Below are positions 1 to 64,000 of a stretch of 64,000 nucleotides of DNA, in pieces. Position 1 is the first letter of the stretch. Each line of letters starts with the position of its first letter. The translations under genes and the position numbers were made by a program. The DNA lies in contig NZ_JARKMX010000014.1 in the NCBI RefSeq assembly GCF_029360705.1, positions 186,001 through 250,000 on the forward strand. Direction: 5' to 3'. This DNA is from Paraflavitalea pollutisoli (lineage in GTDB: Bacteria > Bacteroidota > Bacteroidia > Chitinophagales > Chitinophagaceae). The notes below the pieces were generated by a model. That model made no database searches, was not told the DNA's origin, and was given only the letters and a program-made list of their open reading frames with translations.

Positions 1-1
1 T

Positions 2-409
2 TCCTCTATGGGCGGCCTCTTCACCCCCGATGGCTATGGCATCTATGTGTCGACCAAGCATGCACTGGAAGCTGTTGCAGAAGCAATGTCTTCCGAATTG
101 AAACCCTACAATATCCAGGTGCAGACCATCAACCCGGGCGCGTATCTGACTGGATACAACGAAACCATGGCCGACAACCCCTTCCGTTGGCTCGACGACA
201 GCAAGAACTTCACCAAGCGGGCCGATATGCGTGCCACCTTCGATTCGCTACTGGGTACACCTCAAGGCCGTCTCGATCCCAAAGAAATGATCGACGCGAT
301 CATTCGCATCGTACCATCCGAAAAAGGCAAGTTCCGCAACGTGGTACCACAATTCGTGGAGGATATGCTGAAAGATCATCAACAGAAAGCCTGGGAGGTG
401 ACTATTTAA
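2..409 (+). CDS. SDR family oxidoreductase, C-terminal part (5' end outside window)
   Basis: This is the C-terminal 135 or so residues of a short-chain dehydrogenase/reductase; the reading frame is open to the left edge, so the cofactor-binding N-terminus lies outside the window. The visible part begins just before the catalytic Y-x-x-x-K element, seen as YVSTK, followed by the usual helix (ALEAVAEAMSSEL) and the INPGAYLTG stretch that closes the NAD(P) pocket in classical SDRs. The substrate cannot be inferred. The next two genes follow on the same strand with short gaps, so it may be first in an SDR, NTF2-like and DoxX-like unit. The Met at position 8 is internal, not a start. Confidence 0.9.
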   Translation, partial: SSMGGLFTPDGYGIYVSTKHALEAVAEAMSSELKPYNIQVQTINPGAYLTGYNETMADNPFRWLDDSKNFTKRADMRATFDSLLGTPQGRLDPKEMIDAIIRIVPSEKGKFRNVVPQFVEDMLKDHQQKAWEVTI

Positions 410-517
410 AAAAGGCTTGCGCTACGAAACGATTCCCGGCAACCGAACTGAAGCATATGCATACGGTGCAGAGGATTTAAGTTGTCCGGGGATCTTTTTC
501 CCACCATACTATTTCAT

Positions 518-1012
518 ATGCAATACCCACATCAGCCGGTAAAGCGGTGCAGCATACTCACCATCCTGTTGCTGATCATCGCACTACCCGCCTTTACACA
601 ACATACCATGAACAATAAAACATTGATCAAGGAGGCCTTCGAAAAGTGGGCCAAAGGCACAGGTTCTTTTTTCGACCTGTTGGCCCCCGATGTGGTCTGG
701 ACGATCACTGGAAAAAGCGCCATTGCGAAGACCTATACCAGCAAAACACAATTCATACAGGAAGCCATCGACCCGCTCAATCGCCGCTTTAGTCATAAAA
801 TTGTTCCTACCGTTAAAGGTATCTATGCAGAAGCCGATATCGTCATTGCCCTTTGGGAAGGCAATGCCGTCGCTTCCGACGGCAAACCCTATACCAATAC
901 CTATTCCTGGTACATGAAGATCAGTGGAGGCCGCATCGTTGCAGTGACCGCTTTCTTTGAAAGCAAAGACCTCGACGATATCTGGTACCGGATACCTGAC
1001 CCGCAGCAATAA
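518..1012 (+). CDS. Secreted NTF2-like (SnoaL-type) protein
   Basis: A 164-residue protein with a probable signal peptide (ILTILLLIIALPAFT, ending near residue 28) and a single NTF2/SnoaL-like fold domain. The features that show this are the FEKWAKGTGSFFDLLAPDVVWTI-type opening, the middle V-I-A-L-W-E-G strand and the YSWYMKISGGRIVAVTAFFE hairpin typical of small cone-shaped NTF2 proteins. The ATG at 518 is preferred because it places a positively charged n-region before the hydrophobic core; an in-frame TTG at 482 would bury it. Family members may be steroid isomerase-like enzymes or ligand-binding proteins, so the activity is open. It lies 28 bases before the DoxX-like gene and is probably cotranscribed with it. 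Confidence 0.8.
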   Translation: MQYPHQPVKRCSILTILLLIIALPAFTQHTMNNKTLIKEAFEKWAKGTGSFFDLLAPDVVWTITGKSAIAKTYTSKTQFIQEAIDPLNRRFSHKIVPTVKGIYAEADIVIALWEGNAVASDGKPYTNTYSWYMKISGGRIVAVTAFFESKDLDDIWYRIPDPQQ

Positions 1013-1040
1013 ACTTTTTTCACCAACTCAATACAACAAC

Positions 1041-1424
1041 ATGCGCAGTACAAAACTGGTTTATTACATCACCACCGCCCTGGTATCGTTGATGATGACG
1101 TATGCAGCGATCAGTTATTGCATCGATCCCAACCTTGAAGCGGCCTTTGATCACCTGGGCTTTCGGGCATATTTCCGCATTGAGCTGGCCATTGCGAAAA
1201 TGATAGGCGTAGCACTGCTATGGTTGCCCGTTGCCGCCTGGATCAGGGAATGGACCTATGCAGCCTTTACCATCGTTTTTATCTCAGCTTTCATTTCCCA
1301 CACCGCCATGGGCGATCCACTCATGGCCAGGATCATGCCCATCATTTTTCTCGTGCTACACCTCGCCTCGTATGTTTCCTGGCGTATACTTCGGTATACC
1401 CCGGATACAGGCAAACCGTATTGA
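1041..1424 (+). CDS. DoxX-like family membrane protein
   Basis: A 127-residue inner-membrane protein with four predicted hydrophobic segments, at about residues 6-24, 45-63, 70-88 and 93-113. It resembles the DoxX-like group: an FRAYFRIELAIAKMIGVALLW segment with a small polar helix break, then HTAMGDPLMARIMPIIFLVLHLASY. Such proteins often sit beside SDR or NTF2-like genes and AraC or other regulators in Bacteroidota, as here; their biochemical role is not settled. The ATG at 1041 was chosen over an upstream in-frame start at 957, which would overlap the previous gene and add a non-membrane tail. An AraC regulator follows after an inverted-repeat region. Confidence 0.78.
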   Translation: MRSTKLVYYITTALVSLMMTYAAISYCIDPNLEAAFDHLGFRAYFRIELAIAKMIGVALLWLPVAAWIREWTYAAFTIVFISAFISHTAMGDPLMARIMPIIFLVLHLASYVSWRILRYTPDTGKPY

Positions 1425-1455
1425 TCGTACCAAAACTATCCATCACCATGTATTA

Positions 1456-1540
1456 CCTGCACGTTGTTGCGCTCACAGATTCCTACTTAGCGCCTTTTCG
1501 GTATGGGTTATACAGCCCATAGAGCGCGGCAACGTGCAGG
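1456..1540. repeat. Imperfect inverted repeat around a small ORF upstream of the AraC gene
   Basis: Arms of 19 bases at 1456-1474 and 1522-1540 (CCTGCACGTTGTTGCGCTC against its near-complement) match at 17 of 19 positions. The inner part holds a small hairpin, ATGGG/CCCAT at about 1503-1520. The left arm lies inside a 24-codon ORF (1449-1523) that starts MYY, as the downstream AraC protein does, and shares the 12 bases CCATGTATTACC with the AraC start. It may be a leader, a regulator site or a remnant of a partial duplication of the AraC 5' end. Confidence 0.5.
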
Positions 1541-1559
1541 TGATCAATAACCATCAACC

Positions 1560-2414
1560 ATGTATTACCAAGCTGTTGCACCCACTCCTACAAACATCCT
1601 GCCCGCCTGCACCATTGCCCGCCTTACCACGTCTGGCAGTACAGACCACCAACCCTTTTCGCAGGTCACCGGACCGCAACAATACACCTTGCTCTGGATA
1701 CAGGAGGGAAACGGGCAGATCAGCCTGGATACTGATCGGCTTACCATCTATCCTCAACACATCTATTGCCTGCGTCCCGGCCAGCGCGTACAGGTCACCC
1801 ATTCCGACATGGAAGGCTGGCAACTTACTTTTCGCAAAGAATTTCTCGACCTGGTTGACAAAGGAGCGTCGTCCTTTGTGCATGGCGTATTGCTCCACCA
1901 CTTTTGCGGCCGGCCAGCCATTCAGTTATCCCCGACCCTGGTGCCGCTGCTCGACTCCCTGATCAGCCAGATGCAACAAGAACAACATGGGCAGGATGTG
2001 TTACGACAGGAGGTGGTCCGCAATCTCCTGCGCCTCTTCATCATCTACCTGTGCAGGCATTGCGACACCATGCCCCCTTTGCCGGAAAACACCCGGCGTG
2101 CAGATATGGTCACCCATTTTTTTCAACTGGTCGAACAGCATTTTGTAACCCACAAAAAAGTTAATGAGTATGCATCCCTGCTGGGCATTACGCCCAACTA
2201 CCTCAATGCTATCGTACGCGAGCACTCCGGCTTCTCCCCCAGCTACCATATTCAACAACGAATCGTGCTCGAAGCAAAACGACAGGCACTGTACGAACGC
2301 GATAGCATGAAAGAGATTGCCTATGCCCTCGGCTTCTGCAACCCCGCGCATTTCAGCAAGTATTTCAAGAGTACCACCGGTATCAATTTCACCACGTTTA
2401 AACGATCAGCATAA
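1560..2414 (+). CDS. AraC family transcriptional regulator
   Basis: A 284-residue regulator with an N-terminal cupin-like sensing region (about residues 20-110) and a C-terminal AraC DNA-binding domain with two helix-turn-helix units (about 190-284). The second half is diagnostic: VNEYASLLGITPNYLNAIVRE, the first recognition helix, then MKEIAYALGFCNPAHFSKYFK, where the A-x-x-L-G-F and F-S-x-x-F-K signature matches the family. The inducer is unknown. It lies downstream of the SDR/NTF2/DoxX genes on the same strand and is a reasonable candidate for their regulator. The ATG at 1560 repeats the start context seen at 1449. Short GC-rich hairpins follow the stop. Confidence 0.92.
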   Translation: MYYQAVAPTPTNILPACTIARLTTSGSTDHQPFSQVTGPQQYTLLWIQEGNGQISLDTDRLTIYPQHIYCLRPGQRVQVTHSDMEGWQLTFRKEFLDLVDKGASSFVHGVLLHHFCGRPAIQLSPTLVPLLDSLISQMQQEQHGQDVLRQEVVRNLLRLFIIYLCRHCDTMPPLPENTRRADMVTHFFQLVEQHFVTHKKVNEYASLLGITPNYLNAIVREHSGFSPSYHIQQRIVLEAKRQALYERDSMKEIAYALGFCNPAHFSKYFKSTTGINFTTFKRSA

Positions 2415-2428
2415 GCAGCGACGACAGT

Positions 2429-2478
2429 ACTCCCGAAATACCGGGAGTTCTATCGGGACCACTCCCGGCATATCGGGA
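2429..2478. terminator. Tandem ACTCCCG hairpins after the first AraC gene
   Basis: Two adjacent hairpins share the same left arm: ACTCCCG/CGGGAGT at 2429-2448 and TCCCG/CGGGA at 2463-2478, with a further CGGGA copy between. An A-rich rather than T-rich run follows, so a Rho-independent terminator is only likely for the region as a whole; a small repeat element or mRNA stabiliser fits equally well. Confidence 0.4.
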
Positions 2479-2579
2479 TATGAAAAAAAGGAACAGGTGT
2501 AAATAGTTGAGCGGTAGGTGCTCATGCTTACGGCACAGGCTTTGGAAAAGTATAGTAAAGCCACTAAAGGCAGCTAAAA

Positions 2580-3467
2580 ATGGCAAGTATGTACAACCAA
2601 ACAATTGCATCCGCAGGTAACACACCTACCAAACAACTACTATCCACAGTCATCCAATACCGGAAAGACCAGGAAGGACAATGCTACCTCGAAGAAAATA
2701 CCATCTTATACGTGTGCCGGGGGCGGTGGCGGATCGAACACGGCGCTACAATGCTGGAGGTGAATACCGGGCAACTCGTTTTGTTACACCAGCATCGGCT
2801 CATCAGGTACCGGGTGGTGCAGGAAGAGGCATTGGAAGCGCCTGCCTTTTTATTGCTCACCCTTTGCGGTTCGGTAGTTAGGGACTTCGTGAAGCAGGCA
2901 CACCTGCAAGCAGTAACACCTCCAACGCCTGGCAATATGGTCTTGCACGAACCCAGCGTTCGGGTAAGTGCATGTTTACAATCAGTAGAAGCTTATTTTC
3001 GCCAGGGTGTATCGATGACCGACGCACTTATCCGTCTTAAAATACAGGAGTTCCTGTATTGCTTACCTGGTAGTATGGCCGACCAGTCCTTGCTGCAGCT
3101 GATACTCGACCTGCGCCAAAACTACCCCTGCAACATCACCACTGTGGTGGAAGAGAACCTGACCAACACCATTACGCTGGGTCAGCTGGCCAGGATGTCG
3201 GGACGTAGCCTATCCAGCTTTCGCAGGGATTTCCTGGCAATCTACAACATGCCGCCCTCCAGGTGGATCCGCCTGCAGCGCCTCGAAAAATCATTGCAGC
3301 TACTGGCCAGCACCCGGATGTCGGTCACCGATATTTGCTATACCCTGGGCTTCGAGAATATCGCCCATTTTTCCCGCCTGTTCAAATCGCATTTTGGCAT
3401 ACCGCCTTCTGCTTGTCGCACTACGGCCAATACGCAACCGCTAGCCGCTACCATGGGCGAGGCCTGA
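2580..3467 (+). CDS. AraC family transcriptional regulator (ExsA-like architecture)
   Basis: A 295-residue AraC-type protein with an N-terminal cupin-like part (about 30-130: the RGRWRIEHGATMLEVNTGQLVLL strands), a linker, and a C-terminal DNA-binding domain (about 190-285). The helix-turn-helix pair is clear: ITLGQLARMSGRSLSSFRRDF, then VTDICYTLGFENIAHFSRLF, with the GF-x-x-x-x-H-F-S-R-x-F-K signature. The long N-terminal part resembles ExsA-like regulators that sense proteins or small ligands, but no partner is encoded nearby. Start codons at 2580 and 2589 are both possible. It converges on the response regulator gene with only 44 bases between stops. Confidence 0.9.
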   Translation: MASMYNQTIASAGNTPTKQLLSTVIQYRKDQEGQCYLEENTILYVCRGRWRIEHGATMLEVNTGQLVLLHQHRLIRYRVVQEEALEAPAFLLLTLCGSVVRDFVKQAHLQAVTPPTPGNMVLHEPSVRVSACLQSVEAYFRQGVSMTDALIRLKIQEFLYCLPGSMADQSLLQLILDLRQNYPCNITTVVEENLTNTITLGQLARMSGRSLSSFRRDFLAIYNMPPSRWIRLQRLEKSLQLLASTRMSVTDICYTLGFENIAHFSRLFKSHFGIPPSACRTTANTQPLAATMGEA

Positions 3468-3511
3468 AGATTGACCAAAAGAGGTTTCGCTTAAACAACT
3501 ACCGAGAATGT

Positions 3512-4912
3512 CTAATCTGGTTTGATGTAATCGCTTTTCTGTATGCCCAGTCTTTTCATTTTCGACTCCAGGGTGGAGGGGGCTAATTGAAGGAGTTCAG
3601 CGGCTCCCTGGTGACCACTGATCTTGCCCTGGGCTTTACGCAGGGCTTGCAGGATATAGGCCCGCTCATATTCCATCCAGGATTTGATCTCAGACGTTTC
3701 GGCCACGGCAGGTTCAGCGGGCTGCGAACGGATGCCAAAATAGATGGATGTTTCCGGTTGGTCGGGACCGAGCAGAACCATGCGCCGCATGGTATTTTCC
3801 AATTCGCGGATATTGCCGGGCCAGTGATAGTTGACCAGTTTATCGGCCAGTGTCGGTGACAGCGTAAACGGGGCTTTACCTTCCTGCCGGGAAAACAGCT
3901 GGATGAAGTGGTCGGCCAGCAACAGGATGTCTTCCTGGCGGTGGCGCAGGGCAGGTACCTGGATAGGAAATACATTGAGGCGGTAATAGAGGTCCATGCG
4001 AAACCGACCGGCAGCTACTTCCTGCTCGAGGTTGCGGTTCGTAGCAGCCACAATGCGCACATCTACCTGGATGGTTTGTTTGCCGCCTATGCGCTCGATC
4101 TCTTTTTCCTGCAAGACCCGTAACAGTTTGGCTTGTACCGCCGGCGGCATTTCGCCGATCTCATCGAGAAAGAGGGTACCTTTTTCGGCCTGCTCAAATT
4201 TACCGGTTGTTTTGGCCACCGCGTCGGTGAAGGCGCCTTTCTCGTGACCGAAGAGGATCGATTCGATCAAGGTGACCGGCATGGCGGCACAGTTGACTTT
4301 TATCAAGGGATATTGGCTCCGTGGCGACATGGCATGGATGGTTTCCGCCATCTTTTCTTTGCCGGTTCCACTTTCGCCCAGGATCAGCACGGAGGTCGAT
4401 GAGGGGGCCACGATCCGGATATGCTCCATGGCTTGTTGCAGGGTGCTGCTTTGGCCTACAATATTCGGGAGTGGCTGCGGGTTAGTCCTGGCTGGCGCAT
4501 TCGCCCCGGTTGTTGCTGCCTGTTGCTGCTTCATGGCTTCGATGCCATGACTGTGCTGGTACAGGGCGATCTCCAGCATGACTAGCACATCGCGTTCCCG
4601 GAAAGGCTTCACCAGAAAACCGGAAGGCCTGGTTTCCTTGGCGGCATCCAGGGTGACTTTATCGGAATTAGCAGAAATAAAGAGGAAGGGGATATTGCGC
4701 GTGCGAAGGCTCCGGGCCAGCTCAATTCCTGTTTGCGGACCTTTCAGGTAAATGTCAACCAACACAAAGTCTGGACTATCCTGGTCGAGCATCGCGAGCG
4801 CTACCGGAACCGATTTGGCAATGCCAGCCACTTCGTAACCTGCCTTCACCAACAGCCGTTCGAGGTTGGTCGCTTCAATGAATTCGTCTTCTACTATTAA
4901 TACTTTTTTCAT
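3512..4912 (-). CDS. NtrC-type response regulator (receiver, AAA+, Fis-like HTH)
   Basis: A 466-residue sigma54 activator-type response regulator. Counting from the Met at 4912 it has a receiver domain with D53 as phosphoacceptor and K102, an AAA+ domain with Walker A GESGTGKE (179-186), Walker B GTLFLDE (245-251) and the R-x-D-L-Y-Y-R-L finger region near 305-312, and a C-terminal Fis-like helix-turn-helix. The sigma54-contact loop reads GAFTDA (226-231) in place of the canonical GAFTGA, which may alter or weaken contact with the sigma factor. The start at 4912 puts MKKVLIVEDE at the N-terminus as usual for receivers; an ATG at 4945 is also in frame. It diverges from a TPR histidine kinase, a plausible partner. 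Confidence 0.93.
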   Translation of the reverse strand: MKKVLIVEDEFIEATNLERLLVKAGYEVAGIAKSVPVALAMLDQDSPDFVLVDIYLKGPQTGIELARSLRTRNIPFLFISANSDKVTLDAAKETRPSGFLVKPFRERDVLVMLEIALYQHSHGIEAMKQQQAATTGANAPARTNPQPLPNIVGQSSTLQQAMEHIRIVAPSSTSVLILGESGTGKEKMAETIHAMSPRSQYPLIKVNCAAMPVTLIESILFGHEKGAFTDAVAKTTGKFEQAEKGTLFLDEIGEMPPAVQAKLLRVLQEKEIERIGGKQTIQVDVRIVAATNRNLEQEVAAGRFRMDLYYRLNVFPIQVPALRHRQEDILLLADHFIQLFSRQEGKAPFTLSPTLADKLVNYHWPGNIRELENTMRRMVLLGPDQPETSIYFGIRSQPAEPAVAETSEIKSWMEYERAYILQALRKAQGKISGHQGAAELLQLAPSTLESKMKRLGIQKSDYIKPD

Positions 4913-5407
4913 TTGGTTGAATTGGGCCCTGTTGTTGCGATCCATTGAACTTAGCTATTTACTGGTCAAATTTAATTCCTTTACGAGCTAACCTGATGGA
5001 GCGGTTGCCAATTCTGGTATTTTATTATATAAGTCGAGGAACGCATGAAAAAGCTTTGGTATGACAAGAGGCGTCACAGTGAAAAACCGGCTGATAAATA
5101 TGACCTGGATAAGGAAATTCAAGGGCGAGGGCAGGATACCTGAAATGGATAGCATCAGTTTTCTAGAGGGGGCTGCGCGAAAAATAGCTCTCGAGCCGGG
5201 AACGCTAAGATACGATTTCCAGGCAGCCAGCTCAACATTTAATGCCCAACTTAATGCCATAAATCGTATTTTAGAAGCACTTAACGCACATCCAATCTAT
5301 CCAACTTACCCGTTCCCTCTGAGTATGGCTTCCCGACATCAATCCGTCTACCTATCGCCCTTAGATAAGCCTTATCTGTTCAACTGTTACCATTTAACAC
5401 TTCTAGT
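4913..5407. other. Intergenic region between divergent regulator and kinase genes
   Basis: About 490 bases without a convincing gene. Open frames here lack a recognisable domain, good start context or codon pattern like the neighbours. It should hold the promoters of both the NtrC-type regulator (leftward) and the TPR kinase (rightward). No strong inverted repeat or sigma54-type GG-N10-GC element was confidently identified by eye. Confidence 0.6.
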
Positions 5408-7816
5408 ATGCGTGCAATCCACGTCGCATTGGGTCTAGCTGTCCATTTTATCGTATTGGTGAGCTACGGCCAGTTTATTCCTGGTGGCATGGTTATAAAA
5501 CAAGAGCGGGTCCCAGGCCTGCTAAACCAGCTACACAATACGCTTACAAACACCCAACGAGCAGAAGTACTACTGGAACTCAGTTCTGCTTACCTGTATA
5601 GGCAGAAGACAGCCAAGAATGACGTTGACAGCGGAATGTTGTACGCCAGGCAATTGACAGAGCTGGCGTATCTAATGAAAAGTACCCACTATCAACAGCA
5701 GGGGCTTTTATTAACCGCCCTTTTGCGCATGGAATACCAGGACTTTGCTGGTGCCGAAAAATTACTGCGCGGCATGAATGATACCATGCAGGTAAAAATG
5801 CTTATCTGCCTGTCTGACCATTTTTACGCAAAAGCAAATACATCGCCGCTGGAACGCAGTCACGTCGACCAGGCTACCCGCTACGCGGAAATGGCGCTAC
5901 CACTAGTAACCAAGACGAAAGTTCATATAAAGCGTATGGCCAGGGTGCTGGAAATTGCAGCTGACAAATACCGGCTCCTGCATCTAATGCCGCAAGTAGA
6001 AAAATACTCGCTGATGGTGCTGCAATGCAGGGACGGCAAGGGCTTCCCTTCGACAGCCGTGGTATACAGCATCCTGAGTATCCAATATACCCTGGAAGGT
6101 AATTTTTTCAAAGCCATGGAATACGGCCAAACGGCCGAAAAATCATTGACTAAAAGCAGCACCGCCGATGAAGTCGCTAACGTATACAATAGTCTGGGGA
6201 GTCTAAGCGCCGTACAAGAGCGACCTGAAAGAGTATTGTATTATTATGGTAAATTATTAGAAAACCCAATGCCCTATGCAAAGGTGCCAGGCTTTTATGG
6301 TGCTGTTGCGACCTATAGCGCCAATCTGCAAAAGCTCGGCCGCATCGATGAAGTAATACCCTTCCTGCAAAAAATGCAAAAAATGGTACCTCCAGCATCT
6401 GATGTAAATAAATACTACGCTTGTCTGGCATGGGGTCGTTGTTATCGCGAACTGAAGCAATTTGAACAGGCAGAAAAATACTTTAAAGAAGGGATAAAAC
6501 ATGCCGAAGCAGCGCGCATAGCGACCGGGGCGATCAGTTACCACCTAGGTATTCTATATTTCGAGTCTGATCAACCCGAAAAGGCAGTCACCACCCTTCA
6601 GTTTGCAGAAACCAACATGCGTGCCGAAAACAACCCCTTGATCGCGCAGAATTACAGCTATCTGTCCAAAGCACAAGCGGCAGTAGGAAAGTACGAAGAA
6701 GCTTATAGAAACCTGGTGAAAGGGAAAACCCTATCGGATTCATCATTTACTGCCAGCAGGGCACGCCTTACAGACGAATTGGAAACGCAATACGAAGTGC
6801 AGAAAAAAGAAGCAGACCTGCGTCAGAAAGAGCAAAACATACAAGCCTTGCACCTGGATGCTGCCACCCTGAAGCAGGATGCCCTGTTGAAAGATGCGGC
6901 ATTAAAGCAGGCAGCGCTTGAGCAGCGGCAGAAAGATATAGAGCTGCAATTGCGGGAAAAGGACGTGAAAGGGTTAAAATTGGATAAGGAGCTTCGTGAC
7001 AATATCATCCACCAAGCGGAGGTGAGAAAACACGTTACCTGGCTGATCATGGGATTGATGGGAGTCATCTTAGCCCTTTTGGGCTGGCTGTTTTGGTCGA
7101 AAATAAAGAGCAATAAAAAGATTGCCGGTCAAAATGGGCAGCTGCAGCAACTGGTCGCTGACAAGGTGTGGCTCCTAAAAGAAATGCACCATCGCGTCAA
7201 GAACAACCTGCAAACGATCGTGAGCCTGTTGGAGCTTCAATCTTCACATCTTCAGCATGACGCACTCGAGGCGATCCAACATTCACAATCCCGCATCTTT
7301 GCGATGTCATTGATACACCAGAAACTGTATCAGTCAGACGATACCAAAACGATTGACATGGCCGACTATGTTCCGGAACTGGTATGTTACCTGGAACAAA
7401 GCTTCCATAGCGACCAAAAGATCCGCATCATTTTAGACATCGATCACACTGCCTTAATCGTCAATGAAGCCGTATGCCTGGGGCTTGTCATCAATGAGGC
7501 AGTGACCAATGCTATGAAGTATGCATTCACAGAAGACAGGACAGGAGAGATCAGCATTCGCCTCAAAGCAATCCGGACAGATGAATTTGAACTGGTGATT
7601 GCAGACAACGGGCGAGGTCTGCCCAACAACTTCAATTTTCACCAATCCAATTCCATTGGCTTCAAACTAATCAGGGGGCTGAGCGATCAGCTGGAGGCTG
7701 CTATAGCTATTGAAAACGACAATGGACTAAAGATCACGGTCTCCAAGATACCTACCCTTCGGGTCCACAAAGTAAAAGCCATGGAAAAGGGCCTGGAGCA
7801 GCAACTGGCGGGATAG
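5408..7816 (+). CDS. TPR sensor histidine kinase, HisKA_2 family
   Basis: An 802-residue membrane kinase. Residues 1-22 form a signal peptide; about 35-460 is a chain of TPR-like helix pairs (for example EKYFKEGIKHAEAARIATGAI), placing the sensor in the periplasm. A charged coiled coil (about 465-540) leads to one transmembrane segment (HVTWLIMGLMGVILALLGWLF). The cytoplasmic part has the HisKA_2 dimerisation motif EMHHRVKNNLQT with H595 as likely phosphoacceptor, and a HATPase_c domain with N-box NEAVTNAMKY and G1 box ADNGRGLP. Ligand unknown. It lies divergent to the NtrC-type regulator and converges on a close paralogue, so the two kinases may feed one regulator. Confidence 0.92.
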   Translation: MRAIHVALGLAVHFIVLVSYGQFIPGGMVIKQERVPGLLNQLHNTLTNTQRAEVLLELSSAYLYRQKTAKNDVDSGMLYARQLTELAYLMKSTHYQQQGLLLTALLRMEYQDFAGAEKLLRGMNDTMQVKMLICLSDHFYAKANTSPLERSHVDQATRYAEMALPLVTKTKVHIKRMARVLEIAADKYRLLHLMPQVEKYSLMVLQCRDGKGFPSTAVVYSILSIQYTLEGNFFKAMEYGQTAEKSLTKSSTADEVANVYNSLGSLSAVQERPERVLYYYGKLLENPMPYAKVPGFYGAVATYSANLQKLGRIDEVIPFLQKMQKMVPPASDVNKYYACLAWGRCYRELKQFEQAEKYFKEGIKHAEAARIATGAISYHLGILYFESDQPEKAVTTLQFAETNMRAENNPLIAQNYSYLSKAQAAVGKYEEAYRNLVKGKTLSDSSFTASRARLTDELETQYEVQKKEADLRQKEQNIQALHLDAATLKQDALLKDAALKQAALEQRQKDIELQLREKDVKGLKLDKELRDNIIHQAEVRKHVTWLIMGLMGVILALLGWLFWSKIKSNKKIAGQNGQLQQLVADKVWLLKEMHHRVKNNLQTIVSLLELQSSHLQHDALEAIQHSQSRIFAMSLIHQKLYQSDDTKTIDMADYVPELVCYLEQSFHSDQKIRIILDIDHTALIVNEAVCLGLVINEAVTNAMKYAFTEDRTGEISIRLKAIRTDEFELVIADNGRGLPNNFNFHQSNSIGFKLIRGLSDQLEAAIAIENDNGLKITVSKIPTLRVHKVKAMEKGLEQQLAG

Positions 7817-7870
7817 CTCATGCTTTCGTAGCTCGTAATCCCGCACCAAACCGACATCAAAAATTTCATG

Positions 7871-10228
7871 CTATTCCTGCGCCTTGTTTATTATTTCCGT
7901 TTGTTCAATAGTCGCTTGAAGTGCATGCCTGGGCTTGAACCGTATCATCACCGTAGTACCTTCGTGCGAAAGAATGGTGGCCTTTCCATCGATGTCTTCC
8001 GCCAACCCCTGAACAAGCTTCAATCCCAGACCCAGATTTACTTCATCCGCTTTCTGGAAACCGAGGCCATTGTCGGCAATCACAAGATCTGCCACATGGC
8101 CGTCGGTGGTGAGAGATACCGTGATTTGCGGATTTGCGATCGTTTCGTCGAACGCGTACTTGAAGGCGTTGGTGATGATCTCATTGACCATTAAGCCAAT
8201 AGGCACGCCCTGGGTAACGTCCAGTTCGATCGGTGTGATATGTGTAGTGATAGACACCGACTGAACGGTAGACAGTGACGCTTTGAGGTGCTGAAGGAGT
8301 TCGTTGAGGTATACTTCCATATTGACAGACGACAGGTTGTCTGATCGGTACAGCTTCTGGTGCAGCAGGGAGGTGGCGTAAATGCGATTCTGGCTGGTTT
8401 GTAAAGCAAATTGTGCGTCCTCGTTTACGGAGCCAGCTTGCAGTTCCAGCAGGCTCATAATGGTCTGTAAATTGTTTTTTACGCGGTGGTGTACTTCTTT
8501 CAGCAGCCATTCTTTTTCTGTGACCAGCCGCTCCAGTTTCTGGTTTTTGTCTCCAATGAGCAAGTTGCTTTTTTGCTTGTTGCGGTATTGACGATACAGC
8601 AGCACTATGATTACCCCTGCCAATACGATGCCTGCAATGGTAAAACGCTTCACGAGGTTCGCTTGCCGGAGGTTGTCATCCTGTAGCAGGTTGGTACGGG
8701 TCAGCAGGGATATATGGTCGTCTTTGTGACGGAGTGAGTCTTCCTTTTTTTGCGTCTCGTATTGTGTCTGGTATTTTTGAATAGCTGCCGTTTTTGATTG
8801 GGTGATCATCGAATCGTCCCATCGTTTGTTTTCCCTCAGGTGGCGCATAGCGGAGAGGTAGTTGCCAGTAGCAGAGTCAGCGAGGAAAAGGCAATAGTGC
8901 AAGTGCCCTTTGGTACGTATTGATGTGGTACTATCTACCTGTTGCAGTGCTTTTTCCAGGTAGAATTTTGCCTGACGAAATTTGCCGGCTTCGACATATA
9001 ACTGACCCACCGCATGGTAATCCGGGTCAATGTTGTTCCGGGTGCGTATCGCGAGTTCTGACAGGTAACAGGTTTCAGCCTTGTTGTATCGCTTTGCCAA
9101 TCTGTAAAAATTTCCCATAGAATTTAGCCATTGCATGCTATCCATGGCGTTGTCTGGTGGGTATTTTTGATATAGCGTAGCAAAGGTGCTGTCGGCCTGC
9201 TTAAATTGTTTCAGTTTAATATATTCGTCTACCAATTGGCGAAGCACCTGGGTCATGTCGTAGTTTCCATATCGTATTTTGTAAAATTCGATCGCCTGTT
9301 TCAAATAAGTGATGCTTTTTTGGTGTTCTCCGCTTTTGGCCAATATCACGCCATGTGCCACGCAAAAATCACCATACCCTGCGCTGTCTTTTGAAGCTGC
9401 AGTCGCTCTTAAAGCTAGATCGGAGTAATAGAACGCTTTGTCTTCACTGCCTAACAGGTAAGTAAATCCGGCTAACTCATAGTAGATGTATTGCAGGTAG
9501 GGGTACTGAAGTTCTTTGAGCAATGCCACAATCCTCAACAATTTCACCTCTGCGTCAGGACTTATTTTTTCCGATTCAATACAGCTCACTTCTTTCATTG
9601 CCAATACCTTTTTCAAGGTGTCATTGAGTTTATTCGCTATCAGTAGGGCTTGTTGCGCGTAGTTCATACCTTTTTCCAAACGGTTTTTGGCATTGTCATG
9701 ATTTCGGGTGTGTTGGGCCAGGTTGAGCAACAGCACAAACCGGGTGGAGTCATTTAGCGAAGGCAAGACCAGAACGGCGCTGTCGAGGTTGAATTTTCGC
9801 AGGTAGGCAAAGGCGGTCAGTAGTTTTGCTTCGTTATAAGTTCTGGCCAATCCGGCTTTTGCACTAATATCTGCCGCTTCATTGGCGAGTTTGAGGGCGC
9901 TGGAGAGGTTGTGTGTTTTAGGATAAGGGTTATGGACATAATAAGCGCCAAGCAGCACGAGTGCATGGGCCTTTTCCGGTGCGGACTTTGGTTTCACGAT
10001 GATTTTTCTCAGTGTGGTTATTTGTGAAGCATTCACGTAGGGTACTCCAACAAGCAGTTGAGCACCGGTTTTCAAGTGCAGCAATAGGAAAGCAAGTAGC
10101 AGTATTAATGAGACCATGAATGGTCTACAGTATTGAAGTATGTTGGCGTTTGGCATAACAGGAGGACGTACTATGGTGGACAAGTCGCAGCCACTACGCA
10201 GTTTGTGTCCAAATGGTTTCTTGATCAT
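7871..10228 (-). CDS. TPR sensor histidine kinase, HisKA_2 family (paralogue)
   Basis: About 785 residues with the same plan as its convergent neighbour: a hydrophobic export segment (MVSLILLLAFLLLHL), a TPR array, a coiled coil rich in K/D/S, one transmembrane helix (FTIAGIVLAGVIIVLLY), HisKA_2 motif EVHHRVKNNLQT and HATPase_c (NEIITNAFKYAF, ADNGLGFQ). The start is uncertain. The ATG at 10228 is preceded by TCAAATCAATTTGT, identical to the leader of the RteC gene at 16644, but the ATG at 10156 gives a more normal signal peptide, and 10261 is also in frame. A truncated third copy of the sensor region lies 50 bases upstream, pointing to local amplification of this family. Confidence 0.9.
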   Translation of the reverse strand: MIKKPFGHKLRSGCDLSTIVRPPVMPNANILQYCRPFMVSLILLLAFLLLHLKTGAQLLVGVPYVNASQITTLRKIIVKPKSAPEKAHALVLLGAYYVHNPYPKTHNLSSALKLANEAADISAKAGLARTYNEAKLLTAFAYLRKFNLDSAVLVLPSLNDSTRFVLLLNLAQHTRNHDNAKNRLEKGMNYAQQALLIANKLNDTLKKVLAMKEVSCIESEKISPDAEVKLLRIVALLKELQYPYLQYIYYELAGFTYLLGSEDKAFYYSDLALRATAASKDSAGYGDFCVAHGVILAKSGEHQKSITYLKQAIEFYKIRYGNYDMTQVLRQLVDEYIKLKQFKQADSTFATLYQKYPPDNAMDSMQWLNSMGNFYRLAKRYNKAETCYLSELAIRTRNNIDPDYHAVGQLYVEAGKFRQAKFYLEKALQQVDSTTSIRTKGHLHYCLFLADSATGNYLSAMRHLRENKRWDDSMITQSKTAAIQKYQTQYETQKKEDSLRHKDDHISLLTRTNLLQDDNLRQANLVKRFTIAGIVLAGVIIVLLYRQYRNKQKSNLLIGDKNQKLERLVTEKEWLLKEVHHRVKNNLQTIMSLLELQAGSVNEDAQFALQTSQNRIYATSLLHQKLYRSDNLSSVNMEVYLNELLQHLKASLSTVQSVSITTHITPIELDVTQGVPIGLMVNEIITNAFKYAFDETIANPQITVSLTTDGHVADLVIADNGLGFQKADEVNLGLGLKLVQGLAEDIDGKATILSHEGTTVMIRFKPRHALQATIEQTEIINKAQE

Positions 10229-10279
10229 ACAAATTGATTTGATCTTTGGCGCTGGGGGCAAACCGGTCGCTTATATTTT

Positions 10280-10744
10280 TCAGGGGGATACTTCTAGTTT
10301 CTGTATGGATGTTGTGAGTGCTTGTCGACTGTAATAGCCCGACAATTCAAAATAGGCTTTGCCCAAGCAGTATCGGTAGGCACTTTTCTCCAAAAGAGGA
10401 ATAGCCTGCTCCACTGCTTTTCTCCCGTTAGCCTCGTCGCCTTTTTCCCGATAGATAAAAGCTTGTGTCAACAGTATACGACCATCGGCGCCCGCGACCG
10501 GGTTGGATTTGTTGATGCGTGCGGCTTCTTCCACGCAGGCATTGGCACTGTCGAAATCAATCTTGTTTTCTCCCGGTTTGAATGCGTGGTAGTCTGCCAG
10601 GCGGAGTAATGGTTCCAACCTTCCAGGCCCTTTGGAGATTTGCTTTAGTATCTGTGTAAGAGAGTCCGCCTGTTGGCGATTGGTTGGTTGGGTAGCCGCA
10701 GCATGGGCTATCGTCATGGCCAGCATGACAAGGAGCATACGCAT
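10280..10744 (-). pseudogene. Truncated N-terminal remnant of a TPR histidine kinase
   Basis: A 154-codon open frame encodes a signal peptide (MRMLLVMLAMTIAHAAA) followed by TPR-like helices resembling the start of the adjacent kinase (RLEPLLRLADYHAFKPGE, DSANACVEEAARINK, YRYCLGKAYFELSGYYSR). It then ends in unrelated residues and a stop, without the rest of the TPR array, membrane helix or kinase core. It is best read as the 5' remnant of a third kinase gene, cut off by deletion beside its paralogue. The alternative is a real small periplasmic TPR protein, since the frame is intact and keeps its signal peptide. Confidence 0.6.
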
Positions 10745-10918
10745 AGATAAAGCAATTGAATGTGTATGTTGACCAGGATAAGGGTTTACACAGGGAACGA
10801 TCAGGTGTTTGATCCGGATGGCAAGAAAATGTATGCTCAATGGGAACGGGTAGAAAGGATAGATTGGACCATGATATTGGGTGTCCGAATATACGATAAT
10901 TTTAAATACTTAGTACCC

Positions 10919-11689
10919 TTACGCCGGAAGTGCCAAAAGAGGCGATGCCTGGTAATACTTTTCATAAAACCGTACCATGTACCAGGTGGCCACCGCAGCC
11001 GCCAGGTGTTTGATAGAATGCCCGCTGAAGCCGATGGCGGCGAACAATTGCTCATCGTATACTTCGGCTACTTTGGCGACAATGTACCATAAGAATACCC
11101 AGATGAGAATGCGGATCTTTCGGTTCTTTTCCGGAGATCGGTATAGCCAATAAATGAGTGGGATAGCCAGCATGGGATAAAACTGCACAAATAAGTAAAA
11201 CCGGAGATCGCCCCTCCCCTGCTGCTCCGTGTAATACCACCATCCCAGGCTCACAAAACCAACCAGCAACAATAGGTAGAATAACCGGTTGCCCCATTGC
11301 GGGGATATCCATTCGTAAACGGTAATCGCCAAAAAGCTCATGAAGATGATGGTCATGGGCAGCCGGTCAAACAATAGCCGGAAGTTGTCCGGCACCAGGT
11401 GGTAAAAGGCAGACCCAATTCCGGTCAATATGATACCGAGAAACAGTATGGTATACATGCGTTTGATGGCAGCGCTGGTGCTGGTAATGGTGAGGCAGTA
11501 AAGCCCATAACCACCAACAATAATAAAAGGCAGGTTGGTCAGCACGTTCCAGGCGTTGGAAATGCCCCAAAAACTAACCTGGTCGGCAAACTGGTGATAA
11601 CTGGCAGGTTGACTGAATGGCTTTTGCAGCGCAGTAAGCACGATCAATACAATGGTTATGACAATAAGCGTAATCGACTTCTTATCCAT
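10919..11689 (-). CDS. Ceramidase-like (CREST superfamily) integral membrane protein
   Basis: A 256-residue protein with about seven hydrophobic segments. It carries the metal-site pattern of the alkaline ceramidase/CREST superfamily: S-x-x-x-H in GSAFYHLVPDNF, an Asp six to ten residues later in LLFDRLPM, and H-x-x-x-H in FSGHSIKHLAAA near the C-terminus. The family hydrolyses amide bonds of ceramides in membranes; since many Bacteroidota make sphingolipids, a role in sphingolipid turnover is plausible but not shown. In-frame ATGs at 11695 and 11689 are equivalent. It stands alone on the minus strand upstream of the kinase remnant. A haemolysin III or PAQR-type hydrolase would be the main alternative within the superfamily. 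Confidence 0.75.
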   Translation of the reverse strand: MDKKSITLIVITIVLIVLTALQKPFSQPASYHQFADQVSFWGISNAWNVLTNLPFIIVGGYGLYCLTITSTSAAIKRMYTILFLGIILTGIGSAFYHLVPDNFRLLFDRLPMTIIFMSFLAITVYEWISPQWGNRLFYLLLLVGFVSLGWWYYTEQQGRGDLRFYLFVQFYPMLAIPLIYWLYRSPEKNRKIRILIWVFLWYIVAKVAEVYDEQLFAAIGFSGHSIKHLAAAVATWYMVRFYEKYYQASPLLALPA

Positions 11690-11695
11690 AAGCAA

Positions 11696-12053
11696 GGTTC
11701 GTTTCAGATTCTACATTGAATATAACGAATAGCAGGTACAAAATAAAGCCCGCCTTAAAAAAAGCGGGCATTCCCATTCATATGCGTTAACCATTAAACC
11801 TTATCCTATATTCAATATACGTGGTACTATTTCGGATAGATTCACAAATCATAAATAAATTAACACTTACCTCTAAACGCCTTATTGACCTTTCTCGGGC
11901 ACATTACGGTCGCTTACGGCCATACACTGATACCAACATATAAATTGAATTGGCAATTAATGAAGCTATACGGATATAGAGAACGATTCTCTTGGTCATC
12001 GACACGAGATTTAATAAAGTGCCAGGTAACCCATAATTTTAATCTTAACTTCT
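11696..12053. other. Intergenic region with a terminator, AT-rich
   Basis: About 360 bases with no credible gene; the 74-codon plus-strand frame starting at 11885 runs into the GNAT gene and lacks protein-like composition. A hairpin at 11748-11769 is listed separately. The base composition is clearly richer in A and T than neighbouring coding DNA, as is the MarR/GNAT pair that follows. Confidence 0.6.
11748..11769 (-). terminator. Rho-independent terminator (minus strand)
   Basis: GCCCGC and GCGGGC arms enclose a 10-base loop. Read on the minus strand the stem is followed by TTTATTTTG, a fair U-tract. It would end transcripts arriving from the GNAT/MarR side before the ceramidase-like gene. 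Confidence 0.65.
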
Positions 12054-12584
12054 TCAAACACCAGCCGGCCGTCGTGTATTATTATTCAATTCATATCGCC
12101 TTTCCGTAACTAATCGACCAAAGGCATTCGTTTGCTTTTCTTCTGTCAGTTCAAAGCCGAAGCGCACGTACAGAGAAATGGCAGAATCCAACTCCGCTGT
12201 TGTCCATAAATAAGAATAGTCGTAACCTTTCTCGTTATGATAGTCGACGAATAACTGCATCAGCTTTTTACCCAAACCTATTCCCCTGTACGCTGAGTCA
12301 ATATAAAAATAACGGAGTTGCGAACCATTTTTTTCTCGGTGCATCAGCAATACAAATCCGATGATATTTCCATCATCTTCGCAAACCCAAACCCGGTCCT
12401 TCTCAGGATCATAGGTGGTACAAAATTCATGCATACCTGCCAATGCGTACGACTCGAATGCTATCCCAAAATTGTATTCTTCGCTGTACAGCTTTGCCTG
12501 CCGGTAAATGGCGAAAGATAAATCGCCAGGAGCCAACTCTGTCCTGATCGTAATATCTTGCAAGGTTTTGTTTGCTTTACTCAT
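12054..12584 (-). CDS. GNAT family N-acetyltransferase
   Basis: A 176-residue GNAT protein. Motif A, the acetyl-CoA pyrophosphate loop, is seen as DSAYRGIGLGKKLMQLF (R/Q-x-x-G-x-G/A pattern), preceded by the central strand QLRYFYID and followed by SAISLYVRFGFELTEE, the typical motif B helix and strand. The substrate is unknown; a MarR-regulated GNAT could modify an antibiotic, a polyamine or an N-terminus. It overlaps the end of the MarR gene by 8 bases, so the two are translationally coupled in one operon. In some bacteria MarR and GNAT are fused into one protein, which supports a functional link. Confidence 0.9.
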   Translation of the reverse strand: MSKANKTLQDITIRTELAPGDLSFAIYRQAKLYSEEYNFGIAFESYALAGMHEFCTTYDPEKDRVWVCEDDGNIIGFVLLMHREKNGSQLRYFYIDSAYRGIGLGKKLMQLFVDYHNEKGYDYSYLWTTAELDSAISLYVRFGFELTEEKQTNAFGRLVTERRYELNNNTRRPAGV

Positions 12585-13017
12585 ACTTTATTCCTTTTTT
12601 CATCAACAACCTTATTTCTGCCATCTTCGTAATCAGGCGATTGCATTCGCTTTCCGACAGGTTTTTGAATAAGTCTTCAGCTTGTTTATCAGATGCCTTA
12701 TCTAGTTTTTCAAATTCCTTTTTTCCCAGTTCAGATAGCTGTAATGCTACAACCCGCTTATCTTTGAGAGAATCAACCTTTTTGATCAACCTGGCTTTTT
12801 CAAACTTTTTTAGTATTCTGCTGAGATAGCCTTTGTCAATATCGACCAGTCCAATGATATCCGAAGCCGTCAATCCTTTACCATTATTCAACTCGAACAA
12901 GATGCGCGCCTCGATTAAGGAGTATTTACTGTTTAATATATGCTTATCGAGCAGGCCTACGATATCGGTATAAAACCTATTGAAACTTCTAAATTCCTGA
13001 ATTTGTTCCGGCTTCAT
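12577..13017 (-). CDS. MarR family transcriptional regulator
   Basis: A 146-residue winged-helix regulator. The helix-turn-helix is GLTASDIIGLVDIDKGYLSRILKKFEK, followed by the wing LIKKVDSLKDKRVVALQLSELG, with the D-x-R motif at the wing tip as in most MarR proteins. The start at 13017 (MKPEQIQEF) is preferred over 13053, because the latter lies inside a perfect inverted repeat that looks like the operator. It is the first gene of a MarR-GNAT operon and probably represses its own promoter until an effector binds. The pair is more A/T-rich than its surroundings and may have been acquired. Confidence 0.93.
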   Translation of the reverse strand: MKPEQIQEFRSFNRFYTDIVGLLDKHILNSKYSLIEARILFELNNGKGLTASDIIGLVDIDKGYLSRILKKFEKARLIKKVDSLKDKRVVALQLSELGKKEFEKLDKASDKQAEDLFKNLSESECNRLITKMAEIRLLMKKGIKYE

Positions 13018-13034
13018 AAGGTCAAAGATCGGGC

Positions 13035-13059
13035 ATATAGTTGACTTTGTCAACTATAT
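13035..13059. promoter_or_regulatory. Probable MarR operator: perfect 11-bp inverted repeat
   Basis: ATATAGTTGAC and GTCAACTATAT are separated by TTT, a perfect inverted repeat 18 bases upstream of the MarR start codon. Length, A/T-rich symmetry and the TTGAC/GTCAA half-sites match the usual MarR-family operator form, and the position suggests autorepression of the MarR-GNAT operon. Confidence 0.75.
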
Positions 13060-13161
13060 TTAGTACCCTTACCAGCTAAACATTGATCTTAGGGAGATGT
13101 TCGAGCCCACTCTGCTCAAACTTTAAAAGATATTTTTATACTCGGAAATGATCAGACAAAA

Positions 13162-13185
13162 AACCCAGCCTTTATCGGCCGGGTT
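13162..13185 (-). terminator. Rho-independent terminator (minus strand)
   Basis: AACCCAGCC pairs with GGCCGGGTT with one mismatch (G-U) around a 6-base loop. On the minus strand a T6 run follows the stem. It terminates the gene ending at 13220 before the MarR promoter. Confidence 0.8.
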
Positions 13186-13219
13186 CAATCTGAGCTTAAC
13201 CGGATTATTAAACCTTGAT

Positions 13220-13888
13220 CTAGGGCGAATTACTTTTTATGAGTTCCCCATCCCACCCCACCACCATACCCGATAGCTCACGGGCTTTTAGAAAATCGCG
13301 CAGTTCACCAAGCGGTGCCAGGAAAGCCTTGTTTTCTGGAAGCAAGTCAGAAAACCGGATGAAGTGCACACATTCTACGCGCTCTCCAAACATGCGCTCA
13401 CCCAGTACATTAAATACGGCCTGCTCGGCCATGATGTCCAGGTCATCGTGGGCATCCCTACCTACATCGACAAAGACCAGGAACGGTTTCCGGAACGTAA
13501 GCGAATTTCGCACGTCAAACCAAAACGACTCCCCGTCAAGTCCTGCTTCTGCCAGCTCTTCCCGAATGCCAGCTGCAACTGAGACGGGCGATATCAGCGA
13601 TTCAAAATACCAGGCTGCCAGCCGCGGCGCTTTGTTGACCAACCGGTCAGCAGCCTTGAACGACTTTGCCCGTCCATGGGCTGTAATCAATAACCTGCCC
13701 AGTTTATGTACCCTATCGTCACTACAGGCGAGAAAGGCTTCCAGGTGACGGTCGTAGGCTGCCATATGCACCTCCAATTCGGCCATCCAATAAGCCTGTG
13801 CTGCCGGCGCCAGCTCATCATAACCGAGAAAGTGATGCTGGTTACGCCTGAACCATGCCCAAAAACGAGCTGCTTTGGTTGTTTTCAT
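13220..13888 (-). CDS. Uncharacterised FWAWF-motif protein
   Basis: A 222-residue soluble protein that I do not recognise as a named family. It opens with FWAWFRRNQHHFLGYDEL, has an amphipathic helical first half, a likely strand pair FWFDVRNSLTFRKPFLVFVDVG, and an acidic centre (DAHDDLDIMAEQ). No signal peptide, membrane segment or catalytic motif is evident. The start at 13888 is preceded by the leader pattern ATTCATTGTATG. It heads, on the minus strand, a stretch with its own strong terminator and is transcribed away from the small membrane protein gene behind it. A cytosolic protein is likely; the function is unknown. Confidence 0.75.
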   Translation of the reverse strand: MKTTKAARFWAWFRRNQHHFLGYDELAPAAQAYWMAELEVHMAAYDRHLEAFLACSDDRVHKLGRLLITAHGRAKSFKAADRLVNKAPRLAAWYFESLISPVSVAAGIREELAEAGLDGESFWFDVRNSLTFRKPFLVFVDVGRDAHDDLDIMAEQAVFNVLGERMFGERVECVHFIRFSDLLPENKAFLAPLGELRDFLKARELSGMVVGWDGELIKSNSP

Positions 13889-13922
13889 ACAATGAATTTG
13901 ATGTGGTGAATGATGGTTAAAA

Positions 13923-13949
13923 AGGACGCCCTCAGCCCGAGGGCGTCCT
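13923..13949 (-). terminator. Strong Rho-independent terminator (minus strand)
   Basis: An 11-bp perfect stem (AGGACGCCCTC/GAGGGCGTCCT, loop AGCCC) is followed on the minus strand by T5. It ends the transcript of the small membrane protein gene at 13971-14186. Confidence 0.88.
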
Positions 13950-13970
13950 GAATGGATGGTCTGACCTTCC

Positions 13971-14186
13971 CTACTCTTCTTCGTTCAGTACCGCCGTTTG
14001 ACTGACGGCGCCCATCACACTACCGGCTACGGCTACGTAACCTGCGATGGTATTCACGGCATCCGGCAGTTCTATCGGCGCTGCGAGTAAAGCGCCACTG
14101 GCGGCAGCCAGCGCCACGCCCAGGGTGCGCAGGAATTTGAAGAACTTGGGCGTTTTGGTGGTCATACGATTGATGATGTTGCTCAT
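13971..14186 (-). CDS. Small hydrophobic protein, 71 residues
   Basis: A 71-residue protein with a basic N-terminus (TTKTPKFFKFLRT), two small-residue-rich hydrophobic stretches (LGVALAAASGALLAAPI and TIAGYVAVAGSVMGAVSQ) and an acidic tail (LNEEE). It could be a two-helix membrane protein, loosely holin-like in form, though no holin family signature is seen. A strong terminator directly follows, which supports it being a real gene. It lies between the FWAWF-motif gene and the TRENMAEF-family gene, all on the minus strand, in the RteC-linked cassette. Function unknown. Confidence 0.68.
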   Translation of the reverse strand: MSNIINRMTTKTPKFFKFLRTLGVALAAASGALLAAPIELPDAVNTIAGYVAVAGSVMGAVSQTAVLNEEE

Positions 14187-14604
14187 TGTTGATGTTTGAA
14201 AAATGAATAATGAAAATGCTGCTACTGATCATTGCCAGGATACGGATCGGCTCGGGCATTTGTATTCCCTGCGTTGCCTTTATGCCTCTTTGCCTTGGTG
14301 CCTTTCTTCCGGTGATCCGCCTCCCCAGCTGCCTGCCATCTCTGCGCAGAGAGCGCGGCAGCTGAGCGGGTGTAAGAACACGGTCCAATCGATGATCCGC
14401 GTGATAGCGGGACATGGCAGTGCCCGTACACACCAGGGGCGAACCTGTGGGTGTTGCGCGACGTGTGGTCCACGATGTTTGTTGGCTGAGGTGGTGGTCG
14501 CTGTAGCAACAGCGACCAGTGTCCTGTAGAAGGAGGATAGCCGCAACGGCGTGCCTGTGCGCCCTAACTTCGACTATTCACCGCACTGGAGGTTGGCTAC
14601 TGGT
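14187..14604. other. Gap with a 9-bp hairpin, no convincing gene
   Basis: About 420 bases. Several overlapping frames of 90-130 codons exist on both strands but none has protein-like composition or a recognisable domain. A perfect hairpin (TGGTCGCTG/CAGCGACCA, loop of 6) at 14495-14518 lies 87 bases past the stop of the upstream minus-strand gene and may be its terminator or an attenuating structure, although no T-run follows. Confidence 0.5.
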
Positions 14605-15288
14605 TTACGGCTTGCTTACCGCAACAATTGCAGCTGCATTCGACTGGCCGGTCTTAAGGTCATAACTTACGCCGTTGATGTTTTGGTAGAACTCCACGCT
14701 CATAACAACAATGATGTTGTCGGGCGTATTGGCGGGAAAGTTTAGTACCATGTTTTCAGCCGGCCTCAAAACCTGGTCCCACCCGATCTCATTGGTGCTC
14801 ACCTTAACATAGGTCGACGCGTCTGTCTCAAAATTCAGGGTAGCCAGCGCCAAAACCAGTTTGAAGTGGGTAGTCGCCTTCGGGCAGCCGATCAACACTT
14901 TCGGCACGAACTCAGGCATCGCAATAGTTGCCTGACCGGCAGCCCGGTCAATCGCAACGGTGTAACGAGGATAAACGATTTCGCGTAAGGGCACACGCCT
15001 GTTGAAATTGAATCCTTTCAACAACAGAAGATCACCATTTGTGACCGTACGTTCTCCCCTTTTACTGATAGGATCAGTACTAATCACCTTCGACAGTAAT
15101 TTCACCAAACGGGTATGCGCATCATTGCTTTTAGCATATATCGTGAGCTCGCGAAATAGTTCACGAATAGACACCGACGCTTTACCCGATCGGGTAAACT
15201 CTGCCATGTTTTCTCTCGTACGCTCAAATACTGCATCATTCTGGACCTTTTCGGCTGTTACGCCATTGGCTGGAATTTTCTTCGCCAT
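14605..15288 (-). CDS. Uncharacterised Bacteroidota TRENMAEF-family protein
   Basis: A 227-residue protein with the blocks FERTRENMAEF, SDPISKRGERTV-like (seen as TDPISKRGERTV), TNGDLLLLKGFNFN and MPEFVPKVLIGCPKATTHFKL. I recall this pattern from many unnamed Bacteroidota proteins that usually start with a longer MAR-x-x-GI region; that region is missing or replaced here. No signal peptide or catalytic motif is visible; the second half looks beta-rich. The frame stays open to 15609, but the start at 15288 (MAKKIPANG, after an A-rich run) is chosen because the extension holds 11-bp tandem repeats and other DNA-site-like sequence. It lies in the cassette between the small hydrophobic gene and RteC. 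Confidence 0.7.
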   Translation of the reverse strand: MAKKIPANGVTAEKVQNDAVFERTRENMAEFTRSGKASVSIRELFRELTIYAKSNDAHTRLVKLLSKVISTDPISKRGERTVTNGDLLLLKGFNFNRRVPLREIVYPRYTVAIDRAAGQATIAMPEFVPKVLIGCPKATTHFKLVLALATLNFETDASTYVKVSTNEIGWDQVLRPAENMVLNFPANTPDNIIVVMSVEFYQNINGVSYDLKTGQSNAAAIVAVSKP

Positions 15289-15412
15289 TTTTTTTTGATT
15301 TTTAGATGAATAAATAAGTTGGCCGGCCCAACTAACTAAATCGGTATAACCTGGCTGGTACCTGTGCAGCACTTCCTGCCGGGTACCTTTCGGATTGGTT
15401 GTTGTAAGCGGG

Positions 15413-15471
15413 GGACTGGTATGGGACTGGTACTGGACTGGTATGAAACTCCTATATAAGCGATACCAGTC
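15413..15471. repeat. Three tandem 11-bp repeats plus one inverted copy
   Basis: GGACTGGTATG, GGACTGGTACT and GGACTGGTATG run head to tail at 15413-15445. An inverted copy of GACTGGTAT lies at 15463-15471. Eleven bases is close to one helical turn and is not a multiple of three, which favours a protein-binding array over a coding repeat. Confidence 0.8.
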
Positions 15472-15646
15472 TGCTAGGATATTCATAGGATCGGCATACA
15501 ATAAACCAGCAAGTAGTGCCGCAGTCTGGTGCAAGTCGGATACGGGTGGAATATTATCGCCGCCGGGTATGTTTGCTTGTGTTGTCATATACATCAATTT
15601 TGATAACACAAAGCTGCGGCAATTACGCGACCCGATCTATATAGGA

Positions 15647-15663
15647 AGTATATACTATATACT
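15647..15663. promoter_or_regulatory. AT palindrome, site 1
   Basis: AGTATATA-C-TATATACT is a perfect 8-bp inverted repeat around one base. Its 13-base core (15649-15661) is the exact reverse complement of site 2. It lies upstream of the minus-strand TRENMAEF-family gene and downstream of RteC; a regulator operator is the simplest reading. Confidence 0.5.
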
Positions 15664-15692
15664 TTTTTATTTTTGCAACAAGGCATAAAAAA

Positions 15693-15713
15693 AACGTCCA
15701 GTAAATGGACGTT
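15693..15713 (-). terminator. Rho-independent terminator of the RteC gene
   Basis: AACGTCCA/TGGACGTT around GTAAA is a perfect 8-bp stem. On the minus strand it is followed by a run of T8, making a strong terminator about 100 bases after the RteC stop. Confidence 0.88.
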
Positions 15714-15770
15714 CTAGTTAGTGTTTGACCTGGTTTATGTCGGGCCGTAAGACTTCTTTACGACAAAAAC

Positions 15771-15783
15771 TATATAGTATATA
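15771..15783. promoter_or_regulatory. AT palindrome, site 2
   Basis: TATATA-G-TATATA is the reverse complement of the core of site 1, 110 bases away, with matching flanks (GTATATACTATATA in common). The pair brackets the RteC terminator. RteC or another cassette regulator might bind here. Confidence 0.5.
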
Positions 15784-15813
15784 CCTATTATTACAGCAAC
15801 TTTTTGGAGGAAA

Positions 15814-16644
15814 TCATTTGTCCCGATCATCGAAATACTTCCTGTAACGTTCGATCAACCGGAGAAGAAACCGAAGTGGCTCTTTGCGACTTTCATTTTG
15901 CTGCGTCACCTGGCTATGAAGGCTAAGATCAACCGACCAACTTTCCTGAAAATGCTCCATGACCTCTTTCAAAGTGGCATTACCAAAAAAGCCGTCGAGG
16001 TAGAGGGCCTTTCCCAACTCACTCACCTCCGATGTCGATGCTGTACAACGCAACGTAGACTTTGAAGGTAAACGCACTGGAGCACTGGCGGGATGGTCCA
16101 GTTGTGACAAACGCCGGTCGACATACTGCATGTACAATTCTGTCGCCAGCAATTCGGCCAGTTGGATTTCACCAGCCGTTGAGCAGGGATCATCTATACT
16201 AAAATGTAAGGGATGGAAAAAAGCATCTTCATGGCCGCGTACAAAGTATTGCTCGTCCAGGGCATTGCTACCCGACTTGCAATAACACCAGAAGGAATCG
16301 TTTTGCGCTAAGACCTGGCTGGCTGCATCCAGCTCCCTGGCCAGGCGCTCCTTTTCCAGCTTGGGGGCGTTCAACTTGCCTAGCAGCAAATGCTGTACAC
16401 GCTTATAATAGATATACCGGCTGGAAACCACCGCTTTGATATGCTTGAAAAAAAAGATCTCCGCTGCCCGGTCCGGGAAACCCTGCTCATTGACCGATTG
16501 CCTCAGTTGCCGCAGACTGTTGCGGCATTGTTGAATACGACTGGCATACACCGCAGGCGGGTCATTGTCCTGCGCCTCCAGTTCGCCGAGTTCATGGAGC
16601 AATGTTTGCAGCTGACGGGAAAATTGATCCGATTTGTTTTTCAT
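15814..16644 (-). CDS. RteC domain protein
   Basis: A 276-residue protein matching the RteC family, regulators first known from Bacteroides conjugative transposons, where RteC activates excision genes. The N-terminal half has the family block FFFKHIKAVVSSRYIYYKRV. The C-terminal part has the winged-helix-like stretch LRCTASTSEVSELGKALYLDGFF, where TS-x-x-S-E-L-x-x-A-L-Y-x-x-G-F corresponds to the family S-K-T-D-L-x-E-L-x-Y-A-L motif, and a basic tail (FLLRLIERYRKYFDD). The start at 16644 has the TCAAATCAATTTGT leader also seen before a kinase at 10228. Many RteC copies in Chitinophagaceae sit outside intact transposons; no integrase or mobilisation gene is visible here. Confidence 0.85.
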   Translation of the reverse strand: MKNKSDQFSRQLQTLLHELGELEAQDNDPPAVYASRIQQCRNSLRQLRQSVNEQGFPDRAAEIFFFKHIKAVVSSRYIYYKRVQHLLLGKLNAPKLEKERLARELDAASQVLAQNDSFWCYCKSGSNALDEQYFVRGHEDAFFHPLHFSIDDPCSTAGEIQLAELLATELYMQYVDRRLSQLDHPASAPVRLPSKSTLRCTASTSEVSELGKALYLDGFFGNATLKEVMEHFQESWSVDLSLHSQVTQQNESRKEPLRFLLRLIERYRKYFDDRDK

Positions 16645-17088
16645 ACAAATTGATTTGAGTTTGTAGATATTGAATGCACGTGCCCTTTAACCGGCAGCGT
16701 GCTGCTATTACATTGTCACGTGGGCATCGGATCAAATACAGGGATATCGGAAAAGATTCGGTTGTGCGCGTTAGGCAGCAACAAAATTAATAGCGGTTAA
16801 GCATTCAAAAAATTAGCATATGCTAAGAAATTGCCGATTTGCCTGGTTGTTTTCAGGCATAAATTGACGTATGTTAATTTTCGAAGACGCCGCTTTTATC
16901 ATCAACAACTTACCCGGGCCCATGCAGCGTCCATTGATCAACGATAATCCCTCATCCGGCAGCGAGCATGTTTGTGTTGTTTTATAAGTTTGTTTATATT
17001 TACGCTGCTTTTATCACCGTTAGTAGCCACTGTGTCCCAACCAAACAATCCAGAGATCATTTTATTCACCCAATAAAATGAATAGCAC
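16645..17088. other. Divergent intergenic region with a palindrome and a candidate -7 element
   Basis: About 440 bases between RteC (left) and the Crp-like gene (right). It includes a perfect 14-bp palindrome, TTAGCATATGCTAA at 16813-16826, and TAAGTTTG at 16985-16992, which fits the Bacteroidota -7 consensus TAnnTTTG, although no good -33 TTG is present at the expected distance. No gene is apparent. Confidence 0.5.
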
Positions 17089-17721
17089 ATGATCGATTGG
17101 ATTGACCAGTTTTTCACCTACATCGAAAGCAAGAAAAAGCTGCCAGCGCAGACCCTTGACCAACTAAGGCTCCACATTGTCATCGAAAAAATCCCGAGGA
17201 ATACCTGCATACTTCATTATGGCGCCATGAGCGACAAAATGTATTTTATTTGCCAGGGTGCGATGCGGGGCGAAATGCGGGAAATGGAGAACGAGGAATG
17301 GCAATACAAGTCATCTCGCTTTATGATGGAGCAGGAGATCGTCTTCAACGTAGAGAGTTTTGACGACCAGGTACCCAGCAGAGAAGCTATTTACACCCTG
17401 GAACCTGTCATCGCATTGACGATTAATCGCAATGAATACTATGACCTTGAAGCTGCCTTTCCTGAACTGGGTGGCCTTAGGGCAGACCTGGCTTTTGGGG
17501 TCATCAAGAAGGACAATAAACGTATCGAAGGCAAACAATCGCTCAACGTAGAGAAGCGAATTATATACCTCATAGAAAATGAACCGGAATGGATGAAACG
17601 GGTTCCCCAAATATACCTGGCGTCCTACACCTCCACTACACCAGAAAATTTCAGCCGCACCCTCAAAAAGATACGGAGAAAGGGCCTCAATAGAGATGGA
17701 CAAACAAACGAACCATCCTGA
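17089..17721 (+). CDS. Crp/Fnr family transcriptional regulator
   Basis: A 210-residue protein with an N-terminal cyclic-nucleotide-binding-like beta roll (about 20-120: PRNTCILHYGAMSDKMYFICQGAMRG, then SREAIYTLEPVIALTINRNEY) and a C-terminal helix-turn-helix (QIYLASYTSTTPENFSRTLKKIRRKG). The sugar-phosphate binding motif of true cAMP binders (F-G-E-x-x-L-x-x-x-P-R-x-A) is not recognisable, as in most Bacteroidota members of this family, so the ligand is unknown. It stands alone, converging on two receiver genes, and may control the nearby stress genes. Confidence 0.88.
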   Translation: MIDWIDQFFTYIESKKKLPAQTLDQLRLHIVIEKIPRNTCILHYGAMSDKMYFICQGAMRGEMREMENEEWQYKSSRFMMEQEIVFNVESFDDQVPSREAIYTLEPVIALTINRNEYYDLEAAFPELGGLRADLAFGVIKKDNKRIEGKQSLNVEKRIIYLIENEPEWMKRVPQIYLASYTSTTPENFSRTLKKIRRKGLNRDGQTNEPS

Positions 17722-17735
17722 TCAATCGCCACCCC

Positions 17736-18155
17736 TCACACATTATTAATATGCTTGCACAGTTCCCAATAATCGAAGATCTTGGTCAGCATCGTACGGA
17801 TCGTGCCCATACTCGCTGGTTTCATGAAATACCCCTGCACACTCAGTATATGGGCTTTCCGCACAGTCGATGGGTGGGCATTGGTAGAAATGAAGACAAA
17901 GGGGATCCCTTTTTGACGGAGATACTCGTCGGCTTGTATCTTCTCTTTGAACTCCAACCCATTCATCCTGGGCATATTGATGTCTGACAGGATAACAAAT
18001 GGCTGCTCAGTGGTCGTGGAGAGGTATTGCAGGCATTCCTGACCGCCGTTAAAAAACCTGATCTGGTTGGGTATACCCATGTCACGGATGATTTCCGCAT
18101 AAATATCCCGGTCATCCGGATCGTCGTCGACTATAATGATGGGCCCTTTTGTCAT
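17736..18155 (-). CDS. Single-domain response regulator (receiver only)
   Basis: A 139-residue CheY-like receiver. Acidic pocket D10-D12, phosphoacceptor D58 in VILSDINMPRMNG, the Thr/Ser position in FVFISTNA, and the conserved Lys in GYFMKPAS are all present, so it should be phosphorylatable. There is no output domain, so it probably acts by protein contact or as a phosphorelay intermediate. Its start overlaps the end of the second receiver gene by 4 bases (18152-18155), so the two are translationally coupled. No kinase is directly adjacent; hybrid kinases elsewhere may serve. Confidence 0.92.
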   Translation of the reverse strand: MTKGPIIIVDDDPDDRDIYAEIIRDMGIPNQIRFFNGGQECLQYLSTTTEQPFVILSDINMPRMNGLEFKEKIQADEYLRQKGIPFVFISTNAHPSTVRKAHILSVQGYFMKPASMGTIRTMLTKIFDYWELCKHINNV

Positions 18156-18592
18156 ATGGTGGTTGAATGGTTGACGTCGCCATGCAAATGACCTTCCGCC
18201 AGTTGCTTAAACCAATGCGCAGTTGCAATGATCTCTTTCATCGTCAACCCCTTCGTGCGGCAGGCAAAGGCGCCGGCAGCCATTAAAGCCTCCTGCGCAG
18301 CGGGCGACACCAGGGTAGTGTAGATCACTACCGGTATATGCCCGTACCGGGTGCTCGCTTTTAAGGTGACAAGTAATTCGAGGGCCGAACTGCCAGGCAA
18401 GGAATTATCCAAAACGATGAGCGACGGATAAAGCGGTTGTTCTACCGTATCCAGGTAATGCATCAATTGCGCCCCATCTGCCAGTTTCTTAATGTCTGCT
18501 GCAGCACCAATCGCCAGGAAAGCTTCATCGAGCAACATCCGGTCATCGGCATCATCCTCCACCGCAACGATCTTAAAGGTCGCCGTACGCAT
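18152..18592 (-). CDS. Single-domain response regulator (receiver only)
   Basis: A 146-residue receiver protein, first gene of the coupled receiver pair. It has the acidic cluster ED-D-A-D-D near residues 12-17, phosphoacceptor D62 in LIVLDNSLPG, a switch Thr in VVIYTTLV and Lys in ACRTKGLT. The usual Lys-Pro pair is Lys-Gly, a mild variant. The C-terminus (AHWFKQLAEGHLHGDVNHS) is His-rich and has no known domain. Two phosphorylatable single receivers in tandem suggest a phosphorelay or a competition between partners for one kinase. Confidence 0.9.
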   Translation of the reverse strand: MRTATFKIVAVEDDADDRMLLDEAFLAIGAAADIKKLADGAQLMHYLDTVEQPLYPSLIVLDNSLPGSSALELLVTLKASTRYGHIPVVIYTTLVSPAAQEALMAAGAFACRTKGLTMKEIIATAHWFKQLAEGHLHGDVNHSTTI

Positions 18593-18618
18593 ATCTTTTT
18601 TGGGTATTTATAAAAAAA

Positions 18619-19275
18619 TCATTCCCCTGTCTCCGCATGGGGTGCATCCACCGGCTTGGACTGCGGCGATCCTTTTTGCCGCAGAAAGATCGATAACACG
18701 ATAATGGCAAATACACTCAGGAACTCACTCTGCCAGTTCTGAAACGATTCAAACCAAAAGCGGCTGTCGCCGATAAAGGCGCCCAGCGATTCCCGAGGCT
18801 TTCCCTGGCTGATCAGTTGTTCGTTCTCGTCTTTCAGGCTGCCATAGAGGTGCAGCAGAAAGGAGCCCGCAAACAAGAGCAGCAAAACGATCGTCAGCGA
18901 ATGCTTATACACCGCCAGCACCCAGCCTCCCTTGCGTACCGGCCAGGGCGCACCGGGCCGGCTTGCGGAAGGTTCCCGGTCTACTTCTTCCTCCCCTTCA
19001 CCCTTTTTTGACTCCGAGGAGCCTTTCTGGTACAGGAAGATCGTCAACCACACAAACAACGCCATTTGCAAAAACTCACTCTCCCAGTTCTCAAACGTGG
19101 CTTCTATAAAATGGCCCGATGTAATGTATTGAGCAGCTTGCACCGATGCCTGCCCTGCTTCTTCCCGCTCCTTATTGTACTCTTTCATACCCGTAACGAA
19201 CTGGCCAACGATCGACACCAGGAAGAGCGCCAGGAAGATAATGGACAAACTGTTGTTTTTAATGAAACGCGCCAT
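18619..19275 (-). CDS. DUF6766 family membrane protein
   Basis: A 218-residue inner-membrane protein with four hydrophobic helices in two matching halves. Each half ends in a near-identical block, FENWESEFLQMALFVWLTIF and FQNWQSEFLSVFAIIVLSIF, both followed by L-Y/R-QKGS-x-x-SK. The halves flank a charged linker (KKGEGEEEVDREPSASR), so the protein arose by internal duplication. This matches the uncharacterised DUF6766 family, which often lies next to stress genes such as YciE-type ferritin-like proteins, as here. The start at 19275 (MARFIKNNSLSII) is preferred to one ten codons upstream. Function unknown. Confidence 0.82.
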   Translation of the reverse strand: MARFIKNNSLSIIFLALFLVSIVGQFVTGMKEYNKEREEAGQASVQAAQYITSGHFIEATFENWESEFLQMALFVWLTIFLYQKGSSESKKGEGEEEVDREPSASRPGAPWPVRKGGWVLAVYKHSLTIVLLLLFAGSFLLHLYGSLKDENEQLISQGKPRESLGAFIGDSRFWFESFQNWQSEFLSVFAIIVLSIFLRQKGSPQSKPVDAPHAETGE

Positions 19276-19510
19276 ATACAATAGGTAGATGATCGTCGAT
19301 ACCAATTACGTACCAGCCGGTCACCGGCAAAGTTCAACCGCCATTGCCTGGATCACACAGGAGGAAAAGAAGGGAAAGACAATACACAATTAAGTGTCCA
19401 TCCAATACCTCCTCGTACAGGAAAACCGTCTTCAATACACCATTCACGCTGCAATCCACGCTGGCACAGGCTTTGAACAGGTACCCTGAAAATAAAACAA
19501 ACATATATTT

Positions 19511-20110
19511 ATGGCAAAGACTAAAACACCCGCGAAAAAAAAGCAGTCAACTGCAAGCAGTGGTGCCGCTAAAGGCAATACACAACTGGAAAAGTTCTTC
19601 CTCGATTCAATGAAAGATATTTATTGGGCAGAAAAAGCGCTGACCAAGGCCCTGCCCAAGATGCAGAAAGCTGCTACAACCGAAGAGCTGCAGGAAGCCA
19701 TCGGCACCCATCTCGTGCAAACCCAGGAGCAAGTAGGCCGTCTGGAGCAAGTATTCCAACTGCTGGGTAAAAAAGCCCAGGCAAAAAAATGCGACGCCAT
19801 GGAAGGCCTGATCAAAGAAGGAGAATCGATCATTGAAGAAACGGAAGATGGAAGTATGACCCGTGATGTAGGGATCATCGCTGCGTCGCAAAAGGTAGAA
19901 CACTACGAGATCGCTACCTACGGTACCCTGGTTCAATTGGCACATACCCTGGGACAGGAAGAGATTGCCGACATCCTGGCCACTACGCTGGACGAAGAAA
20001 AAGAGACTGACCTGTTGCTGACCGATATCGCCGAAAACAATGTTAATTGGGAAGCTGAGCAGGAAAATGGTGAAGATACAGATGACGAATCAACCGAGGA
20101 AGAAGAATAG
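19511..20110 (+). CDS. YciE-type ferritin-like domain protein (DUF892)
   Basis: A 199-residue four-helix bundle protein of the YciE/DUF892 family. After a basic, disordered N-terminus (TKTPAKKKQSTASSG) the domain begins QLEKFFLDSMKDIYWAEKAL and continues through ETEDGSMTRDVGIIAASQKVEHYEIATYGTL. The E and H residues at family positions (E in YWAEKAL, E-x-x-H-Y-E) suggest a di-metal site. The tail is strongly acidic (ENGEDTDDESTEEEE). Family members are induced by osmotic, heat or desiccation stress; the precise reaction is unknown. A paralogue lies at 34744-35418. A bidirectional terminator follows. Confidence 0.93.
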   Translation: MAKTKTPAKKKQSTASSGAAKGNTQLEKFFLDSMKDIYWAEKALTKALPKMQKAATTEELQEAIGTHLVQTQEQVGRLEQVFQLLGKKAQAKKCDAMEGLIKEGESIIEETEDGSMTRDVGIIAASQKVEHYEIATYGTLVQLAHTLGQEEIADILATTLDEEKETDLLLTDIAENNVNWEAEQENGEDTDDESTEEEE

Positions 20111-20136
20111 TGTGTACCGACTGGTTCGCAAAAAAG

Positions 20137-20157
20137 AGCACCGGATCAACCGGTGCT
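20137..20157. terminator. Bidirectional terminator between convergent genes
   Basis: AGCACCGG/CCGGTGCT with loop ATCAA; TTTTCTTTTT follows on the plus strand and, beyond a CTC, TTTTTT on the minus strand. It separates the YciE-type gene from the convergent alcohol dehydrogenase gene. Confidence 0.88.
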
Positions 20158-20203
20158 TTTCTTTTTGCTACTATCTATAAAAGGTCGGATGGTTTAAATA
20201 ACC

Positions 20204-21376
20204 CTATACTGCCCAGGGATCCAGTACCACCTTTACGCAATTGTCTTCTTTCTGTTTGAACATCGAATAGCCATCGGCTATCTTCGCAAGAGGCAAGCGG
20301 TGCGTGATGATGTCGTCGAGCACAACCCTGCCCTGCACCACATACTCCAGTAGTTCATCGATGTATTTCTGCGCCGGCGCCTGTCCGCCTTTCAGCGTAA
20401 TACCTTTATCGAAGAACTGGCCAATCGGGAAATTGTCGTAAGTGGTGGGATATACCCCCAATACAGATACTGTTCCGCCGCGTCGCACCGCACTCATGCA
20501 AGCCTCCATCACTTTTACCGACCCCTTCTCCAGGTTGATCACTGCTTTGGCGCGGTCGAGCAGATCCCGGTCCGGCTCGAAGCCTACGGCATCGATGCAG
20601 GCATCCGCCCCACGATTATAAGTGACTGACCTGATTTGTTCAATCACGTTCTTGCCATTGCCTTCCCACAGGATGGTTTCGCAATTGGCCACGCGTGCTG
20701 CCTTGTCGAGCCGGTATTGTAACGTATCGATAATGAATACGCGACCCGCGCTCCGCAACCAGGCGCTTTTGGCGGCCATAATGCCTACCGGTCCGGCCCC
20801 AAAGATGGCGACGGTTTCCCCACCTTTGATATTGGCCCAGTCGATGCCGGTATAACCCGTGGGAAAGATATCAGTAAGAAACAATACCTGCTCGTCGGTC
20901 AGGTTGTCGGGCACCTTCCGCGGACCGTAATCGCCATAAGGCACCCGCACGTATTGTGCCTGTCCACCGTCGTAACCACCGTAAAGATCGGTGTAGCCAA
21001 ACAAGGCGCCGCCCTTCTCCGTGAGCAAGCCACCCTCAGGGCCATAATTTTCAGGATTGCTATGTTCGCAATGCCCCGGCAACTGGTGGTTGCAGAAGAA
21101 ACAATGGCCGCAGGCGATGGGAAACGGTACCACTACCCGATCGCCTCTTTTGAGGTTATTGACCGAACTGCCGGTTTCTTCCACAATGCCCATGAACTCG
21201 TGCCCCAATACCATGGGGCGTGGTTGCGGTATGCCGCCGGAATAGATGTGCAGGTCCGATCCGCAAATGGCGGTCGCGGTGACTTTCAATATAATGTCCC
21301 GTGGGTCCTTGATGATGGGATCATCGACCGTATCACAGGTGACCTTACCGGGTCCGTGTATAACTGCTGCTTTCAT
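20204..21376 (-). CDS. Zinc-dependent alcohol dehydrogenase (MDR, formaldehyde dehydrogenase-like)
   Basis: A 390-residue medium-chain dehydrogenase. Catalytic zinc ligands are C38 (AICGSDLH), H59 and E60 (GHEFMG); the structural zinc site is C89, C92, C95 and C103 (CGHCFFCNHQLPGHC). The Rossmann motif is GAGPVG in AIFGAGPVGIMAAKSA. Length and insertions (GGYDGGQAQYVRVPYGDYGPRKVPD, DAVGFEPDRDLLDRAK) match the glutathione-independent formaldehyde dehydrogenase-like branch that is frequent in stress gene clusters. The actual substrate is uncertain. An SDR gene lies 15 bases upstream on the same strand, so they are probably cotranscribed. Confidence 0.92.
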   Translation of the reverse strand: MKAAVIHGPGKVTCDTVDDPIIKDPRDIILKVTATAICGSDLHIYSGGIPQPRPMVLGHEFMGIVEETGSSVNNLKRGDRVVVPFPIACGHCFFCNHQLPGHCEHSNPENYGPEGGLLTEKGGALFGYTDLYGGYDGGQAQYVRVPYGDYGPRKVPDNLTDEQVLFLTDIFPTGYTGIDWANIKGGETVAIFGAGPVGIMAAKSAWLRSAGRVFIIDTLQYRLDKAARVANCETILWEGNGKNVIEQIRSVTYNRGADACIDAVGFEPDRDLLDRAKAVINLEKGSVKVMEACMSAVRRGGTVSVLGVYPTTYDNFPIGQFFDKGITLKGGQAPAQKYIDELLEYVVQGRVVLDDIITHRLPLAKIADGYSMFKQKEDNCVKVVLDPWAV

Positions 21377-21391
21377 AATGGTAAAAGATGG

Positions 21392-22195
21392 TTAAAGACT
21401 TGAATATTTATTGACCGGCTCCTGTTTCTTTTTCATGTTATCGGCTACGGTGCTGTCGGGCAGTACGTTACTCATCGCCACATTGACCTTGTTGTGGAAG
21501 CCCGATACAACCATATCCTTACCCGCCATCAGCGCTTCATAACCATCTTTGGCCACCTTAGCCGCATCGTCCAGTTTGCCCTCCTGTACCACTTTCGATT
21601 CTGTCATCCCGGCTTTGTTGAAGAAGTCGGTATCGGTGGCGCCTGGCAGCAAAGCGGTGATTACTACCCCTGTATCTTTCAGTTCACTGCGGATGGCCTC
21701 TGTAAAGGACTGCACAAAGGCCTTGGTACCGTGGTACACCGACTGGTAAGGGCCGGGTGCCTTGCTGGCGATGGAGGAGAGGTTGAGGACCTTACCGTAG
21801 CCGCGGGCCACCATGTCTTTTACGAATTGCTTGGTCAGTATGACCAGGCTGCTGATGTTGAGGTCGATGATCGCGAGTTCGCGTTCGATGTCTGTTTCGA
21901 TGAACTTACCGTACAGCCCCTGCCCGGCATCATTGACGAGCACATCGATGCGTATGCCCTTATGGATCATTTCTTCATAGACCTCGAAAGCACTTTGCGG
22001 GTGAAAGAGGTCTTTGTTAATCGTGATCACGTCAATGCTGAAAGCCTTCAATTCGGTAGCCGTATGCTGCAACGTCGCCTCGTCGCGGCCAACGATCACC
22101 AGGTGGTACCCATCCCGGGCAAACAGCCTGGCCAATTCATGGCCAATACCACTGGTAGCCCCGGTGATCAACGCATATTTTTTTTGTTGTGACAT
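21392..22195 (-). CDS. SDR family oxidoreductase
   Basis: A 267-residue short-chain dehydrogenase. It has the NAD(P)-binding motif TGATSGIG (residues 11-18), an NDAG motif where NNAG is usual, the active-site Ser in LNLSSIAS, and YHGTK as the Y-x-x-x-K pair. The LVIVGRDEATL segment with Arg after the second strand suggests NADP preference. The domain order and QSFTEAIRSELKDTGVVITALLPGATDT are typical of DltE-like classical SDRs. The C-terminus (KKKQEPVNKY) is basic. It is the first gene of an SDR-MDR pair; the substrate is unknown. Confidence 0.92.
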   Translation of the reverse strand: MSQQKKYALITGATSGIGHELARLFARDGYHLVIVGRDEATLQHTATELKAFSIDVITINKDLFHPQSAFEVYEEMIHKGIRIDVLVNDAGQGLYGKFIETDIERELAIIDLNISSLVILTKQFVKDMVARGYGKVLNLSSIASKAPGPYQSVYHGTKAFVQSFTEAIRSELKDTGVVITALLPGATDTDFFNKAGMTESKVVQEGKLDDAAKVAKDGYEALMAGKDMVVSGFHNKVNVAMSNVLPDSTVADNMKKKQEPVNKYSSL

Positions 22196-22417
22196 ACTAT
22201 TTTATTTGGTGAATACCGGTGCAGCAGCGATAACTATGCCCTATCAGGTTAATGAGCTACACTGCCAGCAGGTGGGAACTAAGTTCCCCGTGGCGTGGAG
22301 TATCATTGCTATTGCTTACCCCTCAATTACTGGCCGATGGTGACTTGTAGCCATAAGGCACCGATCACTGCCAGGGCACAAAGTTTGCGCGGCCGCTATT
22401 GATCAACCCAACTAAAA

Positions 22418-23626
22418 ATGAAGACCTTCCTGCTCTTATCACTTGTTATCACACACCACTTTGTAGTACATGCCCAAAAAGGGCATCCGGCGAAGCAGCC
22501 AACTTCAGCCAACGTTCATACTTACTTTGCCGCCCACCAGGATTTTCAACCATCACTGGTGAGCAAATTAAAGGTGCCGACGGGCTTCAGGGTACAGGTG
22601 GCAGCCAGTGGGCTGGGCAAACCCCGTATGATGGCCGTAGGTGCCAACAATAGTCTCTACATCACCCGGCGCGATGTGGGTGATGTATTGCTGCTGCAGC
22701 AAATGGACGCCAACGGCCAATTCCAGTCGCTGAAAACCATTGTAGCGCAGTTCAACGGCGTACACGGCATCACCATTCATGACGGATGGCTGTACCTCTG
22801 CGCTACCAAAAAACTGACCCGCGGCAAACTTAATGCCGATGGTACTGTGGGCCCACTCGACACGCTGATCAATGACCTTCCTGATGGCGGCCAGCATGAT
22901 AACCGCACTATTGCATTTGGGCCCGATAATAAATTATATGTAACGGTAGGGTCGGACTGCAACGACTGTAAGGAAACCAATCCCGAGCACGCTACCATCC
23001 TGCAAATGAATGCGGATGGCACCGAAAGAGTCGTTTACGCCCGCGGCCTGCGCAATACGTTGGGATTCGACTGGCACCCGCAAACCAGGGAGTTGTGGGG
23101 CATGGACCACGGCACCGACTGGCGGGGAGATGAGATACCGCCAGAAGAATTGAATAAGATCGTGAAAAACGGGGATTATGGATGGCCGCTCGTGTTTGGC
23201 AAACAGACCGTCGATCCTACCCGCGAAGACCCGGTAGGCAGTACCAAGGAGGCCTATGCCAAAACCACGCAGCCCGCCGTATGGCTTTTTCCTGCTCATG
23301 CGGCGCCCATTGATTTCCGTTTCCTGGGCAACGCCCCGCAGGCTAACTACCCGGCGGGTTATGCGACCGATGCCCTCGTCACCTGGCATGGCTCCTGGAA
23401 TCGCCAGCAGCCGGAAGGGTTTAAAGTGCAACGTATCCGGTTTGTGAACGGACAACCCATTGCAGTCGAAGATTTCCTCACCGGCTTCTTTGATCCTGTG
23501 GCCAAAACAAGGTTTGGCAGGCCGGCCGGGCTGGCCATCGCCCCCAACGGCGTCATCTTTATTTCCGACGATGCAGGTGGCGTTGTCTACGCCGTGACAA
23601 CCACAGCAACCACTGCTAAAAACTAA
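22418..23626 (+). CDS. Secreted PQQ-dependent sugar dehydrogenase-like beta-propeller
   Basis: A 402-residue protein with a signal peptide (residues 1-19, ending HAQ) and a six-bladed soluble aldose dehydrogenase/sorbosone dehydrogenase fold. Recognisable blocks are NRTIAFGPDNKLYVTVGSDCNDC, ARGLRNTLGFDWHP, MDHGTDWRGDE-x-PPEELN and NGDYGWP, where the R-N and G-D-Y-G-W-P elements line the PQQ and calcium site in the family. It probably oxidises a sugar or alcohol in the periplasm, but PQQ synthesis genes are not in the window. The next gene, another beta-propeller, begins 4 bases after the stop, so the two form an operon. Confidence 0.87.
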   Translation: MKTFLLLSLVITHHFVVHAQKGHPAKQPTSANVHTYFAAHQDFQPSLVSKLKVPTGFRVQVAASGLGKPRMMAVGANNSLYITRRDVGDVLLLQQMDANGQFQSLKTIVAQFNGVHGITIHDGWLYLCATKKLTRGKLNADGTVGPLDTLINDLPDGGQHDNRTIAFGPDNKLYVTVGSDCNDCKETNPEHATILQMNADGTERVVYARGLRNTLGFDWHPQTRELWGMDHGTDWRGDEIPPEELNKIVKNGDYGWPLVFGKQTVDPTREDPVGSTKEAYAKTTQPAVWLFPAHAAPIDFRFLGNAPQANYPAGYATDALVTWHGSWNRQQPEGFKVQRIRFVNGQPIAVEDFLTGFFDPVAKTRFGRPAGLAIAPNGVIFISDDAGGVVYAVTTTATTAKN

Positions 23627-23630
23627 TTAC

Positions 23631-24581
23631 ATGAAAACACTATTGATAGGATTTCTTTTGCTCACGGTCATCGCCCAGGGCCAAACCAAACGCATCAACT
23701 TCAAAGCGCCGATGTTTTACCCCGAAGGCGTTGTCTATGACGAGGCGGGCAAGCACTTTTTTGTAGGCTCTGTAAAAACAGCCACCATCGGCACCGTCAG
23801 TGAATCGGGTGATTTCAAGACGTTCTTTGCCGATACGACGCTCAAGTCCAGCTTTGGCATGAAGATCGATCCCCGGTCACAAAAACTCTGGGTATGCACG
23901 GGCGATCCCAATTACAGCGATTATGTCGACTCTGCCACATACAAAAAACAGATCAGGCTTATCGCCCTGGATCTCAAGACGGGTAAACGGACCCATGATA
24001 TCGATCTATCCAATCTGTACCCCGGCAAACATTTTGCCAACGACCTGGTAATCGATGACGACGGAACCGTCTATATCACCGACAGCTATTCGCCGGTGGT
24101 GTACCGCGTGACTGCTGCCGGTAAGCCCGAATTATTTGCCCAGGATCCCCGCTTTGGGTCTGTAGACATCGGGCTCAATGGCATTGCCCTTACCAAAGAA
24201 TACGTGCTGGTGGTCAACAACGGCACTGGTCAACTTTTTGTCATCAACAAGCAAAACCCTTCCCAAATCAGGCCGGTGAAGCAACCTGCTTTCTTTCCCG
24301 GCGCCGATGGCCTATTATGGGACAAAACAGGCCACCTGGTGTTGGTGCAAAACAAGGGCAGCCACAAGATCTACCAGTTGCGGTCTACCGATAACTGGCA
24401 ATCTTGCCAACTGGTAGCCGCCACTTCCAGCGAAGACCGCTTTCTACAGCCTTCTACCGCTACCTTGAAAGGAAGTACCGTGTATGTCGTCAATTCCAAA
24501 CTGAATGAACTCAGTGATCCTACCGCCAAACCATCTGAGGAATTCTCTTTGCAGGAAGTCGTTTTCCGGCCCGTTAAATAA
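23631..24581 (+). CDS. Secreted SMP-30/gluconolactonase-like beta-propeller
   Basis: A 316-residue protein with a short signal peptide (LLIGFLLLTVIAQG) and SMP-30-like propeller repeats: FYPEGVVYDEAGKHFFVGS, FANDLVIDDDGTVYITDSYSPVVYRV and FPGADGLLWDKTGHLVLVQN. The N-D-L-V-x-D and D-S metal-binding positions of lactonases are visible (N in FANDLVI and D in TDSYSP). A gluconolactonase-like role downstream of the sugar dehydrogenase encoded just before it would make sense, converting aldonolactone to aldonate in the periplasm. It overlaps the convergent KTSC gene by 8 bases at the 3' end. Confidence 0.8.
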   Translation: MKTLLIGFLLLTVIAQGQTKRINFKAPMFYPEGVVYDEAGKHFFVGSVKTATIGTVSESGDFKTFFADTTLKSSFGMKIDPRSQKLWVCTGDPNYSDYVDSATYKKQIRLIALDLKTGKRTHDIDLSNLYPGKHFANDLVIDDDGTVYITDSYSPVVYRVTAAGKPELFAQDPRFGSVDIGLNGIALTKEYVLVVNNGTGQLFVINKQNPSQIRPVKQPAFFPGADGLLWDKTGHLVLVQNKGSHKIYQLRSTDNWQSCQLVAATSSEDRFLQPSTATLKGSTVYVVNSKLNELSDPTAKPSEEFSLQEVVFRPVK

Positions 24582-24801
24582 CTGCGCTACCAGCCGCATC
24601 GCCGGGCAGTATCTTTTCGAAGGCATACTTGCCTTTGATCTGCTGGTTATAAAAAATGCCTTTTTCCCGGAACCGGCGAAAGGCTTCTACCACTGCTTTG
24701 TCGACCTCGAAATAACGGTACCGGGTGCCGGTCACAAACTCGATGACCAGCACCCGGTTATCTTCGTCGTAATCGAACCGTTTGATGACTGTAGAGGGCA
24801 T
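24574..24801 (-). CDS. KTSC domain protein
   Basis: A 75-residue single-domain protein of the KTSC family. The core reads VIKRFDYDEDNRVLVIEFVTGTRYRYFEVDKAVVEAF, with Y-D-x-x-x-x-x-L-x-I-E-F as in the family and FRRFREKGIFYNQQIKGKYAFEKI at the end. The family name refers to its relation to a domain of lysyl-tRNA synthetases; the function of free-standing members is unknown, though an RNA-linked role has been suggested. It ends inside the 3' end of the convergent propeller gene and lies 35 bases downstream of the glycogen debranching gene on the same strand. Confidence 0.85.
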   Translation of the reverse strand: MPSTVIKRFDYDEDNRVLVIEFVTGTRYRYFEVDKAVVEAFRRFREKGIFYNQQIKGKYAFEKILPGDAAGSAVI

Positions 24802-24836
24802 ATCAATGCGTATCTACAACAACGCCATGCCAGTGT

Positions 24837-26990
24837 TTAGACCACATGTTGAGCATCGATGCTTTTGCCATTACTTTTCAGTAAGATCACCGACCGACCG
24901 CTGGCATTGACGACCTGGCCGGAGTGGTGTATGTCGGTATCTTCTTTCATAATACCATTGCCCGTATCGAGTATCTTGCGCCACTGCTGACCATATTCCG
25001 GTTTGGGCAGCTGGTAATCGACTGCTTCATGGTGGGCATTGAAGATGATGTAAAAGTTCTCATGGCTCACCACCTCGTTCTGCGGATCCTGTACATGGCT
25101 TTCCAGGCCATGCAGGTAGACACCCAGGCTCTTGGCAAAACCAGCCTGCCAATGCGTGTCTTGCATAGGCTCGCCTTCGGGCAAAAACCAGGCAATGTCT
25201 TCCATGCCCCCACCCGTGAGTGGCCGTCCACGAAACCAGCGGTTGCGACTGAATACGGGATGCTGCCGCCGCAGGTGGATGATATACTGCACAAATTGAA
25301 GGAGTTCCTGATCAGCCTTCGCCCAATCGATCCAGGAAAGCTCGTTGTCCTGACAATAGGCATTGTTGTTTCCTTGCTGGGTTTTACCCAGTTCATCGCC
25401 GGCCGTGATCATGGGCACGCCTTGTGACAACAACAAGGTGGCCAGTAAATTCCGTTGCTGCCGGCTACGCAGGGCATTGATATCCGGATCGTCGGTAGGG
25501 CCTTCGGTGCCGCAATTCCAGGAATGGTTCTCGTCTGCCCCATCACGATTCTCATCGCCATTGGCTTCGTTGTGCTTGTCGTTGTAGCTCACCAGGTCAC
25601 GCAGGGTAAACCCATCGTGGGCGGTGATGAAGTTGATGCTGGAAGTAGGTTGACGGTTGCTGTTCTCATACAGGTCGGCGCTTCCTGCAAAGCGGGCGGC
25701 AAATTCGGCGAGCTTGCTATCGGCCCCTCGCCAGAAATCGCGCATACAGTCGCGGTAGCGGTCGTTCCACTCCGCCCATTCCGGCGGAAACTTGCCCAGC
25801 AGGTAACCTGTCTCGGTAATATCCCAGGGTTCGGCGATCAGCTTTACCTGCGAAATGACGGGGTCCTGGTGGATGATATCGAAAAAAGCATTGAGCCGGT
25901 CGGCATCGCGTAACTCGCGTACCAGGGCTGGCGCCAGGTCAAACCGGAAGCCGTCTACATGCATTTCCGTTACCCAATACCGCAGGCTGTCCATGATGAG
26001 GCGCAGCACATTCGGGTTGCCGGCATTGAGGGTATTGCCGGTACCGGTATAATCGTCGTAATAACGGGGACTTTCATGCCCGGGCCGGTAATAAGACTGG
26101 TTGTCGATACCGCGGAAAGACAAGGTAGGCCCGAGGTGATTGCCTTCGGCGGTATGGTTGTACACCACATCGAGGATCACTTCGATGCCTGCGTTGTGCA
26201 AGGCTTTGACCATCCGCTTGAACTCTTTCACCTGCTCGCCCAGCACACCGCTACTGGAATAGCGTACATCGGGGGCAAAAAAGCCGATGGTATTGTACCC
26301 CCAGTAATTGGTGAGCCCACGCTCGACGAGGTGACGGTCGGCCACATAATGGTGTACCGGTAACAGTTCGACCGCAGTAACACCCAGCTGTTTCAGGTAA
26401 CGGATGGTGACCGGGTGGGCCAGGCCCGCGTACGTGCCGCGCAATTGCTCGGGCAATTCCGGATGCAATTTGGTAAAGCCCTTCACATGCAATTCGTAAA
26501 TGACGGATTCATGATAAGGTATGTTCAGCGGTTTGTCGTTGCCCCATTTAAAGGCATCGTCTACTACGACAGATTTAGGAATATAGGGAGCACTGTCTAC
26601 CGGTGAGGGATGCAGGTCGGCATCGGGGTGGCCGATCTCGTACCCAAACAGGGCATTGTTCCAGTCGATGCGCCCCGCGATGGCTTTTGCATACGGGTCG
26701 ATCAGCAGCTTCGCGGGGTTGTGCCGATGACCCGCTTCGGGTTCGTAGGCACCATGAACCCGGTAGCCATACAGTTGCCCGGGCCGTATACCCGGGAGGT
26801 AGATATGCCATACCCCATCAAAACGATCGCGTATATTGATACGCAGCTGTTCTACATCCTGCTTTGCCTGGTCAAACAGGCACAACTCAACTGCCGATGC
26901 ATGTGCCGCATAAAAAGCGAAGTTAACGCCCTTGCCGTCCCAGGTAGCGCCCAGTGGGTAAGGCTTGCCGGTTCTGGTAGTTAGTTTCAT
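24837..26990 (-). CDS. glgX: Glycogen debranching enzyme, GH13 isoamylase type
   Basis: A 717-residue cytosolic isoamylase-type enzyme that hydrolyses alpha-1,6 branches of glycogen. An N-terminal CBM48 domain (about 1-130, starting GKPYPLGATWDGKGVNFAFYA) precedes the GH13 barrel. Catalytic nucleophile D351 lies in GFRFDLAPAL, acid/base E387 in AEPWD, and the third Asp in FITAHDGFTL. The block NDKHNEANGDENRDG is typical of GlgX. No signal peptide is seen. The rest of the glycogen pathway is not adjacent; the enzyme sits among stress genes, as glgX often does in trehalose or osmolyte loci, but trehalose genes are absent here. Confidence 0.95.
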   Translation of the reverse strand: MKLTTRTGKPYPLGATWDGKGVNFAFYAAHASAVELCLFDQAKQDVEQLRINIRDRFDGVWHIYLPGIRPGQLYGYRVHGAYEPEAGHRHNPAKLLIDPYAKAIAGRIDWNNALFGYEIGHPDADLHPSPVDSAPYIPKSVVVDDAFKWGNDKPLNIPYHESVIYELHVKGFTKLHPELPEQLRGTYAGLAHPVTIRYLKQLGVTAVELLPVHHYVADRHLVERGLTNYWGYNTIGFFAPDVRYSSSGVLGEQVKEFKRMVKALHNAGIEVILDVVYNHTAEGNHLGPTLSFRGIDNQSYYRPGHESPRYYDDYTGTGNTLNAGNPNVLRLIMDSLRYWVTEMHVDGFRFDLAPALVRELRDADRLNAFFDIIHQDPVISQVKLIAEPWDITETGYLLGKFPPEWAEWNDRYRDCMRDFWRGADSKLAEFAARFAGSADLYENSNRQPTSSINFITAHDGFTLRDLVSYNDKHNEANGDENRDGADENHSWNCGTEGPTDDPDINALRSRQQRNLLATLLLSQGVPMITAGDELGKTQQGNNNAYCQDNELSWIDWAKADQELLQFVQYIIHLRRQHPVFSRNRWFRGRPLTGGGMEDIAWFLPEGEPMQDTHWQAGFAKSLGVYLHGLESHVQDPQNEVVSHENFYIIFNAHHEAVDYQLPKPEYGQQWRKILDTGNGIMKEDTDIHHSGQVVNASGRSVILLKSNGKSIDAQHVV

Positions 26991-27283
26991 AGTAAGCCGA
27001 TCTTGGTTTTCAATTCCTGTCTTGGATCACGCGCATAAAAAACATACCGGCTTTGGCGACACCGCTTAGGCCCTACAGGGTACACCAATGACTGATCGGC
27101 AGCAGGCATTTTCACAGTCAGGCTATTCAAATGTATTCCCCGAATTGAGACCGTCGGTCCACAGATACCCATACTGGTGCAACAACAGCAGGGCAACAGC
27201 GCTATACTATTTTGTGCAAAGATTGGTATTCGATTTGCGCAGAAGGCAATACCGTCACTTAATTATAAATAACTGCTAGTGTC

Positions 27284-28264
27284 ATGTGCACCATCGCTTA
27301 CCATGCTTCGCACGAACAATTTTCACCGGCCCACCTGCTGCAGTTGGTCATACAGGCGCAGGCGGCCGGCTTTGGCGCCATTCATTCTTCCGATCATTTT
27401 TACCCGTGGAGTGAACGACAAGGCCATAGTGGCTTTTCCCTCTCCTGGCTGGGTGCTGCTATGCAGGCCACTACCCTGCCCTTCAGCGTGATCTGCGCGC
27501 CAGGACCACGCTACCACCCGGCCGTGCTGGCGCAGGCAGCCGCTACCCTGGCCGAATTGTTTCCACGCCGGTTCTCCCTGGAGCTGGGCAGCGGCGAAGC
27601 CCTGAATGAAAACATTACCGGGGCACCCTGGCCACCCAAGCAACAACGCAATGAGCGCCTGCGCCAGGCAGCACAAATGATGCAGCGATTACTGGCCGGA
27701 GAAGAGATCACCGAGCAAGGACATTTCAACGCCGTTCAGGCCAGGCTCTATAGCTTACCGGCTGAACCACCGGCACTCTTTGGTGCCGCCATTACCGCAG
27801 CAACAGCGGCGTGGTGTGGACAATGGGCGGCGGGTTTGCTCACCACGGCGGGCGATCCGGCCGAAGTGCAGGAAAAGGTCGATGCATTTCGGCAAGGGGG
27901 CGGCGAAGGCAAACCTGTTTATCTGCAGTTTGCCTTCAGCTTTCACCCTGATCATGCCGTGGCGCTGCACAGCGCCCACGATCAATGGCGCTCCAACCTG
28001 GTATCAACGGGAGACCTGGCCGATTTCTCGCATCCACGGCAATTTGACGAGGCTTCGGCGAATATATCACCGGCACAGGTAGCAGAAAAGTTACCCATCA
28101 TTTGTACTACACAAGACCTGTTTCGACAGGTGGACGCACTGGCTGCAACGGGAGCTAACCGGGTCATCCTGCACAATGTGAACCGTCACCAGGAATTGTT
28201 TATCCAGCAAGTGCAGGGTCACCTGCATAGGACTCGCCTCAAAGTGGGATTGGAAAGCTTTTAA
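27284..28264 (+). CDS. LLM class oxidoreductase (TIGR03885-type, non-F420)
   Basis: A 326-residue luciferase-like monooxygenase family protein. It starts with the TIM-barrel strand CTIAYHASHEQFSP and contains GFGAIHSSDHFYPWSERQGHSGF, where the S-D-H motif is typical of the F420/FMN LLM group, then AELFPRRFSLELGSGEALNE and the C-terminal segment GANRVILHNVNRHQELFI. The form matches the subgroup annotated as non-F420 flavinoid oxidoreductases (TIGR03885), which is present in species without F420 and thus probably uses FMN. The substrate is unknown. The ATG at 27284 follows an A/T-rich leader; the gene diverges from glgX. Confidence 0.85.
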   Translation: MCTIAYHASHEQFSPAHLLQLVIQAQAAGFGAIHSSDHFYPWSERQGHSGFSLSWLGAAMQATTLPFSVICAPGPRYHPAVLAQAAATLAELFPRRFSLELGSGEALNENITGAPWPPKQQRNERLRQAAQMMQRLLAGEEITEQGHFNAVQARLYSLPAEPPALFGAAITAATAAWCGQWAAGLLTTAGDPAEVQEKVDAFRQGGGEGKPVYLQFAFSFHPDHAVALHSAHDQWRSNLVSTGDLADFSHPRQFDEASANISPAQVAEKLPIICTTQDLFRQVDALAATGANRVILHNVNRHQELFIQQVQGHLHRTRLKVGLESF

Positions 28265-28385
28265 ACCATTGCCGCACAGCCCAATAATAACTCATTGCAG
28301 GTAGCTGGTAGTTGCCTGCGCATTAAAACACTTGGATGCACTATATCCCTGGCAACAATTGTGCATACCCTTAATAAACCTCTTT

Positions 28386-28754
28386 ATGAAACGATTACCG
28401 GTTCTATTGTTAACCACCGCCTGCTGTTTTGCCGCCTGTATGAAAGACGGTACCTGGACTAAGGCCTGTCAACTCTCCACCGGGTTGCATACAGCCCCTG
28501 GCGATGCGAAAATCATGTATGAGATCACCGGCACCGGATCCGTATTTGTGAACCACGCTATTTATTACGATGCCGGTAACCCCATCAAAGTTGATAAACC
28601 TACCCTGCCGTTCGTGCTCACGTTGCCCGTACAGGCAGCCGACACGATCGGTTTGCAGGTGGAAGGACGGGCTATGGAAGGCAGACTCCAGATCAGGCAT
28701 CGATTCATCATGGGTACCGATACCGTAACGACTACCGATGCGTGCGCCGGGTAA
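28386..28754 (+). CDS. Small lipoprotein of unknown function
   Basis: A 122-residue protein with a lipoprotein signal (MKRLPVLLLTTACCFAAC; lipobox F-A-A-C) and a likely small beta-sandwich: AKIMYEITGTGSVFVNHAIYYD, then TLPFVLTLPVQAADTIGLQVEG. This resembles the small MmpS-like or beta-sandwich lipoproteins common in Bacteroidota, but no named family is certain. The ATG at 28386 is favoured over 28332, since it sits directly before the signal sequence. It may be cotranscribed with the CheB gene 68 bases downstream. Function unknown. Confidence 0.72.
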   Translation: MKRLPVLLLTTACCFAACMKDGTWTKACQLSTGLHTAPGDAKIMYEITGTGSVFVNHAIYYDAGNPIKVDKPTLPFVLTLPVQAADTIGLQVEGRAMEGRLQIRHRFIMGTDTVTTTDACAG

Positions 28755-28822
28755 ATCTGGCAACCACGGTGCCTCACCGGCGCCCCCAATTGTGGTGCGG
28801 TTTTGGTGGTTCAAGCAAACAT

Positions 28823-29878
28823 ATGAACAGGAATATCATCGTGCTGGGCGCTTCTGCCGGCGGTTTCGATGCGATCCGAAGCATAATAGCCGGGTTGCCC
28901 CGCCACCTGGAGGCAGCCGTCTTTGTCGTATGGCATATGGCTCCCGATGTCCGGGGCATATTACCTGACGTATTGAACACGCTGCAAACCTTACCCGCCG
29001 GTCATGCCATCGACCACGAACCGATCCGAAATGGACGCATCTATGTGGCACCGCCCGACCGGCATTTGCTGATCGAAAATGACCATATCCGGGTCACCCA
29101 GGGTCCCAAAGAAAACCGCTTCCGGCCTGCCATCGATCCCCTGTTCCGCTCTGCCGCCTTTACCTTTGGCACCCGTGTGATCGGTATCGTGCTCAGTGGA
29201 GGGCTCGACGATGGTTCGGCCGGCTTATGGACGATCAAGCAACGGGGTGGACTGGCCATTGTTCAGGATCCAGAAGAAGCCGACGTACCAGCCATGCCGC
29301 AGAATGCCCTGGCAACTATCGAGGCCGACTACATCCTGCGCACCGCAGATATACCCGCTGTACTGATCCGTTTGGTAAAGGAAGAAATGCCAAAGCCACT
29401 TCCTGGACCGGTAAGCGCCGAAGAAGTAGAGAAGACAGCCCGGGAGATCAACATCCAGCTGGAATCAGACACCTTGCAACAACACGTGATGGGGTTGGGC
29501 CAATTAAGCCCCTACACCTGTCCCGAATGCCATGGCGTACTAACCACGCTCCGCGAAGGCAACCTGGTGCGCTTCCGCTGTCATACCGGCCATGCTTTCT
29601 CCGCCGACAGCCTGCTCGCTTCGCTGACTGAAAACATCGAATCCAACCTCTGGAATGCGATACGGAGTATGCAGGAAAGCATTTTATTACTGAACCACCT
29701 CGGCGACCACCTGGCTGAGGCCAATCAGCCCAAGCTGGCTGCCGTGTATTTCAAGAAAGCCCGGGAGGCTGAATCCCGGTCGCGCCAGCTGCAGCAGATC
29801 GCGTACAACAACGAGTCACTAATGACGGCGGAATTGAACAAGCAGACAAAAACACCAGATAATAGATTCGGTAATTAG
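28823..29878 (+). CDS. CheB-type methylesterase with C-terminal zinc-ribbon-like tail
   Basis: A 351-residue protein lacking the usual CheY-like receiver. Residues 1-185 form a CheB esterase domain with catalytic S11 (GASAGG), H38 (VVWHMAPD) and D130 (GGLDDGSAG) all present. Residues about 215-350 hold a CPECHG plus CHTGHAFS zinc-ribbon-like pair and a helical bundle. This form is common in Bacteroidota and other soil bacteria outside chemotaxis operons. The true start is 28823 (MNRNIIVLGASAGG); upstream in-frame codons would overlap the lipoprotein gene. It precedes the CheB-CheR hybrid kinase and may work with it in modifying a shared receptor or regulator. Confidence 0.9.
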   Translation: MNRNIIVLGASAGGFDAIRSIIAGLPRHLEAAVFVVWHMAPDVRGILPDVLNTLQTLPAGHAIDHEPIRNGRIYVAPPDRHLLIENDHIRVTQGPKENRFRPAIDPLFRSAAFTFGTRVIGIVLSGGLDDGSAGLWTIKQRGGLAIVQDPEEADVPAMPQNALATIEADYILRTADIPAVLIRLVKEEMPKPLPGPVSAEEVEKTAREINIQLESDTLQQHVMGLGQLSPYTCPECHGVLTTLREGNLVRFRCHTGHAFSADSLLASLTENIESNLWNAIRSMQESILLLNHLGDHLAEANQPKLAAVYFKKAREAESRSRQLQQIAYNNESLMTAELNKQTKTPDNRFGN

Positions 29879-29932
29879 TCACAAAATCCGCACATCAACG
29901 GCTTTCTCCTGCAATCCAGTAACTTGCGCTTT

Positions 29933-32900
29933 ATGTCCGAACATCAAGCCTCCTCTTCCTTCCTGGTCGTTGGCATCGGCGCTTCTGCCGGCGGCGTACA
30001 GGCACTGCAACAGTTTTTTAAGCAGGTGCCGGCCAATAGCGGTATGGCGTACGTGGTGATCCTGCATTTATCGCCCGATCATGACAGCCAGCTGGCCTCG
30101 GTGCTGCAGGTGGTGACAAGCATTCCCGTGGTACAGGTACAGGAAAAGGTAAAAGTGCAGCCCAATAATGTATATGTGATTTCCCCCAATATACACCTCA
30201 CCATGGAAGACGGCCACCTGGCCGTGTCTACCAACATGGAGGTGGAAGACCGGCGGGCACCCGTAGATATCTTCTTCCGGACACTGGCCGATTCACATGG
30301 GCCCGAGGCCGTCTGCGTGATCTTATCCGGCACCGGCGCCAACGGATCGATGGGTCTCAAGCGTATCAAAGAAAAAGGTGGTGCCGCCTATGTGCAAAAT
30401 CCGCGCGAAGCGGAGTTCAACGAAATGCCCCGCAATGCCATCGCCACCGAATTGGTCGATGAGGTATTGCCGGTAGCCGAGATACCTCACAAGATCATCG
30501 CCTACCAGCGCAGCCTGGGCACGGTACACATCCCCGTAGAGCCCGAAAACCGGCCCGAAGACCAGCAGCATGCCCTGCGCGAGATCTTCAGCCAGCTGCG
30601 CATGCGCACCGGCCATGATTTCAGCAACTACAAGCGGCCTACGCTGCTGCGCCGCATCGAGCGACGCATCAACATGCGTAACCTGCCCAACCTGCTGGCC
30701 TACGCCACGTATATTCAGCAAAACCCCGACGAGATCGTTTCCCTGCTCAAAGACCTACTCATTTCCGTGACCAATTTCTTCCGCGATAAAAAACCTTTTG
30801 ACACCATTGCCGCCGAAGTGATCCCGACCATCCTCCAGGATAAAAAAGCCGAAGACCAGGTACGCATCTGGGTAGCAGGTTGCGCCACCGGCGAAGAAGC
30901 TTACTCACTGGCCATGTTGCTGGCCGAGCAAACACTCAGTTCCATCGACGGGCCCAAAGTGCAGATCTTCGCGACCGACATCGACGAAACGGCCATCGGC
31001 ATTGCGCGCGAAGGCTATTATACCATCAACGACGCCGCCGACGTAACGCCCGATCGTCTCCGCCGTTTTTTCAACAAGGAAGGCGACGGCTACCGCATCC
31101 GCCGCGAGATCCGCGAAATGGTATTGTTTGCCAACCACAACTTCATCAAAGACCCGCCCTTCAGTCACCTCGATATGGTGGCCTGCCGCAATGTGCTCAT
31201 CTACCTCAACCGCACGGCGCAGGAAAGGGTCATGGAAACCTTTCACTTTGCCCTGAAATCGGGTGGTTATTTGTTTCTCGGCTCCTCCGAATCAGCCGAT
31301 GGATCCAACGACCTGTACACCACCTATAACCGCGAAGACCATATCTTCCAAAGCCGCAAGCGGCTCATCCGCACCTTTCCGGTACCGGAATCGGTACCTA
31401 CTTTCCGGATAGAACCACCGCGCCTCACTACTACCCGTGAGCGTGACGCGCAGTCGCTGGACCGTATTACCAGTAGCGAACTGCACCAGCGGCTGCTGGA
31501 AGCTTACGCACCCCCTTCGCTGGTCGTCAATGAAGAATACGATATCGTTCACATATCCGAAAAGGCTGGCCGCTACCTGCAGATCGCCGGTGGTGAATTA
31601 TCGCAAAACCTGCTCAAGCTGGTAAGGCCCGAACTGCGGCTGGAACTGCGCGGCGCCCTGTACCAGGCCACTCAACGGCAAACGGGCATCGAACTGCTGG
31701 CGATGAAAGTGGTGATCGAAGACCGAACCGAAACGGTCAACATCCATATTCGCCCGGTGCTGGAAGAAGGCAATGCTGCCAAGGGATACATCCTCGTGGT
31801 GTTTGAGCCGACCGCCGTCAGCGAAGATTCCATGCAGGAACTGGTGTTGCGGGCCGATGAACCCGTGGCGCGGCACCTGGAAGAAGAATTGATCCGCTTG
31901 AAAACCCAGTTGCGCGCCTCCATCGAGCAACACGAGTTTCACGCGGAAGAACTGAAAGCCAGCAATGAAGAATTGCAGGCCATGAACGAAGAGCTGCGCA
32001 GTGCCGCGGAAGAACTGGAGACGAGCAAGGAAGAACTGCAAAGCATCAATGAAGAGTTGCGCACCGTGAACCAGGAGCTGAAGGTAAAGATCGAGGAAAC
32101 CAGCCTCAGCAGCAACAACCTGCAAAACCTCATCAATTCCGCCAGCATCGGTACCATCTTTCTCGACCGCAGCTTTCGCGTGGCGCTGTTTACCCCGGCT
32201 ATCCGCGATATCTTCAACCTGATACCCGCCGATTTTGGCCGTCCGCTGTCCGACATCACCCACCGGCTGGAATACCACAACCTGTTGCAGGATGCAGAAA
32301 CCGTACTGGAAAAATTACATACCGTAGAGCGGGAAGTGAGTACCACCGAAGGCCGCTCTTTTATGATGCGTGTACTGCCCTACCGAACGGCCGAAGACCA
32401 TATTAACGGCGTGGTGATCACCTTCTTCGACATCACCTCGCGCAAACAGGCGGAACAGTCGCTGCAGATGTCGGAAGAAAGGCACCGCGTGGCCCTTTCT
32501 TCTGCCGGCATGGGTGCGTGGGATTGGAACCTGCTGACGGATAGTATCGTGTGGAATGACCAGCATTTTACCCTGCTTGGATTGAAACCTGACGGGCAAT
32601 CGAAAACATTGAGTTACCTGCTGCATTTTGTCCATCCCGACGACCGGGCCATCGTGAGCGGGGCCTTCAGGCACGCCGCGGCACAAACCGGCATCTACCG
32701 CGCAGAGTTTCGTGTTATACGGGCCGATAATGGCGTTACACAGTGGATGAGCGGTTATGGCCGGGTGATAGAACAGCAGGACGGCAGGGCACGCCGCATG
32801 ATCGGCGTAACGGTCGACATCTCCGAACACAAAGAACTGGAGCGGCAGAAAGACGAATTCCTCGGCATTGCCAGCCACGAATTGAAGACACCCGTCACCG

Positions 32901-33532
32901 GCATTAAAGCTTATACAGAATTGTTGCTCGCCATTTTCGAAGAAGGCGGCAACCCGGAAAATGCTGCCCTGATGCAGAAGCTGGACGGTCAGGTAGACCG
33001 GCTCACCAGCCTGATACGTGCCCTGCTGGATGCCACCAGCATTTCGGAAGGTCAATTGATGGTACACGCCGAAAGCTTTGACCTCAACGACATGATCACG
33101 GCCAGCCTGGATAATTTGCGACGACTTTCTACCAAGCACCACATCGATTTTGAGCCAGGCCCGATCAGACCGATCACGGCCGATCGCGATCGCATCGAAC
33201 AGGTACTGAGCAATCTTGTATCCAACGCCATCAAGTACTCGCCCGATGGCGGGTCTGTATCCGTCCGCTCCGAAGACACCGGTACCGGAATTCGCATCAC
33301 CGTACAGGACAATGGGATCGGCATACCGGAAGAAATGCAACACAAGGTGTTTGATCGCTTTTTCCGCATCAGTTATGCCCACTCCAATACCTATCCGGGC
33401 ATGGGCCTGGGATTATACATCAGTGCCGGCATTGTACGCAGACATGGTGGCAGTATCGGATTAAAGAGCAAACCGGGTGAAGGATCACAATTTTATTTTA
33501 CCCTCCCGTACGTAGCCCATCCAAATAAGTAA
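29933..33532 (+). CDS. CheB-CheR-PAS hybrid histidine kinase
   Basis: A 1199-residue multidomain protein. In order: CheB-like (about 10-190; S18 in GIGASAGG), CheR_N (DFSNYKRPTLLRRIERRI) and CheR methyltransferase (VAGCATGEEAY for SAM, CRNVLIYLN), a PAS-like part, a long coiled coil of SNEELQ/NEELR repeats (about 645-720), two PAS domains (SASIGTIFLDRSFRVALF; GMGAWDWNLLTDSIVW), HisKA with H982 (ASHELKTP), and HATPase_c (NLVSNAIKYSPDGG, DNGIGIPEE). In the CheB part the catalytic Asp is replaced by N137 (GTGANGSMG), so esterase activity is doubtful. The start at 29933 puts MSEHQ first. A receiver gene follows 3 bases later and is the likely partner. Confidence 0.94.
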   Translation: MSEHQASSSFLVVGIGASAGGVQALQQFFKQVPANSGMAYVVILHLSPDHDSQLASVLQVVTSIPVVQVQEKVKVQPNNVYVISPNIHLTMEDGHLAVSTNMEVEDRRAPVDIFFRTLADSHGPEAVCVILSGTGANGSMGLKRIKEKGGAAYVQNPREAEFNEMPRNAIATELVDEVLPVAEIPHKIIAYQRSLGTVHIPVEPENRPEDQQHALREIFSQLRMRTGHDFSNYKRPTLLRRIERRINMRNLPNLLAYATYIQQNPDEIVSLLKDLLISVTNFFRDKKPFDTIAAEVIPTILQDKKAEDQVRIWVAGCATGEEAYSLAMLLAEQTLSSIDGPKVQIFATDIDETAIGIAREGYYTINDAADVTPDRLRRFFNKEGDGYRIRREIREMVLFANHNFIKDPPFSHLDMVACRNVLIYLNRTAQERVMETFHFALKSGGYLFLGSSESADGSNDLYTTYNREDHIFQSRKRLIRTFPVPESVPTFRIEPPRLTTTRERDAQSLDRITSSELHQRLLEAYAPPSLVVNEEYDIVHISEKAGRYLQIAGGELSQNLLKLVRPELRLELRGALYQATQRQTGIELLAMKVVIEDRTETVNIHIRPVLEEGNAAKGYILVVFEPTAVSEDSMQELVLRADEPVARHLEEELIRLKTQLRASIEQHEFHAEELKASNEELQAMNEELRSAAEELETSKEELQSINEELRTVNQELKVKIEETSLSSNNLQNLINSASIGTIFLDRSFRVALFTPAIRDIFNLIPADFGRPLSDITHRLEYHNLLQDAETVLEKLHTVEREVSTTEGRSFMMRVLPYRTAEDHINGVVITFFDITSRKQAEQSLQMSEERHRVALSSAGMGAWDWNLLTDSIVWNDQHFTLLGLKPDGQSKTLSYLLHFVHPDDRAIVSGAFRHAAAQTGIYRAEFRVIRADNGVTQWMSGYGRVIEQQDGRARRMIGVTVDISEHKELERQKDEFLGIASHELKTPVTGIKAYTELLLAIFEEGGNPENAALMQKLDGQVDRLTSLIRALLDATSISEGQLMVHAESFDLNDMITASLDNLRRLSTKHHIDFEPGPIRPITADRDRIEQVLSNLVSNAIKYSPDGGSVSVRSEDTGTGIRITVQDNGIGIPEEMQHKVFDRFFRISYAHSNTYPGMGLGLYISAGIVRRHGGSIGLKSKPGEGSQFYFTLPYVAHPNK

Positions 33533-33535
33533 TTA

Positions 33536-33898
33536 TTGAAACGTATCATCATCGTAGACGACGATCCGGCTATCCTGGAAGCCTTTCACCTGATCCTTGG
33601 CAGGGCTGGCTATTCCGTTTCCTCCTATGTGAACGGGCAGGTACTGCTGACCCTGCCCTTGCCGCCCGTAGACCTGATACTGCTCGACAAGCAACTGTCT
33701 GGCGCCGATGGGCTCGACATTTGCCAACGGCTCAAACAACAGCCGGAGACCAAACATATCCCCATCGTGATGTTATCTGCCAGCCCCCATGTAAGGCCGC
33801 TGGCGATGAATGCCTGTGCCGACGATTTCCTGGAGAAGCCGTTCAGGATGAAGGACCTGCTGGAGATGGTAAAAAAGCATATAGGCATGGCCGGGTGA
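33536..33898 (+). CDS. Single-domain response regulator with a TTG start
   Basis: A 120-residue receiver protein: acidic pocket D8-D10 (IIIVDDDP), phosphoacceptor D51 (DLILLDKQLSG), switch Ser in VMLSASPH and Lys in DDFLEKPFRM. The only start that keeps the first strand and the Asp cluster (MKRIIIVDDD) is TTG at 33536, three bases after the stop of the hybrid kinase, so the gene appears translationally coupled and modestly expressed. It is the probable phosphoacceptor of the kinase. Its 3' end, with the adjoining hairpin, is duplicated at 34587-34710. Confidence 0.9.
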   Translation: MKRIIIVDDDPAILEAFHLILGRAGYSVSSYVNGQVLLTLPLPPVDLILLDKQLSGADGLDICQRLKQQPETKHIPIVMLSASPHVRPLAMNACADDFLEKPFRMKDLLEMVKKHIGMAG

Positions 33899-33908
33899 GC
33901 AAAAAAAA

Positions 33909-33930
33909 GACCGCGGTAACAACCGCGGTC
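33909..33930. terminator. GACCGCGGT hairpin, copy 1
   Basis: A perfect 9-bp stem (GACCGCGGT/ACCGCGGTC, loop AACA) preceded by A8 on the plus strand, so the U-tract is on the minus strand. The hairpin and about 25 bases downstream recur at 34665. Here it ends no intact minus-strand gene, which suggests it is part of a duplicated block. Confidence 0.75.
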
Positions 33931-34586
33931 AGGTGCTGAACATAGAAATACTCCGCTTAAAGGATGATTGAAATCCTACAGCATAGATCGCTGCACGAGG
34001 CCTTATCACGGACCCTATTGATACAACACCAATGAGTAGCTCAACGCAGGTGAAGTAACGCTTCACAGGAATGAAGCTGAAACATTTTATCACCTCCGTT
34101 CAGTGGGGTTAACAACTCAGCTGGTTTTTCTGATAAATGGCTTGTATGCGCAGACAGCGCTGCGCGGCTCGTTGAGGTACTCAATAAAGGCCGTCGTCCC
34201 ATCTTGGACACCATTGAAACACCAATGAAGGGCTGAATCAGCAGTACCCTAACCAAAAGCATTAATAAACCAGTGTGAATCAGACCGAACAACGGTCCAA
34301 ATTGAGTGTAAGATGTATAGACAAACGGTGAAGAATATTCCGTTGGTATCCTAAAACTATCTCATTTAAACGAGACCACCTAAATTACTTACCCCTTCAT
34401 CCTGTAATCACGGGAAAACAACAATGAAAAGCGGCGCCTTTGCCTGGCCAGCCCTCCGCCTCGATAAAACCGTCGTGCGCCAACATGATCTTACGGCAGA
34501 TGGCCAGTCCTGCACCGGAACTGGCGTATTTTTGGGGCATTTTATCCACCATGAGGAATATCCTTTCCGCATCTTCCGGCTCAAGA
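33931..34586 (-). pseudogene. Decayed partial copy of the receiver/kinase locus at 37.1-38.0 kb
   Basis: From about 34080 the sequence matches the region at 37130-37980. About 45 bases resemble the 3' end of the receiver gene (the minus strand reads ELLTPLNGGDK against EFLSKLNGGDK); most of the receiver gene is then missing. The 270-base spacer follows almost intact (compare 34140-34375 with 37530-37765), then about 190 bases of the kinase 3' end (34397-34590) at over 90% identity by eye. Reading frames are not functional. The first part (33931-34080) has no visible source. The kinase fragment ends at a junction with a receiver-gene tail (next entry). Confidence 0.82.
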
Positions 34587-34660
34587 AGCCGTTCACGATG
34601 AATAACCTGCTTGCCATGGTAGGAAGGCATGTTGGCATGGCCAGCGAAGTACCCCCCAAA
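34587..34660 (+). pseudogene. Orphan 3' tail of a second CheY-like receiver gene
   Basis: The plus strand encodes KKPFTMNNLLAMVGRHVGMA, closely matching EKPFRMKDLLEMVKKHIGMA of the receiver gene at 33536, with no upstream part of the gene. It is fused in frame to the antisense of the kinase fragment at AAGCCG, a hexamer present in both parents, so it formed by microhomology-type joining. Confidence 0.8.
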
Positions 34661-34664
34661 AAAA

Positions 34665-34686
34665 GACCGCGGTAACAACCGCGGTC
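34665..34686 (-). terminator. GACCGCGGT hairpin, copy 2: terminator of the YciE-type gene
   Basis: The same 9-bp stem as copy 1. On the minus strand it is followed by T7, about 60 bases after the YciE-type stop codon, so this copy is a functional-looking terminator. Flanks AGGTGC-x-GAA-x-ATAGAAATACT are shared with copy 1. Confidence 0.82.
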
Positions 34687-34743
34687 AGGTGCCGAAAATA
34701 GAAATACTACGAAAAAAGTCTGGTTGCATTCAATGCAATCCGG

Positions 34744-35418
34744 TCACAGCGTAACACTTCCGGCGCCTATGGCCTGTTTGTCCCAGGAGTAGCCGCCTTC
34801 ATGCTCAGCTTCGATATTGATATAAGACTCAGCGATATGCGTCAGCTGCTGGTCTGTATCTTCTTCTTCCTGTAAGGTTTTGTCGAGAATATCGGCCGCC
34901 CGCCGCATATCCATGGTTACAGCCAACTGCACCAATCCACCGTAGGTAGCAATTTCATAATGCTCTACTTTTTGTGCAGCAATGATCAGTGCGGCATCGC
35001 GGGTGAAACTTCCCTCCTCCGTTTCGCTGATGATGTTGCGCGCCTCCTTCAGCAAGCCGTCCATAGCGGCACAGGGCTTCGCCTCGGGTTCTTGTTTGAT
35101 AAGGCGGAATACCTGTTCCAACCGTTTTACATGCCGCTCTGTTTGCTGGCGATGCGTTTCAAAAGCATCCTGCAATTCTTCGGTGGATACCGCGCTTTTC
35201 ATTTCCTCCAACCCATTCAGCAAGGCCTTTTCTGCATAATATATATCCTTCAACTGATCGGTGAAGAACTTCTGCAGGTAGGAAGGAGACGTGCTGGATA
35301 TCGCTTCTTTATCTGCTTGCTGGCCGGTGATCTGGCTATCGGATGAGGTACCCGAAGATCCGCTCGCTTTACCGGAAGCAGCCGCTCTATTGTTTTTTGA
35401 ACTGGTGCCTGATTTCAT
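34744..35418 (-). CDS. YciE-type ferritin-like domain protein (DUF892), second copy
   Basis: A 224-residue paralogue of the protein at 19511-20110. After a longer Ser/Gly-rich disordered N-terminus (about 45 residues) the domain runs YLQKFFTDQLKDIYYAEKAL to AAQKVEHYEIATYGGLVQLA, keeping E in YYAEKAL and the E-H-Y-E block of the presumed di-metal site. The tail differs: GGYSWDKQAIGAGSVTL in place of an acidic run. It lies 80 bases downstream of the prion-like gene on the same strand, so they may be cotranscribed. A stress role is inferred from the family. Confidence 0.93.
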   Translation of the reverse strand: MKSGTSSKNNRAAASGKASGSSGTSSDSQITGQQADKEAISSTSPSYLQKFFTDQLKDIYYAEKALLNGLEEMKSAVSTEELQDAFETHRQQTERHVKRLEQVFRLIKQEPEAKPCAAMDGLLKEARNIISETEEGSFTRDAALIIAAQKVEHYEIATYGGLVQLAVTMDMRRAADILDKTLQEEEDTDQQLTHIAESYINIEAEHEGGYSWDKQAIGAGSVTL

Positions 35419-35498
35419 AGTTGCATCTTATTTCATAGTGATCGATAACAGCAAGATCAGGGAATACCCTGATCCTGCTGCTGTATTTATCACGGGGG

Positions 35499-36863
35499 TT
35501 ACCGGGAACTCTTTTTACCCGTGCCGCTGCTTTTGCTGCGGGCGCTGCTGGTATTGCTGCTGCCGCTGCGTTTACTGCTGCTGGTATTGCCCGCGCTGCC
35601 CGACGATTTGCCGCGGCCACTGCTGGCGTTGCTGCCACCTGACCGGCTATTGCTTTTGCCAGACTGGTTGTTGCTGCTGCCGGAACGACTGCTGGTGCTT
35701 CGTCCGCTGGTGCTGCTACCCGATCGGGAACTGCTGCCCGATGACCGGTTGCCGCTTTCGTTATCATCGTCCATGCCGTCGTTTTCATGGTAGTAGCGGC
35801 GGGAGTTATCGCTCTGGCTGTATTGGTCATTCATGCTGCCACGGCTGCCTTCATTGCCATAGCCAAACTCACCTTGCCGGTTGCGGTTGTGCTGTCCCAT
35901 TCCCCGCTGGTTTTCGTACCCGGCATGGTTGCCGTTGCCCATTTGATCGTCGTAGCCGCCAAAGCCGCCTTGCGACCCGCCAAAGCCACCAGTGCCCCAC
36001 TCATCGCCCCCAGTGCCGAGGCCACCGCCCTGGTTGCGTTGTGACCACTGGTTGCTTCCGCCCTGGTTACTGCCCTGTCCACGATAACCCTGGTTGCCAT
36101 AGTTCTGGCCTCCCTGGTTGTCGTAGCCTCCCTGGTTGCCATAGTCGCCCTGGTTCCATTGGTTGCGATTGTTACCCTGGTTGCGTTGCAGCCATTGGTC
36201 ATGGCCACCCTGCTGGCCGTATTGGTGTGAACCACCCTGGCCGCCGCCCTGGTTACCATAGCCCTGGTTGCCGTAACCACCCTGTTGGCCATATCCTTCA
36301 TCACCCTGGTTCCACTGATTACGGTTGCCACCCTGGCTGCGTTGCGACCACTGGTTGCTGCTGCCCTGGTTCCCATAATCCTGCTGACCACCTCCGTAGT
36401 TGCCATAACCTTGATTACCATAACCGTGATTGCCGTAGCCCTGGTTACCATAACCTTGCTGCCGGCCGCCTTGCATGCCACGTCCTTTGCTGTATTGGTT
36501 GCTGTCGTCCTGGTTACGACCACCGCCGAAACCGCGCCGGCTACGACGCTGGCGCTCCATGCCACCGCTTTGCTGCTGGTCATACCCGCCTCGCTCCTGC
36601 TGATAACGCCCCTGCATGTTTCCGTGGTTATCGTCATCATCTTCGTTCCGGTCATAATCGTCGTCATAATCTTCATTATCATCATCTTCGTCGCCATAGC
36701 GGCCCTGCAATTCATTGTCATCGTCCTCATCATGGTCGTCTTCGTCGTATTGCTCGGCATACTGACGGCCATATTCTCCTGCTTGTTGTCCACTGTTCCG
36801 TTGGCCATATTGTGGCTGGCGTGAACTGTTTTGTCCACTGGAACGTCTGTCTCTTGTTGCCAT
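35499..36863 (-). CDS. Prion-like, intrinsically disordered low-complexity protein
   Basis: A 454-residue protein with no signal peptide, membrane segment or known fold. It has four blocks: a Q/R/S-rich start; an acidic stretch (about 35-80) dominated by D, E and N; a central N/Q/G/Y-rich region (about 115-335) with repeated GYGNQG units and three related NQW-x-QRNQGG/NRNQWNQGD units; and a basic Ser/Gly/Arg/Lys-rich tail (RSGSSTSGRS, ending TGKKSSR). The composition resembles eukaryotic prion-like and RGG proteins that form condensates. The frame is supported by its leader at 36863 and by other frames giving unnatural compositions. It is followed by the YciE-type gene. Stress protection is inference only. 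Confidence 0.82.
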   Translation of the reverse strand: MATRDRRSSGQNSSRQPQYGQRNSGQQAGEYGRQYAEQYDEDDHDEDDDNELQGRYGDEDDDNEDYDDDYDRNEDDDDNHGNMQGRYQQERGGYDQQQSGGMERQRRSRRGFGGGRNQDDSNQYSKGRGMQGGRQQGYGNQGYGNHGYGNQGYGNYGGGQQDYGNQGSSNQWSQRSQGGNRNQWNQGDEGYGQQGGYGNQGYGNQGGGQGGSHQYGQQGGHDQWLQRNQGNNRNQWNQGDYGNQGGYDNQGGQNYGNQGYRGQGSNQGGSNQWSQRNQGGGLGTGGDEWGTGGFGGSQGGFGGYDDQMGNGNHAGYENQRGMGQHNRNRQGEFGYGNEGSRGSMNDQYSQSDNSRRYYHENDGMDDDNESGNRSSGSSSRSGSSTSGRSTSSRSGSSNNQSGKSNSRSGGSNASSGRGKSSGSAGNTSSSKRSGSSNTSSARSKSSGTGKKSSR

Positions 36864-37119
36864 AATCGATGAATTGATTTGTTAAGAATGAAAGTTTCAT
36901 ATGGTAATAATCCTGGCAGCCATTCCTGTAATTGATTACCCTCAACAGGTCATTCAGGCCACAGGTGTGCTGCCGATACAATTGTTATATTATGTAAAAA
37001 CCACTGCGTACCGCAGGTTTGGTGGGATGGGGCTCCAAGGCCTTTACAGGCTTGTTATAGCAAGCTGTCGCTATGCTGTAAGCGGCATAAATTTCATGCC
37101 TGCCAGGTAGGTAAGATGA

Positions 37120-37515
37120 TTACAGGTGCGGTTGTAATGTTTTATCACCGCCATTCAACTTTGATAAGAACTCAGCCAATTGCTGGATAGAACCTGGCTT
37201 TTGCAAACAGGAAGCGCCCTGCTTCATTGCCAGTTCTCTGGTAGTATCACTGAGGAAGTTTGAATACAGGATCACCTGCGTTTTATCGAGGTGGTGCATA
37301 TCGCGGATGATGCGGAGACAATCCATTCCATTCGACACGGGCATGTTGTAATCGATGAGGATAACGTCGGGTAATATTTCTCGCAGTAATTGACGTGCGC
37401 GCGACAGGGAATTGGCCCACACACAATAATGGGGCAATTGGGCCAATTGTATGGCTTGATCGAGCATGAAATATTCGTCCTGGTCGTCGTCAATCAATAA
37501 GATCAGTTGCTGCAT
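37120..37515 (-). CDS. Single-domain response regulator
   Basis: A 131-residue receiver: acidic pocket D9-D11 (LLIDDDQDE), phosphoacceptor D55 (DVILIDYNMPVSNG), switch Ser in VILYSNFLS, and Lys in SCLQKPGS. The C-terminus LAEFLSKLNGGDKTL is recognisable in the decayed copy at 34 kb. It lies downstream of a PAS kinase on the same strand, separated by a 273-base spacer. That spacer was copied along with the genes, so it may carry a promoter or processing site. The kinase is the probable phosphodonor. Confidence 0.92.
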   Translation of the reverse strand: MQQLILLIDDDQDEYFMLDQAIQLAQLPHYCVWANSLSRARQLLREILPDVILIDYNMPVSNGMDCLRIIRDMHHLDKTQVILYSNFLSDTTRELAMKQGASCLQKPGSIQQLAEFLSKLNGGDKTLQPHL

Positions 37516-37788
37516 CCTTACTGGCTTTTCTGATAAAATGGCTTGTATGCGCAGACAGCGTTGCGCAGCGCGTTGAGGTACTCAATAAAGGCCGTCGTCC
37601 AATCCTGGACACCATTGAAGGGCTGAATCAGCAGTACCCTAACCAAAAGCATTAATAAACCAATGTAAATCAGACCGAACAACAGTCCAAATTAAGTGTA
37701 AGATCTATAGACAAACGGTAGAAGAAATATTCCGTTAGTATCCTAAAACTATTGCATTTTTACGACACCACCAAAATAGGCTATCTCT
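37516..37788. other. Duplicated spacer between kinase and receiver genes
   Basis: A 273-base spacer with no gene. About 240 bases of it occur again at 34130-34400 with scattered substitutions and small indels. The unusually long gap inside a kinase-receiver unit suggests a separate promoter for the receiver. Confidence 0.6.
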
Positions 37789-38937
37789 TCATCCGGTAAT
37801 CAGTGGAAAATAACAATGAAAAGCCGCGCCTTTACCTGGCCAACCCTCCGCCTCGATAAAACCATCGTGCGCCAACATGATCTTACGGCAGATGGCCAGT
37901 CCCGCACCGGAGCTGGCGTATTTTTGGGGCATTTTATCCACCATGAGGAATATCCTTTCCGCATCTTCCGGCTCAAAGCCGGTACCATTGTCGGTCACAC
38001 TTATTTTGAAGAAGGCGCGTTGCCCCTCCTCATAAGGGTCGTTATCGGGCATCGTCACTGACTGGCTGGAGATCGCTATGCGCAAAGGTGCCTGGTGCGG
38101 CCGGAAGCGGATAGCATTGTTCATCAGGTATAGAAACAGGTAGTGCAGAATATCCTTATACCCATTGACGACGGGTAGCACTGCTGCAGCAACTGTTGCG
38201 TCACTGGACAACAATTTTTCTGTCAATTGCGCCGACACCTGTTGCAACACCTCATTCAGGTCAACTGGCGTGCCTTCGTCCATCGGTGCATGTATGCCCG
38301 ACAGCGCTACAATATCATCCAGTAACAGGTTCATGCGATTGAGTGAAGACTGCATGCGCCGCAGATTGGCCTTTCCGCCATCGGATAAAGACTTTGCCTC
38401 TGCCCGGATCAGCAATTCGAGCGAGGAATAGACATTGCGCAATGGCTCCTTGATATTGTGGGAAGTGATGTACGTGATCTGCGCCTGTTCTTCGTTGGCC
38501 CTTTCGAGCTGCTCGTATTTTTTCTTCAAGGCAATATTCAGCTTGTGCAATTGTTGTTCGGCCTTGATGCGGTGCGCCACATCGTGCATGATGTTCATGA
38601 TACCCAACAATTTGCCTTCTTCACTTTTTAAAGGGATAAAATGATTTTCGTAGTGCTGGCGGTTGAAGCGCTCCCGGTGTGCCGGTACAAAACTTTTAAT
38701 GCCGGAGAAGGCCAGCTCCATGGCCTGTAAAAGCTCCTTATCCTGCCGGCATTGCGGAAACACTTCCAACAGGTTTCTGCCCAGGATTTCCGCACCCCGG
38801 ATACCCGATACCATTTCTGCTGTGCGGTTCCAGGCGATGATATTCCACTGTAGATCAATGGCCATGATCCGATCGATGCTGCAATCATTCAGCATTTCGG
38901 CAAGAGCGGGGGATACCAGGTATTGGGGGGAAGACAT
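37789..38937 (-). CDS. PAS domain sensor histidine kinase
   Basis: A 382-residue soluble kinase. An N-terminal PAS domain (about 15-130: IDRIMAIDLQWNIIAWNRTAEMVSGI, ending GIMNIMHDVAHR) is joined by a coiled coil to HisKA with H160 in ITSHNIKEPLRN, where Asn follows the phosphoacceptor His in place of the usual Asp/Glu, and to HATPase_c (YLMNNAIRFRP, DNGTGFEPEDAERIF, GAGLAICRKIMLAHDG). No membrane helix is present, so the signal is intracellular. Its last 190 bases are copied at 34397-34590. The receiver gene downstream is the likely partner. Confidence 0.92.
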   Translation of the reverse strand: MSSPQYLVSPALAEMLNDCSIDRIMAIDLQWNIIAWNRTAEMVSGIRGAEILGRNLLEVFPQCRQDKELLQAMELAFSGIKSFVPAHRERFNRQHYENHFIPLKSEEGKLLGIMNIMHDVAHRIKAEQQLHKLNIALKKKYEQLERANEEQAQITYITSHNIKEPLRNVYSSLELLIRAEAKSLSDGGKANLRRMQSSLNRMNLLLDDIVALSGIHAPMDEGTPVDLNEVLQQVSAQLTEKLLSSDATVAAAVLPVVNGYKDILHYLFLYLMNNAIRFRPHQAPLRIAISSQSVTMPDNDPYEEGQRAFFKISVTDNGTGFEPEDAERIFLMVDKMPQKYASSGAGLAICRKIMLAHDGFIEAEGWPGKGAAFHCYFPLITG

Positions 38938-39032
38938 ACCGTAAATTTAAGTCAATGCTGCAAATTGCTTACCAGCGTTTACCAATTGCTCCCGATGCCA
39001 TCATCAACCGGTCAGGCAGTCATTGTGCCATG

Positions 39033-39389
39033 TTATGATTTCCCTTTCAGCGGCTTGGTCGGATTGATCGAATGGACATAATATTCATTGGTACCTGCGC
39101 GCCAAAAAGGTTTCGGGGGCGCTTCAACTGCCCGGCTGGCCAGCCAGGCTTTTAACGCCTCATAAAGGGAAGCGCGCAACACCTGTACCCGGTCGGGGCA
39201 TTTCCCTGTCAAGGGGTCTAGTATGCCATTATACTCGGTAAATATATGGTGCCCGTACAACCAATTGTCGAGCCGGTTATTCATGATGCGTACATGGTAT
39301 TCGCGGCCTGCCAGCCCTTCATGTACCCGTACGATGCCGCAATAGGTTTTGTCCCGGTAGATGAATTCTACGGAAAATATAACGCGCAT
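39033..39389 (-). CDS. Conserved hypothetical protein
   Basis: A 118-residue soluble protein that I do not recognise as a named family. It opens with MRVIFSVEFIYRDKTYCGIVRVHEG, a strand-rich stretch, and continues REYHVRIMNNRLDNWLYGHHIF. A helix (RASLYEALKAWLASR) and a basic tail follow. The start at 39389 is chosen since the 15 upstream in-frame codons lack protein character. It has no neighbours close enough to imply an operon. Small single-domain proteins of this style are common near stress loci in Chitinophagaceae. Function unknown. Confidence 0.7.
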   Translation of the reverse strand: MRVIFSVEFIYRDKTYCGIVRVHEGLAGREYHVRIMNNRLDNWLYGHHIFTEYNGILDPLTGKCPDRVQVLRASLYEALKAWLASRAVEAPPKPFWRAGTNEYYVHSINPTKPLKGKS

Positions 39390-39626
39390 AAATAAATTGT
39401 TTTGAGTGAAATATGCGTTCGCCACAACGACCAATATTTAAAAAAAGAAATCGCTGAAGAATTGTAAAAACAGGTCGATCGTTAGATCGCCGGTACCTTA
39501 TATGACAAAAAAACAATGCCAGCCATTGCATTAAATATGTATTAAATAAATGAGATGACCAGTCTGGACATTGGCATACTTTTTTAATCCCTATCCATAA
39601 AGATTGTAAACCATAAAACTTTTGTT

Positions 39627-39839
39627 ATGCCAGGTAACAACAGATCGATCGGCGGCCAGGAGCAGGCCGGTCCCAATATAGGTAACGACATCAGCCGCAA
39701 CATCACCCGCGAAACACAAAGCGATGATACAACAGCGCCTGTTGTCAAGAATAAAGACAAGCAGCAACAAGAGCAAGCACAAAAAGACCAACAAAGACAA
39801 CAACAAGGAAGTAACAGAGAAGACGACCAGGCACATTGA
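39627..39839 (+). CDS. Small disordered hydrophilic protein
   Basis: A 70-residue protein without hydrophobic core: a Gly/Asn-rich start (PGNNRSIGGQEQAGPNIG), then a K/Q/D/E-rich half (KNKDKQQQEQAQKDQQRQQQ). The composition is like that of hydrophilins or small desiccation-related proteins. A good terminator follows 18 bases after the stop and the start has an A/T-rich leader, which supports a real gene. It lies 3 kb from the prion-like gene and shares its Q/N bias, but no repeat unit is shared. Confidence 0.68.
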   Translation: MPGNNRSIGGQEQAGPNIGNDISRNITRETQSDDTTAPVVKNKDKQQQEQAQKDQQRQQQGSNREDDQAH

Positions 39840-39856
39840 GGCCTGGTGCATAGACC

Positions 39857-39885
39857 AAAGCCTGGCGGTTCTACTGCCGGGCTTT
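39857..39885 (+). terminator. Terminator after the small disordered protein gene
   Basis: AAAGCCTGGC pairs with GCCGGGCTTT (one G-U) around a 9-base loop, followed by ATATTTATAT. The U-tract is modest; on the minus strand the stem is followed by GGTCTATG, so it acts mainly on the plus strand. Confidence 0.65.
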
Positions 39886-39931
39886 ATATTTATATACTGA
39901 CCGGAAACATTGGCCGTACAAGACAGCAGCT

Positions 39932-40567
39932 TCAATGTTCAAACCGCAACAATCCGTTGGTCAAGCTTTTCCATTGCAGGGCAGACAAGCCCAGGCGGGC
40001 GCCCAGGTAAACGAACCAGTTGCGTAGTCTGGTCAACAGGTTGCCCTGATGTATGTTAGGGTGTTCGTTGCGGCCATACACGGCAGCGATCAATCGCTGC
40101 GCTTCACGGTAAACAACAAAGGTAGAAGTAGCCGCACTGTCAAAGAAATGTGGAGCCGCCTGCTGCGGCACGATGGGACTGCGCGCTGCCCGCACCGTGA
40201 TGTACACGGCCTGTTGATGCATGGCTGTGCGTTTACCAATCTTTTCCACCTGCACCCAATCATCACCTTTTCCGCCTGGATTGCCGGGACCGGGCAGATC
40301 GATACAAAAATAATCTCCCTCCTGCGCAGGCCTGTCTGCTTTATGCCCCCGTGCATCGATGAGTTGAAAAGCAGCGGTGGCCTGGCCCGCCCATTGCTGC
40401 CAATGATTGACATCCAACAGCCGGCTGGCAGCTTTTTCAAAACAGGCAATACCTTCGGCTTCATTCCGGGCCGTATAATCGCTGCGGGTAGTTGTGGTGC
40501 TGCCGTGCACCTGGGGCGGTACCAGTTCCTGCAGCCACGCCGCGTAAATAGCAGATTCAGGTTTCAT
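39932..40567 (-). CDS. Conserved hypothetical protein
   Basis: A 211-residue soluble protein. Visible blocks are CFEKAASRLLDVNHWQQWAG, then a strand-rich centre with GDYFCIDLPGPGNPGGKGDDWVQVEKI and VYITVRAARSP, and a C-terminal helix pair (LLTRLRNWFVYLGARLGLS). The first block resembles the start of SRPBCC-type or other small ligand-binding folds (residues around N-H-W), but I cannot place it in a family with confidence. It lies 12 bases downstream of an SDR gene on the same strand, and is probably cotranscribed with it. The start at 40567 has a TTGT-ATG leader. Confidence 0.72.
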   Translation of the reverse strand: MKPESAIYAAWLQELVPPQVHGSTTTTRSDYTARNEAEGIACFEKAASRLLDVNHWQQWAGQATAAFQLIDARGHKADRPAQEGDYFCIDLPGPGNPGGKGDDWVQVEKIGKRTAMHQQAVYITVRAARSPIVPQQAAPHFFDSAATSTFVVYREAQRLIAAVYGRNEHPNIHQGNLLTRLRNWFVYLGARLGLSALQWKSLTNGLLRFEH

Positions 40568-40579
40568 ACAATGGTGGTT

Positions 40580-41566
40580 CTACAGGTGGTGCTGGTTTTT
40601 TCTGGCGGCGATGAGTAAACCGGCGGCCACACCGGCAATACCCGCGGCCACTACTACGGCCGCACGTTGCCTGCTGGCCTTGCTCATCTGCCAGCCACCG
40701 TCGACGCTGGTGCCGAAATCGACCGGTTGGGTGACATTACCGGAGGTGGTGGCCAGTGCAGGTGCGTTGTTCAGGTAACGACGCATCACAAATACCGTGG
40801 CAGCCCGGCTGATGGCCGGGAAAACATTCCAGGCCAGGCGCAGCAAGGCCGCACCAGCGCCAATCGTTTTTTTCGGCACGGGTGATTGGATGATGCGTAC
40901 CACAGCACGAGCCACTTTTTCGGCGCTGTACACCGGTGGTGCAGGCTTCAGCGCTTTGCCGGTGTAGTTGGCGGCGTGTTGCATGCCGGGGGTATCGAGA
41001 AAGCCAGGATAGAGATCGCACACATGAATGTTGCGCCAACCCTGCAGCTCGCCTTTGAGGGCCTCCGAAAACCCGCGCAGACCAAATTTGCTGGCCGTAT
41101 AGGCTGTAGCATAAGGCGTCGGAAACCAGCCACCTACAGAAATATTGTTGATCAGTATGCCATGCTGCTGTTGCTTGAAATAGGGAATAACGATATGGGC
41201 AGCGTGCATATAACCCAGGAGGTTGGTTTTGATCACCGCTTCACTCACTTCGGCAGGTACCTCTTCGAGCGGACCGGCGGCGAGCACGCCGGCATTGTTG
41301 ATCCACACGTCGATGGCCCCTCCAAACTGATGCGCTTTTTCTGCCAGCAGGCGAATCGCCTCCACTTGCTGCATATCGGTAGGCACGGTCAACACGTTAC
41401 TGCCTGCTTCGATACAGGCCTGGGCTGTTTCTTCGAGTGCTGCTTCCCGGCGTGCTGCCAATACCAGCGTAGCACCCTGTGCTGCCAACGCCAGTGCCAT
41501 CGCCTTCCCTACCCCGCTCGAAGCGCCGGTGATGACAATGGTCTTTTCTTGAAAGGATGATTGCAT
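40580..41566 (-). CDS. SDR family oxidoreductase with C-terminal membrane anchor
   Basis: A 328-residue short-chain dehydrogenase. Motifs: TGASSGVG for NAD(P) near residue 13, NNAG (INNAGVLAAGP), the active-site Ser in NNISVGGW, and YTASK as the Y-x-x-x-K pair. A C-terminal extension ends in a hydrophobic helix (AAVVVAAGIAGVAAGLLIAA) and a short basic tail, so the enzyme is probably membrane-anchored with the catalytic domain in the cytosol. The start at 41566 (MQSSFQEKTIVITG) is favoured; upstream in-frame codons overlap the SemiSWEET gene region. The substrate is unknown. Confidence 0.9.
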   Translation of the reverse strand: MQSSFQEKTIVITGASSGVGKAMALALAAQGATLVLAARREAALEETAQACIEAGSNVLTVPTDMQQVEAIRLLAEKAHQFGGAIDVWINNAGVLAAGPLEEVPAEVSEAVIKTNLLGYMHAAHIVIPYFKQQQHGILINNISVGGWFPTPYATAYTASKFGLRGFSEALKGELQGWRNIHVCDLYPGFLDTPGMQHAANYTGKALKPAPPVYSAEKVARAVVRIIQSPVPKKTIGAGAALLRLAWNVFPAISRAATVFVMRRYLNNAPALATTSGNVTQPVDFGTSVDGGWQMSKASRQRAAVVVAAGIAGVAAGLLIAARKNQHHL

Positions 41567-41645
41567 ACCAGTGGGCATGCAAATCGGATGCCCTGTGTAG
41601 GCAGTGGCGAGGCGCCGGGTATAAGTTTTGATGATTGATATACAA

Positions 41646-41912
41646 ATGGATATTACCCAGCTAATAGGCATTGGAGCAAGTATAGGTACGGGCATCTCCC
41701 TCCTGCCGCAACTGATCAAAATTATACGGGAGAAAAAAGCCGAGCAACTTTCGATGGGTATGATGGCCGTTTTGTTAACCGGACTGATCTTATGGATAAT
41801 CTATGGAGTCAGTAAAGATGACTGGATCATCATACTATCCAATGCTGTGTCCTTATTGCTGAATGTGGCGATCATCCTGCTGTCCATCAAATATAAAAAA
41901 GAAAGCCATTAA
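41646..41912 (+). CDS. SemiSWEET/PQ-loop family sugar transporter
   Basis: An 88-residue protein with three transmembrane helices and a PQ motif in the first: SLLPQLIKIIREKKAEQLSMGM, followed by LTGLILWIIYGVSKDDWIIILSN, where W and N at the central positions line the sugar path in SemiSWEETs. Such proteins act as dimers and move small sugars down their gradient. The start at 41646 (MDITQLIG) is preferred; ATGs at 41628 and 41631 are also in frame. It diverges from the anchored SDR gene. Confidence 0.9.
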   Translation: MDITQLIGIGASIGTGISLLPQLIKIIREKKAEQLSMGMMAVLLTGLILWIIYGVSKDDWIIILSNAVSLLLNVAIILLSIKYKKESH

Positions 41913-42251
41913 CCGTTTGCCTGCTTAACAGACCTGTGGGGGGATGATTACCGGCAGGAGATTATGTCCGGCCGGGAAACGTCTGCTGTAGTGAACGTCG
42001 CTACTGATCGATGTATTGGATCGCAAATGCCAGCCAATCACCGATGGTTCACTCGACGACGGGAATACGAAAGACCCCGCCATCACCGAAAAATGGTTTT
42101 CCGAACTGGAAGGCTTGATTGAAGCCAATGATGGCTACTTCTACCCCGCTATGACGCCGTATCGTGAATGGGCAGACCTTGATTTCCGCAACCTGTCTCC
42201 TCTTTAGCACGGGAAATCTTCCTATCTTCCTACTCCAACCAATACCGCCAC
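41913..42251 (+). other. Gap with a possible gene fragment
   Basis: About 340 bases. A 63-codon frame (42016-42207, with no ATG near its start) encodes a protein-like stretch, ITEKWFSELEGLIEANDG then YREWADLDFRN, but nothing upstream continues it and I cannot assign a family. It may be the 3' remnant of a lost gene or chance. It is followed closely by the start of the ADP-ribosylglycohydrolase gene. Confidence 0.35.
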
Positions 42252-43754
42252 ATGAAATACATCCTGCTTGCCGCCGCCTGCTGTACCCTGACCATGACCG
42301 CCACTGCGCAAAAGCGTATTACGCTATCAAAAGAAACCCTCAAAGACAAGATCATGGGTGGCTGGGCCGGACAAACCATCGGCGTCACCTACGGTGGCCC
42401 GTATGAATTCCAGTTCAACGGCACCTTCATCCAGGACTACCAGCCCCTGCCCTGGGACGGCAGCGTATTAAAGACCAATATGCTCCACAATGCCGGCCTG
42501 TACGATGACCTGTACATGGACCTCACCTTCGTCGATGTATTTGAAAAATACGGCCTCAACGCCCCGGTGGATTCCTTTGCCAATGCATTCGCCAACGCTG
42601 GGTATTTCCTGTGGCATGCCAACCAAGCCGCCCGCTACAATATCCTGCATGGCATCAAAGCCCCACAATCGGGCCAATGGCAACACAATCCCCATGCAGA
42701 AGACATCGACTACCAGATCGAAGCCGACTACGCCGGCCTCATGAGCCCCGGCATGCCCAATACCGCCTCCGCCATCTCCGACAAGATCGGGCATATCATG
42801 AACTACGGCGATGGCTGGTACGGCGGCGTCTATATCGGCGCCCTGTATTCGCTGGCCTTCCTGCATAATGACATTCACTTCATCGTAACGGAAGCCTTGA
42901 AAGTAATTCCTGCGTCCAGCACCTATTACCAGTGCATCAACGATGTCATCAACTGGCACAAGCAATACCCCAACGACTGGCACCGTACCTGGTATGAGAT
43001 CCAACGCAAATGGTCGAACGATATCGCCTGCCACGACGGTATTTTCTCGGCATTCAACATCGACGCCAAGATCAACTCCGCCTATGTCGTACTGGGATTG
43101 CTGTATGGTCAAGGAGATTTTGGCCGGTCGCTGGAGATCGCCACCCGGGCCGGACAGGATGCCGATTGCAACCCCTCGTCGGTGGGCGGTATACTGGGCA
43201 CCATCTTGGGATACAAAAAGATTCCCACCCATTGGAAACAGGGCCTCGTGGATATAGAAGACATTCCCTTCAAGTACACCGACATCTCGCTCAACAAAGC
43301 GTATGTGATCGGTCTCGGTCACGCCTTGAAGAATATACAGGCCAACGGTGGCAACATCAACGGTGACCAGGTGGAGATCCTGGTACAATCACCCAAAGCC
43401 GTTGCGCTGGAACAGGGATTCCCGAATAACCAACCCATCAGCCGCACGGGCTTTTACAAAACCCTCGGCGAAGCGTCTTTCGAATTCGAAGGCACGGGCT
43501 TTTCGCTGGCAGGCGCAGCACATAAAAAGCAAAAGGATAGTCTGGAGTATGTATTTGAGGTGGCGGTCTTTATAGACGGGCAGCCAACGGAGACCGTTCA
43601 ACTGTCTACTGATTTTATCAAGCGCCGGCTCGAGATCTGCTGGAAATACCAACTGCCCAAAGGAAAACATGCTGTAAAACTAAAAGTCCTCAATCCACAC
43701 GAATCGTATGAACTAAAGACCTCCAGCTATATTGTATTTTCGGAGAAACGCTGA
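42252..43754 (+). CDS. Secreted ADP-ribosylglycohydrolase family protein
   Basis: A 500-residue protein with a signal peptide (residues 1-19, ending TATAQ) and an ADP-ribosylglycohydrolase-type all-alpha domain. Family elements are KIMGGWAGQTIGVTYGGP at the start, YDDLYMDLTFVDVF as the first metal-binding acidic block, and QDADCNPSSVGGILGTILGY as the second. Residues about 390-500 form a beta-sandwich-like tail (SFEFEGTGFSLAG, VFIDGQPTETV). Exported members of this family in Bacteroidota may act on glycosides or nucleosides rather than ADP-ribosylated proteins, so the substrate is uncertain. It converges on the protease gene with a 4-base gap. Confidence 0.87.
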   Translation: MKYILLAAACCTLTMTATAQKRITLSKETLKDKIMGGWAGQTIGVTYGGPYEFQFNGTFIQDYQPLPWDGSVLKTNMLHNAGLYDDLYMDLTFVDVFEKYGLNAPVDSFANAFANAGYFLWHANQAARYNILHGIKAPQSGQWQHNPHAEDIDYQIEADYAGLMSPGMPNTASAISDKIGHIMNYGDGWYGGVYIGALYSLAFLHNDIHFIVTEALKVIPASSTYYQCINDVINWHKQYPNDWHRTWYEIQRKWSNDIACHDGIFSAFNIDAKINSAYVVLGLLYGQGDFGRSLEIATRAGQDADCNPSSVGGILGTILGYKKIPTHWKQGLVDIEDIPFKYTDISLNKAYVIGLGHALKNIQANGGNINGDQVEILVQSPKAVALEQGFPNNQPISRTGFYKTLGEASFEFEGTGFSLAGAAHKKQKDSLEYVFEVAVFIDGQPTETVQLSTDFIKRRLEICWKYQLPKGKHAVKLKVLNPHESYELKTSSYIVFSEKR

Positions 43755-43758
43755 GCAC

Positions 43759-45396
43759 TTACTCTTTCCTGAGTAAGGGCGCCATCCATCCATTGATCAC
43801 GGCCATGGGCATCACCAATGCCGCCGTGCGACTAAACCGGCTGATCACGATACCACAACACTTGCCTGCCGCATCGTATACGGGTGCGCCACATTCCGCG
43901 GCTTGTACCCGGGCATCGATGGTCCACACCGAGGCAAATCCATCCCGGCGCACACTCGCGCCGCCTTTAAACAGTTCTGCCGGATGGGTTGGGGTGCGCG
44001 CGGGCCAGGCTCCCATCACGATCGTTTGCTGAAAAAGACTATCGCCCCTTTTCACGTCCAGCACCAGCGTATCATTGGGAAAGTATTGCGCTAATAGCGC
44101 ACCATAGTCGGCCGGCTGATGGATGGGCTGTCCGCCAAAACGCAGTATCTTATCCTGCAGTTGTATGCGGGCCTGTACCAAGGGGCTATTGGGATGTATA
44201 TTGGCCAGGGTAGCCGCACCGTCCATCCACCGGGCACCGGCGCCGAAAAAGCCGCTGCTGTATTTCACCGGCAGCGCAATGGGGGCACAGCCCACCACTC
44301 CCCGCTTCTGCCGGCCACCCGGCAGCGCCGCATACACGAAACTACCGGGCGCCGGGCCAACGCCTGCATAGCTGGTATCTGTCTTCGACAAGGCACCTGT
44401 TAACTTTTTATCGACCCACAACAATACCAGGTCATGCTCCCGGCTATGGCTCACCACCTTCGCCAACAGGCGTTCCTGGTTGGTGACCACCACCGGCGCT
44501 GCTCCCACCTCACTGCTTTTACTCAGGATATAAGTGCCGCGTCCATCAAGGCTGATCGCCGTGCCAGCTATCGATTGTAGCTTACCCGCTACCTCACTCT
44601 GCAGCGACACTACGGCGGCGTTGGCAAGCTTTACCTGCGCGGGCACTGGTGCGTACTTAACAGCTGCGGCCGTTGGCACCTTCACTTTGTCCGCTGCCGG
44701 GAAATCAGTATACGTTTCCGCTTTGGTCAAGGCTGTCCAGTATTGCCGGTACAGATCGACGGGTGTATGAAAATTGCGGTCTTCCGATGTATCGCAACGA
44801 CTATTGAGGGCAATCACGCGGCCTTGCAGATCGAATAGGGGTCCGCCCGAATCACCCGGCTCCATCACAGCCGTAGTGGCCAGGAACTCCGATTCCATCC
44901 TCGGGTTGGCGACCACGCCAAACCGTACCGTCGGGAAAGGCTGCGCGAGTGTTTCGGGATAAGCGATCATCAAACACGGATCACCGGATCGCATAGCTGC
45001 CGTATGGCCCATGGGCGCAAAGGGCCACGGGCCCGGCGCGAGGAGCTTCATCATCGCCACATCGGGGAGGTTGGATACATTGTCGCGCGCGATACGGCCC
45101 AGCCCGACGGCCAACGCTTCGCGCCCGTCGGGGAAATGCACCTTGTAGGTCTGTTGCGGGCGCGTGGTATGTGCCACCGTCAACAGATAACCATCAGCGG
45201 TCACCACCACCGCACTGAAAGGCGCACTGTTCTGTTGCTGCTGTACGGTATCGAAACCATAACAACGCACCGAAGCAGGGCGCGCGCGTTCGATAGCCGT
45301 TCGCAAAGCAGCGGGCACGGGAATTGGTTGTTGACGACCATACACGGTAATCGCACTCAACAACAGGATTGATACAAAGAGTCGGTTCAATAACAT
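43759..45396 (-). CDS. Exported serine protease with a second, degenerate protease domain and PDZ
   Basis: A 545-residue protein with a signal peptide (MLLNRLFVSILLLSAITVYG). The first trypsin-like domain has an intact triad: H76 (LTVAHT), D112 (LPDVAMM) and S183 (GDSGGP). A second protease-like domain (from about 265) lacks the active residues: the His position reads ILSKSSEV, Asp is kept in EHDLVLLW, and the Ser site reads ECGAPVYD. A PDZ-like segment (HPNSPLVQARIQLQDKILRFGG) is inserted in it. The second half may bind substrates or peptides. The start at 45396 gives the signal peptide. It diverges from the VioB-like gene. Confidence 0.83.
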   Translation of the reverse strand: MLLNRLFVSILLLSAITVYGRQQPIPVPAALRTAIERARPASVRCYGFDTVQQQQNSAPFSAVVVTADGYLLTVAHTTRPQQTYKVHFPDGREALAVGLGRIARDNVSNLPDVAMMKLLAPGPWPFAPMGHTAAMRSGDPCLMIAYPETLAQPFPTVRFGVVANPRMESEFLATTAVMEPGDSGGPLFDLQGRVIALNSRCDTSEDRNFHTPVDLYRQYWTALTKAETYTDFPAADKVKVPTAAAVKYAPVPAQVKLANAAVVSLQSEVAGKLQSIAGTAISLDGRGTYILSKSSEVGAAPVVVTNQERLLAKVVSHSREHDLVLLWVDKKLTGALSKTDTSYAGVGPAPGSFVYAALPGGRQKRGVVGCAPIALPVKYSSGFFGAGARWMDGAATLANIHPNSPLVQARIQLQDKILRFGGQPIHQPADYGALLAQYFPNDTLVLDVKRGDSLFQQTIVMGAWPARTPTHPAELFKGGASVRRDGFASVWTIDARVQAAECGAPVYDAAGKCCGIVISRFSRTAALVMPMAVINGWMAPLLRKE

Positions 45397-45694
45397 ATAA
45401 TTCGGTACGGGATTTAGTTCAGCGCGCGAATGTATCTCTTTTTCGCGGCTTCGATCATTACGTGCGTCCCAGTGCAGCAAGCGGCTGCATCACCGGCTGT
45501 ATTTGCGTTTGAACGGAAACGAGCATATCCGTAGTTATACTGATTTCTTAGATCACTGGCGGATAAAATACCGTCTTTATACTGTTTTTACAATGCGCGG
45601 CATATCCTTTCTTTACACCAGCAACCTACCTTATAGCCCCTCTCCCTCACCCGTATATCATTATCGCTCGCAAACACTATTAAATCTTTCTGCT

Positions 45695-47725
45695 ATGGGA
45701 GTTTTCCATTATCCACGCATCAACGTGAACGGGTTGTTGCAGGTGAACGTTGGCACCGCCAACAACGACGATTATTCCAATGACACCTTTTTACCAGACT
45801 CGCCTTACGCACCTGGTCAACCCGTGCGACTGGCCGATTCGGTCAACGTACAACCCATGCGCTATGGGATGTCGGACGAAGAGTGGATGAAATGGGCTGT
45901 TACGCCGCTGGACGTAGCCCCGCCCCCTTCATCGCCCCTGCTACTCAACAAGAGCGAAGGCGCTACCAGCAAAACCCAACTCATTCCCGGCGAATGGAAC
46001 TTTTACGGCGATATGGGCCTTACCATGATGGGCGTGAAGGTCACCGGCATCACCGATCCCGGCAGCATCATTCCTGCCTCGCTGAAATCATCCTTATTGC
46101 AAGGCATACTCAGCTTCAACAATCGCCCCGGCGATACCGGCAGAAGTACGGGTATGATCATCGATGTAAACCCGGAGGATTCCAACTGCTCGCAAATGTT
46201 TGCCGACTTTCTCTCTATGGAGGCCAATGGAGCCTTTCTTTTTTCGGGTAAACCCACCAAGGGCATGACACGCTGGATCAACTTTCAGCGCAACACCAAC
46301 CTCTCTGGCCCCAATGGAGCGGCCGCTACGTTTCAAATGTGTGTACCACTGGCCGACCTGCAAGGACAGCCCATCTTACAAGGTATGCCAACCACTTCGC
46401 CCGAAGGTACGCCCCTCAAAGGCATCTTATTCCGCTATACGCTGTACCGCCCCTTGCAAAAGATCAACGTATTCAAATACGATCCGCAGCAATGGATACA
46501 ACAAATGACGGCGCTGTATGCCAACCAGGGCCTCAATCCCGACTATATCCAACTGCAGGGCACCATCGCACCCTGGTTTGCCGGAGAGCCGGAATCATGC
46601 CCTGTAGGCCGTTTCCTGGTGCCTCCACCCGGCAAGCCACCGCTGCCGGTACCACCCAACTCCAAAAGCAATGGGCCGCTGTTCAATCTTTGTCCGGCGA
46701 TGGCTGCTATCGATGCCAATAGCAATACCCTGTCGGTCGACTTTTCGGCCAGCTTCCCCGACCAATATGGCGGTGGCCCTGCTTATGATCCGCTACAGCT
46801 CAACAACAATCCCCGGTGGGATTTTGGCCCCGTATACCTCAAGTTATCTTACAATGGCGTATCGGTGATCTCGCAATTGATCGACTACCAAAACCTGGCC
46901 GCCAACGACGCTGCGGGCTGGGTATTCGATTTTCCCATCGACCTCACCAGCGACGTGATCCAGGAATACCTGCAGCAAGGATCGTTCACCGTCGAAAGCA
47001 CGCAATACGGTGTGTTGCTGCAGGAGAGCCCTTATTTTATCGTATCCGACCAATCGGGCGTGTATGCCGAGCAGGATACCACCCAGTCGCCCAATAATTT
47101 GTTTCGTAATGATGGGGGGGGCCTGGTCAATACCTCCTTCCTCGTGTACAAAAGAGGTACGCTGTTGACGGCAGCAGACCCTGAAAGGCTCACCTTATCG
47201 TACTACGACACCACGCCCAACCAGCAACCGGGTACCCTGCAACCGCTGGCCAGCAACTACCAGTCGGGCCAACCCATCAGCATTGCCGTGAGTACGGCTG
47301 GCAACCGTTGCATCACCGCTGTACTTTCTACCGACCCACCACCGCCGACGCAATACAGTGGCCTCAATGCCACTATTGCCCCGCTCATCAACCTGCGGAT
47401 ATTGCCGTATACCGATTACACCCAATACTACCTGCCACGCACCAACCCCACCGATCCGTATGTGGGTAATGACCTGCTCACCTTCGACGTGATCTACAAC
47501 GAAGTGTTTCGCAATTATTACCTGCTGTACCCGGCCATGAGCCAGCGTATACCGTTGAATGATCCGGAGCAATGGAACGATGCAGAAATGGCGGGCCGCC
47601 TCCTGCAGCGGATCAGTCTGCCTTATTGGGGTAAAGCCGAAGCCATGCCGAGAACGCGGGACCTCTCCCAAAGCCGGCGGGAACTGCTGACTGCCTGGTG
47701 TTTAAAATTCTTCCAAAATCCTTAA
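45695..47725 (+). CDS. VioB N-terminal-domain homologue (no ferritin-like domain)
   Basis: A 676-residue protein without signal peptide. It resembles the N-terminal half of VioB/RebD-type iminophenyl-pyruvate dimer synthases: start MGVFHYPRINVNGLLQVNVGTANND (VioB-like F-PRIHFRG-x-x-x-VN-x-x-TAN), NFYGDMGLT, DFLSMEANGAFLFSG, and the end NEVFRNYYLLYPAMSQRIPLND then MPRTRDLSQSRRELL, which parallels the VioB stretch before its ferritin-like domain. The catalytic ferritin-like half is absent and the frame stops there. Violacein or indolocarbazole genes are absent. A Kelch-like secreted protein follows 11 bases later. The ATG at 45695 is chosen because upstream codons lack protein character. Homology rests on memory of VioB. 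Confidence 0.72.
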   Translation: MGVFHYPRINVNGLLQVNVGTANNDDYSNDTFLPDSPYAPGQPVRLADSVNVQPMRYGMSDEEWMKWAVTPLDVAPPPSSPLLLNKSEGATSKTQLIPGEWNFYGDMGLTMMGVKVTGITDPGSIIPASLKSSLLQGILSFNNRPGDTGRSTGMIIDVNPEDSNCSQMFADFLSMEANGAFLFSGKPTKGMTRWINFQRNTNLSGPNGAAATFQMCVPLADLQGQPILQGMPTTSPEGTPLKGILFRYTLYRPLQKINVFKYDPQQWIQQMTALYANQGLNPDYIQLQGTIAPWFAGEPESCPVGRFLVPPPGKPPLPVPPNSKSNGPLFNLCPAMAAIDANSNTLSVDFSASFPDQYGGGPAYDPLQLNNNPRWDFGPVYLKLSYNGVSVISQLIDYQNLAANDAAGWVFDFPIDLTSDVIQEYLQQGSFTVESTQYGVLLQESPYFIVSDQSGVYAEQDTTQSPNNLFRNDGGGLVNTSFLVYKRGTLLTAADPERLTLSYYDTTPNQQPGTLQPLASNYQSGQPISIAVSTAGNRCITAVLSTDPPPPTQYSGLNATIAPLINLRILPYTDYTQYYLPRTNPTDPYVGNDLLTFDVIYNEVFRNYYLLYPAMSQRIPLNDPEQWNDAEMAGRLLQRISLPYWGKAEAMPRTRDLSQSRRELLTAWCLKFFQNP

Positions 47726-47736
47726 TCAACTGTTTT

Positions 47737-49155
47737 ATGTCAACCATCCATAAATATGTCCTTTGCCTGATCGCTGTGCTCATGACCGGTGTCGCCAGCG
47801 CACAGGCTCCTTATGTCGTTACCGTAAAACCCTGGGATAGCAGCTTCGCCATCGGCGTGCAGTCTTTTGCCTGGGCCAGCTATGAAGGCAAATTGCTCAT
47901 CGTAGGTGGACGCACCAACGGCTTTCACCGCACGTCGGACAAAGAGCGCACCTTCCCCTCCCAATACGACAACCAACAGTTCCGGGTAATCGATCTGAAA
48001 AATAAGCAAGCCTACAGTGCCGACATCCCCGGCGACTTTCTGTTGCCTTTGCGCACCACCAATATGGCCTACTACCAGGATGGCAATACACTGTACTTTG
48101 CCGGCGGTTATGGCTCTACCTGCAACAGTGATTCGGCTTCCTGCTACCAAACCTTCCCCAACCTGACAGCCATCCAGGTAGCCGGACTCGTCAATGCGAT
48201 CGTGGCCGGACAAACCACCAACTTAGAACAATACCTGACCATGATCACCGATGAGCGGATGCGTGTGACCGGCGGTGGCCTGGAGAAGATCGGCGATTAT
48301 TTCTACCTCGTATTCGGACAGAATTTCAACAGCATCTATAAGGGTGGGATCAGCGGCATCTATACCGAAGAGATCCGGCAGTTCAGGATCAACAACAGCA
48401 ACGGCCAGTTATCGATCAGCGATTACAGTGCCACGACTACGCCCTTGCAATACCAGGGCATGTCGCAGTTTCACCGGCGCGACCTCAACATCTTCCCCAC
48501 CATACTACCCAATGGCACGGAGGGTATTGGTGCGCTGGGCGGCGTATTTACCCAACAGGCAGGCCCCTACCCCAATCCGCTGACCATTGCTGCCGGCAAT
48601 GGGTCGGCAACCGCGGCTATCGACACCGGGTTTCAGCAAAAGTTTTGCCTGTACGATTGTGCCCGCATGCTGGTATATGATCCCCGTGGCAAGAATATGT
48701 ACGCCACGCTGTTTGGCGGCATTACGGATTACTACTACGATAAGTCCGGCAAGCCAGTACCATCGAACATGTCCAACTTCATGCCCTTCTTCAATCACCT
48801 GAGTACGGTGGGCCTTAGCAGCGCTGGCACCTATACAGAATATCCGCAATACCAGCCGGCCCTGCCGGGATATATAGGCTCCAATGCGTCTTTTATACCG
48901 CTCACGGGCGTAGCTACCTATGGCCGTAATCCCAACATCATCGATTACTCCACCTTACCACCCGGCAAGGCAGTACAGGTCGGCTGGATCTATGGGGGCA
49001 TTACGGCTACAGCGCCACAGTCGAGCGAGTTCAACCCCACTTTTTCCAACAAGGTGATCTATGCCGTCTACGTCACGAGAAACAGTGCCGCGGGCAAAAA
49101 GGCAACACCCAAACCCATCAAACGAATGACCCGAAAACCTTCTTCAAAAGCATAA
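47737..49155 (+). CDS. Secreted Kelch-like beta-propeller protein
   Basis: A 472-residue protein with a signal peptide (IAVLMTGVASAQA, cleavage near residue 22) and Kelch-like repeats: FAWASYEGKLLIVGGRTNGFHR, MAYYQDGNTLYFAGGYGSTCN and RMLVYDPRGKNMYATLFGGITDYY, each with the GG pair and a Y or W before the next strand. Loops are unusually long and carry Cys pairs (C-N-S-D-S-A-S-C). The C-terminus is basic (KKATPKPIKRMTRKPSSKA). It starts 11 bases after the VioB-like gene and is almost surely cotranscribed. The pairing suggests that the two act together, perhaps on a substrate in the envelope, but no function is known. Confidence 0.78.
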   Translation: MSTIHKYVLCLIAVLMTGVASAQAPYVVTVKPWDSSFAIGVQSFAWASYEGKLLIVGGRTNGFHRTSDKERTFPSQYDNQQFRVIDLKNKQAYSADIPGDFLLPLRTTNMAYYQDGNTLYFAGGYGSTCNSDSASCYQTFPNLTAIQVAGLVNAIVAGQTTNLEQYLTMITDERMRVTGGGLEKIGDYFYLVFGQNFNSIYKGGISGIYTEEIRQFRINNSNGQLSISDYSATTTPLQYQGMSQFHRRDLNIFPTILPNGTEGIGALGGVFTQQAGPYPNPLTIAAGNGSATAAIDTGFQQKFCLYDCARMLVYDPRGKNMYATLFGGITDYYYDKSGKPVPSNMSNFMPFFNHLSTVGLSSAGTYTEYPQYQPALPGYIGSNASFIPLTGVATYGRNPNIIDYSTLPPGKAVQVGWIYGGITATAPQSSEFNPTFSNKVIYAVYVTRNSAAGKKATPKPIKRMTRKPSSKA

Positions 49156-49164
49156 GCCACGACT

Positions 49165-49803
49165 ATGCGCAAGATGGGCATCACGTTATTGGTCATTACC
49201 ACGATTATCATTGGTATATTCCTGGGCTTTCCGGAACTGGAGGCGCGTTGTATGGCCTGGCTCGATCGATACCGGGCGCAGCCGGAGGGTTTTGTGCTGG
49301 TGAGTTTCTGCCTGCTGAGTGTGGATGTGTACCTGCCGGTGCCGTCGAGTATCGTCATGTTTGCGAATGGCGCCGTATTGGGCATCGCAGGTGGCACCTT
49401 ACTTTCGTTGGCGGCGGCGCTCACCGGCAGTATGGCGGGTTTCTACACCGGTCGTTTGTCACGCCGGTTGGCGCAACGCTTTGTACCGGCAAACCGGCAG
49501 CGGGAAGCCGACGAGCTGTTTGAACGGTATGGGCCGATCAGTATCATCATTACGCGTGGTATACCGGTGTTGTCGGAGGCGATGGCCATTCTCGGCGGCA
49601 CCCGGCAGATGACGGCCCTGCGTTTTTTACAACTCAACCTCCTGGGCTATTTACCGGTATGCCTGCTGTACAGCCTCTTTGGTCATTACGCACACAGTTC
49701 CGCCGCATTTTTGTGGGCTTTCGCCAGCTCCATTGTCATCGCTTTTTTGTACTGGGTGGGTGGACGAGTCTTTGTCAAAAAAAGCGTACCCCGCAAAACA
49801 TAG
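49165..49803 (+). CDS. VTT domain (TVP38/TMEM64-type) membrane protein
   Basis: A 212-residue membrane protein with about five hydrophobic segments and a VTT/SNARE-associated domain: DVYLPVPSSIVMFANGAVLGIAGGTLLSLAAALTGSMAGFYTGR, then the arm with RGIPVLSEAMAILGGTRQMTALRFLQLNLLGYLP. The P-x-P-S and R-G-I-P-x-L-S-E-A elements are typical of DedA/TVP38 proteins, which are thought to move or flip phospholipids or undecaprenyl phosphate. It begins 9 bases after the Kelch-like gene and is likely to be in the same operon. Confidence 0.88.
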   Translation: MRKMGITLLVITTIIIGIFLGFPELEARCMAWLDRYRAQPEGFVLVSFCLLSVDVYLPVPSSIVMFANGAVLGIAGGTLLSLAAALTGSMAGFYTGRLSRRLAQRFVPANRQREADELFERYGPISIIITRGIPVLSEAMAILGGTRQMTALRFLQLNLLGYLPVCLLYSLFGHYAHSSAAFLWAFASSIVIAFLYWVGGRVFVKKSVPRKT

Positions 49804-49895
49804 GTGGTCGTCACGGCTTCGTGTCTGCGCGCGCGGGGCGGTATAGGTATTCTCAACCATTCCCCTTACATTTGGCGTAAGAGTATTAAAATTTT

Positions 49896-50498
49896 ATGCC
49901 CGTGCGCCCCCAAACAACCCTTCCGTACGCCCTTTCTTTTGTGATGGCTGTAGTATTGATCGCAGCCGCTTGTAGTCCTGCTACTAAAGTTAATAACGAC
50001 CCCGCCTACGGCTCTACTACGGCCTATATTATTTCCACGAAGCAATTGCAGAGCGATAAGATACCCGACAGTGTGTTTCGGCTGATCAACCTGCGCAGGC
50101 TGACGGTGAATGGAGGTGGCTGTAATGCGGCCACGAAGCCAAATGCCAATTGCTGGATGCTGCGCGAGATCCCGGCAGAAATAGCCAGCCTGCAACAATT
50201 GCTCACGCTGGAGCTAAAGGCGAACGACCTGCAGGCAGTGCCGCAGGAACTATCTTACCTGCTCAAACTAAAGACACTCGACCTGTCAGACAATCCCAGG
50301 CTGACCCAGATCAACCCTATTACCAAGCTGGTCAACCTCGAATACCTCTACTTGTATGGTTGTGACTTACAGGTATTGCCTGCGGATCTTAGCGGCCTGG
50401 TCAACCTGAAACAATTGGGATTGGCGGGTAACCGCATTGGTATTACAGAACAGGAGCGGATCAAAGCCGCCTTGCCGGGGTGTAAGGTCACGTTTTAG
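49896..50498 (+). CDS. Leucine-rich-repeat lipoprotein
   Basis: A 200-residue protein with a lipoprotein signal (VVLIAAAC; Cys26) and about five leucine-rich repeats: NLRRLTVNGGG, QLLTLELKANDLQAVPQEL, KLKTLDLSDNPRLTQI, NLEYLYLYGCDLQVLPADL, NLKQLGLAGNRIG. They match the plant-like/bacterial L-x-x-L-x-L-x-x-N-x-L type. It should be tethered to the outer membrane or periplasmic face and bind a protein or glycan. It stands 4 bases before the convergent end of the OmpR-type regulator gene. Function unknown. Confidence 0.85.
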   Translation: MPVRPQTTLPYALSFVMAVVLIAAACSPATKVNNDPAYGSTTAYIISTKQLQSDKIPDSVFRLINLRRLTVNGGGCNAATKPNANCWMLREIPAEIASLQQLLTLELKANDLQAVPQELSYLLKLKTLDLSDNPRLTQINPITKLVNLEYLYLYGCDLQVLPADLSGLVNLKQLGLAGNRIGITEQERIKAALPGCKVTF

Positions 50499-50501
50499 GC
50501 A

Positions 50502-51197
50502 CTACCGCTTGTGCTCCACCAGTGAATATCCTTGTCCGCGGGTATTGATGATCTCGATGGTGGTATCTTCTTTCAACAGCTTGCGAAGCCGCGTAACGTA
50601 CACATCCATACTTCTGGCGGTAAAGGGATTGTCTTCGCCCCACAGCCTGATCAGGGCCAGCTTTCTATCCAGCAACTGGTTTTTATGCTGCAGCAATAGC
50701 AGCAGCAAGTCAGCCTCGCGCTGCGACAGCGTGGATACGTTGGCGCCATCTGCCAATTCAAGGTACTGGTGCCGGAAGAGAAAGCGACCAAGGGTCATTT
50801 GTTGGGGTGTGGCATCTGCAGACTGACTCACTTTACGCCGTACCAACGCCTTCAACCGGAGGATCAGTTCTTCCATACTGAAAGGTTTCTTCATATAATC
50901 ATCCGCCCCCAGTTCAAATCCTTTTAATACGTCTTCGTTTTGCGTACGGGCTGTCAGCATGATCAGCGGAATGTGCTCATCCACGACGCGTATCTCTTCC
51001 ACCAACGCAAAGCCATCTTTGCGGGGCATCATCACATCGATCACACATACATCTGGCCGGAAGGTTTTGTACAGCTGCCATCCTTCCACGCCGTTTTTGG
51101 CGATCTCCACCACAAAACCTCTTTTCTCCAGCGATTCCTTGAGGATGGAGGCCAGTATTTGCTCATCCTCGACCAATAGTACCCGTATATTTTCCAT
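50502..51197 (-). CDS. OmpR/PhoB family response regulator
   Basis: A 231-residue regulator: receiver domain with acidic residues E10-D11, phosphoacceptor D54 (DVCVIDVMMP) and Lys in ADDYMKKPFSM, then an OmpR-type winged helix (about 130-228: LSQREADLLLLLLQHKN, SMDVYVTRLRKLLKEDTTIEI, NTRGQGYSLV). It overlaps the stop of its cognate kinase gene by one base (51197), so the two are coupled. Repeated GTTAAC sites 80-160 bases upstream of the kinase start are likely binding sites for this protein (see 52646-52667). Confidence 0.95.
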   Translation of the reverse strand: MENIRVLLVEDEQILASILKESLEKRGFVVEIAKNGVEGWQLYKTFRPDVCVIDVMMPRKDGFALVEEIRVVDEHIPLIMLTARTQNEDVLKGFELGADDYMKKPFSMEELILRLKALVRRKVSQSADATPQQMTLGRFLFRHQYLELADGANVSTLSQREADLLLLLLQHKNQLLDRKLALIRLWGEDNPFTARSMDVYVTRLRKLLKEDTTIEIINTRGQGYSLVEHKR

Positions 51198-52564
51198 TAT
51201 GCAGTAAATGTTAGTGTGAAAACCGTGCCTTTGCCCACCTCGCTGGTTACGGCGATGGTTCCTTTCAGGTCGGTAACCAATCGCTTTACGTAGGCCAGCC
51301 CGATACCATACCCTTTACTATCGTGCAGATCGCCGGTGGGCACTCGGTAAAACTTATCAAAAATATAGGGCAACGACGCACGGGGAATGCCCATGCCCTG
51401 ATCACGCACCTGCAACTGCCAGCCAGCCCCCACGCGCCTGACATCGATGGCGACTACGGCCGCCTCCGGCGAGTACTTGATAGCATTGTCGACCAGGTTG
51501 GACACAATCACCCCAAACATAAACCGGTCGGTAAGCACTTCAAAAGGGGCTTCCGATGCCGTGATGGTGATGGTCGCCCCATTGACGGGGGCATACCGCA
51601 ATTGCGTCTGTTGTAATACCGGCAACAGGTCGATGGATTCCCATACGGGCAAGCGCCGCCCCTGCTCTATGCGGCTGAAGTCGAGGATACGTTCGATGTT
51701 CTTGTCGAGGTCGTCGATCACCAGGGTGTTGATGCCCAGGTAGCGCATCAACGATGCCTCGTCGTGTGCCGCGCCAAAACCCGCGAGCGCCTCGTTGGAG
51801 GAACGGAGTATCGTTAAAGGGGTACGTAGTTCGTGTATGACATTGTTGACAAAATCATTCTTCATCACATCCAGCTGCACCTGCCTTTTGATGATGCGAC
51901 TCATATAGAACAGGCTGCCAGCCGACAAGAGGATGAGTAAGGTAGACACCAGTGCCGGCGCCACATTCATGCGGAATAAAAAAGCCATTTTATTAGTGAG
52001 CTGGGCCCTCACCACCGCGGGTTTCTGTTGGTAACTGATGACTGCGGCGATCTCTCCGGGTAACACCTGCTGTTGTTGGGGATCGATGCTCAGCGTAAAC
52101 GCCTCTGCAATGCCATTGCGCAATAACTCCTGCCGGAAAAAACGGTGCAGCGTATCGAGATTGAAGGGTTTATTCGCCCGTTGTGAGAAGAGCCTGGCCA
52201 CCAGCGACCTGACACCCGGCAATTGATCTTCATTGATATCGACGGTAACCAGCTTGATCGTAAAGGAAGGTTTCTGCGCACTGTCGCCGGCGCCCGGCGT
52301 GGAAGCCACCATTTGCTTCATCAAAAAAGTGAGGGCGGGTTTGTCGCCCGACAACGAAGCGGGTAACGTATCCTGGCCAACCAGGCTGCTGTCGATGCTC
52401 TGCCGGAGCGACAGGGTCGCGGTTTGTATAAAGTTGGCCCTGGCCGTGCGGTAATTGTAATACACCCAGTAAAGCTGGCAAAGGATAATACCAATGGCAG
52501 TTAGGGCCGCCATCAGGAATATAAAGCGTAACCTGCCTTTCATCCCGGGTAAGAAATTGCTCAT
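51197..52564 (-). CDS. Membrane sensor histidine kinase
   Basis: A 455-residue kinase with two transmembrane helices, about 10-30 (FIFLMAALTAIGIILCQLYW) and 205-225 (VSTLLILLSAGSLFYM), enclosing a periplasmic sensor region of about 170 residues. The cytoplasmic part has HisKA with H244 (NVIHELRTP) and HATPase_c (NLVDNAIKYSPE, DQGMGIPR, GYGIGLAYVKRL). It is the first gene of the two-component operon; the regulator gene follows with a one-base overlap. The start at 52564 (MSNFLPGMKGRLRF) avoids an upstream extension lacking protein character. The stimulus is unknown, but the divergent TlpA-type protein hints at envelope redox state. Confidence 0.93.
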   Translation of the reverse strand: MSNFLPGMKGRLRFIFLMAALTAIGIILCQLYWVYYNYRTARANFIQTATLSLRQSIDSSLVGQDTLPASLSGDKPALTFLMKQMVASTPGAGDSAQKPSFTIKLVTVDINEDQLPGVRSLVARLFSQRANKPFNLDTLHRFFRQELLRNGIAEAFTLSIDPQQQQVLPGEIAAVISYQQKPAVVRAQLTNKMAFLFRMNVAPALVSTLLILLSAGSLFYMSRIIKRQVQLDVMKNDFVNNVIHELRTPLTILRSSNEALAGFGAAHDEASLMRYLGINTLVIDDLDKNIERILDFSRIEQGRRLPVWESIDLLPVLQQTQLRYAPVNGATITITASEAPFEVLTDRFMFGVIVSNLVDNAIKYSPEAAVVAIDVRRVGAGWQLQVRDQGMGIPRASLPYIFDKFYRVPTGDLHDSKGYGIGLAYVKRLVTDLKGTIAVTSEVGKGTVFTLTFTA

Positions 52565-52645
52565 AAGCCTGGTGTTTAGGTATCCTATCAAATATACAAA
52601 ACTCGCTCTCCCCGCGGTGCAAAGCATGCCTCGCCCGCATTATAT

Positions 52646-52667
52646 AGTGTTAACTGCTGTTAACACT
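52646..52667. promoter_or_regulatory. Response-regulator site 1: inverted AGTGTTAAC repeat
   Basis: AGTGTTAAC and GTTAACACT with loop TGCT form a perfect 9-bp inverted repeat. The GTTAAC half-sites recur at 52702 and, in part, at 52737. The site lies in the divergent region upstream of the two-component operon and of the 2TM/TlpA genes. Confidence 0.65.
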
Positions 52668-52701
52668 ACGATCATTTGCTGACAATCAGCCTGCTATAGC
52701 G

Positions 52702-52744
52702 AGTGTTAACAGCAGTTAGTACACGACCCGCCACGCTTAACACT
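52702..52744. promoter_or_regulatory. Response-regulator sites 2 and 3
   Basis: AGTGTTAACAGCAGTTAGTAC at 52702-52722 is an inverted version of site 1 with mismatches in the right half, and TTAACACT at 52737-52744 is a further half-site. Spacing between the three sites is about 56 and 35 bases. Together they look like an OmpR-type operator array for both divergent promoters. Confidence 0.55.
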
Positions 52745-52820
52745 ATCCGGAAATTGCCGGTATAGCTTTGTGTAACAAAACCGATCTACCGAAAATTAAT
52801 CACCAAAAAATCAACCAATC

Positions 52821-53480
52821 ATGAAACAAGCACTCCGCGTTAACGCAACCACCGCCAAGAACAGCCAACTGGGATTTCGCATTCACCTGATCGCCTTCCT
52901 GCTGGGGACACCCGTTATCTGGATCGTATGGGGACTTACCGACACCACCTATCCCTGGCCGCTCTGGTCTACACCTGTGTGGGCAGTAGGGGTTCTATTT
53001 CATTACCTGGGCGTATTCAGGTTTAAGAAAGGCGACGCAAAGAAGAGCATGCTGATTGGCTCCCTGCTGCTGCTCCTGACTACCAGCAACAGTTTTGCCC
53101 TCCCCACCGAGCCTGCCAGCGAACAGGTGATGAACGCTTTTAAAAAGGACTTCTCCACGGCGCAGGACATCAGTTGGGAGACAAAAGCCGCAGTCTCCAA
53201 AGCCACCTTCCAGCTCAACGGCCAGGTACTGTTTGCCTACTATAGCGGTAATGGTACGCTGCTCGCGGTGATCCGCAACCTAACCTCCAACCAGTTGCCC
53301 ATCCGGTTGCTGAGCGATCTCAAAAACAACTATGCCGGCTATTGGATCAGCGACCTGTTTGAAATGGTAGCCGACTCCACCAGCACTTATTACCTGACCG
53401 TGGAGAACAGCGAACAGAAGATCGTATTAAAGTCAACCGATAATGCCAACTGGGAAGTTTTCAGAAAAGAAGCCAAATAA
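52821..53480 (+). CDS. 2TM domain fused to a secreted PepSY-like/BLIP-like domain
   Basis: A 219-residue protein with two parts. Residues 1-75 resemble the 2TM domain of Bacteroidota membrane proteins (FRIHLIAFLLGTPVIWIVWGL, then WAVGVLFHYLGVFRFKKG). Residues 78-95 (MLIGSLLLLLTTSNSFA) read like a full signal peptide and lead into a domain (VMNAFKKDFSTAQDISWETKAAVSKATFQLNGQ, then ISDLFEMVADSTSTYYLTVENSEQKI) typical of small secreted PepSY-like/BLIP-like proteins. It looks like the fusion of two separate genes. It diverges from the kinase operon across repeated GTTAAC sites. Confidence 0.8.
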   Translation: MKQALRVNATTAKNSQLGFRIHLIAFLLGTPVIWIVWGLTDTTYPWPLWSTPVWAVGVLFHYLGVFRFKKGDAKKSMLIGSLLLLLTTSNSFALPTEPASEQVMNAFKKDFSTAQDISWETKAAVSKATFQLNGQVLFAYYSGNGTLLAVIRNLTSNQLPIRLLSDLKNNYAGYWISDLFEMVADSTSTYYLTVENSEQKIVLKSTDNANWEVFRKEAK

Positions 53481-53532
53481 TCACCCACGCACACCTACAT
53501 CAATCATACACTTCAACATACAATCTACCACC

Positions 53533-54261
53533 ATGTTATACCGTCAACTGTTTATCGCCGCCTTCACGATCGTTCTTTTATCAGGCTTATTTTCCCTTCC
53601 GGTAGCCGCACAGTCAGGCACCAACGCATCGGACAAACCGCTCACCTACCTGCTGCCGGATGGCAGGATATTCAACCCTTCCAAAATAGACAGCCTGGAA
53701 CAAGCCTGGGGTACCGGAAGGATTGCTTTTGACCACACTACAGCAGATGACGAAAAGGGGATTATTCATGTGGTCCGCCTGACAGACGAGATGGTCAAAG
53801 CCTCCAACGAACGGCGCGAAGCAGAAAGACGGGCCTTGAACAATATGCTGCATCGGCCAGCTCCCGATTTCACCCTCACCGATCTGCAAGGTAAGGCCTG
53901 GTCGCTGGCCAGCCTGAAGGGAAAAATAGTCGTGCTCAATTTCTGGTTCACCTCCTGCGGTCCCTGCATCAAAGAGATGCCGGACCTCAACAAGCTGACC
54001 AGGCAGTACGACGCCCGTGAAGTAGTGTTCCTGGCCATCACCTTCAACGATGCCGACCAGGTGCGGGCCTTTCAACAAAGAGTGGCTTTCGACTATACCC
54101 TGCTGCCCGCTGCACGAGCCACCATCAACGATTACAAGATCACCAATTATCCTACCAGCCTGGTGATCGATCAGCAGGGTGTTGTTAAAAAGATACAACA
54201 GGGAGGCGCCAATATCGAAGAAACATTGACCACGGCCATCGATTCGCTGAACAGGAAATAA
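53533..54261 (+). CDS. TlpA family thioredoxin, periplasmic
   Basis: A 242-residue protein with a signal peptide (residues 1-26, ending AAQ) and a C-terminal TlpA/ResA-like thioredoxin domain (about 108-242). The redox motif is C142-G-P-C145 in FTSCGPCIKEMP, with the cis-Pro region NYPTSLVID later. Residues 40-105 form an N-terminal extension. It should reduce disulfides in the envelope, for example in cytochrome c maturation. It lies 52 bases after the 2TM fusion gene and is probably cotranscribed. A hairpin terminator follows. Confidence 0.93.
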   Translation: MLYRQLFIAAFTIVLLSGLFSLPVAAQSGTNASDKPLTYLLPDGRIFNPSKIDSLEQAWGTGRIAFDHTTADDEKGIIHVVRLTDEMVKASNERREAERRALNNMLHRPAPDFTLTDLQGKAWSLASLKGKIVVLNFWFTSCGPCIKEMPDLNKLTRQYDAREVVFLAITFNDADQVRAFQQRVAFDYTLLPAARATINDYKITNYPTSLVIDQQGVVKKIQQGGANIEETLTTAIDSLNRK

Positions 54262-54280
54262 CCAGGTAGGTTCAACAAAA

Positions 54281-54312
54281 AGCGCCTTCCGGTCTCACGA
54301 CTGGAAGGCGCT
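54281..54312. terminator. Bidirectional terminator between convergent genes
   Basis: AGCGCCTTCC/GGAAGGCGCT, a perfect 10-bp stem with a 12-base loop, lies between the TlpA-type gene and the convergent amine oxidase gene. A T4 run follows on the minus strand; the plus strand continues GCTGTTTAG. Confidence 0.8.
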
Positions 54313-54327
54313 GCTGTTTAGATAAAA

Positions 54328-55917
54328 TCATCCCATCTCCGCCTGTTGCGCTGGTTGTGCCACGGCGATGACCTCGAGTATGGCTTCTGCTGCCATACGG
54401 CCGGTTTCAGCGCCCCCTTCCATGAAGCCCTGAAAGGCTTCGCTGCAATGTTCACCGGCAAAATAGATCTGCTCTACTGGTGCCATCATCGCTGCGGTAT
54501 CGATCCTGAACCACTGCCCTTTTTGTATACACGCATAACTGCCCTGCACAAATGGATATTCAGACCAGTTGAATACGCCGTGGTTATCGTTGTAGGTTTG
54601 TTTGATGCCTTTGATCACTTTCTCCAGTCCATCCAATAGGTTGTTCCGTAAGGCATCGGTATCGGCCATTTCTTTACCGGCTTTTCCGCCCAGGAAAACG
54701 GTATAGCCGGCATCGCCCGTGTTCTTGTTTTGCAGTTGGCTATTGTCCCACCCATTTTGAATGGTTTCATTGATCACATAGCCCGACTTGCCCTGCTTAC
54801 GCCAGATCCTATCTTTAAAGCCGAGCAGGAACTTACTATTGGTGCCATAATCGTAATGATCGATCATGTATTGTTTACCATCGGGCATTTTTGCCGCCAA
54901 CTCAAATTTCACTTTCCGCACCAATGTCAACGGAATGGCGATGATCACATAATGGGCCTGTGCGGTGGTACCATTCTCAAAATGCAGTACGGTTTCCGCG
55001 CCTGCTTTGGTCACTTTCTGTAGTTTGTGGGCATACCTGATCTGCGAACCGAAATCCTTAACCAGGGCGTCGATCAATGTTTCGTTGCCGCCTTTTACTT
55101 TATACCGTTCGTCGCTGTTGCCGAAGATCTCAAACCCTTCTTCCGTATTCAACCCAACAATGTCGATAAAATTGAGGCAGTTCAAATCGCTGGCCTCCAT
55201 GCCAAATTCGGCGGTAAACGCCCAATACAGCAAATCTTTGAACCACGGACTGAGTCCGGTATAAGTAGCGAGGTAAGCTTGCAGCGACTGTTTATCGAGT
55301 TTTGCACCCTTTACTTCATCCTTGCCATCGGCCCGGTCCTTTTGCAGTTTTGGTATCATCTTTTTGAATTCGGCCACGACTGCTTTCTCCTCACGGTGGG
55401 CGCCCCCGAAGAAATAGGTATGGTGCTCGAGATCGTTGTCGGTAATGTCCTTGCCGCAATCAATGATATCGAGTTTGTATTGACCGACGAGGCGGAACAT
55501 TTCCTTGTGGTTGGTGTCGATAAATTCGGCGCCGAGTTCGGTCGTAATGTTCTTTCCGAGTTTATTGCGGGCGGTAAAGATGCGGCCACCGGCGCGGTTG
55601 CTGCCTTCATAAATGGTGATATCGAGGCCCGGCGTTCTCGACAGCACGTTACAGGCATTCAGACCAGCAATACCGGCGCCTACGATGGCCACCTTTACCG
55701 GGTCTCCCCCCGGGCGGGTTATCGTGGTACCAGCCTGTAAGAAGTCGGGCAACATCAGGGCCGGGGCGCCGAGGGCGATATTGCGTAGGAAATGTTTTCT
55801 GGATAAACCACCTTCCACGGGTTCTCCGGATGCAGGTGGCAATGGATTGGTTTCCCTAAAAGCTTTTTGATAAGACTGTTGCAGTAAACGAACAAGAGGT
55901 GTCCTGGCTGTTTTCAT
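54328..55917 (-). CDS. Flavin amine oxidase family protein, exported
   Basis: A 529-residue FAD-dependent oxidase. The FAD-binding motif is VAIVGAGIAGLNACNVLSR (G-x-G-x-x-G), followed by YEGSNRAGGRIFTA, and the C-terminal FAD motif IYFAGEHCSEAFQGFMEGG, all typical of monoamine oxidases/L-amino acid oxidases. An N-terminal stretch SRKHFLRNIALGAPALML (about 40-58) resembles a Tat signal, although only one Arg is certain (S-R-K). The start at 55917 (MKTARTPLV) is chosen. It may oxidise an amine, polyamine or amino acid in the periplasm. It converges on the TlpA gene. Confidence 0.9.
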   Translation of the reverse strand: MKTARTPLVRLLQQSYQKAFRETNPLPPASGEPVEGGLSRKHFLRNIALGAPALMLPDFLQAGTTITRPGGDPVKVAIVGAGIAGLNACNVLSRTPGLDITIYEGSNRAGGRIFTARNKLGKNITTELGAEFIDTNHKEMFRLVGQYKLDIIDCGKDITDNDLEHHTYFFGGAHREEKAVVAEFKKMIPKLQKDRADGKDEVKGAKLDKQSLQAYLATYTGLSPWFKDLLYWAFTAEFGMEASDLNCLNFIDIVGLNTEEGFEIFGNSDERYKVKGGNETLIDALVKDFGSQIRYAHKLQKVTKAGAETVLHFENGTTAQAHYVIIAIPLTLVRKVKFELAAKMPDGKQYMIDHYDYGTNSKFLLGFKDRIWRKQGKSGYVINETIQNGWDNSQLQNKNTGDAGYTVFLGGKAGKEMADTDALRNNLLDGLEKVIKGIKQTYNDNHGVFNWSEYPFVQGSYACIQKGQWFRIDTAAMMAPVEQIYFAGEHCSEAFQGFMEGGAETGRMAAEAILEVIAVAQPAQQAEMG

Positions 55918-56161
55918 GACGAGCAGTTTTTTTAAAAATATCATTTATCACCCTGTGTATTTTCCGTGAAAACACCTTTTTTTAGGTGGAGCAGGTCCCC
56001 TATTCAATCTGCGGACAAATCCTTACTAAAATAAAGTTTCACATCCCTTAGTACCAGTTACCGGTTTGGTTGTTATTATGATAGAATCAACTATGACGAC
56101 CCATTATCCCGTCATTGTTGAATGAAAATCAATCCAATCATCTTAGAAAATTCATCAAAGC

Positions 56162-56923
56162 ATGAAAAAGCTTAACTGCCAACAATTGCTAACGCTATCG
56201 GCCTTATTATCCCTCCTGGTGCTGCAAAGTTGTAAGAAAGACAAAGATGCTCCTGCCACTACCGACCTCAACGAACTCTACGCCAACGCCATCGATGATG
56301 CCATGATCACGGAAAACATCGAAAGGATCGACACCCTATGGCCGATCAACGCTGTCAACAGCCGGTTGCAATGGAAAACGGTGAAGGGCAAGCAATACCT
56401 GTTGATGGCCACCTTTATGCGCTTCCCTGGCAGTTATCCGGAAGGAGATTCCATCACCACCACCTGGGGCGACGCCTGGTTGTTCATCCCCCAGCAAATG
56501 AAAATGCGCATCGGCGGTAGTTTTAAAGCAGGCTCCGATACCCTGCTGCGCATCTGCCAGTTGCTGGGTCTGCCGCCCGTCAACAGCAACACCAATACCC
56601 ATATTGCCGAGATCTGGGTGCCCGTAGACAGCTTACGACGCCCCGCCGGCAACCCGGATATCACGACCACCGCGGCCACGGAAGTGCTGATGAGCAACGC
56701 CACGCCGGCCTACGCCAACTGGTTCAACAACTATATTATTTACGCCTATTACCACACCCTGACCAGCGCCACCGACTTCCACTATCCCTGGACCCGCTTA
56801 GGTTATACCTACGATTGGGCACCAGGTAGCCGGGAAGTAGGCCTCAGCGAATTTGTATTGCGCGCTAAAACCGGGTGCTGGGTCAACAAAACGCGCACCG
56901 CCAGCAACTACTTTAAGGATTAG
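56162..56923 (+). CDS. Lipoprotein of unknown function
   Basis: A 253-residue lipoprotein with signal MKKLNCQQLLTLSALLSLLVLQSC (lipobox L-Q-S-C, Cys24). The mature protein has RLQWKTVKGKQYLLMATFMR and GDAWLFIPQQMKMRIGG, which look beta-rich, and an aromatic-rich end (YIIYAYYHTLTSATDFHYPWTRLGYTYDW). I do not recognise the family. It lies 112 bases before the PL6-type gene on the same strand and could be cotranscribed. Function unknown; a surface glycan-related role is a guess only. Confidence 0.75.
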   Translation: MKKLNCQQLLTLSALLSLLVLQSCKKDKDAPATTDLNELYANAIDDAMITENIERIDTLWPINAVNSRLQWKTVKGKQYLLMATFMRFPGSYPEGDSITTTWGDAWLFIPQQMKMRIGGSFKAGSDTLLRICQLLGLPPVNSNTNTHIAEIWVPVDSLRRPAGNPDITTTAATEVLMSNATPAYANWFNNYIIYAYYHTLTSATDFHYPWTRLGYTYDWAPGSREVGLSEFVLRAKTGCWVNKTRTASNYFKD

Positions 56924-57035
56924 ACCGTCCACGCACCTAAAACGTTTGCGTGGAAAAATCGCCGGATCGCCACTTCATCGACGACGTATCCGCTTATCTT
57001 TAGCGCCCCCTACAAAAAGGGACACCAACCTGACG

Positions 57036-58214
57036 ATGAAGCCGTTCTTCATGATCCTGCTGGCGCTGTTTTGCTACTCCACCAGCTTTGCCAAAAAGTA
57101 CAAGGTAGCCAGCCCCGAAGCTTTCAACAAGGCCGCTGCGGCAGCCGTTCCGGGCGATGAAATTATCATCCTCAACGGCCATTATACCGACTGGGCCATC
57201 ACCATCAATACCAATGGCAACGCCGGCAAACCCATTATTATCAAGGCACAGACCGCCGGCAAGGTCATCTTTTCGGGCAGGATCACCCAATCCCTATTCA
57301 AACTGACGGGCTCCTATACGGTGCTGTCGGGCCTCCAATTCGCCGACTGCCGTATAGCGAAAGACAAAGGCAGCAGTGGCCTCCTCGTTGACGTAAAAGC
57401 CGCGCAATTCTGCCGGATCACCGGCTGCACCTTTACCCGGGATACGGCCGATGCGCAATTCATGCCCCTCGTATCCGTATCGGGCAAGGCGGCCGACAAT
57501 CGCATCGACCATTGCCAGTTTATCGGCAATGTCGACAACATGGAAGTGCAGGTACAAGTGCGTGACGTAGACGTACCCGTGCGTACCCTCATCGATCAGA
57601 ATGTGTTTCGGGATAAACCCAAAGTGAGCTGGAAGAATGCGAACGGCGGAGAATGTGTGCAGATCGGACAGGATCCCGTACTGCTCGGTACCCGCTATGC
57701 TTATACAACCGTACGCGACAACCGATTCATCAACTGCAACGGCGAAGCAGAAGTGATCAGCAATAAAAGTTCGGGCAACCGCTATAGCAACAATTACCTG
57801 GAAAACTGCGCCGGCGAACTCGTGATGCGGGGCGGTCATGATTGCGTGATCGACAGCAACACGATTCAGGGTGGCACCGGTGGCATCCGGGTCAATGGCA
57901 CCCACCATACCATCACCAATAATAAACTGACCGGATTACCCACCGGCATCCGGCTGATGTATGGCATGGCCAAAGGCAAAGAAGAGATTGGCTTTTACAT
58001 TGCAGCCAGCGATTGTATCGTCAGCAACAACCACATCGACCATTGCAAAGTGGGCATACTGGTGGGCGACAGCAAAAATGCAGACTGGACCGGGAAGTTC
58101 GATACGAAACGTTACCCCTCCCGCGTCATGCAGGATGTGCCACCCACCAATTACCAACTCGCCGACAATGTGATCACCGATAGCCAGGACACGCTGGTCG
58201 ACAACACGCGCTGA
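57036..58214 (+). CDS. Secreted polysaccharide lyase family 6-like protein
   Basis: A 392-residue protein with a signal peptide (MILLALFCYSTSFA) and a right-handed parallel beta-helix of PL6 (chondroitinase B/alginate lyase) type. It starts KKYKVASPEAFNKAAAAAVPGDEIIILNGHYTD, and later has NGGECVQIGQ, NRFINCNGEAEVISNKSSGNRYSNNYLENC and GHDCVIDSNTIQGGTGGIRVNG, all typical beta-helix rungs. The E-x-E-x-I-S-N-K-S block is a family hallmark near the Ca2+/catalytic site. It should cleave alginate or a uronate-containing polymer by elimination. No SusC/SusD pair is adjacent. The ATG at 57036 is favoured. Confidence 0.87.
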   Translation: MKPFFMILLALFCYSTSFAKKYKVASPEAFNKAAAAAVPGDEIIILNGHYTDWAITINTNGNAGKPIIIKAQTAGKVIFSGRITQSLFKLTGSYTVLSGLQFADCRIAKDKGSSGLLVDVKAAQFCRITGCTFTRDTADAQFMPLVSVSGKAADNRIDHCQFIGNVDNMEVQVQVRDVDVPVRTLIDQNVFRDKPKVSWKNANGGECVQIGQDPVLLGTRYAYTTVRDNRFINCNGEAEVISNKSSGNRYSNNYLENCAGELVMRGGHDCVIDSNTIQGGTGGIRVNGTHHTITNNKLTGLPTGIRLMYGMAKGKEEIGFYIAASDCIVSNNHIDHCKVGILVGDSKNADWTGKFDTKRYPSRVMQDVPPTNYQLADNVITDSQDTLVDNTR

Positions 58215-58270
58215 TGGCGTTACCTGCTATTCCTTATCGGCTCAGCAGACCTGATAACCAACATCGCTTT

Positions 58271-61200
58271 TTACCGTCGCGCATCCGACATTACCCCCAA
58301 CTCCATCCGGATCTCTCCCCACTTGATGACGCCGTCATGCGGTGGGGATGGCTTCACGGCGATGAAATACACATCGTGCCGTCCGCTGACTGGCTTGTTG
58401 AGCCGGCCGCTGACGGTCGCAAAACTATCCATGCCACCGGTGGCGGGATAAGCCGTGGAGGACACTACCGGGCCAGCCCGTGAATCCAGGCGCACTTCTA
58501 CCTGCCCGGCCGCAGCACCGGAGGCATAGTGGTAGGTGAAGCCCGTTACCTGCGTCAGGTCCACATCTTTCAGCATCACGTACGATTTATGTGGCCCGTC
58601 TGACAGGTTATCGCGAAAGCGGGGAAAGCCGTGTAATTCGTCGGCAAATACCGCCCGCACCTGCTGGTTGCGCAGGGTTACCACGGCAGTACCGGTAAGA
58701 CTATCCACGCCCTGGGCGCCTTTATCTGTATACGCCGCCACGATCACGTGTTGTCCTTTGGGTTCTTTGTCGTTGTAGACCAACGGTAGTTTGCCCTGTA
58801 AGGGAATGGCCTGGGCCTGCTTACCCGGATCGGTGAGCGAGAAGATATACCGGACGATCTGCCGGGTGTCTTCTATCGTCAATTGCGGATGCGCATTCAT
58901 CACATGCTCCGTACCCCAGCTACCTGCCCCACCCTGAATGATCTTTCTGGCCAGGTTCTCTTCGGCGCCTGCTTGTTGCTTATAGCGTTCAGCGATCGCC
59001 ACCAAGCTGGGGCCTACAGAGGTTTTATCTACCGTATGACAGGTCTTGCAATCACTCGCCAGCATCAGCTCCTTACCAGCTACCTGGGTTTCGGTGAGGC
59101 TCGATAGGTTATGGATGTTTTGCAGGATATAACCAGCGGAATAAGTTTGTGGCGTATATACATACCAGGCCTGCACCCGCTGGGGGTCGATGACACCGTC
59201 TTCGCGGTCGGCCACCTGGATCGAATACGGGAACAGATCACCGGGCGCATAAAATGATAGGTTGTGGGGACTGCTGATGGTTACGACCGGGGTGGCATTG
59301 CCCGCCCGCACGGTCACCGTATCGCTGGATACGGCGCCCGACCGGTCTGTCACTTTCAACACGGCGTGGTACAGGCCCGGGGTTGTATAGGTATAGCTGG
59401 CTTCGGGGGTGGTAGCGCCTACCGTTTTGCCATCAAACAACCACTGGTAGGTCAAGACATCGTCGTCGTCGAGGTCGCGGCTGCCCTTACCTGTAAAAGA
59501 TACGCGCAGTGGCAATGCACCGGCTATTGCCCGGATCACCGGTCCTTTCTTGAGGTCGGTGGTGAGGAAGGATCTCTTGTCGAGTGCATCGTTCGCCACC
59601 GAGTCTACCAAAGCCGCCCGCGCCAGGGGCACCCGGTTGCCGGTATAGTATTCGATCTTCACCAGTCGTGCATCGTCGTTGGCGACACCATATACTGACC
59701 CATACTCCAGCATATACATCACCCCATCGGTACCAAAGGCCATATCGATCGGCCGACGGAAATCGCCGTTGCTGCCCATGAAGGGTTCGCTGCGCAAATA
59801 GTTTTCTGCTTTGTCGAACCGCAGGTTGAGCACCCAGTTGCGCATCCAGTCAAACACAAACAGGCTGCCATCGTAATACGACGGAAATTTATTGGGTGAA
59901 GGGTTGCTTTCGTCGTAAGCATAGAAGGTACCCGCCATCGCCGAGCGGCCACCAATACCCAACTCGGGAAATTGCGCCGAGGCCGCATAAGGGTACCAGA
60001 TCATGGCCGGCTGGGCAGGTGGCAAGTCCTGTAGCCCCGTATTGTTGGGTGAGCGGTTGACGGGATGCTGCGGATCGAACAAAGGCCCGGCCGTATCGGC
60101 TGCAAAATCCCATTTGGCATAGGGCTGGTTATCGGCAATCACATAGGGCCAACCGAAATTGCCGGCCTGGCGTGCCTGGTTGAATTCATCATAACCCCGG
60201 GGCCCCCGCTTTGTATCCTGCCCGGCATCCGGACCAATATCGCCCCAATACAAAACGCTGGTGCGCGGATTGACGGCAATGCGGTAAGGATTGCGCGCAC
60301 CCATCACATAGATCTCGGGCAGGGTTTTGTCTGTGTCTTTGGGAAACAGGTTGCCCGCTGGTATGGTATAACTGCCATCCGGTTCGGGATGTATGCGCAG
60401 GATCTTTCCTTTGAAATCGTTGGTATTGGAGGCGCCGCGCTGGGCATCGAGGCTATAGTGCTGCTGTCCCGGCCGTTCGTCGAGCGGTGCAAATCCGTTG
60501 GAAGGAAAAGGGCTGCTGCCATCTCCGGTAGAAAGGTAGAGGTTACCGTTCTTATCCCAGGCCAGGGAGCCGCCATGGTGCGATCCGCTGTTCTTCTGCA
60601 CCGGCACCCGCAACAGTATTTTTTCCGAGGCGGTATCGATGGTCAATAAAGGCGTAAGCGTAAAACGCGAGAGGTGGAAATAGAGCGGTTCTTCCGTTTG
60701 TCTACCCGGCGCATAGTAAAGGTACAGGAACCGGTTGTTGTCGAAGGCAGGATCGAGGGTCAACCCGATCAGGCCCGTACCACCGGTGGTGGTGACGGGA
60801 AACTGGTGCACCAGTTTGTATTGTTGCGTGCGGGTATTGTACAGTGAGAGTTTGCCAAACAGTTCGGTAAAGAATACCTGCCCGTTGCTGGCTACCGCCA
60901 GTTCCATGGGTGAGTTGAGATGATCTTTCAGGATCGTTTTCACAAACCGGTTTTCTTCGGGCATGGGTTGTGCGTAGGCTTTGTCGTAGTCGAGGGGGGT
61001 ACCGTCGCCCATGGCATAGCGGATGCCCCCTGCCAGGTGCTGAAGAAACAAAGGCTCTTGATAGCTTTCATCGGTATGTCCGCAGCCGGTATAAAAGGCC
61101 CTTCCCCCATCAAACGCATGGTACCAGGCAATGGGATGGCTGGCGCCATTGGTACCACCTTCATAACTCGTTTCATCGAGACTGGCCAACACGTGGATAC

Positions 61201-61747
61201 CCGGGTAAAAGGGGCGGTAATTGTACCACTCATCGGTACGCTCCCATTGCGCCGGCAATCCTTTCGTGGCGGCATGGGTGGTATCGCTGACCACTACCCG
61301 CGCCTGGCGGATATTGGAATTGTGCGGATGGCTTTCGAACCAGGCGCCCACCAGTTTGCCGTACCAGGGCCAGTCGTATTCGGTATCGGCCGCGGCATGG
61401 ATGCCCACATAACCGCCACCGGCCTGTATGTAGCGTTCAAACGCCGCTTGCTGCACCGCATCGAGCACATTGCCGGTCGTACTGGCAAAAATCACGGCCC
61501 GGTATTGCCGCAGGTGTTCATCGGTAAACAAGCTGGCATCACTCGTGGTATCCACGCCGTATCCCTGCTCGCGCCCCAATTGCTGCATGGCCGCCTGCGC
61601 AAAGGGGATATTGCTGTGGTGCCAGCCCCTGGTTTTGGTAAACACCAGTACTTTGGCCGGACCAGCCTGTTGCCGGCAGGCAGCCATACTGCCCACGACG
61701 AGTAGCATCAACATCCCAAGCCGGATGCGATATAGGTTCACTAACAT
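58271..61747 (-). CDS. ThuA-PQQ dehydrogenase-PKD-cytochrome c multidomain lipoprotein
   Basis: A 1158-residue exported protein. The signal (LMLLVVGSMAAC) has a lipobox. In order: ThuA-like domain (about 30-260: KVLVFTKTRGWHHSNIPFA, GGGYVGIHAAADTEYDWPWYG), PQQ sugar-dehydrogenase-like propeller (about 290-740: GLIGLTLDPAF, GSHHGGSLAWD, GARNPYRIAVNP), PKD domain (about 765-855: TYQWLFDGKTVG), cytochrome c domain with C900-x-x-C903-H904 (ASDCKTCHTVD), and a C-terminal CBM6-like domain (about 1010-1150). It could oxidise a sugar and pass electrons to its own haem. It follows a free ThuA gene by 19 bases, in the same operon. Confidence 0.92.
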   Translation of the reverse strand: MLVNLYRIRLGMLMLLVVGSMAACRQQAGPAKVLVFTKTRGWHHSNIPFAQAAMQQLGREQGYGVDTTSDASLFTDEHLRQYRAVIFASTTGNVLDAVQQAAFERYIQAGGGYVGIHAAADTEYDWPWYGKLVGAWFESHPHNSNIRQARVVVSDTTHAATKGLPAQWERTDEWYNYRPFYPGIHVLASLDETSYEGGTNGASHPIAWYHAFDGGRAFYTGCGHTDESYQEPLFLQHLAGGIRYAMGDGTPLDYDKAYAQPMPEENRFVKTILKDHLNSPMELAVASNGQVFFTELFGKLSLYNTRTQQYKLVHQFPVTTTGGTGLIGLTLDPAFDNNRFLYLYYAPGRQTEEPLYFHLSRFTLTPLLTIDTASEKILLRVPVQKNSGSHHGGSLAWDKNGNLYLSTGDGSSPFPSNGFAPLDERPGQQHYSLDAQRGASNTNDFKGKILRIHPEPDGSYTIPAGNLFPKDTDKTLPEIYVMGARNPYRIAVNPRTSVLYWGDIGPDAGQDTKRGPRGYDEFNQARQAGNFGWPYVIADNQPYAKWDFAADTAGPLFDPQHPVNRSPNNTGLQDLPPAQPAMIWYPYAASAQFPELGIGGRSAMAGTFYAYDESNPSPNKFPSYYDGSLFVFDWMRNWVLNLRFDKAENYLRSEPFMGSNGDFRRPIDMAFGTDGVMYMLEYGSVYGVANDDARLVKIEYYTGNRVPLARAALVDSVANDALDKRSFLTTDLKKGPVIRAIAGALPLRVSFTGKGSRDLDDDDVLTYQWLFDGKTVGATTPEASYTYTTPGLYHAVLKVTDRSGAVSSDTVTVRAGNATPVVTISSPHNLSFYAPGDLFPYSIQVADREDGVIDPQRVQAWYVYTPQTYSAGYILQNIHNLSSLTETQVAGKELMLASDCKTCHTVDKTSVGPSLVAIAERYKQQAGAEENLARKIIQGGAGSWGTEHVMNAHPQLTIEDTRQIVRYIFSLTDPGKQAQAIPLQGKLPLVYNDKEPKGQHVIVAAYTDKGAQGVDSLTGTAVVTLRNQQVRAVFADELHGFPRFRDNLSDGPHKSYVMLKDVDLTQVTGFTYHYASGAAAGQVEVRLDSRAGPVVSSTAYPATGGMDSFATVSGRLNKPVSGRHDVYFIAVKPSPPHDGVIKWGEIRMELGVMSDARR

Positions 61748-61766
61748 GTTGTGTATTTTAATCGGC

Positions 61767-62540
61767 TTACCGGATCCGTTGGGTGGTAGCCTTGCTGTAA
61801 TCGAGTTGTACGTTGTTGCCGATCGCATACTGTATACCGGCCAGCAGGTGCTGCAAGAACAAGGGGTCGGCATACGCCGCATCAAAATGCCCCAGGGCGG
61901 TATAGAAGGCACGCCCGCCATCGTAGGCATGGTACCAGGCCACGGGATGATAAGCGCCGTGTTTGCCGCCTTTGTAGGTCGACTCATCTACCGTCAACAG
62001 CACGTGCAGGTCGCTCACCATGGTCTTGAAATTATACCATTCGTCGTGCCGCTTCCACGTACGGGGCAGGTGCCGCGTGCTGGCATGGTTGGTGTCTGCC
62101 ACCATAACCACACCGTCCTGCGGTTCGGGATGCCCATCAAAAAAAGCGCCGGCCAGCCGCCCATACCAGGGCCAGCCATACTCCATCGTGGTAGCGGCAT
62201 GAATGCCCACATAGCCGCCACCGGCCTGTATGTAGCGCTCGAAGTCGGCCTGCTGAGCCGTATCGAGCACATCGCCGCCGGGGCTCACGAATACGACCGC
62301 CGCATAACGCCGCAGGTTTTCTTCTTTGAACACGGCCGGGTTGGTACTGGTATCCACACCAAACCGATTGGCGGCACCCAGTTGCATGATCGCTTTCATG
62401 CCGGCGGGAATGGATTCGTGGTAATACCGCATGGTTTTGCTGAAGACCAGGATGCGGGGCGTAGTGCGCTGGGCCTGTAATACAATGGGTGCCAGCAATA
62501 ACATTAACAAGGCGGTATTATAGCAGCGGCGTGCTTTCAT
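61767..62540 (-). CDS. ThuA domain protein, exported
   Basis: A 257-residue protein with a signal peptide (LLMLLLAPIVLQAQ) and a single ThuA/class I glutamine-amidotransferase-like domain: RILVFSKTMRYYHESIPAGM, YAAVVFVSPGGDVLDTAQQ, YIQAGGGYVGIHAATTMEYGW. The family is linked to trehalose or sugar use (ThuA) but its reaction is not fully known; Bacteroidota members often stand beside sugar oxidoreductases. It is a close paralogue of the first domain of the downstream 1158-residue protein, so one of the pair arose by gene duplication. The start at 62540 (MKARRC) is preferred to 62552. Confidence 0.88.
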   Translation of the reverse strand: MKARRCYNTALLMLLLAPIVLQAQRTTPRILVFSKTMRYYHESIPAGMKAIMQLGAANRFGVDTSTNPAVFKEENLRRYAAVVFVSPGGDVLDTAQQADFERYIQAGGGYVGIHAATTMEYGWPWYGRLAGAFFDGHPEPQDGVVMVADTNHASTRHLPRTWKRHDEWYNFKTMVSDLHVLLTVDESTYKGGKHGAYHPVAWYHAYDGGRAFYTALGHFDAAYADPLFLQHLLAGIQYAIGNNVQLDYSKATTQRIR

Positions 62541-62589
62541 ATTGACGAGCATGGTGGAAAGATAAAAATAAATAATAGTGAATGGAACA

Positions 62590-63768
62590 CTAGAGACGTT
62601 TCATGATCTCGAGGCAGGCGCGGCCATTGTGGTAGGGACATTTCCAGAGCCCTACTTTGCCCTGCGGCATCGGGCGATAACCGGCCGTCATACCCCAATA
62701 CCATTCTCCCCGTTCGTGATCGATGAGGTGCTGGTCGATGAACTGCCAGGCCCCGATGGCGTGTTGCGCATACTTCGCCTCTCCGGATATTTGCCAGGCA
62801 TTCACAAACCCTACGACCGCTTCTGCCTGCGGCCACCAGTGTTTTTCTTGTACCATCCGATCATGCGCAGGTTCATACTCGTACCACAGACCACCGTCTA
62901 CATCCATCCCTTCCAGGGTAGCGTTGCTCATGGTGAGGGCGATCTGCCGGCAACGATCGACCCAGTGCTCGTCTTGGATGCGTTCGGCGGCTTCCAGCAG
63001 CAGCCAGCTGGCTTCTATATCATGGCCATACGAGATCGCATCGCCTTTTACCTGCCAGTGCTCATCGAAGAACAAGTGTAGGTGCCCGTTGTGTGGGTTG
63101 ATGATGTGCTGGTCGAATACCTGTAATAACTGTTGTATTTGTACCCGCAACGACTCCTGTGGCCAGCTGCCGTACAAAGTGCTATACGCCTCCAGTACAT
63201 GCAGGTGCGTATTCATCGTTTTTTTCTCATTGGCATCCTTGCTGCTCAGTCGCCCGTCATCGACGGTATTCCAGGCGCGGCCAAAGGCTTCGAAATAGCC
63301 GCCCTTGACGGGATCGTAACTGTGCTGTTGCAACAGGTGATACAGTTTGATGGCTTCCTCGCGGGCGGGCGGATAACCACTGGCGGCGTAATAGGCGCTC
63401 AGGGCAAAGATGGCGAAGGCCTGGGCATAGACCTGCTTTTTGGTGTCGAGTGGTTCACCGTTGTGTCGAATCGTCCAGTATACCCCGCCGTGTACAGGAT
63501 CAATAAAATACTGCACGAAATACCGGTATACTTCGTCGGCGATCTTGCGGTACGCCGACTGACGGGTAGCCTGGTACGCCGCGGAGAAAGTCCATAGCAC
63601 ACGCGCATGCAATACCGCTCCTTTGTCGGCCTGCGGATGACGGGTATTGTCGTTGTCTACCTGGCCTACCACTCCGCCCTGCTCTTTGTCAAGCGCATAC
63701 TTTGTCCAGTACCGGAGTATGCTGTCCAGTTCTTTGGTGGCCGCCTGTTTGAGTGCCTGTACATCCAT
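62590..63768 (-). CDS. AGE family epimerase, cellobiose/mannobiose 2-epimerase-like
   Basis: A 392-residue (alpha/alpha)6 barrel enzyme of the N-acylglucosamine 2-epimerase family. Visible family motifs: KGAVLHARVLWTFSAAY, NTHLHVLEAYSTLYG (active-site His region), GHDIEASWLLLEAAE (second catalytic His) and EKHWWPQAEAVVGF. The NTHLH and GHDIE pattern fits the cellobiose 2-epimerase branch. It epimerises the reducing-end sugar of beta-1,4 disaccharides (cellobiose to Glc-Man, mannobiose to Man-Glc). It starts 9 bases after the GH130 phosphorylase stop, in the same operon, which supports that function strongly. Confidence 0.92.
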   Translation of the reverse strand: MDVQALKQAATKELDSILRYWTKYALDKEQGGVVGQVDNDNTRHPQADKGAVLHARVLWTFSAAYQATRQSAYRKIADEVYRYFVQYFIDPVHGGVYWTIRHNGEPLDTKKQVYAQAFAIFALSAYYAASGYPPAREEAIKLYHLLQQHSYDPVKGGYFEAFGRAWNTVDDGRLSSKDANEKKTMNTHLHVLEAYSTLYGSWPQESLRVQIQQLLQVFDQHIINPHNGHLHLFFDEHWQVKGDAISYGHDIEASWLLLEAAERIQDEHWVDRCRQIALTMSNATLEGMDVDGGLWYEYEPAHDRMVQEKHWWPQAEAVVGFVNAWQISGEAKYAQHAIGAWQFIDQHLIDHERGEWYWGMTAGYRPMPQGKVGLWKCPYHNGRACLEIMKRL

Positions 63769-63777
63769 AGCTCTATT

Positions 63778-64000
63778 TTATCGCATCATACCGGCTACCG
63801 GCTGTTGAAGCGCAAGGTCGTTGGCCGTTGTTTTGTTTTGGTCTACCAGGTCGACGATCGTCTGCACGGTCGCTGCAGAACGGAACCCATCGGCCGGACT
63901 GTTCAATACATAATCGAGCAGTTGGCTCACTGTCGTAGTCGCCACGTGCATGCGGGTATCGGAGGAAGCATAGTAGATAAATACTTTACCGTCGGCATCG
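63778..64000 (-). CDS. GH130 glycoside phosphorylase, C-terminal part (5' end outside window)
   Basis: The last 73 codons of a minus-strand gene. The peptide reads DGKVFIYYASSDTRMHVATT, then SQLLDYVLNSPADGFRSAAT and a short tail ending PVAGMMR. This matches the C-terminus of GH130 enzymes of the 4-O-beta-mannosyl-glucose phosphorylase type (YYASSDTRMHVAT and DYV-x-NT/S-P-x-DG-x-RSA). The enzyme cleaves Man-beta-1,4-Glc with phosphate to mannose-1-phosphate and glucose. With the epimerase directly downstream it forms the known mannobiose/cellobiose phosphorolysis module. The rest lies outside the window. Confidence 0.85.
   Translation of the reverse strand, partial: DADGKVFIYYASSDTRMHVATTTVSQLLDYVLNSPADGFRSAATVQTIVDLVDQNKTTANDLALQQPVAGMMR

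Follow-up and report, generated by a model that had tools for sequence, protein, structure and literature searches.

A predicted disordered, prion-like protein in the yciG position beside a YciF-type DUF892 gene of Paraflavitalea pollutisoli

Results

Layout of the locus

The window, a stretch of 64,000 nucleotides from Paraflavitalea pollutisoli, carries on its reverse strand a gene for a 454-residue protein and, after a gap of 80 nt (35419-35498), a DUF892 gene:

35499..36863 (-): CDS of the 454-aa predicted disordered, YciG-like/hydrophilin protein, ATG start, stop codon included
36756..36863 (-): N-terminal R/Q/S segment, residues 1-36
36564..36755 (-): acidic block, residues 37-100, with xQGRY linkers common to KGG-bearing relatives
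36525..36539 (-): RRGFG, residues 109-113
35853..36470 (-): GYGNQG/NQW prion-like segment, residues 132-337
35754..35852 (-): short acidic linker, residues 338-370
35502..35753 (-): basic Ser/Gly/Arg/Lys tail, residues 371-454
35448..35481 (-): intercistronic hairpin in the 80-nt gap, stem of 15 pairs, loop of 4 nt, no T-run after it
34744..35418 (-): DUF892 gene, YciF-type ferritin-like helix bundle, second of the pair
34665..34686 (-): terminator-like hairpin, 9 pairs then seven T, after the DUF892 gene

The open reading frame described in an earlier note, with its acidic, N/Q/G/Y and S/R blocks, is confirmed at 35499-36863, and the gene occurs once in its own genome (8.76 Mb, 16 contigs). 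Aspartate and glutamate account for 29 of the 64 residues of the acidic block. The prion-like segment contains 69 G, 39 Q, 29 N and 17 Y, its other aromatics being 6 W and 3 F, while the 84-residue tail holds 38 S, 15 K/R and 0 D/E. The segment and its repeats stand as the note described them but with other dimensions: 206 residues instead of about 220, and, in place of three NQW/NRNQWNQGD units, NQW four times (at residues 170, 182, 234 and 271) and NRNQWNQGD twice (at residues 180 and 232). The net charge of the whole protein is slightly negative (NCPR -0.02).

The protein is predicted to be disordered, with no part expected to fold: AlphaFold2, given an alignment of 72 sequences, returned a mean pLDDT of 40.4 and 0 residues at or above 70, which bears out the disorder that the note had proposed to check. 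Pfam gave no match to the protein at E 1, NCBIfam none at E 0.1, and a PDB sequence search none.

GY-rich repeats occur in adhesive proteins, and a place at the cell surface or in the matrix, or an adhesive function, as in glycine-rich secreted proteins, was considered. A cell-surface fraction of Anabaena did contain YciG-like and YciF-like proteins, according to an excerpt of PMC4103569. However, residues 1-36 include only 1 I/L/V/M/C and form no hydrophobic N-terminal stretch; no secretion signal is visible, in agreement with the earlier note. The partner, moreover, shares the fold of YciF, which PDB titles term cytoplasmic or stress-related. A surface role is thus extremely improbable.

Upstream of the pair lie genes for a response regulator and a PAS histidine kinase. 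At 34135-34584 and 37536-37976 the window has direct repeats, about 450 bp long and split into three pieces of 91-95% identity. They contain the 3' end of the histidine kinase gene and flank the block of response regulator, disordered protein and DUF892, as if this block had been inserted or duplicated by recombination. A shorter repeat pair (85%) at 33902-33975 and 34658-34731 carries a GACCGCGG...CCGCGGTC terminator-like hairpin. A second DUF892 gene lies within the window at 19511-20110 and has no disordered partner.

A conserved pairing with YciF-type DUF892 genes

Searches with the whole protein recovered a single homologue from the four other genus genomes, a protein of 401 aa with matching blocks that adjoins a DUF892 gene and is called the sister below. 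Matches were found in 2/5 genus genomes, its own counted, and in 2/294 family genomes. A 29-residue N-terminal peptide was found in the window only, among 395 class genomes (the sister genome was unmatched there), and 20 stretches in a wider collection of genome contigs fitted a pattern, with 0 confirmed. Since these direct searches gave only the one genus homologue, the neighbouring DUF892 gene was used as bait, and this exposed the family.

The product of the neighbouring gene matches PF05974 at E 5.2e-50, and its model aligns with 2gs4_B, which has the YciF fold, at a TM of 0.94 normalised by target. Its identity is 42% over 165 aa to Escherichia coli YciF and 25% over 118 aa to YciE, and the PDB sequence search and the model agree on the YciF type. 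The stress gene reported beside the 454-residue protein is therefore of the YciE/F class but of YciF rather than YciE type. Beyond its own family, the model has a weak match to Dps proteins (E about 0.005).

In a survey of the family, 69/147 genomes matched DUF892 at E 1e-10 or better; an acidic, S/R/G-rich, low-hydrophobic ORF stood beside DUF892 in the best of the loci fetched from it. A scan of genome contigs with a DUF892 alignment confirmed 269 loci, the best 80 of which were kept as named loci (L041-L120); their titles are mostly Chitinophagaceae and Chryseobacterium. An ORF of the partner type lies upstream of DUF892 on the same strand in 71 of these best 80 of 269, by composition limits that were set only after inspection of partner sequences. 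The gap between the two genes has a median of 74 nt, with quartiles of 68 and 85 and a range of 8-328. The named loci contain 1606 ORFs of 80 aa or more, of which only nine outside the partners share their composition, and four of those (L049, L054, L064 and L067) resemble further family members by eye.

The nine named loci without a partner are L054, L067, L079, L081, L095, L099, L104, L108 and L112. Just 24 nt of room is present upstream of DUF892 in L079, and L054 has a partner-like ORF downstream instead. In L067 the DUF892 protein carries a long, disordered extension at its N terminus, and a KGG-type ORF is displaced to about 3.6 kb upstream. In L081 (Chryseobacterium sp. Leaf180) a KGG partner and DUF892 lie within one 425-aa ORF, the partner starting in a different frame; as this frame change may be a sequencing error, the locus was not used as evidence for fusion. 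The partnerless Chryseobacterium DUF892 genes of L099, L104, L108 and L112 have one or two upstream genes whose starts resemble CRP-family regulators by eye.

The family survey contributed 28 loci (29 fetched besides the window's own, minus L030, in which the script found no DUF892 ORF). A partner was present in 12 of the 28, 7 of these 12 duplicating named loci; L024, one of those lacking a partner, has only 213 nt upstream. As seven locus pairs are duplicated between the two collections, the partnered proteins number 77 distinct ones. Some are short or atypical (88 aa in L057, 111 aa in L063), and that of L114 is cut by the contig end.

In the DUF892 tree all 84 partnered tips, the window included, fall inside one clade of 94 tips (support 0.745), while 18 of the 28 partnerless tips fall outside it. 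The window clusters with its sister and with L042, L005 and L047 (support 0.946), and Niastella/Longitalea join next (support 0.924). The five other DUF892 copies of the genome have, by eye, no disordered partner of this type. An orthologous DUF892 is absent from 3/4 other genus genomes (best 53-57% identity), so the pair is dispensable there. Computation shows that the YciF-type DUF892 gene is directly preceded by one for a predicted disordered and extremely hydrophilic protein, and that the pairing is conserved.

Probable kinship with KGG/YciG proteins, and hydrophilin properties

PF10685 (KGG) was found in 45 of the 72 partner proteins scanned, a count that is probably low because a smaller Pfam scan missed L016, in which a KGG motif is readable by eye. 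That smaller scan found PF10685 in 6/10 proteins (L005, L006, L007, L011, L012 and L013), all duplicates of named loci that add nothing independent. Two Weeksellaceae-type partners, L114 and L116, contain long NYDRRHDNPGRPRGSRNGDGR repeats, and no KGG motif can be read in them by eye.

The window protein gave no PF10685 match at E 1 or E 0.01, nor did its sister L002 at E 1. Their kinship with the KGG partners therefore rests on a block of acidic stretch, linker and RRGF and on synteny. RRGF or RQGF[AGS] occurs in 49/72 partners, whereas 200 shuffles gave 0.6 on average and never more than 3, and the xQGRY linkers also occur in near relatives. Against a profile of the block built from 11 relatives, the window protein scored 69.6 bits (shuffle maximum 51.7, 0/500) and the sister 67.3 bits (shuffle maximum 56.2, 0/500), the shuffles being local, within 12 residues, and the block having been picked after looking at the sequences. 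On these scores we reject an origin unrelated to the KGG partners. We infer that RRGFG is a remnant of the first half of the KGG motif. In several Niastella/Longitalea relatives the first KGG site looks decayed by eye while the second is intact, which is a plausible intermediate.

An acidic head and a basic tail in the last fifth, in that order, are present in 67/72 proteins, the window's included; homologues with a conserved block order, which the earlier note had set as a check, thus exist. All 72 have more than 6% Gly and a hydrophilicity index above 1, the Garay-Arroyo definition of a hydrophilin as given in an excerpt of PMC3983491, and the window protein reaches 23.3% and 1.98. Its gene is directly upstream of, and on the same strand as, that of the YciF-type DUF892 protein, the arrangement by which a yciG-yciF pair is defined.

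The first-gene position is that of E. coli yciG, a KGG gene followed by yciF (DUF892) and then yciE. The gap to the DUF892 gene is 85 nt in E. coli and 80 nt in the window, with a hairpin in both, and the two proteins are close in hydrophilicity and glycine (1.67 and 23.7% in YciG). However, YciG has 59 aa, and the window protein differs from it by an undetectable KGG repeat and by the added acidic block, GYGNQG segment and S/R tail; in addition, no YciE-type gene adjoins the window pair. With the acidic KGG/S-R-G proteins of the Chitinophagaceae/Chryseobacterium type it shares position, acidic head, basic tail and gap hairpin, whereas 45/72 of these partners have a detectable KGG motif and most have no prion-like segment. 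By position and shared block the window protein may be called YciG-like, though not a member of PF10685, and it looks like a strongly remodelled relative of YciG. As to kinship, its relatives are bacterial KGG/YciG-type proteins, and nearness to the eukaryotic condensate-forming proteins to which its layout had been compared is not supported.

The tail composition and the acid-before-base order could also fit a role with nucleic acids: with its basic S/R/K tail and RRGF region attached to DNA or RNA, the protein, together with its ferritin-fold partner, would shield or compact the nucleoid during stress. The weak match of the partner to Dps proteins points the same way. Unspecific DNA binding by the whole protein is nevertheless disfavoured by the acidic block and the slightly negative net charge, and neither Pfam nor NCBIfam matched a domain; we regard this role as unlikely.

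Distribution of the prion-like segment

By an older rule a protein is prion-like if it has at least 30 Q/N in 80 residues. The window protein peaks at 34/80, so that the prion-like composition proposed in the note, together with predicted disorder, holds. Among 72 partners and 13 further rows, a scoring that left out L008, L009 and L016, at least 30 Q/N in 80 occurred only in the window (34) and in L017 (35). Counting N, Q, G and Y together, the peak per 80 residues is 67 in the window protein, 66-73 in the sister and eight Niastella/Longitalea loci, and 24-44 in the other named partners. At least 45/80 is reached by only 12 of the 77 distinct partnered proteins, the window included. The earlier description of the protein as rare in bacteria therefore applies to the GYGNQG segment but not to the type of protein, which is common beside this DUF892 subfamily.

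In Niastella/Longitalea a GYGNQG-type segment starts at residue 1, before the acidic block, while in the window, the sister and L017, and more weakly in L020, it follows the acidic block. L042 and L047, in the sister group to the window pair, are without it. The different placement in different lineages suggests separate gains as the simplest reading, with gain, loss and rearrangement also possible, and the GYGNQG part is a lineage-specific addition. Weak, low-grade tandem arrays in the DNA of the window gene point to slippage as a source of the segment.

Under another reading the FUS-type-like segment would be the main point of the protein, a condensate scaffold that drives a stress body, with YciG-like ancestry incidental. 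The N/Q/G/Y and Q/N peaks, the predicted disorder and the differing placement of the segment among lineages are in its favour. However, so few partnered proteins have a segment of this strength, and its lack in L042 and L047 means that the cassette exists without it; slippage alone, as the tandem repeats show, could produce such a segment. Condensation as the main function is accordingly quite unlikely.

Constraint on the reading frame

Compared with the same-genus homologue, 371 aligned codons differ at positions 1, 2 and 3 in 118, 111 and 213 cases, and 112 of the 213 identical residues use a different codon. The run RQPQYGQRNSGQQAGEYGRQYAE (23 residues, 15-37) is invariant in the homologue despite 9 silent codon changes, and the block order is retained between the two proteins. 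This frame evidence led us to reject an antisense ORF at 35291-36865 as the true gene.

These data also bear on whether the window protein is a decaying or neutrally drifting partner that lost KGG, grew repeats by slippage and retains little function. The undetected KGG motif, the low-grade tandem repeats and the missing DUF892 orthologue in 3/4 other genus genomes would be expected of such a protein. A frame kept open in two species, the third-position excess, the invariant N-terminal residues and the retained order of blocks argue against it, and decay seems very unlikely.

A hairpin between the two genes

The hairpin in the window gap has an MFE of -34.0 and a z of -6.29, and 0/200 dinucleotide shuffles fold as stably. 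A z < -2 was found for 60 of 64 gaps of 40-140 nt (those of the window and of 63 of the 71 partners) and for 36 of 134 control gaps (p 3.7e-17), the controls being other same-strand gaps from these loci, bounded by ORFs that were called on length only. The longest stem has a median of 14 bp in partner gaps vs 6 in control gaps, and the partner-gap stem ends a median of 28 nt before the DUF892 start. The hairpin of the E. coli yciG-yciF gap has a z of -3.7 vs simple shuffles.

In an alignment of 36 Weeksellaceae-type gaps, 10/11 pairs have two-sided changes and 94.9% of cells pair; 0/500 shuffles and 0/6 slid versions match this covariation. Relatedness among the sequences inflates the shuffle result, however, and the comparison with slid versions favours a structure that was itself drawn from this alignment. 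The hairpin is followed by at least 4 T in 38/64 gaps, the window not among them, so in the window partial termination is only one reading. Rfam gave no match over 34000-37600. In the literature searched, outside which the main yciGFE paper lay, we met no description of the hairpin, and we make no claim of priority.

The terminator scan in which the hairpin after the DUF892 gene appeared found 3 sites as a whole vs 3.8 expected from shuffles, and a sigma-70 promoter scan found 6 sites vs 3.2 expected, an uninformative result. Bacteroidetes-type promoter patterns had no match in the 256 nt upstream.

Discussion

The window protein is probably, with room for doubt, a YciG-like hydrophilin that acts with a ferritin-like partner under drying, osmotic or oxidative stress and to which a self-associating segment was added in some lineages. 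A role as protectant with an iron-binding partner is the most likely one. The stress or drying role, inferred in the earlier note, is now better founded, as the gene occupies the yciG position and YciG is reported to have protected lactate dehydrogenase on vacuum drying at 1:1 (excerpt of PMC3983491, reporting Reyes 2005). YciG is also named a hydrophilin in an extract of PMC5437024, and part of PMC5126674 describes three DUF892 proteins, likened to ferritins, that reduced the free iron of E. coli. The yciGFE genes are tied to acid and salt resistance in the excerpt of PMC4103569. From the portion of PMC7161692 at hand, YciG-type proteins are disordered and RpoS-regulated, and the KGG motif is without a characterised function. 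Two reports speak against the reading: in PMC7161692, YciG-type deletions in S. Enteritidis had no effect on motility, and an excerpt of PMC9262955 links PA2146, a KGG protein of Pseudomonas, to biofilm growth and not to other stresses.

In our preferred reading, the window gene would stand first in a stress cassette of two genes, of the yciG-yciF type, which are probably co-transcribed. Bacteroidota are not known to have RpoS, and the regulator would thus differ from that in E. coli. Upon drying, or when osmotic or oxidative stress sets in, the disordered protein would accumulate as a hydrophilin, a water-retaining shield against aggregation, while the DUF892 protein would bind iron and so limit oxidative damage. 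The hairpin between the cistrons may lower the second, and we infer that attenuation or mRNA processing there would leave the hydrophilin in large excess over the ferritin-like protein.

In the lineage of the window, the KGG motif would have decayed and the Tyr/Gly/Gln/Asn segment been gained. Its aromatics, with arginines, could serve as stickers, and the protein, at the concentrations reached under stress, may associate with itself in a dense phase or gel that might also contain the DUF892 protein. Condensation by the window protein is possible. A long aromatic segment is presumably unexpected in hydrophilins, with which the protein shares its glycine content and hydrophilicity but which are thought of as a soluble class. 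Another Bacteroidota protein, Rho of Bacteroides thetaiotaomicron, is reported to form condensates in an excerpt of PMC13269538; however, that Rho is a folded enzyme, while no part of the window protein is predicted to fold. We found no literature on condensation by such segments in Niastella or Chitinophagaceae.

A more speculative extension, which we regard as doubtful, is that a protein of the desiccation class, the YciG-like hydrophilin, repeatedly acquired FUS-like Tyr/Gly/Gln/Asn segments in Bacteroidota, by which a soluble shield would have become a stress condensate or gel that recruits the iron-sequestering ferritin-like partner, with the conserved RNA hairpin setting the ratio of scaffold to client.

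What had been an orphan prion-like bacterial protein now has a family and a partner, and a role that can be tested. KGG/YciG-type proteins were extended, in Chitinophagaceae and Chryseobacterium-type bacteria, to long proteins that are acidic, rich in S/R/G and in some cases prion-like. The gene pair occurs both with the prion-like segment and without it, and provides a natural comparison for asking whether condensation evolves for dry survival in bacteria.
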